Part shown: positions 1 through 33,611 of the stretch, one piece after another | Numbering within the stretch: position 1 is the stretch's first letter | How the letters are laid out: every line of letters begins with the position of its first letter | Assembly (NCBI RefSeq): GCF_905480005.1 | Contig: NZ_CAJQOO010000060.1 | Location: forward strand, 1-33,611 | Direction: 5' to 3' | DNA: 33,611 bases | Origin: an uncultured Maricaulis sp. | GTDB lineage: Bacteria; Pseudomonadota; Alphaproteobacteria; Caulobacterales; Maricaulaceae | Program-made: the position numbers and the translations under genes | Notes under the pieces: generated by a model | Seen by the model: only the letters and a program-made list of their open reading frames with translations | Database searches by the model: none | Told to the model about the DNA's origin: nothing

Positions 1-114
1 CGCAAAACTCCGGTCTGCTCACACGACACTGCATGTGTGGTCCATCAAGCAAGTCTCGCACCGTTTGCCGGGTTGCCCCGTATTCCCGCGAAACCTGTCC
101 CCACAGCCGGGAAC

Positions 115-206
115 GAATCATGTCTTGGACTGATCCGGTTGCCAAGACCTTTCCGGAGTCCCGATCGCAGTTTCGGTGCGAAAACCGGTCCCGGCGGTCA
201 AGAATC
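115..206. promoter_or_regulatory. cluster of three GANTC sites upstream of chpT
   Basis: GANTC pentamers lie at 115-119, 156-160 and 202-206, the last only a few bases before the chosen chpT start. GANTC is the target of the cell-cycle DNA methyltransferase CcrM in alphaproteobacteria. Three in 92 bp is several times denser than expected for this base composition. Nothing else recognisable was seen in 1-210. That chpT transcription responds to methylation state is an inference. Confidence 0.4.
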
Positions 207-210
207 ATGT

Positions 211-894
211 ATGGAAAATGCCATGCAAGACGATATCACCGCCGAACTTCCGGCCGACCAACTCGCCGCCCTGCTCTGTGCACGGCTTTGTCATGACCTT
301 GTCAGCCCGGTCTCGGCGCTGGGTGCTGCGCTCAGCGTGTTCGATGATCCGGACAGTGGCGACATGCATGATGACGCCATGGATTTGGTGCGCGAAAGCT
401 CGCGACAGGCCCAATCCAAGCTGGAATTCTGCCGCCTTGCTTTCGGGGCGGGCGGGTCTGCGCCGGGCATTCTGGACAGTCGCGAAATGCAGCGCCTGAC
501 CGAAAACATGTTTTCCTCGGTCAAGCCGGACATTGTCTGGAAGGTGGAGCCGACCGGGCTGGAAAAACAGGCCGCCCGGCTGCTCTTGAATATGTGCCTT
601 CTGGGCGTTGATGCCGCGCCGCGTGGCGGCACCGTCACCATCGAGGCGACGACGGCAGCTGGCGGGGCGCGTCTGCGTGTCATCTCTGAAGGTCCGCGCG
701 CGCGCCTGGAAGAGGGCACAGCCCGCGCCCTGGAAGCCCATGCGCCGGAAAACGGTTATGATGGCCGCTCGATCCAGCCCTATTACACGGGCCTGATCGC
801 GCGCACGAATGGTGGCAGGGTGAGCGCGCAGGCCGATGAAAACCGGGTGGAGTTCATCGCGCTGGTGAAGGGTCCGGAAGGGATGATTGGTTGA
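211..894 (+). CDS. chpT: histidine phosphotransferase ChpT
   Basis: This is the phosphotransfer protein of the CckA-ChpT-CtrA/CpdR relay, moving phosphate from the hybrid kinase CckA to CtrA and CpdR in the cytoplasm. The product is 227 aa. The N-terminal helix carries the family signature CHDLVSP, with the phospho-accepting His at residue 28, followed by a helical dimerisation segment. The remainder is a degenerate GHKL-like fold without clear ATP-binding N and G boxes, as known for ChpT. The frame is open upstream to position 37, but that extension has no ChpT character. ATG 211 was chosen; ATG 223, preceded by GGAAAA, is an equally good start. The gene lies 127 bp before cheA on the same strand, and its substrate ctrA lies about 7 kb downstream. 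Identification rests on the signature, the length and the presence of ctrA and sciP nearby. Confidence 0.85.
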   Translation: MENAMQDDITAELPADQLAALLCARLCHDLVSPVSALGAALSVFDDPDSGDMHDDAMDLVRESSRQAQSKLEFCRLAFGAGGSAPGILDSREMQRLTENMFSSVKPDIVWKVEPTGLEKQAARLLLNMCLLGVDAAPRGGTVTIEATTAAGGARLRVISEGPRARLEEGTARALEAHAPENGYDGRSIQPYYTGLIARTNGGRVSAQADENRVEFIALVKGPEGMIG

Positions 895-1021
895 TGACGC
901 AGGCGTGGGCGGCGTTGCATATCGTATGACCGATTTGTCTGCGAGAAGACGTTCGCTGCCAAGAGTCCGTTAACTAAGGCCTGTCAGGTTGCTGTTGAAT
1001 CAGAACCGCACGGGGCCTGCC

Positions 1022-3808
1022 ATGGACGATCTAATGAGCGAATTCTTGACGGAGACGGCCGAGAGCCTGGATGTCATCGATTCCGAACTGGTGCGCTTCG
1101 AGAATAACCCTGAAGACCGGGCGATCCTCGATAATATTTTCCGTCTCCTGCACACCATCAAGGGAACCTGCGGGTTCCTCGGACTTCCGCGACTGGAAGC
1201 GGTGGCGCATGCCGGCGAAACCCTTCTGGGCAAGTTCCGTGATGGCGAACTGAGCGTTTCACCGCCGATGGTGACGCTGGTCCTGCAGGCGATCGACCAG
1301 ATCAAGGTCGTGCTTGAAGCCCTCGAGAATACCGGCGTTGAACCGGCCGGTGATGACTCCGAACTGATCGGCCGCCTCGAAGACGCCTCGATGGGACGTC
1401 TGCCGGAGCAGGCCGACGAGAACGTGCCGCAGCAGCCGGAAAACTGGGACAGTGACCTGGGCCGCGAACTGCGCCCGGGTGAAGTGTCCCTCGCTGATCT
1501 GGAAGCCGCCTTCAACGGGACCGATCCGGAAGTCGAGACCGGCGCGGAACCGGTCGCCGAGCCGGTCCAGCATATCGGCGTCGGCGAGTTCGACCCGGCC
1601 CTGGGTCGCGAGCTGCGCCCGGGTGAAGTGTCCGCGGCGGAACTTGAAGCCGCTTTCGCCGATGCCGAGCCGGACCCGACTGTCGCGCCACCGACGACCG
1701 AGCTGATCACCAAGGATATGAGTCAGGCCGAAGCCCTCGCGACTGCGATGGCTGAGCTCAAGGGCGGCGATGACGCCGTTGCCGGCGATGACGCCGTTGC
1801 CGGCGAAGGCGGTGTGAAGGTCCAGCAGACTGTGCGCGTCGGTGTCGACGTGCTCGAGGCGCTGATGACCACCGTCTCCGAGCTCGTTCTGACTCGGAAC
1901 CAGCTGATGCAGACCATTCGCGGTCTGGAAGACGAAGAACTCAAAGGTCCGCTCCAGCGCCTGTCCGCCGTGACCGGTGAGCTGCAGGACGGTGTCATGA
2001 AGACCCGCATGCAGCCGATTGGCGATGCCTGGCGCAAGCTGCCGCGGATCATCCGCGACGTCTCCACCGATCTTGGCAAGAAGATCGAACTGGTGATGGA
2101 AGGCAATGAGACCGAGCTCGACCGTCAGGTCCTCGAACTCATCAAGGATCCGCTCACCCACATGGTCCGCAACTCCGCTGACCATGGCCTGGAAATGCCG
2201 GCTGACCGCGTCAAGGCGGGCAAGGCCGAGAAGGGCACGATCAAGCTTTCCGCCTATCATGAAGGCGGGCACATCATTATTGCCATCTCCGATGATGGCA
2301 TGGGCCTCAACACGGCCCGTATCGGCGAGAAGGCCCTCGAGAAGGGGCTGACCACGCACGAAGAACTCGAGCGGATGCCGGAGCAGCAGATCCACCGCTT
2401 CATCTTCGCCCCGGGTTTCTCGACCGCCGAGAAAGTCACCAACCTGTCCGGCCGCGGCGTCGGCATGGACGTGGTGCGCACCAATATCGAGCAGATCGGC
2501 GGCGTCATCGATGTCACCTCGACCGCCGGCAAGGGGTCACACTTCTCGATCAAGATCCCGCTCACCCTGGCCATCGTGTCGGCGCTCATCGTCGGTTGCG
2601 ACGAGCAGCGTTTCGCCATTCCCCAGCTCGCCGTACGCGAACTGGTGCGTGTCGGCGCCGGGTCCGAGCACACGGTTGAAAACCTCAATGGCGCCCGCGT
2701 CATGCGTCTGCGCGACCGGCTCATGCCGCTGGTCGACCTGCACGATGTGCTGGGTGTCGGCGAAGCCTATAACGGCCAGGAAGACGAGACCGGTTTCGTG
2801 GTCGTCCTCGATGCCGGTGGCCGCAATGTCGGCCTGGTCGTCGACAATGTCCTCGACACCGAAGAGATCGTCGTCAAGCCGCTCTCGGATTCCCTGCGCG
2901 GGGTTCACGCCTATTCCGGTGCCACCATTCTCGGCGATGGTTCGGTCATCATGATCCTCGACCCGAATGGACTGGCCGGCGAGATTGTCACTGCCTTGGA
3001 CGAAGAAGCCTCGATGGAAGCCTCGGCCGCGAAAGCCGCAGAGGCCACAAACACGCAGCGCCTCCTGCTGGTGCGCGCCGGTGGGTCCGAACCGAAAGCG
3101 GTTCCGCTTGCCCTGGTCACGCGTCTGGAAGAATTCAATCCGGACACCATCGAAAGCACGAATGGGCGCCTTGTGGTCCAGTATCGCGGCCGCCTGATGC
3201 CGATCGTGCCGATCGGCTCGGAAATCCGCACGGTGGAAGGTCAGCGCCAGCCGGTCCTGGTCTTTGCCGAGAACCACACCTCCATCGGTCTGGCCGTCGA
3301 CGAGATCGTCGATGTGGTTGAAGAGCGTGTCGACATGCAGATGTCTTCGGACAAGCAGGGCATCATCGGTTCCGCCATCATCAAGGGCAAGGCCACCGAT
3401 GTGGTCGACATCGCCTGGTATCTCGACCAGTCCCGCGCCGGCAATATCCAGCGCAGGACGAGCAATCGCCGCCGCCGCATCCTGCTGGTCGATGCCGACG
3501 CCTTCGCGCGCCGCATGATCGCGCCGCTGCTGGCGGCTGCGGGTTATGACGTGACCCCGACCGGCGGCATGCATGAAGTGCACGCCATTGCCGAGGCCGG
3601 GGAGCAGTTCGACGCCGTGGTCGGTGATCCGACGGCGCTGTCGCGCATTCGCCAGGAGGGCCTGTGGTCGACCCTGCCGACGCTCGCTGTCACCGACTGG
3701 CCGGAAGATACGCAGTCCGAGGGCCTGACGGCCGTGCTGCCGAGATCTGATCGTGGCGCTCTCATCGCCGCACTCGACTCGGTGTCTCAAGAGGAGAAGG
3801 TGGCATGA
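1022..3808 (+). CDS. cheA: chemotaxis histidine kinase CheA with C-terminal degenerate receiver domain
   Basis: CheA autophosphorylates in response to chemoreceptors and phosphorylates CheY and CheB. In the 928-aa product, the P1 Hpt domain covers residues 1-110 with phospho-His44 in LLHTIKGTCGFLG. A low-complexity linker (about 135-265) replaces a recognisable P2 domain and contains a duplicated motif, LGRELRPGEVS, at about 146 and 194. P3 dimerisation follows (about 270-330), then the HATPase P4 with an N box around HMVRNSADHG and a G box in NLSGRGVGMDVV. Two successive CheW-like modules occupy about 515-655 and 680-805. A receiver-like domain fills 818-924 but has Arg in place of the conserved Lys near its end. 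ATG 1022 was chosen because GGGG lies about 8 bp upstream; an in-frame TTG exists at 989. The stop overlaps the cheW start as ATGA, so the two genes are probably translationally coupled. Confidence 0.93.
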   Translation: MDDLMSEFLTETAESLDVIDSELVRFENNPEDRAILDNIFRLLHTIKGTCGFLGLPRLEAVAHAGETLLGKFRDGELSVSPPMVTLVLQAIDQIKVVLEALENTGVEPAGDDSELIGRLEDASMGRLPEQADENVPQQPENWDSDLGRELRPGEVSLADLEAAFNGTDPEVETGAEPVAEPVQHIGVGEFDPALGRELRPGEVSAAELEAAFADAEPDPTVAPPTTELITKDMSQAEALATAMAELKGGDDAVAGDDAVAGEGGVKVQQTVRVGVDVLEALMTTVSELVLTRNQLMQTIRGLEDEELKGPLQRLSAVTGELQDGVMKTRMQPIGDAWRKLPRIIRDVSTDLGKKIELVMEGNETELDRQVLELIKDPLTHMVRNSADHGLEMPADRVKAGKAEKGTIKLSAYHEGGHIIIAISDDGMGLNTARIGEKALEKGLTTHEELERMPEQQIHRFIFAPGFSTAEKVTNLSGRGVGMDVVRTNIEQIGGVIDVTSTAGKGSHFSIKIPLTLAIVSALIVGCDEQRFAIPQLAVRELVRVGAGSEHTVENLNGARVMRLRDRLMPLVDLHDVLGVGEAYNGQEDETGFVVVLDAGGRNVGLVVDNVLDTEEIVVKPLSDSLRGVHAYSGATILGDGSVIMILDPNGLAGEIVTALDEEASMEASAAKAAEATNTQRLLLVRAGGSEPKAVPLALVTRLEEFNPDTIESTNGRLVVQYRGRLMPIVPIGSEIRTVEGQRQPVLVFAENHTSIGLAVDEIVDVVEERVDMQMSSDKQGIIGSAIIKGKATDVVDIAWYLDQSRAGNIQRRTSNRRRRILLVDADAFARRMIAPLLAAAGYDVTPTGGMHEVHAIAEAGEQFDAVVGDPTALSRIRQEGLWSTLPTLAVTDWPEDTQSEGLTAVLPRSDRGALIAALDSVSQEEKVA
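1766..1801 (+). repeat. two perfect 18-bp tandem units within cheA
   Basis: The unit GGCGATGACGCCGTTGCC occurs twice head to tail and encodes GDDAVA-GDDAVA in the CheA linker just before the dimerisation domain. It probably arose by slippage in a flexible linker. It could vary in copy number between strains without breaking the frame. Confidence 0.8.
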
Positions 3809-4290
3809 CCACGACACACGATGACAACTCGGAGCTCAGCGCCGAGTCGATGAATGAATATGTCTCGGTGCGCATTGGTGATCAGCTCTTTGGTGCTCCG
3901 GTCGACGCGATCCGTGAAGTGTTCGCGCCGCAATCGGTGACATCGGTCCCGCTGGCCCCGAATGAAGTGGCCGGCCTGCTCAATCTGCGCGGCCGTATCG
4001 TGACCGCGATTGATGCCCGCCGCCGCCTCGGTTTGCCGCCGCGCGAAGCCGATGATGCGGGAATGGCACTTGGTGTCGAGCGTGGTAGCGAAATTTTTGG
4101 ACTTATCGTGGACAGTGTCGGTGAAGTGCTTCGTCGACCTAGGGCGGAGCTGGAGCCGGTGCCGGCTCATGTCGATCCGACCTGGCGGTCGATGGTCAAG
4201 GGTGTGCACCGTCTGGATAAGGAATTGCTGGCAGTCCTCGACGTCTCGGCCGTTATCGGAACGGCCGGCGCCAAGGCAGAAGCCGCCTAG
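3805..4290 (+). CDS. cheW: chemotaxis coupling protein CheW
   Basis: CheW bridges CheA to the cytoplasmic tips of chemoreceptors. The 161-aa product is a single CheW domain after a short acidic N-terminal tail of about 18 residues. The conserved turn NLRG lies at residues 60-63, followed by IVTAIDARRRLGL, and the C-terminal half carries the typical VDSVGEVL segment. The start ATG overlaps the cheA stop (ATGA). The next gene, cheY, begins 14 bp after the stop with a GGAGG ribosome-binding site in the gap. It is the only stand-alone CheW in the window, although CheA carries two CheW-like modules of its own. Confidence 0.93.
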   Translation: MTTTHDDNSELSAESMNEYVSVRIGDQLFGAPVDAIREVFAPQSVTSVPLAPNEVAGLLNLRGRIVTAIDARRRLGLPPREADDAGMALGVERGSEIFGLIVDSVGEVLRRPRAELEPVPAHVDPTWRSMVKGVHRLDKELLAVLDVSAVIGTAGAKAEAA

Positions 4291-4304
4291 CGGAGGGTGT
4301 TGGG

Positions 4305-4679
4305 ATGAAAATGTGTCTGGTCGTTGACGATTCCCGGGTGATCCGGAAAGTCGCGCGCAAAATTCTCGAAGAACTTCAGTTCGAATGTGTCGAGGCGGGT
4401 GACGGGTCGGAAGCCCTGGAAGCCTGCCGCAAGCAGATGCCGGACGCGATCCTCCTGGACTGGAACATGCCGGTCATGAACGGGCTGGATTTCGTCAAGG
4501 CGCTGCGACGCGAAGAGGGCGGCGATCAGCCGGTCGTCGTTTTTTGCACGACGGAAAACGACATGGCGCACATCACCGAAGCCCTCCGGGCTGGTGCCGA
4601 TGAGTATGTCATGAAGCCGTTTGATGGCGACATCATCGAGTCCAAGTTCCAGCAAACGGGTTTGCTGCGCGCTTCCTGA
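4305..4679 (+). CDS. cheY: single-domain response regulator CheY
   Basis: CheY is phosphorylated by CheA and, in the classical pathway, binds the flagellar switch FliM. The 124-aa product is a stand-alone receiver with all catalytic residues visible: the acidic pair Asp8-Asp9 in VVDDSR, phospho-acceptor Asp52 in LLDWNMP, Thr82 in FCTTEN and Lys104 in MKPFD. A GGAGG motif sits about 10 bp before the start. Alphaproteobacteria often carry several CheYs, so this copy could act as a phosphate sink or on another target rather than directly on the motor. Its place in the che operon supports the CheY name. Confidence 0.9.
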   Translation: MKMCLVVDDSRVIRKVARKILEELQFECVEAGDGSEALEACRKQMPDAILLDWNMPVMNGLDFVKALRREEGGDQPVVVFCTTENDMAHITEALRAGADEYVMKPFDGDIIESKFQQTGLLRAS

Positions 4680-4690
4680 GGGGGTTTCCA

Positions 4691-5887
4691 ATGACGGAAC
4701 TCGCCCATATGGCGTCTCCCGCCCATTCCATCGCCCGGGTCCTCGTGATTGATGACTCGGCCGTCGCCCGCGGTCTCATGACGCGCTGGGTGGAAGAAGA
4801 CACGGATCTCACCCTCGTCGGCGCTGCCGTTGATGGCGAGCAAGGCCTGCGAAAGGCCGAGGAACTCAAGCCCGACCTGATCGTGCTTGATGTCGAAATG
4901 CCGAAAATGGACGGTCTGGCCGCCCTCCCGCTGCTGCTGAAGGCGGTGCCGGGCTGCAAGGTGGTGATGGCCTCGACGCTGACGCGTCGGGGTGGTGAAG
5001 TGACCATTCGCGCGCTCTCCATGGGCGCCGCAGATTATGCCTCCAAGCCCCAGGCTGGCCGTCTCGCCGGCGCCGAGGAATTCCGCCGCGATCTTCTCAC
5101 CAAGCTGAAAGCCCTGGCGCCGCGACCGATTCCGCCGGTCCCGACACAGAACCAGATCGCGCCGGGCGCTCCGGCAGCACCGACCGCGCCGACAGCACCG
5201 ACCGCTCGCACGATCTCCGCGCCGCCGCCGGCTTCAGCGCCAGCGAAAAAGATGCATGCGCCGGTGGCGCAGCCGCCGCAGACCCGTGGCACGCCGCGTC
5301 ATACCGGTCGTCCGGATATCATCGCCATCGGTTCCTCAACCGGCGGGCCCCAGGCTTTGCGCGATGTGATAGCTGCAATTCCGGCTGATGTTCGTGCCCC
5401 GATTGTCATCGCACAGCACATGCCGGCACTGTTCACCAAAATTCTCGCCGAACACCTGACCAAGGCCGGCAAGCTGGTGTGCAAGGAAGCCGAAGACAAT
5501 GAGCGGCTGAAGCCGGGCTGCGTCTATGTCGCGCCGGGTGATTTTCACATGACCATCCGCAAGGACGCGGCGGGCTTCTATGCGGTGCTCGACCAGACAC
5601 CGCCGATCAATTTCTGTCGTCCGGCAGTCGATCCCCTGTTCCAGTCGGTGGCCGAGGTCACGCGCGGAGCAGCCCTGGGCATCATTCTGACGGGCATGGG
5701 CCATGACGGCCGCGAAGGCGCGCGCATGCTGCGCAATGCCGGCGGTACGATTCTGGCCCAGGACGAGGCGACAAGTATCGTCTGGGGTATGCCGGGAGCC
5801 GTGGCGGAAGCCGGCCTGGCCGATGAAATCCTGTCTTTGTCGGAGATAGGTCCGGGCATTGTCCGGCGCGTGAAAGGTGGATTGTAA
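4691..5887 (+). CDS. cheB: chemoreceptor methylesterase/glutamine deamidase CheB
   Basis: CheB removes methyl groups from receptor glutamates and deamidates glutamines, giving adaptation when phosphorylated by CheA. The product is 398 aa. A receiver domain occupies residues 15-135, with Asp67 in VLDVEMPKMDG as the phosphorylation site. An Ala/Pro/Thr-rich linker (about 145-205) contains short APTAPT repeats. The methylesterase domain (about 208-398) has the catalytic triad at Ser216 in GSSTGGP, His243 in AQHMPA and Asp339 in GMGHDGREG. It is paired with cheR, which starts only 2 bp after the cheB stop. The linker is the only part that looks fast-evolving. Confidence 0.95.
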   Translation: MTELAHMASPAHSIARVLVIDDSAVARGLMTRWVEEDTDLTLVGAAVDGEQGLRKAEELKPDLIVLDVEMPKMDGLAALPLLLKAVPGCKVVMASTLTRRGGEVTIRALSMGAADYASKPQAGRLAGAEEFRRDLLTKLKALAPRPIPPVPTQNQIAPGAPAAPTAPTAPTARTISAPPPASAPAKKMHAPVAQPPQTRGTPRHTGRPDIIAIGSSTGGPQALRDVIAAIPADVRAPIVIAQHMPALFTKILAEHLTKAGKLVCKEAEDNERLKPGCVYVAPGDFHMTIRKDAAGFYAVLDQTPPINFCRPAVDPLFQSVAEVTRGAALGIILTGMGHDGREGARMLRNAGGTILAQDEATSIVWGMPGAVAEAGLADEILSLSEIGPGIVRRVKGGL

Positions 5888-5889
5888 TA

Positions 5890-6726
5890 ATGATAAAACA
5901 AGATGACATCCTTTTCGTGGCTGCAGAGGCGTTCAAGCGCTCGGGTCTCGTTTTGTCTGCCGACAAGGGGTATCTGCTGGAAAGCCGTCTGGCGCCGTTG
6001 GCCCGGGCCGAAGGGTATCCGTCGATCGAGGCGCTGATCACAGCTGCCCGTCGCGATCCCGGGGGGCGCCTTCTCTGGTCGATCACGGAAGCGCTTGCGA
6101 CGCACGAAACCTTCTTTTTCCGCGACAACACGCCGTTCGACCTGTTCAAGCAGGATGTCCTGCCGGTCCTCGCCCGTGCCCGCGGCAATAATGGTCAGAT
6201 TCGCATCTGGTGCGCGGCGTGCTCGTCAGGTCAGGAACCCTATTCCCTGGCAATGCTGCTCGAGGAAGAGCGTGCCCGGCTCGGAAATCTGCGCATCGAA
6301 ATCATCGCCACCGACATGGCACCGCGCGTGCTCGAAAAGGCCAAGGCCGGCGTTTACTCGCAGTTCGAGGTTCAGCGGGGCCTGGCCGTGCAGCGCCTGG
6401 TCCAGCATTTCGAGCAACAGGGCGAGCAGTGGCGCGTCAAGCCGAACATTCGCTCCATGGTGACGTTCCAGAAGCAGAACCTGCTCGAGAACTTCTCCCT
6501 CATGGGCACGTTTGATCTGGTATTCTGCCGCAATGTCCTGATCTATTTTGATGCCGACACCAAGAAGAAGGTGCTCGGACGCATCGCCCAGCAGACCGCC
6601 CAGGATGGCTATCTGATAATGGGTGCCGCCGAAACAGTGGTGGGTCTCTCAAGTGATTTCTCGCCGGTTGAAGGGCGCCGTGGTCTTTATGGCCGCGCCG
6701 CAGCCGCAAAATCGGCCGCAGCCTGA
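5890..6726 (+). CDS. cheR: chemoreceptor glutamate methyltransferase CheR
   Basis: CheR methylates receptor glutamates using S-adenosylmethionine and opposes CheB. The product is 278 aa. An N-terminal helical domain covers about 1-80 and ends in THETFFFRD (71-79), which contacts the receptor. The SAM-binding fold has WCAACSSGQEP (107-117), ATDM and the FCRNVLIYF strand (212-220). The C-terminus is a short Ala-rich tail with no extra TPR domain. The gene follows cheB by 2 bp and is the last of the operon, before a strong terminator. No cheD, cheX or chemoreceptor gene is present in the window, so receptors must be encoded elsewhere. Confidence 0.95.
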   Translation: MIKQDDILFVAAEAFKRSGLVLSADKGYLLESRLAPLARAEGYPSIEALITAARRDPGGRLLWSITEALATHETFFFRDNTPFDLFKQDVLPVLARARGNNGQIRIWCAACSSGQEPYSLAMLLEEERARLGNLRIEIIATDMAPRVLEKAKAGVYSQFEVQRGLAVQRLVQHFEQQGEQWRVKPNIRSMVTFQKQNLLENFSLMGTFDLVFCRNVLIYFDADTKKKVLGRIAQQTAQDGYLIMGAAETVVGLSSDFSPVEGRRGLYGRAAAAKSAAA

Positions 6727-6751
6727 CCGGCCAGCGACGCTCTGTCTGATC

Positions 6752-6786
6752 AAGGCCCCGCAGCCCGGCTGCGGGGCCTTTCTCTT
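6752..6786 (+). terminator. rho-independent terminator after the che operon
   Basis: A perfect 12-bp stem AAGGCCCCGCAG / CTGCGGGGCCTT (6752-6763 and 6769-6780) with a CCCGG loop is followed by a T-rich tract. It sits 25 bp after the cheR stop and separates the che operon from the next gene. Confidence 0.85.
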
Positions 6787-6860
6787 GACCCGAGCCTGAG
6801 CGCGCGCCCTAGTATCGGCCTATCCGTCAACCGATCCGCCCGCGTGTCGAAGGTGTCCGC

Positions 6861-7628
6861 ATGAGTATGATCCTGGCCGCTTTTGCCCTCAGCCTCGCTT
6901 GGGTGCAGTCCGACCACGCCGCGGCAAGTGTCCCGCAGCCACCGGCCTGCGAGATCGAAATCTTCGAGACATCACGCTTCCTCGTCTGCGCCTACATGGC
7001 CGACCGTCACGATCTCCGTCTCGTGCGCAATGACCTGGACCCGCAACGCTCGCGCCGTCTCGACGCGCTGTTGCGCGATCCGGACATCGAGAGGGGCCGC
7101 GTGCGCTTCGCAATGAATGCCGGCATGTTCGAGGAGTCGGGCCGGCCGCTGGGCCTCTATGTGGGAGAGGGCAGGACAGGGCGCGCCCTGAACACCCGCT
7201 CGGGCCATCGCGGCAATTTCTATCTCATGCCCAATGGCGTCTTCTTTACCGATGGTCGCGGGCACCCCTTCGTTGTGACAAGCGCCGACTGGCCGGATCA
7301 TGCCGATGATGCCGTGTGGGCGAGCCAGTCCGGGCCAATGCTGGTGATTGACGGGGCCTTGCACCCTGCCATTCAGCATGACGGCCCCTCGCGCCGGGTG
7401 CGTAACGGGGTTGGCGTGATCGGGGAGGGCGCCGCCCTGTTTGTGCTCAGCCTCGAACCGGTTTCCTTCGGGCGGCTGGCGCGCTTTTTCCGCGATGGGC
7501 TGGGCAGCGAAAATGCCCTTTATCTGGACGGGGTCGTATCCGGCGCCTGGGTGCCGTCACTCCCGCGTCTCGACCTGATTCACCGTGTCGGACCAGTATT
7601 TGTGATCAGCGAGCGGGAACGCCGCTGA
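6861..7628 (+). CDS. secreted phosphodiester glycosidase family (DUF2233/NAGPA-like) protein
   Basis: The 255-aa product begins with a hydrophobic leader (MSMILAAFALSLAW) that looks like a cleavable signal peptide, so it is probably periplasmic. Landmarks of the family shared with the NAGPA 'uncovering enzyme' are FAMNAGMF near residue 90, ASQSGPMLVIDG near 155, VRNGVGVI near 180 and NALYLDGVVSG near 220. Family members cleave GlcNAc-phosphodiesters or related cell-envelope glycans, but the substrate of this one cannot be told. It has its own promoter space after the che terminator and converges on ctrA. No flagellar or chemotaxis role is implied by the sequence. The family assignment is fairly secure; the function is open. 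Confidence 0.75.
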   Translation: MSMILAAFALSLAWVQSDHAAASVPQPPACEIEIFETSRFLVCAYMADRHDLRLVRNDLDPQRSRRLDALLRDPDIERGRVRFAMNAGMFEESGRPLGLYVGEGRTGRALNTRSGHRGNFYLMPNGVFFTDGRGHPFVVTSADWPDHADDAVWASQSGPMLVIDGALHPAIQHDGPSRRVRNGVGVIGEGAALFVLSLEPVSFGRLARFFRDGLGSENALYLDGVVSGAWVPSLPRLDLIHRVGPVFVISERERR

Positions 7629-7656
7629 GGGGAGGCGGCACGTCGCGCGCAAAGAA

Positions 7657-7687
7657 AAAGGCCCGGGCGGGCAGCCCGGGCCTTTTC
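7657..7687. terminator. bidirectional terminator between the glycosidase-family gene and ctrA
   Basis: A perfect 13-bp inverted repeat, AAAAGGCCCGGGC / GCCCGGGCCTTTT, with a 5-nt loop lies between two converging genes. The T-tracts on both strands let it end transcription from either side. Confidence 0.85.
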
Positions 7688-7706
7688 ATCACGTTGAGAC
7701 CGGAAA

Positions 7707-8402
7707 TCAGGCCGAGGCCTTCTCCTCCACCGGGTCGCGAAGCACATAGCCGCGGCCCCAGACTGTCTCGATATAGTGTTCGCCATTGGTGGCCGCTGCG
7801 AGCTTCTTGCGAAGCTTGCAGATGAAGACGTCGATGATCTTCAGTTCCGGCTCGTCCATGCCGCCATAAAGGTGGTTGAGGAACATTTCCTTGGTGAGCG
7901 TCGTACCCTTGCGAAGGGAGAGCAGCTCGAGCATCTGGTATTCCTTGCCCGTCAGGTGGACGCGCTGGCCTTCAACCTCGACCGTCTTGGCGTCGAGATT
8001 CACGCCGATCGAACCGGTCTTGATGATGGACTGGGAATGCCCCTTGGAGCGACGCACGATGGCATGGATGCGGGCGACCATTTCGTCCTTGTGGAAGGGC
8101 TTGGTCATATAGTCGTCGGCACCACAGCCCAGGCCGCGCACCTTGTTGTCGATGTCGGCATTGCCGGTGAGGATCAGGATCGGGGTATCGACCTTGGCCA
8201 CGCGCAGCGTCTTGAGAACATCAAAGCCCGGCATGTCGGGCAGGTTCAGGTCGAGCAGGATGATGTCGTAATCATACAGCTTGCCCAGGTCGACGCCCTC
8301 TTCGCCGAGGTCGGTGGTGTAGATGTTGAAGCCTTCTGACTTCAGCATCAATTCGATCGACTGGGACGTCGCCCGATCGTCCTCAATAAGAAGAACCCGC
8401 AT
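7707..8402 (-). CDS. ctrA: cell-cycle master response regulator CtrA
   Basis: CtrA is the OmpR-type regulator that, when phosphorylated through CckA-ChpT, activates flagellar, chemotaxis and division genes and in Caulobacter silences the replication origin. The product is 231 aa. The receiver domain (1-120) has Asp8/Asp9, phospho-acceptor Asp51 in [12 protein letters not shown], Thr79 and Lys101 in MTKPFHKDE. The winged-helix DNA-binding domain (about 125-225) includes the strongly conserved [12 protein letters not shown] and [11 protein letters not shown] segments. The C-terminus is EEKASA. In Caulobacter the last residues serve ClpXP recognition and end in two alanines, so the Ser-Ala end is a small difference. 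A GGAGG motif lies 8 bp before the ATG. The gene is divergent from fliI across a 525-bp control region rich in GANTC and TTAA. Confidence 0.96.
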
Positions 8403-8496
8403 TTGGTTCGCCTCCGGTTTTTGCTACGCGGGGCGAATCACTTCTCGCCCGGCCTCATCTCGTGATTAACCTTATTTGGACGCTATGCGGAAACCC

Positions 8497-8510
8497 TTAA
8501 CGAAAGTTAA
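8497..8510. promoter_or_regulatory. CtrA-box-like TTAA-N6-TTAA in the ctrA promoter region
   Basis: TTAA (8497-8500), CGAAAG, TTAA (8507-8510). The consensus CtrA site is TTAA-N7-TTAA, so the spacer is one base short. Its position, about 100 bp upstream of the ctrA start, fits autoregulation. Confidence 0.4.
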
Positions 8511-8580
8511 CTGTGGCTTGACCGGATTTTGGAATCGGCAGCTCGCGATATCCTTGCTGGGAAGCTTGATTCGGATTTCG

Positions 8581-8603
8581 CGTTAACCATTCAGGGGTTA
8601 ACG
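8581..8603. promoter_or_regulatory. perfect inverted repeat CGTTAACC-N7-GGTTAACG
   Basis: The 8-bp arms are at 8581-8588 and 8596-8603. Each arm contains TTAACC, the CtrA half-site, but the two face each other instead of lying in tandem. It may bind CtrA dimers in an unusual geometry or another dimeric regulator. It lies between ctrA and fliI and could serve either gene. Confidence 0.45.
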
Positions 8604-8665
8604 GGCCGGATTTCGCCTGATCCGTGTGCGGTGCCTGCGGATTGATCAAATATGCGCGGTATAAA

Positions 8666-8674
8666 GTATTCACA
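8666..8674 (+). promoter_or_regulatory. DnaA-box-like site (one mismatch)
   Basis: GTATTCACA differs from TTATNCACA only at the first base. It is noted because a perfect box lies 70 bp further on. Confidence 0.3.
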
Positions 8675-8744
8675 GCGGAGGGCCGTTTCTGTCTGTGTTG
8701 ACAGGCAAATCAGCTCAATTTGGCTGAGGAAAACATGGCTCAAC

Positions 8745-8753
8745 TTATCCACA
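8745..8753 (+). promoter_or_regulatory. perfect DnaA box
   Basis: TTATCCACA matches the DnaA consensus TTATNCACA exactly. In Caulobacter, DnaA also acts as a transcription factor for cell-cycle genes. A single perfect 9-mer could occur by chance in a genome, so its meaning here depends on the neighbouring GANTC and TTAA sites. Confidence 0.4.
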
Positions 8754-8773
8754 AGCAATTTTCTTCCAGTCCT

Positions 8774-8813
8774 GACTCCGAAACGGAATCGGAATCCGGA
8801 CAGGTCTAGAATC
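8774..8813. promoter_or_regulatory. four GANTC sites within 40 bp
   Basis: GACTC at 8774 and GAATC at 8786, 8792 and 8809. With roughly one site expected per 300 bp at this base composition, this is a strong local excess. It lies 115-155 bp before fliI and about 370-410 bp before ctrA. It could be a methylation-sensed promoter element or a binding array for a methylation-dependent regulator such as GcrA. Confidence 0.5.
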
Positions 8814-8927
8814 GGTTGGGATCGGGGCTGCAGAAATTGCCGGGTGTTTACGTCGAGGCAACCGACGATACCTAAACTGATCGTGAAGTGGCTTTTGTGC
8901 CACGCTTTGCAAGGCGGGCTGACCCGT

Positions 8928-10274
8928 ATGATGGAAACCCTGATCGATCGCGTCGGGCGCATGGATGACCGCGTTCTTGAAGGGCGCGTCACCGCGCTCA
9001 ACGGACTGCTGGTTGAGGCCGAAGGGCCAAAGGCGGGCTTGTCGCTGGGCGCACACGCGCAGATCGAGACCGGGGACGGGGTCGCGGAATGCGAAGTTGT
9101 CGGTTTCCGTGGCGAGACAGCCTTGATGATGCCCTTCGGTCCGCTTGAAGGCGTGCGCCCCGGTGCCCGGGCTCTCCTGCAGCCGGAAGCCGCGCGGGTT
9201 CGGCCGAGCCGGTCCTGGCTGGGCCGGGTGCTCGATGGTTTCGGACGCCCGCTTGATAATGGCGCGCCGCTGACCGAAGGCGGGACGCCGTATCCGCTCA
9301 AGGGCAATCCGCCCAGCGCCCATGGCCGTGCCCGTCTGGGTGACCGCCTGGACCTGGGCGTGCGAGTGCTCAACGGTTTTGTCCCCATGCGACGGGGCCA
9401 GCGGCTCGGCATTTTTGCCGGGTCGGGTGTTGGCAAATCGGTGCTCATGTCGATGCTGGCGCGCGCCTGCGATGCCGATGTCATCGTCATTGGCCTGATC
9501 GGTGAGCGGGGCCGCGAAGCGCGTGAATTCGTCGATGATGTTCTGGGTCCGGAGGGTCGCAAGCGTTCCGTGGTGATCACCGAGACGTCCGATGCCCCGG
9601 CCCTGGCGCGGCGTCAGGCCGCCCACCTCACCCTGACCACCGCGGAGTATTTCCGCGATCAGGGGCTCGACGTGCTCTGCCTGATGGACAGTGTCACCCG
9701 TTTTGCCCTCGCACAGCGCGAAATTGGCCTCGCCGCTGGCGAACCGCCGACCACGCGCGGATATACGCCGTCCGTATTTGCTGAATTACCACGGCTACTT
9801 GAGCGCGCCGGCCCGGGTCCGGAACGGACCGATGGCGGAAAAACCGGCTCCATTACCGGTCTTTTCACTGTTTTGGTGGATGGTGATGATCATAACGAAC
9901 CCATAGCCGATGCCGTTCGAGGCATCCTGGATGGACACGTGGTCATGAGCCGAGCCATTGCCGAGCGGGGGCGCTACCCTGCGATCGACGTTCTCAAGTC
10001 GGTCAGCCGGACTGCGCCCGAGGTTTATGACGCTGCCGAGCGACCCCTGGTCGCGGAAGCGCGCAAGCATTTGTCGGCCTATGCCGACATGGAAGAATTG
10101 ATCCGTCTGGGTGCCTACACCCAGGGATCCAATCCCGCGGTGGATCGGGCCATAGAGCTCAACGAACCGCTGGAAGCGTTTCTCGGTCAGCAAAAAGACG
10201 ATGCGGCGGACATACCGTCGACTTTCGCAATGCTGTCGGAGATTTTGGGTGGTGGTGAAGGAGTGCGGCAATGA
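8928..10274 (+). CDS. fliI: flagellum-specific ATPase FliI
   Basis: FliI is the hexameric ATPase at the cytoplasmic face of the flagellar export apparatus and, with FliH and FliJ, feeds substrates into the FlhA-FlhB gate. The product is 448 aa, the usual length for the family. The P-loop [11 protein letters not shown] is near residue 165, with the downstream Walker B region around [32 protein letters not shown], typical of FliI/F1-beta relatives. The chosen start is ATG 8928 or the adjacent ATG 8931, behind AAGGCGGG. An open frame continues 92 codons upstream but is not FliI-like. The stop overlaps the fliJ start as ATGA. fliH, its partner, is encoded in the fliF operon on the other strand. 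Confidence 0.95.
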
Positions 10275-10690
10275 CACGCTCACATGAACCTCTGATCCGG
10301 CTTGCCCGGTTCAAAGTGGAAGAATTGCAAAAACAGATGGCCGAGCTTGATCGCTCGCGCGCAGCCCTGATCGGCCAGATCGAGCGCCTGGAAGCGTCTG
10401 TCCCGGAAGAGCAGGCGGCGGCGGCCCAGTCCAAGGAAGGCTATGTCGCTTACGGCTCCTATGCCCAGGCGGTGATCAAGCGGAAGGAAAATATCCGCGC
10501 GTCACTCGATGAGGTCGATGTCCAGGCCAACGCCCTGCGCGACCGGCTGTCGGAAGCCTTCACGGATCTCAAGAAATACGGGCTCCTTGAAGAGCGTCGT
10601 CTCGCCCGGATCGAACAATCGGTGCGCGCCGCCGAACAGGACGAGCTCGACGAGATCGCCCAGATTCGCCACGGGCGCGCGTCACACTGA
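10271..10690 (+). CDS. fliJ: flagellar export chaperone FliJ
   Basis: The 139-aa product is almost wholly helical and charged, with heptad-like Leu spacing over most of its length ([20 protein letters not shown] and following), as expected for the antiparallel coiled coil of FliJ. FliJ sits in the centre of the FliI hexamer and links it to FlhA. Sequence conservation in this family is low. The name rests on length, coiled-coil character and the ATGA overlap with fliI. A perfect 17-bp terminator follows. Confidence 0.85.
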
Positions 10691-10711
10691 TCGCGCGCTT
10701 TCCCTGACGAC

Positions 10712-10749
10712 ACAAAAGGCCCCGGACCCGCTGGTCCGGGGCCTTTTGT
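10712..10749. terminator. bidirectional terminator between fliJ and the TonB receptor gene
   Basis: A perfect 17-bp stem (10712-10728 / 10733-10749) with a CGCT loop. The arms begin ACAAAAGG and end CCTTTTGT, so both strands have T-tracts. It separates two converging genes. Confidence 0.9.
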
Positions 10750-10764
10750 TTTGAGGTCGTCCGC

Positions 10765-12849
10765 CTAGAAGGCTTGCGACCAGCTCACATCGAACCGGAC
10801 CGACCGGCCCGGCTCGCTGGTGCCGGCAAAGACGCGGTCATAATCGTGGTCGAGCAGGTTTTCGATGCCGGCATTGAGACGCAGGCCACTGTCGGCGAAG
10901 GGCTGCCAGCGGGCATAGGCGTCGGCGACGACATAGCCGGCGCGGTGTTCGGTCACGTCCAGCGGTTCGTCATACGCGGTCGCTGCAGCGACCCGCCCGC
11001 CCAGGGTCAGGCGGCTGTCCGCGAAATGCCAGCGACCATCAACGAACAGGCGGGTCGGGGCGAGCGAGCCGAGCGGGGCGCCGGTGGCGACGTCCTTGCC
11101 GTCAATCCCGGTCAGGGAAGCGTCGAGCGAGAAGGCGCCTTCACTCAGGCCCAGCTGGACTTCATAGCCCTCCAGCTCTGCCGATCCGACATTGCGGCTC
11201 TGCGTGGTGCCGGCCGAGCAGGGTCCGAAGAAGGGCGGGGCGAAGCAGGTCGGATCGAAGGCGAAGTCGACGAAGAGATCGATCAGATTGTCGGCCTTGG
11301 TCTCATACCAGGAGGCGCTGACATCGAGCCGGTCGAGATTGGCACGCCCGGCCAGATTCAGCCGCAAGCCGATTTCCAGTGTCTCGGTCTCTTCCGGCAG
11401 AAGATCCGGATTGGCAATGAATTCATTCGTGATGAAGGTGGGCGGGCCGAGGATGATGTGCGGCAGGGAGAAATGCGTGCCGTCGAGATAGAGTTCATTG
11501 ATCGACGGGGCCCGGAAGGCCTCGCCCCAGCTGACGAAGATGTTGAAATCCTCGATCGGGGCATAGGTGGCCGCGAACCGGCTGGACGTGGCATCGCTCG
11601 ACACGGTTGTCGTGGTCGGGGTCGAGGTCTCGAACCTGTCCTGGCGGACGCCCGGCAGCAGGATGACCCGGCCCGGCAGACCCAAGGGGGCCGGCCCGTC
11701 GAGTTCCAGCTGGACCCAGCCAGCCGAGAACTGGCTGTCGGCGTCGGGCGCACCCCCGCGGACGCCATCCGTTTCGGCGCTGTCATACCCGTCCTGGCTG
11801 TCCTCGTAATATTCGCCGCCGACGGTCAATCCGGCATCGAAGGCGCCGAGGGCGAAATCGAAGCGCTGGTCGAGGCGGATGCCGGAGGTTTCCAGGTCGC
11901 GGCGGAGCTCGCGGCCGGACACGGTTTCGGTCTCATCGACTCCGGTCTCATTGCGATAAAGCGTAAGGTCGAGGTCGAGCCAGCTGATGGCCGGCGGCGT
12001 GATCGAGGCATTGAGCGTGATCGCGTCCGAGGTGATGTCCTTGTCGACCAGCGCGTTGAGTGAGCCGACCCCGGCCACGCCCTGGGCGTTGTTGGGCTCG
12101 GTGGCCGTGCCATCGAATGTCTGCCAGCTCAGCTCGGTGCGGATGCCGTCGGCCAGGTCCGCGCCCAGCTTGAAGAGGCCGGAGACGCTGTCATCACGCG
12201 CCGGCAGGTCGGCGCCGGAACCCAGTGCGATATCGCCGGACTGGCGCGAGGAGGCGGAGGCGAGGGCGTCGAAGGCGCCGGTGCGGCCATAAAGGCTGAC
12301 CGAGCCACGGCTTTCCTCATCCACAGAGCGGTAGCCGGCGCCCAGCCCGTATCCCCAGGTCTCGCCGGTGCCCAGCAAGTCATGCGCACTGGCGGTCCGG
12401 AAGGCGAGTACGCCGCCCGAGGCGCCGGACCCGTAAAGCGCCGAGGCCGGCCCGCGGACCGCGTCGACGCCAACCAGCAGGGCCGGGTCGACGAAGAAGA
12501 CACCATCATGCGCCGAGCCGAAATTCTGCCGGGCGCCGTCGAGCAGAAGGGTTGTATTGGCCCGGCCCTGGCCGCGCAGGGAGATAGTCTGGCCGGTGCG
12601 ACGCGGTCCGCCGGATATCTCGACACCGGGCAGCTGGCGCAGAAGGTCATCGAGATCGGCGGGGCGGGTGAGGTCCAGTGTCTCGGTGTCCACGGTCGCG
12701 GTGGCGCCCGGATAGACGAAGCTGTCGAGCTGGGTCCGCGTGACTTCGACGATGATCACATCCTCGCCGGTATCTGTCTCGCCTTCCTGGGAGAGGCCGG
12801 GCGTCGAGAGGGTGAGCAGGGCGGTCGTGGCGAGGAAAACGCGTTTCAT
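10765..12849 (-). CDS. TonB-dependent outer-membrane receptor, haem/haemoglobin type
   Basis: The 694-aa product has a signal peptide (MKRVFLATTALLTLSTPGLS), a possible TonB box around residues 30-38, a plug domain (about 43-152, with LRGQGRANTTLLLDG and VRGPASALYGSGASGG) and a long beta-barrel ending in the aromatic C-terminus WSQAF typical of outer-membrane barrels. FRAPSINELYLDG near residue 445 followed by NPDLLPEETETLEIGL matches the FRAP...NP[ND]L pattern of haem and haemoglobin receptors. The ligand is inferred from this motif and from Fur-box-like sequences upstream; a catecholate siderophore is possible. It diverges from the lipoprotein gene at 13000, which is probably co-regulated. 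Confidence 0.85.
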   Translation of the reverse strand: MKRVFLATTALLTLSTPGLSQEGETDTGEDVIIVEVTRTQLDSFVYPGATATVDTETLDLTRPADLDDLLRQLPGVEISGGPRRTGQTISLRGQGRANTTLLLDGARQNFGSAHDGVFFVDPALLVGVDAVRGPASALYGSGASGGVLAFRTASAHDLLGTGETWGYGLGAGYRSVDEESRGSVSLYGRTGAFDALASASSRQSGDIALGSGADLPARDDSVSGLFKLGADLADGIRTELSWQTFDGTATEPNNAQGVAGVGSLNALVDKDITSDAITLNASITPPAISWLDLDLTLYRNETGVDETETVSGRELRRDLETSGIRLDQRFDFALGAFDAGLTVGGEYYEDSQDGYDSAETDGVRGGAPDADSQFSAGWVQLELDGPAPLGLPGRVILLPGVRQDRFETSTPTTTTVSSDATSSRFAATYAPIEDFNIFVSWGEAFRAPSINELYLDGTHFSLPHIILGPPTFITNEFIANPDLLPEETETLEIGLRLNLAGRANLDRLDVSASWYETKADNLIDLFVDFAFDPTCFAPPFFGPCSAGTTQSRNVGSAELEGYEVQLGLSEGAFSLDASLTGIDGKDVATGAPLGSLAPTRLFVDGRWHFADSRLTLGGRVAAATAYDEPLDVTEHRAGYVVADAYARWQPFADSGLRLNAGIENLLDHDYDRVFAGTSEPGRSVRFDVSWSQAF

Positions 12850-12860
12850 GGTGAGGGTCC

Positions 12861-12879
12861 GTTATTGAGAATGATTTGC
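12861..12879 (-). promoter_or_regulatory. Fur-box-like sequence at the receptor promoter
   Basis: GTTATTGAGAATGATTTGC matches 13 of 19 positions of the E. coli Fur consensus (hexamers resembling GATAAT). It begins 12 bp upstream of the receptor start codon, where a bound repressor would block transcription. Confidence 0.5.
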
Positions 12880-12913
12880 ACTTGCTGCGTTCTGCCGCTT
12901 GCTTTATGAGAAT

Positions 12914-12932
12914 GCAAGTGAGAATCTTTATC
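12914..12932 (+). promoter_or_regulatory. second Fur-box-like sequence, on the lipoprotein side
   Basis: GCAAGTGAGAATCTTTATC matches 14 of 19 Fur consensus positions. It lies 35 bp from the first box, in the shared intergenic region and about 70 bp before the lipoprotein start. Both divergent genes are therefore likely iron-repressed. Confidence 0.5.
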
Positions 12933-12999
12933 AACAACACGTCAATTTCTTCAGGGTCATTCCAGATACCCGACGCATCCCAGAGACAAAGAGGGGCTT

Positions 13000-13995
13000 A
13001 TGAAACTCGCCTATATTGCCGCCGCCGCACTGACGCTGGCCGGTTGCGCCACCCCAGCCACTTCCGATCGCGCGGCCTTGCCTGCGACAGCCGCCCTGCC
13101 TGCGCACAGCCAGGCCGAGTTCGAACAGGACAGGCAGGCCATTCTCGCCATGCAGGGCGAATATGCGGTCACATTCGACTTCCGGGAAATCGTGCCGATC
13201 GCGCCGGGCTATGAGCTGGCCGAGCCGAAGCTGACGCCCGCGCGTGAAGTCGTGGTCGTGGTGGAAGACAGCGGCGATTTCATCATGTTGCAGCACTTGC
13301 TGATTGTTGGCGACGCGGCCAATCCCTTCATCGTCAAGCATTGGCGCCAGGACTGGCGCTATGAGCCGGAGACGATGCTGGCCTTCCAGGGATTCGATGA
13401 CTGGACGGTCGAGGAGATTGCCGCAGCCGAGGCCAATGGGGCCTGGTCGCAGACCGTCTATCAGGTTGATGACAGCCCGCGCTATGCCGCGATCGCGCCC
13501 TGGAGCCATGATGCCGACGGCGTCTCGACCTGGGAGCCGCCCGTTTCATGGCGCCCCCTGCCTCGTCGTGACGACACCACGCGCAATGACTATGACACCA
13601 TCGCCGCCGTGAACCGCCACACGGTCACCCAGTGGGGCTGGATTCACGAGCAGGACAATTCCAAGCTCGCCCTGGACGAAGACGGGCAGGCTCGTGAACT
13701 GGTTCGCGAAGTCGGGGTGAACACTTATCGTCGCACCGAGCTGTCCAATGCCCAGGCCGCGCGCGACTATTGGAGCGCCACCCAGGATTACTGGGCGCTG
13801 GTCCGGGCCCGCTTTGATGCGCTGGAAACCGACGGGACGCGCCGTTTCCACATCGAGGATGATGCCGAGGGGACGCTGCTTTATGGCCCGGTTCTGGAAG
13901 CCGGCCAGCGCGTATTTTTCGGGATCAGCGATGCCGAGGCCGCTTTTGAAGAGGCCGAAACCTATCTCGACAGCCAGATCACCGTCGTCCAATAG
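13000..13995 (+). CDS. DUF6607-like lipoprotein, probably iron-regulated
   Basis: The 331-aa product starts with a lipoprotein signal peptide whose lipobox LAGC places the acylated Cys at residue 16. The mature protein is rich in Trp and Tyr, with blocks such as EDSGDFIMLQHLLIV, FIVKHWRQDWRYEPETMLAFQG and NTYRRTELSNAQAARDYWSATQDYW. I read these as the DUF6607 family, by recall only. Members of that family have no settled function. The gene is divergent from the TonB-dependent receptor with two Fur-box-like sequences between them, so a part in haem or iron uptake is a reasonable inference. A GAGGGG ribosome-binding site precedes the ATG and a hairpin terminator follows the stop. Confidence 0.65.
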   Translation: MKLAYIAAAALTLAGCATPATSDRAALPATAALPAHSQAEFEQDRQAILAMQGEYAVTFDFREIVPIAPGYELAEPKLTPAREVVVVVEDSGDFIMLQHLLIVGDAANPFIVKHWRQDWRYEPETMLAFQGFDDWTVEEIAAAEANGAWSQTVYQVDDSPRYAAIAPWSHDADGVSTWEPPVSWRPLPRRDDTTRNDYDTIAAVNRHTVTQWGWIHEQDNSKLALDEDGQARELVREVGVNTYRRTELSNAQAARDYWSATQDYWALVRARFDALETDGTRRFHIEDDAEGTLLYGPVLEAGQRVFFGISDAEAAFEEAETYLDSQITVVQ

Positions 13996-14018
13996 CTTCG
14001 CAGCTGGATGGTGAGGGA

Positions 14019-14048
14019 GGGCGGCGCTTGCCCGAGCGTCGCCCTTTT
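14019..14048 (+). terminator. terminator after the lipoprotein gene
   Basis: Stem GGGCGGCGCT / AGCGTCGCCC (one mismatch) with loop TGCCCG, followed by TTTTCCCTTTT. It starts 24 bp after the lipoprotein stop. Confidence 0.65.
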
Positions 14049-14088
14049 CCCTTTTGCAGTCCGGCTTGAAGCCGGGCCCATAGGCGGA

Positions 14089-14409
14089 CTAGCGCCCGTA
14101 ACGCCGTTTCGCCCAGAAGATCGCGCCGATCGTCATCATGTAGATGACCAGGCGCATGATCACGACCACGCCGCCACGCTCATCAAGCCGGGAGAAGGCA
14201 AAGTCGAAGGCGAAATCCGGCGGGATGCCGGTGGACCAGCGATAGAAGAAGGGGGCGCAGGCATCGATCAGGAAGGCGATCGAGGCGGCAGCCGGCCATT
14301 GCGGCCATTTGCGCATGATCAGGGCGGCAACCAGCGACAAGACAATGATCAGCCACCAGTCGAAGGGGGTGAAACCGGCGCTCAGGCGATCTGCGAAACT
14401 GTCATACAT
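14089..14409 (-). CDS. small membrane protein of unknown function at the end of the fliF operon
   Basis: The 106-aa product has about three hydrophobic segments: FDWWLIIVLSLVAALIM (about 16-32), AAASIAFLIDACAPFFY (about 40-56) and VVVIMRLVIYMMTIGAIFW (about 81-99), ending in a positively charged AKRRYGR tail. I do not recognise the family. It begins 24 bp after the flhG stop on the same strand, so it is probably the last gene of the long flagellar operon. A link to FlhF/FlhG or polar placement is only suggested by position. It could equally be an unrelated gene read through. Confidence 0.6.
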   Translation of the reverse strand: MYDSFADRLSAGFTPFDWWLIIVLSLVAALIMRKWPQWPAAASIAFLIDACAPFFYRWSTGIPPDFAFDFAFSRLDERGGVVVIMRLVIYMMTIGAIFWAKRRYGR

Positions 14410-14433
14410 GGTCAGGCCTCCCGGGCCGATCGA

Positions 14434-15234
14434 TCAGGCGGCCTGCTTGCCGCGCGCCAAAGAGCCCGCCAGCGCCTGGATGTCCTTGGCGGCCTGGCAT
14501 TGCGGCGCGCGCAGGGAGACCGCGGTCTGGGCCCGGATTGCGGCCGGAACTGTCGGATCCTTGCGGACGATGCCGGCCAGTGTCGGTGTGAAGCTCAAAA
14601 AGGCCTCACAGGTCTTGCGGAAGGCACCGAAGGCCTCATTGGCGGCATTCATGTCCGGCGCATTATTGATCACAACCAGGGGCGAGGCGCCGTCATCATG
14701 CAGGCGCAGCGTCTTCACGAAGGCATAGGCATCGGTCAGTGAGGTCGGCTCGTCATTGAGCACGATCACGACATCATCGGCCGTCAGCGCGAGGCGAATC
14801 GTGGCCCGGTCAGCACCGGCGGCAAGGTCGAGAATGGCGCGGTCATAGGACAGGGCCAGGGCCGCGACGCCGGTGGCGAGCTTGGTCAGGCCGGGACCGG
14901 CCAGATTGGCCAGGGCACCGGAACCGGAGCGGCCGGAAATGACATCAAAGCCGCCTTTCTGGCTGGCGCCGCCCATGGCCGGGCAGACGGCATCCTGGAT
15001 CTTCACGCGGCCATTGATGACGCTGGAAATGTCGGAATTGGGCTGCAGGCCGAGCTGGACGTCGATATTGGCCATGCCGAGATCGCCATCCATCAAAAGA
15101 CAGCGCTCGCCCATTTGCGAGAAGGCGCGGGCCATGCCGATGGACAGCATGGTCTTGCCGACGCCGCCCTTGCCGGAGGCGATCGCAAGGATACGACCGG
15201 CGGAGCGGTCCTGCGGTGCGGACGCGATCTTCAT
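14434..15234 (-). CDS. flhG: MinD-like ATPase FlhG (flagellar number regulator)
   Basis: FlhG/FleN is a ParA/MinD-type ATPase that limits flagellar number and acts on FlhF. The 266-aa product has the deviant Walker A motif SGKGGVGKT at residues 20-28, the switch region LMDGDLGMANIDVQLG (about 47-62) and a second switch region around LDLAAGADRATIRLAL. The N-terminus lacks an obvious DQAxxLR motif, the stretch used in other FlhGs to stimulate the FlhF GTPase. The ATG at 15234 overlaps the flhF stop (TGATG), with AGGAGG 7 bp upstream; a TTG one codon earlier is possible. Its place directly after flhF separates it from MinD of the division system. Confidence 0.85.
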   Translation of the reverse strand: MKIASAPQDRSAGRILAIASGKGGVGKTMLSIGMARAFSQMGERCLLMDGDLGMANIDVQLGLQPNSDISSVINGRVKIQDAVCPAMGGASQKGGFDVISGRSGSGALANLAGPGLTKLATGVAALALSYDRAILDLAAGADRATIRLALTADDVVIVLNDEPTSLTDAYAFVKTLRLHDDGASPLVVINNAPDMNAANEAFGAFRKTCEAFLSFTPTLAGIVRKDPTVPAAIRAQTAVSLRAPQCQAAKDIQALAGSLARGKQAA

Positions 15235-16226
15235 CAATCTTCCTCCTCGAAGGGGGTGTTTCTGTCCTCGATCAGGACCCGGGCCAGGCGCAATGGCGTG
15301 GCCGGAGCCAGGCCGCCGCCAATGAAGGGGGTCGAGGAAATCTGCGCGAAGGCCAGGCCGGTTTCACCAACGCCGAGCACGGCGCCAAGCCGGCGGGCGC
15401 AATCCAGCTTCACCGGGATACAGCGGCTGGCGCCGATCGAGGCAAAGAGCGAGGCGGCGTCCTCGGCATCTTCGGGCGTCAGTCCGGCGTCGAAGACATA
15501 CAGGATTTCGGCGTTGGCGCTGTCGGCGAAGGCCAGTGTCATGTCCAGATCGTCGAGCTCGAACGGGTTGACTGCCGGACTGTCGATCAGGACCGGGCCC
15601 TCGATATCGTCGACCGCCTCGATCATCTCGCGCGGATCATCGACGGCGCGGAAACCGGCACCCATGCGGCGGGCGAGTTCCTGCAGCCGATCATTGGCGC
15701 CGGCACGCTCGCCATCACAGGAGATGAGGGTTGGCACCGCCCCGGCGGTGATCGCCCGGGCGGCCGTCTTGGCCAGGGCCGAGGTCTTGCCGACGCCCGG
15801 AGTCCCGGCGAACAGGACGGCATGTTCGGGCACGGCGGGCAGCGGCTGGAATGTGTAACGGCTCTCGATGGCATGGGCGAGGCGGGCCACGGCCTGGCCA
15901 TCGGAGAGATCATGGGCGGAGCGGATCAGGGCCTGGGCGGCTGAACCCGGGGCGCGATGAAAGCCGAGCGCACGGATCACCCGGTCCAGCTCATTGTCCT
16001 CCCGCAGGCCACGCTCGATATCGGCTTCACCGGCAAGGCGGATGGCGCGGTCGCGCACCTGTTCGGCCGGCTCGGCAATGCGCGCCATCTCGCTGGCGGC
16101 ACGCACTTGCACGCCGCCGTCGGGGCCATCGCCGGTGGCAATGATCACGGCGTCGGGGCCCATTTCACGGCGCACTTCAGCCATGGCTTGGGTCAGGGAC
16201 GGGGCAGCAAAGGTTTTAAGATGCAT
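15234..16226 (-). CDS. flhF: SRP-type GTPase FlhF (flagellar placement)
   Basis: FlhF is a signal-recognition-particle-family GTPase that positions polar flagella. The 330-aa product begins with the typical FlhF start (MHLKTFAAPSLTQAMAEVRREMGPDAVII). It has a helical N region (about 60-125), then the G domain with P-loop GTPGVGKTS at 141-149. The G2-like segment is CDGERAGANDRL and a VKLD motif stands for G4. The G3 position reads DSPA (215-218) instead of DTAG, removing the glycine that normally contacts the gamma phosphate. The closing stretch GVGETGLAFAQIS...LRLARVL is typical of the family. It is shorter than many FlhFs. It lies 35 bp after flhA and overlaps flhG. Confidence 0.88.
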   Translation of the reverse strand: MHLKTFAAPSLTQAMAEVRREMGPDAVIIATGDGPDGGVQVRAASEMARIAEPAEQVRDRAIRLAGEADIERGLREDNELDRVIRALGFHRAPGSAAQALIRSAHDLSDGQAVARLAHAIESRYTFQPLPAVPEHAVLFAGTPGVGKTSALAKTAARAITAGAVPTLISCDGERAGANDRLQELARRMGAGFRAVDDPREMIEAVDDIEGPVLIDSPAVNPFELDDLDMTLAFADSANAEILYVFDAGLTPEDAEDAASLFASIGASRCIPVKLDCARRLGAVLGVGETGLAFAQISSTPFIGGGLAPATPLRLARVLIEDRNTPFEEED

Positions 16227-16261
16227 GGGCTCGGATCATATCACAGGTCAAATTCGGTCGC

Positions 16262-18394
16262 TTAACCGACATGGCCCATCGTCTGAAGGCGCGCGCTCGG
16301 GTGAATTTCATTCTGCGACATCACCACGGTCTGCGGGCGAAAACGCTCAACCAGAGAACGCACATACGGACGAATCAGCGGGCTCGTCAGCAGCACTGGT
16401 ACATGACCCTGAGCTGATGCGGTTTCAAAAGAGTTTCGAATGGCAGCGACGAAATCATGCAGCTTGGAGGGGGCCAGTGCGAGCTGGCGACGATCGCCGT
16501 CCCCGACCAGGGCTTCCATGAAGGCCTGCTCCCATTGCGGGCCCATCGCCAGTACCGGCAGGACGCCATCATGCGCCTTGTTGGTGTGGCAGATCTGACG
16601 CGCCAGGCGGGTCCGCACATGCTCGACAATGGCGTCGAGATTCTGGGTCGTGGCGCTGGCTTCCGCGATGCCTTCCAGAATGGTCGGCAGATCACGGATC
16701 GAGATGCGTTCCTTGATCAGGGATTGCAGGACACGCTGGATACCGGCCCGGCTGATCTGGTTCGGGGTAATGTCGTCGACGAGGGCCTTGTGTTCTTTCG
16801 ACAGCTTGCTGATCAGCTTCTCGACCTCGGCGTAGGACAGCAGGTCGGCCATGTTCTCGCGCAACAGCTCGGTCAGATGGGTGACCAGGACAGCGGCCGG
16901 CTCGACGATGGTGTATCCGCGGAAGGAGGCTTCCTCGCGCAGGCCTTCATCGATCCAGGTCGCGGGCAGACCGAAAGTCGGTTCCTTGACGTGCTTGCCG
17001 GGCATGTCGATCTGCAGGCCGGCCGGATCCATGACCAGCAGCTTGTGCAATTCCAGCTCGCCGCGACCGGCTTCCAATTCCTTGATGCGGATCGTGTACT
17101 CGTGATTGCCGAGCGACATGTTGTCGATGATCCGCACGGCCGGGGTGATGAAGCCCATTTCTTCGGCCAGCGAGCGACGCAGGGCGCGGATCTGGTCGGT
17201 CAGCTTGCGGCCATCGACATCATTGATCAGCGGCAGCAGGCCGTAACCCAGCTCGATCTTCAGCTCGTCAATGGCGAGACTGTCCTCGATCGGGGCTTCC
17301 TGGTCAGACTGGGTTTCGGCGACTTCGGCTTCTTTCTCGGCGACCGCATCCGCTTCGGCCTGGGCCGTTCGCTCGGCGATATCGCGGTTCATCCAGGCCA
17401 GGGTGCCGGCACCGGCGGACATCATGGCGAAGGGGATGAGCGGCATGCCGGGCAGGAGGCCGACCATCAGGGCAACGCCTGAGACCAGGCCGAGGCCTTG
17501 CGGGTTTGCGGTCAGCTGGCCGAACAACGCCTTGTCGGCCTGACCGTTGACGCCGGCCTTGGAGACCAGCAGGCCGGCACCGACCGAGATGATCAGGGCG
17601 GGGATCTGCGAGACCAGGCCGTCACCAATGGTCAGGGAGGAATAGGCCGAGGCGGCCTCGCCGAAAGGCATGCCGGACTGGACGACACCGATGATGATGC
17701 CGCCAACCAGATTGATGGCGGTGATCATCAGGCCGGCCATGGCATCGCCACGGACGAATTTGGAGGCACCATCCATGGCGCCGAAGAAATTGCTCTCGCC
17801 TTCCAGCTCGGTGCGACGCTTGCGCGCCTCGTCCTCGGTGATCAGGCCGGCCGACAGATCGGCGTCGATCGCCATCTGCTTGCCGGGCATGGCGTCCAGG
17901 GTGAAGCGCGCCGCGACTTCCGCGATCCGGCCGGAACCCTTGGTGATGACCACGAAGTTCACGATCACCAGGATGGCAAAGACAATGATGCCGATGACGA
18001 CATTGCCCTGCATGACGAAGGAGCCGAAGGCCTCGATGACCTCGCCGGCCGCGTCCGTCCCCTCATGGCCCTTGGACAGGATCAGGCGCGTCGAGGCGAT
18101 ATTCAGTCCCAGGCGCAACAGGGTGGTAATCAGCAGGAGGGCCGGGAAGGCCGAGAATTCCAGCGGCTTCTTGATGAAGAGCGCGGTCATCAGGACCAGG
18201 ACCGACATCGAGATCGATATCGCCAGCGACATGTCCAGCAGAAAGCTGGGCATGGGCAGCATCAGCATCACCAGGATGGCGAGAATGCCGACCGCCAGCG
18301 CCACATCACCGCGCAGCGTGCGGTTCAGGAAGGCGCGGAGATCAAACCCACCCGCAGCGGGAGCGGGGGTCGGAGGAGCAGCGGTATCGGCCAA
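16262..18394 (-). CDS. flhA: flagellar export gate protein FlhA
   Basis: FlhA forms the nonameric export gate in the inner membrane and receives substrates from the FliH-FliI-FliJ complex. The 710-aa product has about eight membrane helices in its first 330 residues (starting VALAVGILAILVMLMLPMPSFLLDMSLAISISMSVLVL), an intermembrane loop with the conserved stretch FVRGDAMAGLMITAINLVGG, and a large cytoplasmic domain from about residue 350. No ATG is available near the start: the frame begins at a TTG, and an in-frame TGA sits two codons upstream. TTG 18394 is therefore the likely start, 12 bp after the flbD stop. A rare start and close spacing suggest coupling to flbD translation. Confidence 0.95.
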   Translation of the reverse strand: MADTAAPPTPAPAAGGFDLRAFLNRTLRGDVALAVGILAILVMLMLPMPSFLLDMSLAISISMSVLVLMTALFIKKPLEFSAFPALLLITTLLRLGLNIASTRLILSKGHEGTDAAGEVIEAFGSFVMQGNVVIGIIVFAILVIVNFVVITKGSGRIAEVAARFTLDAMPGKQMAIDADLSAGLITEDEARKRRTELEGESNFFGAMDGASKFVRGDAMAGLMITAINLVGGIIIGVVQSGMPFGEAASAYSSLTIGDGLVSQIPALIISVGAGLLVSKAGVNGQADKALFGQLTANPQGLGLVSGVALMVGLLPGMPLIPFAMMSAGAGTLAWMNRDIAERTAQAEADAVAEKEAEVAETQSDQEAPIEDSLAIDELKIELGYGLLPLINDVDGRKLTDQIRALRRSLAEEMGFITPAVRIIDNMSLGNHEYTIRIKELEAGRGELELHKLLVMDPAGLQIDMPGKHVKEPTFGLPATWIDEGLREEASFRGYTIVEPAAVLVTHLTELLRENMADLLSYAEVEKLISKLSKEHKALVDDITPNQISRAGIQRVLQSLIKERISIRDLPTILEGIAEASATTQNLDAIVEHVRTRLARQICHTNKAHDGVLPVLAMGPQWEQAFMEALVGDGDRRQLALAPSKLHDFVAAIRNSFETASAQGHVPVLLTSPLIRPYVRSLVERFRPQTVVMSQNEIHPSARLQTMGHVG

Positions 18395-18406
18395 TGATCA
18401 GTCCAA

Positions 18407-19777
18407 TCAGGCTACGGAAACACCCTGGGCGGGTTGGTTGGGCGCGGGAATGTCGACGCCCTGATCCGAATAGAGTTTCAGCTTGTTGCGCAGGGTCCGG
18501 ATGGAGATGCCGAGAATGTTGGCGGCGTGGGTCCGGTTGCCCAGGCAATGGTCGAGCGTGTTCAGGATCAAGTCCTGTTCAACTTCCGAGACCGTGCGAC
18601 CGATCATGTCGGCCTGGACCGATTGGGCGGTATCTGCGGCCTGACGGACGACATTATTGCCCGAGCCTGTAAACGCCGAGCCGTCCGGCATGCGAATCGC
18701 GTCGGGTGTGATCTCACGACCCGAAGCCAGCAGCACGGCGCGGTGCATGGCGTTTTCAAGCTCACGCACATTGCCGGTCCACTCACGCGCCAGCAGGGAG
18801 GTCTTGGCGGCGTCGGAAATGGCGCGTTCGTCGATCGCATTGGCCGTCGAGTACTTCTTCACGAAATGCTCGGACAGGGCGACGATGTCGGCCGGGCGCT
18901 CGCGCAGGGGCGGCAGGGCCAGATTCACGACATTCAGGCGGAAGAGCAGGTCCTCGCGGAAGCTGCCATCGGCGACGGCCTTGCGCAGGTCACGGTTTGA
19001 TGTCGCGAGGATGCGGATATTGACCTTCACCGGCTTGGTGCCACCGACGCGGTCAATCTCGCGTTCCTGGATGGCACGCAGCAGCTTGGCTTGCAGACGC
19101 ACGTCCATTTCCGAGATCTCGTCCAGCAGCAGCGTGCCGCCATCGGCTTCCTCGAACTTGCCCACGCGGCGGGCAATTGCGCCGGTAAAGGCGCCTTTCT
19201 CGTGACCGAAGAGTTCGGATTCCAGCAGGTTTTCGGGGATGGCGGCGCAATTCACCGAGATGAAGGGCGCCTGGGCGCGCTTCGACTTGGTGTGGACATA
19301 GCGGGCCATGACTTCCTTGCCGGAGCCGCTTTCGCCAGTAATCAGGACGGAGGCGTCGGAACCGGCGATGCGATCGGCGAGATGGATGACGGCCTGCATG
19401 GACGGGTCGCGGGCAATCATCGGGCGTTCGTCATCGGCGATCGCGGCCAGGACCGCTGCGATCAGATCGGCGTCCGGCGGCATCGGGATGAATTCCTTGG
19501 CGCCGGCGCGAATGGCGGCGGCCGCGGCTTCGGGACGGACATTGACGCCGCAGGCGACAACGGGAACCGAAATCCGCTCGGCCTCATTGGCCTCGATCAG
19601 GGACTGGACGTCCAGATGCAGGTCGACCATGAGCAGGTCGGCGCCGCGTCCGGCACGCAGATGGGCGGTGGCCTGTTCGATCGTGTCGACGTGCGAGACT
19701 TTCGCGCCGCGGTCGAGGGCGATCTTGGTGGCGGTGTGGAGTTGTCCGCCCAAACTGCCAACTATCAGAATACGCAT
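18407..19777 (-). CDS. flbD: sigma-54-dependent flagellar activator FlbD
   Basis: FlbD activates sigma-54 promoters of late flagellar genes and in Caulobacter also represses fliF. The 456-aa product has an N-terminal receiver-like domain (1-115), an AAA+ domain (about 122-355) and a C-terminal Fis-type helix-turn-helix (NRTHAANILGISIRTLRNKL, about 415-435). The AAA+ domain carries Walker A GESGSGKE (148-155) and an intact GAFTGA loop (195-200), which is needed to contact sigma-54. The receiver keeps an Asp at 52 but lacks the acidic pair after the first strand (LIVGSLGG) and the conserved Lys (FIPMPPD). Control by ordinary phosphorylation is therefore doubtful; in Caulobacter the partner FliX controls FlbD. 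No fliX is seen in this window. A sigma-54 site before fliK is a likely target. Confidence 0.92.
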   Translation of the reverse strand: MRILIVGSLGGQLHTATKIALDRGAKVSHVDTIEQATAHLRAGRGADLLMVDLHLDVQSLIEANEAERISVPVVACGVNVRPEAAAAAIRAGAKEFIPMPPDADLIAAVLAAIADDERPMIARDPSMQAVIHLADRIAGSDASVLITGESGSGKEVMARYVHTKSKRAQAPFISVNCAAIPENLLESELFGHEKGAFTGAIARRVGKFEEADGGTLLLDEISEMDVRLQAKLLRAIQEREIDRVGGTKPVKVNIRILATSNRDLRKAVADGSFREDLLFRLNVVNLALPPLRERPADIVALSEHFVKKYSTANAIDERAISDAAKTSLLAREWTGNVRELENAMHRAVLLASGREITPDAIRMPDGSAFTGSGNNVVRQAADTAQSVQADMIGRTVSEVEQDLILNTLDHCLGNRTHAANILGISIRTLRNKLKLYSDQGVDIPAPNQPAQGVSVA

Positions 19778-19804
19778 GATATTTTCCGTCCTTTCCGCGA
19801 GGCC

Positions 19805-20161
19805 TTAGCCTGCGTCCCCGTCCTTGATGATTTCCGTCATGGTGACGCCAAGCCGGTCGTCGACCACCACGACTTCGCCGCGCGCGACGAGCCGGTTATT
19901 CACGTAGATGTCGATCGCTTCACCGATCTTGCGGTCGAGTTCGACAACCGAGCCGGATGTCAGCTTCAACAGCGAATTCACATCGATATGCGCCTTGCCG
20001 AGGACGGCAGAGATGTTGACGGGAACGTCAAAGACCGGCGCCAGATCGGCGGCGCTCTTTTCTTCCTCATCCATCATCTGTTCGCCGCGCTGGGGTGCCT
20101 CGACGGGCACTTGCGTGCCGTCATCGCCCAGATCGGGAAGGTCGAGATTGTCGTCAGCCAT
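19805..20161 (-). CDS. fliN: flagellar C-ring switch protein FliN
   Basis: FliN forms the base of the rotor C-ring and helps dock the export ATPase complex through FliH. The 118-aa product has an acidic, flexible N-terminus (about 1-38) and a single SpoA-type domain (about 40-115). That domain carries VPVNISAVLGKAHIDVNSLLKLTSGSVVEL and the closing RLGVTMTEII strand typical of FliN. An AGGAGG motif lies just before the ATG. It sits between fliH and flbD, as in Caulobacter. fliM and fliL are not in the window. Confidence 0.93.
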   Translation of the reverse strand: MADDNLDLPDLGDDGTQVPVEAPQRGEQMMDEEEKSAADLAPVFDVPVNISAVLGKAHIDVNSLLKLTSGSVVELDRKIGEAIDIYVNNRLVARGEVVVVDDRLGVTMTEIIKDGDAG

Positions 20162-20172
20162 GTCAGGCCTCC

Positions 20173-20826
20173 TTAAGCCGCGCTTACGCCGGCGGCGGGG
20201 TCGCCGGGCGCGTCAGAGTGGGTTTCCTCGTCGCTTGGCGGCGATGCCAGCCAGCGTGCGACGACGTCATTCAGTCGGTGCTCGATTTCCTCGGCGCTGC
20301 GCTGAACCGCACCGGCGCCCCATTCCAGGCGCACATCGGCATTGGGCAGGGCGTCATCGCCGCGCACCATGATGGCCCCGTCGAAACCGGCATCGCGTGC
20401 CGTCTTCTCGAGGCGCTCGGCGAGGGATTCAACGAGTTCCGGATTGCAGCGTACCGACAGGCGCGGCTCGGAGCGCAAGTCCTGCACGGCTTCCAGCGCA
20501 ACCTGTTCGATCGTGTCGATCGGGTACGCAGAGAGGGCTTCCCCGGCGATCTTTCTGGCGGCGGCGATGGCCAGTCCGGCAGCTTCCTGGCGCAGGGCGT
20601 CGGATTCACTGGCCAGTCGGGCTAGGATGAGCTGCATCTGGGAGGCGATGGCCTGCAGCGATTGCGCGCAGCGACCCTCTTCCATTTCGCGGCCTTCCTC
20701 GACGCCCCACATGCGGGCCGCGTCGACATCATCCTGGGTGAAGAAGCGCTTGTGGCTCTCCCCTTCACGCAGGATCTGGCCGTCATGGTCGAACTCTGTA
20801 TCGAAATCAAATTTGACCGGATTCAT
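20173..20826 (-). CDS. fliH: flagellar export regulator FliH (FlbE-like)
   Basis: FliH binds FliI and anchors it to FliN and FlhA. The 217-aa product opens with FDFDTEFDHDGQIL, followed by a helical, partly coiled-coil middle (about 45-105, with EEGREMEEGR and the alanine-rich AAGLAIAAARKIAGEAL typical of FliH and the V-ATPase E subunit). The C-terminal domain (about 110-200) contains LSVRCNPELVESLAERLEK and DVRLEWGAGAVQRS. FliH sequences vary widely, so the name leans on gene order (fliG-fliH-fliN) and this pattern. The ribosome-binding site AGGGAGG precedes the ATG. Confidence 0.85.
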   Translation of the reverse strand: MNPVKFDFDTEFDHDGQILREGESHKRFFTQDDVDAARMWGVEEGREMEEGRCAQSLQAIASQMQLILARLASESDALRQEAAGLAIAAARKIAGEALSAYPIDTIEQVALEAVQDLRSEPRLSVRCNPELVESLAERLEKTARDAGFDGAIMVRGDDALPNADVRLEWGAGAVQRSAEEIEHRLNDVVARWLASPPSDEETHSDAPGDPAAGVSAA

Positions 20827-20838
20827 TGTTCAACCTCC

Positions 20839-21861
20839 CTAGTAGATGAGTTCATCATCGGCGCCGCCATCGGCCAGCATGATCTCGCCCTTGGCGGCGA
20901 GGTCCTTGGCCATGGAGACGATTGATTGTTGCGCCTGGTCGACATCCTTGAGCCGGACCGGACCCATCGCCCCCATATCCTCGCGCATGATCTTGGCCGC
21001 GCGCTCGGACATGTTGGAGAAGAAGAGGTCGCGCAGACTGTCCGAGGCTCCCTTCATCGCCAGGGACATCTGTTCCTTGTCGATGGCGCGCATGAGTGTC
21101 TGGATGCCACCCGGATCGAGCTTGGAGAGATCCTCGAAGACGAACATGAGCGAGCGGATCTTCTCGGCACTCTCGCGATTGCGTTCTTCCAGGGCGGCCA
21201 GGAAACGGTTTTCGGTCTGGCGATCGAAATTGTTGAAGATCGAGGCCATCATCTCGTGGCTGTCATGCTTGGAGGTGCGCGCCAGGTTGGACATGAACTC
21301 GGTGCGCAGCGTTTCCTCGATACGATCGAGGATTTCGCGCTGAACCGGCTCCATGCGCAGCATCCGGGTGACGACTTCCAGAGCGAAATCCTCGGGCAGC
21401 GCGCCGAGCACGCGGCTGGCATGCTCGGGCTTCACCTTGGACAGGACCACGGCGACGGTCTGCGGGTATTCATTCTTGAGATAATTGGCGAGAACGACCT
21501 CGTTCACATTGCCCAGCTTGTCCCACATGGTGCGCCCGGCCGGACCGCGCAGCTCCTCCATGATGGAATCGACCTTCTCGCCGGGCAGGAAGGAGTTCAG
21601 CAGGCGCTGGGTCGCTTCGAAGGAACCCATCAGCGAGCCGGTCGAGGACATCTGACCGACGAAGTCGACGATCAGGCGTTCCACGGCGCTTGAGGTCACC
21701 GTGCCCAGATTGGACATGGCCTGGGAAACCTCGCGGATTTCCTCCTCGTCCAGATGCTGCCATATGCCTTCACCTTCATCGCCAAGGGCGAGGAGCATGA
21801 CAGCGGCCTTTTCAGGGCCGGTCAGGCGTGACGGGTCTTCAATGGCGCGTTTTTCAGCCAT
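20839..21861 (-). CDS. fliG: flagellar rotor/switch protein FliG
   Basis: FliG connects the MS ring (FliF) to the C-ring and carries the torque-generating charged helix. From the ATG at 21861 the product is 340 aa. It begins [17 protein letters not shown] (FliF-binding domain), continues with the middle domain including the [22 protein letters not shown] region, and ends with the torque domain [37 protein letters not shown] four codons earlier at 21873 is also possible and would overlap the fliF stop. The weak ribosome-binding region suggests coupling to fliF translation. Confidence 0.95.
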
Positions 21862-21869
21862 GGTCGGAC

Positions 21870-23534
21870 TCAACTCTCATGCAGCCAGGACCGGAGGATC
21901 GAGATCGATTCTTCCGGATGGGATTCAACGATATTGGCGACTTTCTTCAGCGAGGACGCTTTCACCTGGCCATCGATCTTCTCGATGTCGATGGAGTCCT
22001 CGGCGGTGGCCACGCCGGCGCCGCCGCCCGCCGCGGGCAGGGCGGTCGGGCGGCCTGCTGCGGTTGGCAGGGCGGCCGGAGCGGGCGCACCGCTCACGGC
22101 GCCATCCATGCCGGCACCGGCCAGGGCGAGGCCTTGTGGCATGACCATGCCGCTTGCCCCTTTGACCAGCGGGCGGGCGACCAGGAAGATGATGAGCAGG
22201 GCGGTGATGAACATCACGCCGATCTCGGCGGCCCGCATCAGGTCATTCTTGGAGAAGGACATGCCACCCGTCGCGGCGGTTCCCAGCAGCGGGTCGGTCC
22301 GGGCGAATTCGATCTGGCTGACCGTCAGCATGTCCTCGCGGGCGCCCGGCTCGTTCACATAACCCATGGCCGAGCGGACCAGGGCCTCGATACGGTCGAT
22401 TTCAGCCTGCGGGCGTTCGCGCCAGGTGACGGTGCCGTCCTCGGCGGTTTCCAGCACACCATCGACGGCAACCGCGACGGACAGGCGATTGATGGCGCCG
22501 GCCTCGATGATTTCGGTGCGTGTCGTGGAGGAGATTTCGTAATTGACGCGCTCGCTGGTGCTTTCGCGGCTGGAGCGGCTATTGGGACCGCCCGCTTCGT
22601 TGGCGTCGCCGGCGTTTGGCAGGTTTTCCGAAGCCGAAACGCGATTCTCGTTGGCACCGTCCTGATCATTGGACAGATCCTCGCCCCGCTCACGCGAACG
22701 CACGACCTGGCCGTCCGGATCATAGGTTTCCGAACTCTGCGTGATCGACTGGCGGTCCAGTTCGGCGGTGACCTGGACGCGAGCGGCACCGGCGCCGACG
22801 ACACCCTCGACAATGTCGAGAATGTTCTGGCGCATCTGGGCTTCAATCTCGCCGCGACGCTCATCCATCAGAATGGAATTGCCGGACTGGCCGTCACCGC
22901 CGCTGGCGAGCTGGCGACCGCGATCATCGGCGATCGAGACCCCGGTCGGCTCGATGCCGGCACTGGAGGCGACGATATTGCGGATGACGCGAACCTGCTC
23001 GGAGTTCAGCCGGCCATTGGTGGCGATGGTGACGGCGGCGGTCGGGGATTGCTGGTCACGGGCAAAAAGACGGCGCTCCGGCAGATTGAGATGGACCCGG
23101 GCCGAGTTAACATAGTTCAAGGACTGGATGGTGCGGGCCAGCTCGCCTTCCATGGCGCGCTTGGCATTGAAGTTCTGGACGAAGCTGGTCTGGCCGAAAC
23201 TGTCCTGGCGGTCGAAAATCTCGTAACCGACCGAAGCGCCACTCAGCGGACCATTGGAGGCGACGCGTACGCGTGCCTCATCGACCTGGGCGCGATCGAC
23301 ATAGATCGCCGTGCCGCCTTCGCGGATCTCGAAGGGAATATTCGCCTGGTCGAGCAGCTGCGAGGTCGCAGCGGCATCGGCCGGGTCGAGACCGGAATAG
23401 AGCAGGGACTGGCTGGCGCCGCCCATGGCTCCGGAGAAATACACGAGTGCGGCAGCGACGCCTGCGGCCAGGCCGAAGATCGCTGTCAGCCGTCCGGCGC
23501 CAAAAGCCCTGAACTGTTCGAAAAGCGCGTTCAC
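21870..23534 (-). CDS. fliF: flagellar MS-ring protein FliF
   Basis: FliF builds the MS ring in the inner membrane, the first structure of the flagellum. The 554-aa product has a first membrane helix at about 17-35, ring-building periplasmic domains (about 45-230, with [23 protein letters not shown]), and a long variable stretch (about 270-330). A second membrane helix lies at about 432-457. The cytoplasmic tail contains an Ala/Pro/Gly-rich part and ends in a FliG-binding segment ([25 protein letters not shown]). It is the first gene of the long operon. A CtrA-like box lies 70-85 bp upstream, matching its class II status in Caulobacter. Confidence 0.95.
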
Positions 23535-23602
23535 GTGAAAATCCCTGCCTCATTGCGTGCGCTTCATCAGCGAAGCACTGGGCAGAATTTTCCTACTTGG
23601 TC

Positions 23603-23619
23603 GGTAAACGAGACTTTAA
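23603..23619 (-). promoter_or_regulatory. CtrA-type box upstream of fliF
   Basis: On the minus strand the site reads TTAA-AGTCTCG-TTTACC, one mismatch from TTAA-N7-TTAACC with exact spacing. It lies about 70 bp before the fliF ATG, where a CtrA site overlapping the -35 region would be expected. The same form TTAA-N7-TTTACC occurs upstream of sciP. Confidence 0.6.
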
Positions 23620-23714
23620 TGCGCTTGCATACGTCATGACTGGAGCCCGAGTAACCAATCAGGGCTCGCAATCTTTCTGCAGCAAAACATCCAGTGACTC
23701 GCAAACACAGGCGA

Positions 23715-23742
23715 ACGGCGGCCGAGGGGGCGCGGCCGCCGT
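23715..23742 (-). terminator. hairpin between sciP and fliF, possible terminator
   Basis: A perfect 10-bp stem ACGGCGGCCG / CGGCCGCCGT with an 8-nt loop starts 28 bp after the sciP stop. No good T-tract follows on the minus strand, so it may be a weak or attenuating terminator, or only an mRNA-stabilising hairpin. Confidence 0.4.
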
Positions 23743-23769
23743 CCTGCGTGAGCTCGTAAGGGGAGCTTG

Positions 23770-24039
23770 CTAGCGGTATTGCTGGATGCGTGTTGTACGC
23801 AGACCGGCCAGGCCGTGCCGGTCGATCGAGCGTTGCCAGCCGAGGAATTCTTCCACGGTCAGCGAGTAGCGCTCGCACGCTTCCTCGAGAGAGAGAAGAC
23901 CGCCCCGCACAGCTGCGACGACTTCTGCCTTTCGCCGAACCACCCAACGCTGGGTGCTCGGGTTGGGCAAATCGCCGATCGTGAGCGGGCTACCATCCGG
24001 TCCAATGACGTAATTTTCTTTTTTAAGGCGCGGCTGCAT
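23770..24039 (-). CDS. sciP: CtrA inhibitor SciP (DUF1153 helix-turn-helix protein)
   Basis: SciP represses CtrA-activated genes by binding CtrA and/or DNA in swarmer cells. The 89-aa product is a compact helix-turn-helix protein with the highly conserved family stretches NYVIGPDGSPLTIGDLP, RWVVRRKAEVVAAVRGGLLS and LEEACERYSLTVEEFLGWQ. It lies alone between the flgE terminator and fliF. Its leader has two CtrA-like boxes and an inverted repeat, fitting the known loop in which CtrA activates sciP and SciP then restrains CtrA. It is co-directional with fliF. Confidence 0.93.
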   Translation of the reverse strand: MQPRLKKENYVIGPDGSPLTIGDLPNPSTQRWVVRRKAEVVAAVRGGLLSLEEACERYSLTVEEFLGWQRSIDRHGLAGLRTTRIQQYR

Positions 24040-24060
24040 GTCCGATCCCCGTTTCTTGTT

Positions 24061-24077
24061 TGTAGGATCAACCTACA
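24061..24077. promoter_or_regulatory. inverted repeat TGTAGG-N5-CCTACA in the sciP leader
   Basis: The perfect 6-bp arms lie 22-38 bp upstream of the sciP ATG, between the CtrA-like boxes and the gene. It may be an operator or a small hairpin in the mRNA leader. Confidence 0.35.
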
Positions 24078-24086
24078 CGCAGCCCT

Positions 24087-24101
24087 TTAACATCGCCCTA
24101 A
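24087..24101. promoter_or_regulatory. CtrA-type box 1 upstream of sciP
   Basis: TTAA-CATCGCC-CTAA, one mismatch from TTAA-N7-TTAA with exact spacing, about 50 bp before the sciP ATG. Confidence 0.45.
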
Positions 24102-24108
24102 ACCACTG

Positions 24109-24127
24109 GGTAAATTTACATTTAACC
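24109..24127 (-). promoter_or_regulatory. CtrA-type box 2 upstream of sciP
   Basis: On the minus strand GG-TTAA-ATGTAAA-TTTA-CC, one mismatch from the consensus, about 75 bp upstream of sciP. It has the same architecture as the box before fliF. Confidence 0.55.
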
Positions 24128-24180
24128 CTGTCGCTAAAATCCGGCTCTAAATGTTCCGAACCCGCTCATGCGCCGGTCAT

Positions 24181-24212
24181 AAAAAATGGGCCCCGCCGAG
24201 TGGCGAGGCCCA
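24181..24212 (-). terminator. terminator of the fliK-flgD-flgE operon
   Basis: Read on the minus strand, stem TGGGCCTCGCC / GGCGGGGCCCA (one mismatch) is followed by TTTTTT. It lies 26 bp after the flgE stop and insulates sciP from hook-operon transcription. Confidence 0.8.
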
Positions 24213-24237
24213 TAGTCCAGAAGCGGTTGGGTGATGG

Positions 24238-25623
24238 TTAGCGCTTCATCCGGATGGCCTCGTCGAGCATCTCATCGGCGGTGGTGATGATTTTCGACGA
24301 CGCGGAATAGGCCCGCTGCGTGGTGATCAGGCTGGTGAACTCATTCGCCAGATCGACATTCGAGCTTTCCAGGGTCGAGGCCGCAATGGACCCCGAGGAC
24401 CCCAGGCCCGGCGGGTTGAGCGTGTAGGCACCGGATTCCGATGTCACCGTGAACGTACCGCCGGCTTGTGCTTCCAGGCCGTCCGGGTTGACGAAGGTCG
24501 CAACCGGGATCTGGTAGATCTTGCGGACAATACCATTGGTGAACTTGGCGAAGACGAAGCCGTCATCATCCACATCCACGCTCGAGAAATTACCGAAGGC
24601 GGAGCCATTCACATTGGTCGAGAGCAGGGCGGACGGGCTGTCATACTGGGTGAAGCCACCCGGTGCGTCCGGATCGCCGAAGTCCAGGGTGACGGACTGG
24701 GAGTCCACACCGGTGGCCGTTGCCCACTGGAATTCATTCGCACCAAGGGCTGCGGCGTTGGTGGAGGACAGGAAGTCGAGCTGGGTTGGCAGCGTCGTAT
24801 TGGCACTGTCGAGGCGGCCCTGGGCGTCGAAGGCGACGGTGCCGTTCAGCATCTGGCCGTCGATCAGGCCTGCACCCGTCGTGACGTCACCGGCGGGTAC
24901 CATGTGGACTTCAGCGTGCCACTGGTTCGGGGTCGAGCTCTTCAACATGGAGATCGTCAGGGTGCGGACACCACCGACGCTGTCATAGAAGGGAATGGAG
25001 CGCTGGAAGTCCGGCGTCACCGTACCCGAGGCCATATTGGTCGCCGAGGCCGTCGGATCATAGGTCGCTTCGTCAGCCGAGATCGCCTGGCTCTGCTGCA
25101 GGTTGGCATTGATGCCCATGATCGTCGTGGCTTCCGCAGCACCACCGATGGAGGACAGGTTGATCGTCTCCAGGGCGTTGAGGTCGGACGGGTTTTGCGG
25201 AACGGTGCCATCGGCTGCGACCGGCCAGCCGGCCAGGTACTTGCCGGCATCATTGCGCAGAAAGCCTGTCGTGTCCGGCGTGAACCGGCCAGCACGGGTG
25301 AAGGAGACCGGGTCGGAGGAGTTCGACGCCGCGTCATCGCGAACCACGAAGAAACCCCGGCCTGAGATGGCCAGATCGGTCGGCGAGGAGCCGGCGGTCA
25401 GCAGGCCGCTCTCGCCAATGGCGAGCCGTGCGACAGAGCTGACGCCCGCAGCCGAATAGCCCTTGGTCGAGCTGTCACTGTCATAGAGCGGGGTGAAAAC
25501 GGCTGAAGCGCGCTTGTAACCCACCGTGTTGACGTTGGCGATATTGTCCGAAATCGAGGCGAGTGCGTTCGAGTTCGAGATCAGGCCGGATGCGCCGGCC
25601 AAAAGCGCTGAATTGATGCTCAT
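24238..25623 (-). CDS. flgE: flagellar hook protein FlgE
   Basis: FlgE polymerises into the hook, the universal joint of the flagellum. The 461-aa product has the conserved axial N-terminus (SINSALLAGASGLISNSNALASISDNIANVNTVGYKR), a GYSAAGV segment near residue 57, a variable outer domain (about 150-390), and the conserved C-terminal coil ESSNVDLANEFTSLITTQRAYSASSKIITTADEMLDEAI. No separate sigma-54 site was seen in the 100 bp between flgD and flgE, so it is probably read from the promoter before fliK. It ends in a clear terminator. Confidence 0.93.
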   Translation of the reverse strand: MSINSALLAGASGLISNSNALASISDNIANVNTVGYKRASAVFTPLYDSDSSTKGYSAAGVSSVARLAIGESGLLTAGSSPTDLAISGRGFFVVRDDAASNSSDPVSFTRAGRFTPDTTGFLRNDAGKYLAGWPVAADGTVPQNPSDLNALETINLSSIGGAAEATTIMGINANLQQSQAISADEATYDPTASATNMASGTVTPDFQRSIPFYDSVGGVRTLTISMLKSSTPNQWHAEVHMVPAGDVTTGAGLIDGQMLNGTVAFDAQGRLDSANTTLPTQLDFLSSTNAAALGANEFQWATATGVDSQSVTLDFGDPDAPGGFTQYDSPSALLSTNVNGSAFGNFSSVDVDDDGFVFAKFTNGIVRKIYQIPVATFVNPDGLEAQAGGTFTVTSESGAYTLNPPGLGSSGSIAASTLESSNVDLANEFTSLITTQRAYSASSKIITTADEMLDEAIRMKR

Positions 25624-25723
25624 TATGCATGCTCCTGGCGTTTGTGTTTTTTTAACGGAGCTTTCTGCTGGTCGGGTTAGACGGTTCGCCCTTCTGGCGA
25701 TCCGTATCAGGCCGGCGGCCTGG

Positions 25724-26386
25724 CTATGCGTTTGCGTCCTTGATTGACATCACCGAGGAAAGCGGGACGCGGATCCCGCCCATTTCCACGACGACTTCGG
25801 AACCGGACAGGTCGACACCCGTAACGCGGGCGGCGGCCTGGATATTCACGGCGATATTGTCGCCGTCAGCGTTCTGGGCGATGACTTCCAGCGAGTAGAC
25901 GCCATCCTCCAATGTATTGCCGCCCTCGCCCAGTCCGTCCCAGGTGAAGTCGTGCGAACCGGCGGTGGTCTCGCCGTCAGAACGGGACACGATGCGGTCC
26001 TGGGCATCGCGAATGATGATCGAGGACGTGGTGGCCTCGCTCGGCAATGTGTATTCCCAGCTCGCCTCGCCCTCGGTGAGCATGGCCTGCGGCGTCAGGG
26101 CCGTGGCAACGCGACCGATATAGCTGACCGACGCACTCTGGGCGGCAGCTGATTGAAGCAGCAGGAGGTTTTCCAGATTCTGGTTCTGGGCGATCTGCTG
26201 CTCAACGCTCGAGAAATCGACCAGCTGGTTCACGAACTGGGTCGAATCCAGCGGGTTGAGCGGGTCCTGATTCTTCATCTGCTCTGTGAGCAGGGTCAGG
26301 AACATCTCGAAATTGTCGGCCAGGCCCGTCTGCGAATTCGCGAGGGCGGGGCTGCTGGCGCCGAGACCGGATACTGCGTCTACCAT
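25724..26386 (-). CDS. flgD: flagellar hook capping/assembly protein FlgD
   Basis: FlgD caps the growing hook and directs FlgE assembly, then is discarded. The 220-aa product has the signature LTEQMKNQDPLNPLDSTQFVNQLVDFSSVEQQ (about 33-64). Tudor- and FnIII-like cap domains follow, with the typical FTWDGLGEGGNTLEDGVYSLEV (about 147-168). It lies 9 bp after fliK and 100 bp before flgE, all on one strand. Confidence 0.94.
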   Translation of the reverse strand: MVDAVSGLGASSPALANSQTGLADNFEMFLTLLTEQMKNQDPLNPLDSTQFVNQLVDFSSVEQQIAQNQNLENLLLLQSAAAQSASVSYIGRVATALTPQAMLTEGEASWEYTLPSEATTSSIIIRDAQDRIVSRSDGETTAGSHDFTWDGLGEGGNTLEDGVYSLEVIAQNADGDNIAVNIQAAARVTGVDLSGSEVVVEMGGIRVPLSSVMSIKDANA

Positions 26387-26395
26387 GCGTTACTC

Positions 26396-28192
26396 CTAGA
26401 CCTGCACATCGACGCCGGAGCGTCCGGACAGCAGGAAGCCGTAGGCAGAGCGAGGCCGGGATGCGAGTTCATCCTCGGCGCGCTGCGCCATTTCGGTTGT
26501 CTGGGTGAAGATCGGAAGGGCCTCGCCCTGGCTGCGACCCTCATCGTCGGCCGGGTTCTGGCCGTCATTCATCTGGAAGCTCAGCCCGTCCTCGCCAAGC
26601 TCAAGCCCGGCTTCCGCCAGGGCGCGCTCGAGGTCGCGGGCCGAGCGCTGCAGCTCGTTCAGGGTTTCCGGCCGCTCAACCGTCAGCACGGCATGGACGC
26701 GATTATCGGCTCGCAGCTCGATGCGGACATCGACCTTGCCCAGTTCTGCAGGGTCGAGGCGGATGTCAAAGACCCGGTTGCCGTTCGAGACCTGTTTGGT
26801 GATCTGTCCCGCCAGCTGGGTGGCGCTGTGCGGCGTAAAACGCGGCAATGGATTGCCGGGCCGGTCTGCGGCGAGACGTCCATCGGCCCGCGACAGGTTG
26901 AAATCGGTTTCGGCCTGCAGGGCAGCCTCGGCCTGGGCAGCGTCGGCCATGGCCGCCGCCTGGGCCTGGCCTTCAACCATGAGGGCGGGCAGGGGTGTGA
27001 TCGGCGCACCGGTCTGCGCAGCCGGGGCGGGCGCGGTCTTGCTGGCAGCGAGGGCAGCGGCGGGATCAGCGCTCGGCATACCGGCAGAGGACGGGGCGGT
27101 GCTGCTCGACGCTGCGCCTGGCTGAGCCGGGTTCCCGGCCTGCCCGGTCGGGGCGCCGTTTGCCTGTCCGCCAGGGCGCGCCGCCAGGCTGCTGGCGGTC
27201 TGGATCGCGGCCTCGGCCTGGCCGCGCTGGCGCAATGGCTCGCTGACAGTCCCGTCCGTGGTGGGGGCGGGCGTCTGGGCGGCCGGAGCCGTTGCAGCCG
27301 TCGGTGTCGCAGCGGTACCTGCCGGTCGGGCCGTATTGGTTGCGGCTGAACTGGACGCCGAGGCGGCGGTAGCGGCAGTCGCTTTGCCGGCAACCGGCTT
27401 GCCAGCGTCGAGACGCGGTTCAGCCTGCTTCGGGGCGGCGAGATTGGCGGCGGCCGTCGCGACCGGCGCGATTGCTGCGGGCGGCGTGCTGATGGCCTGT
27501 GTCGGCGTGGCCTGTGTTGGCGTGGCTTGGGTCGGCGTGGCCTGGGCCTGCTGGGTCTGGGCCGGTGCGACCGGCGCTTGTGGGCCCGACGGCGTCGCGG
27601 CCATCGGTGTTGCGATCGGTGTCGCCGTCGCGGGCGTTGCCGGGGACAGTGTGGTGTCGGCGGTCGGGCTGCCGGTCGTGGCATTGCCGGATGAATTGGC
27701 CGCATCAATGACGTTCTGAACCGGTCGGGCCGGCTTGGTGCCAACCGGAGCCACCGGTGCGACCGGCGTGACGGGAATGACCAGGTCATCGCCCAGCTCG
27801 ACATCACCGCCGGATGTGGATGGCAGGACGACCGGCGCTGTGGCGTCCATGGCCAGCGGCGAGGTGGAGGCGAGCGCGGCTTCGCGAACCGGTACTGCCG
27901 GAATGCTTCCGACAGCAGGGGCCCCGGACGCACTGGCTCCGGACGCACTAGTCCCTGGCGCACTGGAGAATGGTGCGGTTTGTGCCGGCGCGGTGGCAGC
28001 CGGAACGCCCGCAAGGGCGGCAATTCGCTGGGTCTGGTTGGCGCTGACCATCAATGCGAATGGCGACGCGCCAGCCTCGACCGATGCGACGCCCTGCACA
28101 GACCCGCGCTCGCCGGACGCAGGCAGCGCAATGGCGCCGCCGGATCCACCGGGGTTGGAGAACAGGTTCGTCATGGTCAGGTCCAGAGTCAT
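26396..28192 (-). CDS. fliK: flagellar hook-length control protein FliK
   Basis: FliK is secreted during hook growth, measures hook length and switches export specificity through FlhB. The 598-aa product is mostly Ala/Pro/Thr/Gln-rich low-complexity sequence (about 20-470), including ATPTQ repeats and GASAS repeats. The conserved FliK C-terminal domain follows (about 470-570), with GQITKQVSNGNRVFDIRLDPAELGKVDVRIEL and VERPETLNELQRSARDLERALAEAGL. ATG 28192 was chosen, with GAAGAG 5 bp upstream; a GTG two codons earlier (28198) is possible. It opens an operon with flgD and flgE, and a sigma-54 site lies about 60 bp upstream. It is longer than the roughly 400-residue enteric FliK; the extra length lies in the disordered ruler region. 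Confidence 0.9.
   Translation of the reverse strand: MTLDLTMTNLFSNPGGSGGAIALPASGERGSVQGVASVEAGASPFALMVSANQTQRIAALAGVPAATAPAQTAPFSSAPGTSASGASASGAPAVGSIPAVPVREAALASTSPLAMDATAPVVLPSTSGGDVELGDDLVIPVTPVAPVAPVGTKPARPVQNVIDAANSSGNATTGSPTADTTLSPATPATATPIATPMAATPSGPQAPVAPAQTQQAQATPTQATPTQATPTQAISTPPAAIAPVATAAANLAAPKQAEPRLDAGKPVAGKATAATAASASSSAATNTARPAGTAATPTAATAPAAQTPAPTTDGTVSEPLRQRGQAEAAIQTASSLAARPGGQANGAPTGQAGNPAQPGAASSSTAPSSAGMPSADPAAALAASKTAPAPAAQTGAPITPLPALMVEGQAQAAAMADAAQAEAALQAETDFNLSRADGRLAADRPGNPLPRFTPHSATQLAGQITKQVSNGNRVFDIRLDPAELGKVDVRIELRADNRVHAVLTVERPETLNELQRSARDLERALAEAGLELGEDGLSFQMNDGQNPADDEGRSQGEALPIFTQTTEMAQRAEDELASRPRSAYGFLLSGRSGVDVQV
27501..27545 (-). repeat. three 15-bp tandem units in fliK
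   Basis: Near-identical 15-mers (GTCGGCGTGGCCTGT, GTTGGCGTGGCTTGG, GTCGGCGTGGCCTGG on the + strand) encode the ATPTQ repeats of FliK. In-frame gain or loss would alter the length of the ruler region. Confidence 0.75.
27924..27968 (-). repeat. second block of three 15-bp units in fliK
   Basis: Units CCGGACGCACTGGCT, CCGGACGCACTAGTC and CCTGGCGCACTGGAG (+ strand) encode the GASAS repeats near the FliK N-terminus. They are more diverged than the other block. Confidence 0.6.
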
Positions 28193-28248
28193 CGACACTC
28201 TTCGCTTGGCTCAAGGCGCACGTCACGCCTCGTCTCACCGAGATGATC

Positions 28249-28263
28249 GCAAGCGGTGTGCCA
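28249..28263 (-). promoter_or_regulatory. sigma-54 promoter of fliK-flgD-flgE
   Basis: On the minus strand TGGCACACCGCTTGC matches TGGCAC-N5-TTGC exactly, with 10 nt between the GG and GC dinucleotides. Transcription would start about 12 bp downstream, leaving a leader of roughly 40-45 nt before fliK. FlbD, encoded in this window, is the expected activator. Confidence 0.85.
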
Positions 28264-28357
28264 GACTGATTTATGTCTAACATGATGATTTATAACATTA
28301 ATTTCGTGGTAATACCTCGTGGTGGGCAGGATCGTCCGGTCAGCCCTGCCCGCCGGT

Positions 28358-28374
28358 GGGCGCAATTTGCCGGG
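28358..28374. promoter_or_regulatory. possible FlbD-binding (ftr-like) element upstream of fliK
   Basis: The minus strand reads CCCGGCAAATTGCGCCC, an imperfect inverted repeat around GCAAATTGC. It sits about 95-125 bp upstream of the fliK sigma-54 promoter, a normal enhancer distance. Likeness to Caulobacter ftr elements is judged from memory. Confidence 0.35.
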
Positions 28375-28700
28375 TTGGTCGCCTGTGCTCCCCGGGGGCC
28401 CCTGCCGGGCCCGCGATGATCAGGGCCGGGTCTTTAAGACCGCGCGTGAGCCCGCGCGCGCACGAGCGCCCCGCGTGGGAGGCGGGTGGCATGGGAGCGG
28501 GTCACGACCGGATTTCGTGGCCTGGCCGGCGTCTGGCCCACGGCTTGCGATGGTTAAGGCAGGTCGCGGCCGTCGCTGTCGCGCCAGGAATTCGGAAAGC
28601 GCATGAAAAAGCAAATTAAGGCAAATGGTTACGGCATGGACTGTCAGGTGGAGGCGCCCTTCGGGTTGACCGCCCCGCTGGGCAATGCTTGCCGCTTTGA

Positions 28701-28715
28701 CGGCAGATATCGCCG
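28701..28715. promoter_or_regulatory. palindromic element CGGC-N7-GCCG upstream of flgK
   Basis: CGGCAGATATCGCCG has symmetric CGGC/GCCG arms. It lies 40-54 bp before the flgK start and just after a sigma-54-like sequence with one base too few between GG and GC (TGGGCAATGCTTGC, 28679-28692). It could be an FlbD site at the flgK promoter; evidence is weak. Confidence 0.3.
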
Positions 28716-28754
28716 CAACCGCTTCCTTTTTGCCGACTGCGCAGGGAGCCAGCC

Positions 28755-30896
28755 ATGTCGTTGAGCGGTATTCTCGGTAACGCCCTTTCGGGGCTGCAGG
28801 CCAGCCAGGCCGGTTTGCGTGCGTCGTCCAACAACGTCGCCAATGTCAACACCGCCGGCTATGCCCGCACCATCGCCAGTTTCGAAGCCCGCAATGTCGG
28901 TGGCGTCGCCATGGGCGTTCAGGTCAATGGCATTGTCCGGGTCGTCGACCGCCATCTCCAGCTGACCTCGCTGCGCTCGATCTCGGAAGCCGGCATGACC
29001 GAGGCCCGGGCCGGTGCGCTGGACCGGTTGCAGTCGCAATTCGGCAATCTGGACGATAGCGGATCGATCTTTGCGCGCCTGAATTCAGCCTTCAACGGGC
29101 TCTCCCAGGCCAGTGTCGATCCAACCCTTTCCGTCGCCCGCCTGTCGGCCGCAGCGGATCTGGACAGCTTCTTCACGGAGGCCCAGCGCCTGTCGGGTGA
29201 AATCCGGGCCCAGCGCCAGGAGACCGACGCCAAGATCAATGCGACGCTGCAGCGCTCCAACGAGATCCTTCGGGAAATCTACGAGCTCAATTCCAACGTC
29301 CAGAGCGTGTCTGCCGGTGGCGGCGACTCCTCGGGCGCCGAAAACCGGATCTCCGAACTGCTCGACGAGATGTCCGGCTATATGGATATCCGCGCGGATT
29401 TCCAGGGCGATGGCCGTGTTGTGCTGCGCACGACGGATGGCGTTCTCCTGCTCGACAATTACCCGGCCACGCTGACCTACAAGGTCGCCGGCACCGGATC
29501 CTATGGCGTCGAGTACGGCAAGATCTTTGCGAACTCGCCCAATGGCGCGAACCCGCAGGAACTGGACAGCCATATCGCGTCCGGTGAGCTGCGCGCCCTG
29601 ATCGATCTGCGCGACAAGACGCTGCCGGATGTGGCTGAGGAATTGGCCGAGATGGCGTCCGGCGCGGCGGATGCGCTGAATGCGGCCCATAATGACGCCG
29701 CCTCCTATCCGGCACCGCAGAGCCTGACCGGTCGCAATACCGGACTGACCGCGGCCGATGCCCATAATTTCACCGGCGCGACCACGCTTGCCGTGGCGGA
29801 TAATTCCGGCGTGCTCGTGCGCCGCATTGATGTCGATTTCGATGCCGGCACCTATTCCGTTGATGGCGGCGCCGCCGTCGGCTTCGCCGGGACGGTCGGT
29901 GATCTCGCCACGGCGCTGAACACAGCCCTGGCTGGCGTCGGTTCCGCGAGCTTTACCGACGGCACGCTGAGTGTCTCGGCCAGTGCCGCCAATAATGGCG
30001 TCGCTTTCCTGCAGGACGAGACCACGCCATCGGATCGCGGCGGGCGGGGCCTGTCGCACTTCTTCGGGCTGAATGATCTCGTCCGTTCGGACTCGCCGGG
30101 TTTCTTCGAGACCGGCCTGTCGGGCACGGATGTCCACCAGTTCGCCACCGGAACCGCGTTGAACTTCCGGATGGACACGATCGATGGCAAGACCGCCAGC
30201 ACCTATTCCATTCCGATGGTCACGGGTGAAACCGTCGACGATATCGTCACCGCCCTCAATGACACCACGACCGGGATGGGGCGCTATGTCACCTTCTCGC
30301 TCGATGGCAATGGCAAGCTCTCCTACACCGCCAATGCGGGCTATGAGGGTTATGAGCTGTCCCTGACCGGCGATGACACGTCACGCGGCAGCACCGGTGT
30401 GCCTTTCTCCAAACTCTTCGGGGTCGGGCTGGAAGCCAAGGCGGCGCGCGCGGAATCCTTCTCGGTCGATACCGCCATCCGCGCCGACTCGGCCCGCCTT
30501 GCCCTGGGCAAGCTGGACATGGATGCGGCAACCGTGGTGGGCGATTTCGTTCTGGCAGCCGGTGATAATCGCGGCGGTAGCGGCCTGCAGGCCGCGCTGT
30601 CGACATCCCGCAGCTTCAATGCCGCCGGGTCACTGGCCGCGTCGACGGCCAGCCTGGGCGATTACACCGCCCGCATTGCCGGCACGATCGGTTCCCGCGC
30701 AGCCCGGGCCGAAAGCGAGGCCGCTTCGGCCGCCACACTGCAGGCGACAGCTGCCCAGAAGCGGGCCGATGTCGAGGGGGTCAGTCTGGACGAGGAACTG
30801 GCAGCGATGACGCTGTACCAGCAATCCTATAATGCCGCCGCGCGCATGCTGCAGGCGGCCAAGGAAATGACCGATACGCTGATGCGGATCGTCTAG
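28755..30896 (+). CDS. flgK: flagellar hook-associated protein 1, FlgK
   Basis: FlgK forms the first hook-filament junction ring. The 713-aa product has the conserved N-terminal axial segment SLSGILGNALSGLQASQAGLRASSNNVANVNTAGYAR and a C-terminal coil ending YQQSYNAAARMLQAAKEMTDTLMRIV. It has a large variable central part (about 330-570) containing two repeats of a DAHNFTGATTL/DVHQFATGTAL type domain. It is longer than the enteric protein (about 550 aa) because of this insertion. A GGGAG ribosome-binding site lies 7 bp before the ATG. flgL follows 14 bp later. Confidence 0.93.
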   Translation: MSLSGILGNALSGLQASQAGLRASSNNVANVNTAGYARTIASFEARNVGGVAMGVQVNGIVRVVDRHLQLTSLRSISEAGMTEARAGALDRLQSQFGNLDDSGSIFARLNSAFNGLSQASVDPTLSVARLSAAADLDSFFTEAQRLSGEIRAQRQETDAKINATLQRSNEILREIYELNSNVQSVSAGGGDSSGAENRISELLDEMSGYMDIRADFQGDGRVVLRTTDGVLLLDNYPATLTYKVAGTGSYGVEYGKIFANSPNGANPQELDSHIASGELRALIDLRDKTLPDVAEELAEMASGAADALNAAHNDAASYPAPQSLTGRNTGLTAADAHNFTGATTLAVADNSGVLVRRIDVDFDAGTYSVDGGAAVGFAGTVGDLATALNTALAGVGSASFTDGTLSVSASAANNGVAFLQDETTPSDRGGRGLSHFFGLNDLVRSDSPGFFETGLSGTDVHQFATGTALNFRMDTIDGKTASTYSIPMVTGETVDDIVTALNDTTTGMGRYVTFSLDGNGKLSYTANAGYEGYELSLTGDDTSRGSTGVPFSKLFGVGLEAKAARAESFSVDTAIRADSARLALGKLDMDAATVVGDFVLAAGDNRGGSGLQAALSTSRSFNAAGSLAASTASLGDYTARIAGTIGSRAARAESEAASAATLQATAAQKRADVEGVSLDEELAAMTLYQQSYNAAARMLQAAKEMTDTLMRIV

Positions 30897-30910
30897 GAGG
30901 TTTATGCGTC

Positions 30911-31825
30911 ATGACCCGTGTTTCCACCTTCGCGGCAAACCAGAATGCACTGATGGACCTGATGAAGGCCCAGAAGTCGCTCTTTGATGCGCAAAAACAG
31001 CTGACCACCGGCAAGCTGGCCACCGATCTCAAGGGCGTCGGCCACCAGGCCGAGACGCTTTCCGCCACCCGCGCCGCCCTGCAGCGCGCGCAATCCTACG
31101 AGCAGGCCGCTGTCCGGACCGAGGCGCGGCTGGAGACCCAGGATATTGCCATGGGCCAGATGGCCGAGGCGATCACCGATCTGCGTCTCGCTGTCACCTC
31201 CAAGGATGGCGACTACACGATGCACCAGGTGCGCGAAGCCTTCTACAAGGTCTCCAACGCGCTCAACATGCAGCATGCCGGGACGTATATCTTCGGCGGG
31301 ACCCGCACCGATATCGCCCCCGTCGAAACCAATGACATCGATGATCTGATCCCGATGGGCACTGCCAGCGAGGCTTTCGTCAACAATGATCGCCGTCCCC
31401 AGGTCCAGCTTGACCAGAATCTGACCATCGACACCGGCATGCTGGCCAGCGATGTCGGCGGCGAGGTTTTCGACAGTTTCAAGCGGATTGCCGATTTCAA
31501 TGCCGGCGCCAATGGGCCCTTCGACCGGCCCCTGAGCGCGCCCCAGGAAACCTTCCTCAATGGCGAGATCGAGAATGTCATCACGGCGCTGGACAATCTC
31601 AACACCAAGATCGGTGAGAACGGCGCTGCCCAGGCCAATGTGGAAACGATGAAAAACTCCCAATCCGACCGCCAGACCTTCCTGCAGCAAATGCTGTCGG
31701 ACCTGGAGGATGTCGACATGGCCGAAGCGGCGACCCGTTTCCAGCAGGCCCAGACCGCGCTCGACGTCTCGGCCAAAACCTTCTCCTCGCTCAGCCAGGT
31801 CTCCCTGCTGCAATATCTGAGATAG
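30911..31825 (+). CDS. flgL: flagellar hook-associated protein 3, FlgL
   Basis: FlgL is the second junction ring between hook and filament and belongs to the flagellin superfamily. The 304-aa product has a flagellin-like N-terminal coil (STFAANQNALMDLMKAQKSLFDAQKQLTTGK, about 5-34) and a short central domain. Its C-terminal coil (DLEDVDMAEAATRFQQAQTALDVSAKTFSSLSQVSLLQYL) is typical of FlgL and flagellin. It could be mistaken for a flagellin, but position after flgK and the short centre favour FlgL. AGGAGG overlaps the flgK stop region. Confidence 0.92.
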   Translation: MTRVSTFAANQNALMDLMKAQKSLFDAQKQLTTGKLATDLKGVGHQAETLSATRAALQRAQSYEQAAVRTEARLETQDIAMGQMAEAITDLRLAVTSKDGDYTMHQVREAFYKVSNALNMQHAGTYIFGGTRTDIAPVETNDIDDLIPMGTASEAFVNNDRRPQVQLDQNLTIDTGMLASDVGGEVFDSFKRIADFNAGANGPFDRPLSAPQETFLNGEIENVITALDNLNTKIGENGAAQANVETMKNSQSDRQTFLQQMLSDLEDVDMAEAATRFQQAQTALDVSAKTFSSLSQVSLLQYLR

Positions 31826-31906
31826 GTCGGGGGACGGTCGCCGGCCTATTCCCGATTGATCGGGCTCGCGGTGGCTTGCATGCTTGGCACATTCACGGGA
31901 GGCCGC

Positions 31907-32140
31907 ATGCTCAAACGCATTCTTGTTACCTTGATCACCATGATGATCGGTGCCGCGATCGGGGCCGGCATCGTCTGGCTGGCCACCGGTCATGTCGGCG
32001 CCAGCCTTGTGGCCGCCGTCCTGATGCTCCCGATCTTCGGCCTGCTCGGGCTCGGCCTTGGCGGCGCCCTGCTGGGTCGCAACAAAAACCCAGCCGCGAT
32101 GAGTGCCTATGCCGGCAATGCCGGGAATATCCGCTCTTAG
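31907..32140 (+). CDS. small two-helix membrane protein of unknown function
   Basis: The 77-aa product starts at ATG 31907 behind a perfect GGGAGG with a 4-nt spacer; the frame opens earlier at a TTG, but that extension has no such site. It has two hydrophobic segments (ILVTLITMMIGAAIGAGIVWLA and ASLVAAVLMLPIFGLLGLGLGGALLG) joined by a short loop and a polar tail. I do not recognise a family. It begins 81 bp after flgL on the same strand, so it may be cotranscribed. The GG-rich second helix resembles that of the next small protein. Confidence 0.55.
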   Translation: MLKRILVTLITMMIGAAIGAGIVWLATGHVGASLVAAVLMLPIFGLLGLGLGGALLGRNKNPAAMSAYAGNAGNIRS

Positions 32141-32234
32141 CGTCGTTGCTTGCTTCACGTATACAGCCGCCTCGCGGGTCCCGCGTCTGTCTTCGATGAT
32201 CGCGCTGTTAAATTGAACGCTTGGGGGCAATCTT

Positions 32235-32528
32235 TTGGCTCGAAATCAAAATAATAAGCGACGTCGTCCGGCCCTTGGCGGTGCTGTCTTCGGTGGTCTG
32301 ATCGTCCTTGCGCTCTTGGCATTGGGGGTGGGGGTGACCGTCACCGGGCTGCCCTGGATAATACTCGGAGCCGCCATCGGTGGTGGCGTTCTCGGCGACA
32401 GGTTGAGAAACGCTTCAGCCGACGCGACCATCCCACGCCTGATCGAATCTCTTTTCTCCAGTGTTGGAGGGCTGTTTTCTGGAGCGATTGACTTCTTTGG
32501 TGACGTCTTCAACGGGGCGGACGGTTGA
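32235..32528 (+). CDS. small membrane protein of unknown function with TTG start
   Basis: The 97-aa product starts at TTG with GGGGG about 8 bp upstream; there is no internal Met, so no other common start fits. A basic N-terminus (ARNQNNKRRRP) is followed by two hydrophobic segments (GGAVFGGLIVLALLALGVGVTV and PWIILGAAIGGGVLG). An amphipathic C-terminal part (RLIESLFSSVGGLFSGAIDFFGDVF) looks able to lie on the membrane. No family is recognised. The stop overlaps the next gene by four bases (TTGA). Codon use is somewhat less GC-rich than in the flagellar genes. Confidence 0.5.
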   Translation: MARNQNNKRRRPALGGAVFGGLIVLALLALGVGVTVTGLPWIILGAAIGGGVLGDRLRNASADATIPRLIESLFSSVGGLFSGAIDFFGDVFNGADG

Positions 32529-32779
32529 TAGCAGATACTGATCCTTCACAAGCAACTGGCGCTGGCCGACGGGCGTTGAGAGGCAGCGCCTTTATTGCCG
32601 GTGCATTGAGCCTGGCTGTCGCGGCGCTTTGCATATGGCTGAAAGCGCATCTGATCGTTCTTGTACTCGTTGTTTCTTTGACATTTCTGAGCACATTGAT
32701 TGTCGCGTATTTTGTCATTTTGGATCCGAAAGGATTTCTGCGGCACTTGCTGCGAGAGGCTTTCGCTGGCTGGCAATGA
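32525..32779 (+). CDS. small membrane protein of unknown function, overlapping the previous gene
   Basis: The 84-aa product starts at a TTG that overlaps the preceding stop (TTGA), suggesting translational coupling. After a polar N-terminus (about 1-18) there are two hydrophobic segments, FIAGALSLAVAALCIWL and LIVLVLVVSLTFLSTLIVAYFVI, and a basic amphipathic tail (LRHLLREAFAGW). No family is recognised. Together with the two preceding small proteins it forms a run of membrane proteins between flgL and mnmA. A coding role is likely from composition and overlap but is not proved. Confidence 0.45.
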   Translation: MIADTDPSQATGAGRRALRGSAFIAGALSLAVAALCIWLKAHLIVLVLVVSLTFLSTLIVAYFVILDPKGFLRHLLREAFAGWQ

Positions 32780-32951
32780 AGGGCTGGCTTGTCGGGTTCC
32801 TAACTGCTTGATTCTAAAGCATGGCCGTGTCGTGCTGTCGGCCCCTTGATTGTGTCTTCCCGGCCCCGCCGTTTGGAGGGGCGCCGCGGGATCGCACCAA
32901 GTATCCGGTGGTGATGCGCTGCGAAGACCGGTTTGTCCCGGGTTTTCACGC

Positions 32952-32980
32952 TTAACCTCTCTCCCCAAAGCGCCTATATA
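32952..32980 (+). promoter_or_regulatory. possible promoter of mnmA
   Basis: TTAACC (32952-32957) and TATATA (32975-32980) are separated by 17 bp, giving a partial match to sigma-70 -35 and -10 elements about 54 bp before the mnmA start. The stretch 32780-32951 shows nothing else. Confidence 0.3.
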
Positions 32981-33033
32981 CCCGCCTCCAACAACCGTTT
33001 GCTGCGGGCCTTGACCCCGCTGGAGGCGAAAGA

Positions 33034-33611
33034 TGACGACCGACCTTACCGGCCGCGCCCGTGCGCAGGCCGATGACCTCATTTCCCGTCTGGGCCTGTC
33101 CGGCGATCCGCTGGGGCTGGGAGGCCATCCCGGTGACCACCGCGTCGTGGTGGCCATGTCCGGCGGTGTCGACAGTTCGGTGACCGCGGCCCTGCTGCAC
33201 CATCTCGGCTATGATGTCGTGGGTGTGACGCTGCAGCTTTATGATCATGGCGCCGCCCTGGCCAAAAAGGGCGCCTGCTGCGCCGGCCAGGATATCTATG
33301 ACGCCAAGCGCGTCGCCGAGGCCTGCGGCTTTCCCCATTATGTGCTCGATTATGAAAGCCGTTTCCGCGAAGCGGTGATCGAGGAATTTGCCGACACCTA
33401 TCTGGCCGGCTTCACGCCCATTCCCTGCGTGCGCTGCAACCAGACCGTCAAATTCGCCGACCTGCTGACCACCGCCCGGCAGCTCGGCGCGGTGTGCATG
33501 GCCACAGGGCATTACATCCAGCGTGTCACCGGAGAAAACGGGCCGGAGCTGCGCCGCGCCGCCGATGCCGGCAAGGACCAGTCCTATTTCCTGTTCGCGA
33601 CCACACATGAC
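33034..33611 (+). CDS. mnmA: tRNA 2-thiouridylase MnmA, 5' part (runs off the window)
   Basis: MnmA adds sulfur at position 2 of the wobble uridine in tRNA-Lys, -Glu and -Gln. The visible 192 residues have an N-terminal extension of about 35 residues, then the PP-loop ATPase motif SGGVDSS (43-49). [12 protein letters not shown] (about 80-91), usual in alphaproteobacterial MnmA, follows. [15 protein letters not shown] (about 127-141) contains the Cys corresponding to the first catalytic cysteine, and ATGHY lies at 157-161. The frame is still open at the last base. A GGAGG motif lies 6 bp before the ATG. It is unrelated to the flagellar genes and marks the end of that region. Confidence 0.93.

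Follow-up and report, generated by a model that had tools for sequence, protein, structure and literature searches.

The intergenic region described here comprises 525 bp (8403-8927) and separates divergently arranged genes, ctrA on the minus strand and fliI-fliJ (8928-10690) on the plus strand. Positions refer to the window, the whole stretch of 33,611 nucleotides that was analysed. The flanking genes are as follows.

7707-8402, minus strand: ctrA, a response regulator of 231 aa, matching the NCBIfam CtrA equivalog NF045991 at 433.9 bits (cut-off 350)
8928-10274, plus strand: fliI, flagellar export ATPase of 448 aa, matching TIGR03498 (FliI_clade3) at 595 bits (cut-off 587)
10271-10690, plus strand: fliJ, matching Pfam FliJ at 33 bits (cut-off 28.4)

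The ctrA product carries the Pfam domains Response_reg and Trans_reg_C. An N-terminal extension of fliI from 8652 was rejected by eye: the best FliI models start within the product read from 8928, and much of the stretch upstream of that start is poorly conserved in the congener alignment, which counts against a long extension. A chemotaxis cluster with CheA-, CheW-, CheB- and CheR-like genes (989-6726) lies beside the locus. The ctrA-fliI region has a GC content of 52%, against 63% for the window. A search of Rfam with 8300-9000 gave no match up to E = 1, and a scan for sigma70-like promoters found no promoter-like site in the region. The source genome (G000, 3.07 Mb, fragmented into 189 contigs) encodes GcrA, at 190.9 bits to the Pfam model (cut-off 26.9) and 217.9 bits to the NCBIfam model, below its cut-off of 280. 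It also encodes a CcrM-like protein, recognised by a search with the RAMA domain alone (67.4 bits, cut-off 35.2). Two congeners, G015 and G009, are assembled as single contigs that start at dnaA; in them ctrA is located at 766 of 3369 kb and 737 of 3142 kb, about 45-47% along the replichore from dnaA if the contigs are circular and the origin is placed by dnaA. On these assumptions ctrA lies in the origin-side half of these chromosomes and would therefore be copied before replication is half complete.

The original prediction drew attention to seven GANTC sites, four of them within 40 bp, together with TTAA half-sites, a perfect DnaA box and a near-perfect one, and all of these are present. 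The GANTC sites begin at 8435, 8532, 8568, 8774, 8786, 8792 and 8809, the last four occupying exactly 40 bp (8774-8813). TTAA occurs five times (8466, 8497, 8507, 8583, 8598), including TTAA-N6-TTAA at 8497-8510 and TTAACCAT at 8583-8590. The perfect DnaA box TTATCCACA lies on the plus strand at 8745-8753 and a box with one mismatch, GTATTCACA, at 8666-8674. Among 5000 dinucleotide shuffles of the region, 0.64% contained at least seven GANTC, 0.06% had four GANTC within 40 bp and 0.7% contained at least one TTATNCACA; at least six TTAA appeared in 1.0%, a threshold one above the five present, so that this figure gives no P for the observed count. In 400 kb of congener G015, taken as background, GANTC occurs on average every 746 bp, and a cluster of at least four within 45 bp is seen once, at L187:11875-11917. 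In 118 intergenic gaps of G015, defined by rough gene calls, GANTC occurs once per 589 bp, which predicts 0.89 sites for a region of 525 bp; none of the 18 gaps that are 350-700 bp long holds more than two, and one gap of 1406 bp holds seven. A single TTWTNCACA has a chance mean of 0.58 in a stretch of this size, and therefore only conservation of the DnaA box counts. The density was originally called exceptional. It is indeed rare in the genome (seven sites against 0.89 expected), but it is not unusual for ctrA: the accessible text of PMC8116508 reports for Caulobacterales as many as six GANTC in the 300 bp that precede the gene, a density like the one seen here.

The region was aligned across 19 congeners (genus g1), in 13 of which fliI is adjacent to ctrA and in six of which it lies 2.1-2.2 kb away. 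From their sequence, the conserved islands, with drifting spacers between them, look like binding sites. The elements distinguished are listed below.

8435-8439, no strand assigned: leader-side GANTC, flanked by the CtrA box and the start of ctrA
8463-8516, minus strand: block A, core of the ctrA promoter, comprising TTAACC (8466) and the TTAA-N6-TTAA CtrA box, near-invariant in the 19 congeners
8518-8537, minus strand: P1-like skeleton TTGACC...GAATCG with GANTC 8532
8568-8602, no strand assigned: block B, with GANTC 8568, TTAACCAT and the palindrome GTTAACC-N7-GGTTAAC (8582-8602)
8643-8669, no strand assigned: block C, AT-rich, TTGATCAAATAT...TATAAAGTAT (ATCAAATAT..TAAAGTAT)
8745-8753, plus strand: block D, DnaA-box consensus
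8774-8813, no strand assigned: block E, array of four GANTC whose first 23 bp (8774-8796) form a triple-GANTC cassette
8839-8863, plus strand: block F, fliI-linked element GCCG-N3-GTTTAC-N6-GCAACC

Most of these sites proved to be conserved among the relatives, as counted over the 18 other rows (12 fliI-adjacent, six separated). GANTC 8435 and GANTC 8532, like the three core TTAA, are retained in 12/12 adjacent and 6/6 separated rows, the place of 8532, upstream of the CtrA box, being assigned by alignment. GANTC 8568 is kept in 10/12 and 5/6, TTAA 8583 in 9/12 and 6/6, and TTAA 8598 in 11/12 and 1/6. The four distal GANTC are retained in 10, 9, 10 and 8 of the 12 adjacent rows and in 0, 0, 1 and 0 of the six separated ones. 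Within block E, GANTC words are kept in a mean of 9.25 of 12 rows, against 1.1-1.5 for random words from the same stretch, and none of 5000 random-word draws reached this level in either of two versions of the comparison. GA.TC occurs 57 times in the block E stretch of the 13 rows, against 27 occurrences of the next palindromic word, and in the third site the middle base varies (A, C or G) with GA and TC constant. The 11 species are related to one another, and the conservation counts are therefore not independent.

The ctrA-proximal elements are the most stable part of the region. A TTAA pair 10 bp apart, as in block A, also occurs upstream of ctrA in many loci of the family and order, and TTAA-N6-TTAA is the full CtrA motif (PMC4287350, accessible text). 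The P1-like place reads TTGAC...GAATCG in 19/19 congeners, with one of the three cassette GANTC. The corresponding place in sister genera reads TTGACTC-N8-GAATCGAGTCC in 27/27 rows that were selected for that triple, representing 26 genomes (L062 and L225 are apparently one record). GTTAAC, sought as a CtrA half-site over the P1 -10 element, is present; the scan located no promoter elements there. The distance between blocks A and B is 86 bp in most rows. In block C, AAAGTAT is found in 19/19 rows and TAAAGTAT in 18/19.

The sequence TTWTCCACA, in the R-box form of the DnaA-box consensus, is found 337-344 bp from the ctrA start in 19/19 congeners (eight TTATCCACA, 11 TTTTCCACA) and persists at that distance where fliI is 2.1-2.2 kb away. 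The near-perfect second box at 8666 fared differently from the perfect one: it is kept in 1/12 adjacent and 0/6 separated rows, and with just 1/18 other rows retaining it, it was rejected. In the family as a whole, a TTWTNCACA in the 600 bp next to ctrA is not a general trait, being present at 4/17 other family loci and 1/23 order loci (Markov expectation 3.7%); among 80 named records, some of them the same genomes, five have one near ctrA. TTTTCCACA also occurs upstream of ctrA in two other genera, at 352 bp in L024 (G027) and at 298 and 322 bp in L200 (G066). In all fliI-adjacent rows but L019 (12 rows), the DnaA box of block D starts 29 bp before block E (L003, for instance, has the cassette GACTC at 369 and the DnaA box at 340), the first E site of L016 being degenerate (GACAC). 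The C-D, E-F (62-66) and F-ATG (89-93) distances vary slightly in the same rows. The D-E spacing is weak evidence because the A-B distance is equally rigid.

The cassette can be followed beyond the genus. The pattern GACTC-N6-9-GAATC-N0-1-GANTC was found in 12/16 genomes and then in 38/137 genomes of the family, with one match each, against 1/137 for the backwards control. All 38 cassettes are 23 bp long, and the outer GANTC sites are therefore 18 bp apart. By genus, the cassette is present in 11/19 genomes of g1, 14/15 of g5, 5/8 of g8, 1/1 of g13, 6/6 of g14, 1/10 of g19 and none of the others. It lies upstream of ctrA in 37/38 cases, in a single orientation relative to the gene (30/31 and 7/7 loci). 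The lone match elsewhere, at a locus without ctrA (L207; G088, g19), is probably due to chance. The distance to ctrA is 108-121 bp in g5, g8, g13 and g14 and 368-372 bp in g1. In the source genome, block E lies 115 bp from fliI and 372 bp from ctrA, and in g1 it is without the TTGAC and CtrA-box flanks of the sister-genus P1. The distal cassette of G007 (L008) reads GAATCGAGTCCGTCCGC, the same as two g8 ctrA P1 regions (L204, L206). This shared sequence, noticed rather than evaluated against a null, suggests descent from P1 and not independent origin. At least four GANTC within 45 bp upstream of ctrA occur in 11/19 congeners, 4/17 other family loci, 3/23 order loci and 1/80 named records. The strict cassette is present in 11/13 congeners with fliI adjacent and in 0/6 separated ones; its absence from 8/19 congeners shows that it is dispensable. 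In the best ctrA+fliI tree, the clade with kamA is nested among cassette-bearing congeners. Monophyly of the cassette-bearing congeners plus G017 was not rejected (p-AU 0.178), and therefore the tree fixes no number of gains or losses. A literature search covering few subscription journals returned no description of the cassette or of the combination of ctrA, fliI and GANTC. What is new in these observations is how the triple-GANTC cassette is distributed and where it lies.

The region had been proposed to serve ctrA and fliI in common. The two genes are adjacent in 13 congeners, but in the other six the ctrA-side and fliI-side elements are split by other DNA. Blocks A, C and D, and B in part, remain with ctrA in these six species, and GTTTAC-N6-GCAA is found within 260 bp of fliI in 6/6. 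A KamA-like radical SAM ORF lies between the genes in five of the six (tblastn with the L158 ORF); the L158 ORF, the only one scanned, matches NCBIfam TIGR00238 at 108.8 bits, below the cut-off of 199.2. In the remaining species, G003, the intervening ORF is MtfA-like (106.3 bits, below the cut-off of 400). KamA-like ORFs lie between the two genes in genera g5, g15 and g10 as well (L218-L220). The KamA-like ORF (L158-L162, L218-L220) is transcribed toward ctrA and is present or absent among species of one genus. On the fliI side, a perfect block F was found solely at fliI, in 6/13 genomes searched; the other 23 matches have two mismatches each, about the level of the backwards control, and one of them (G015) is also at fliI. 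Block F bears some resemblance to the ftr element of FlbD (CGGCA/TGCCG). It is not claimed as such an element, the accessible text of PMC3096577 giving no consensus for comparison.

Comparison with Caulobacter places the region among known systems. The original prediction assumed that CtrA, CcrM/GcrA and DnaA act there on separate promoters, a premise contradicted by the accessible parts of PMC4287350 and PMC8116508: 135 cell-cycle start sites carry sites for multiple master regulators (PMC4287350), and ctrA P1 requires fork passage and hemimethylation and is regulated by GcrA, with CtrA acting on both P1 and P2 (PMC8116508). In C. crescentus, this hemimethylation-dependent P1 is bound by GcrA (PMC8116508, PMC3667746), whose binding is methylation-dependent; a single GAnTC belongs to ctrAP1, and a second one follows the P2 start (PMC3667746). 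As far as the available text of these sources goes, the activity of a ctrAP1 reporter did not change when its GAnTC was mutated (PMC3667746), a strain whose ctrA promoter cannot be methylated had no abnormal phenotype (PMC3973325), methylation state and ctrA transcription are the subject of PMC3973325 and PMC2217572, and control of ctrA by DnaA was already proposed from motifs in several alphaproteobacteria (PMC2877005). The present locus resembles the C. crescentus P1/P2 system in its CtrA box, in a GANTC at the P1 place and another nearer the gene upstream of ctrA, in the CcrM-like and GcrA genes, and in the origin-side location of ctrA (two single-contig congeners). It differs in its number of GANTC (seven in 525 bp), in its distal triple-GANTC cassette and in a DnaA box that is conserved about 340 bp upstream of the gene. 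The C. crescentus mipZ and podJ promoters are likewise reported to have a DnaA motif near GANTC, with two juxtaposed GAnTC at mipZ (PMC4287350, PMC3667746, accessible parts). Here, in contrast, the gene is another one, and three to four GANTC, the triple with its outer two 18 bp apart, stand 29 bp from one DnaA box. The accessible text of PMC8116508 on GANTC-rich ctrA regions of Caulobacterales does not describe fixed spacing, a cassette occurring once per genome or its altered place in g1.

The region controlling ctrA is real, conserved and densely packed with sites, and it is of the Caulobacter kind. Its sequence organisation is best explained, with a modest lean towards being right, by two back-to-back modules, a Caulobacter-type ctrA control region with a relocated methylation cassette and a promoter of its own for fliI. 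From 8403 to about 8813, the ctrA module would consist of a P2-like CtrA autoregulation box, a P1-like GANTC, the leader GANTC, the distal DnaA box and, in 11/19 congeners, including the source genome, the multi-GANTC array. The cassette, carried at ctrA P1 by other genera, has probably been moved or duplicated in g1 to a place about 250 bp further upstream. CcrM would methylate the GANTC sites and fork passage would leave them hemimethylated; GcrA with sigma70 would read this state and drive ctrA, after which CtrA~P would take over through its own box, and DnaA may tune the control of ctrA. The fliI module (about 8832-8927) would be a separate promoter. Chance clustering in AT-richer intergenic DNA, retained by recent ancestry, is a very improbable account of the sites. 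It would fit the lower GC content of the region, and it accounts for the second DnaA box, but it is largely refuted by site words conserved far above their neighbours and by the recurrence of the cassette at ctrA in other genera.

The absence of the cassette from all six separated congeners could mean that it serves fliI, in which case the D-E unit would control fliI or both genes, with DnaA and hemimethylated GANTC timing the expression of flagellar export. The contrast between fliI-adjacent and separated congeners, the adjoining of block E to block F, and a GANTC that precedes fliI by 41-51 bp in 6/6 separated species are consistent with such a role. It is nevertheless rather unlikely, as other genera have the cassette at the ctrA P1 place even where a KamA-like gene separates fliI (G022: L177, L218), TTWTCCACA stays by ctrA in the separated species, and the D-E spacing is constant in rows where E-F and F-ATG vary. 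It is less likely still that D and E are not promoter parts and serve DnaA and CcrM/GcrA as a local sink or marker, or help to organise the chromosome; a dense array with a DnaA box and without a recognisable sigma70 promoter nearby would suit this function, but the cassette is tied to ctrA in five genera, there is a single DnaA box and not all congeners have the cassette.

A more specific and tentative possibility is that the cassette acts as a single-copy fork sensor for ctrA in one Maricaulaceae-like clade, and that in g1 it has moved from P1 and become phased with the DnaA box. If this is true, initiation and fork passage would be read at one composite site upstream of ctrA. The ctrA P1 promoter is the textbook example of how the replication fork can time a gene through methylation, and the Caulobacter version has one GANTC according to the accessible text of PMC3667746. 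A clade with three to four GANTC at fixed spacing, in two alternative places, and with congeners free of the cassette would provide natural variants for studying site number, spacing and the action of DnaA on ctrA.
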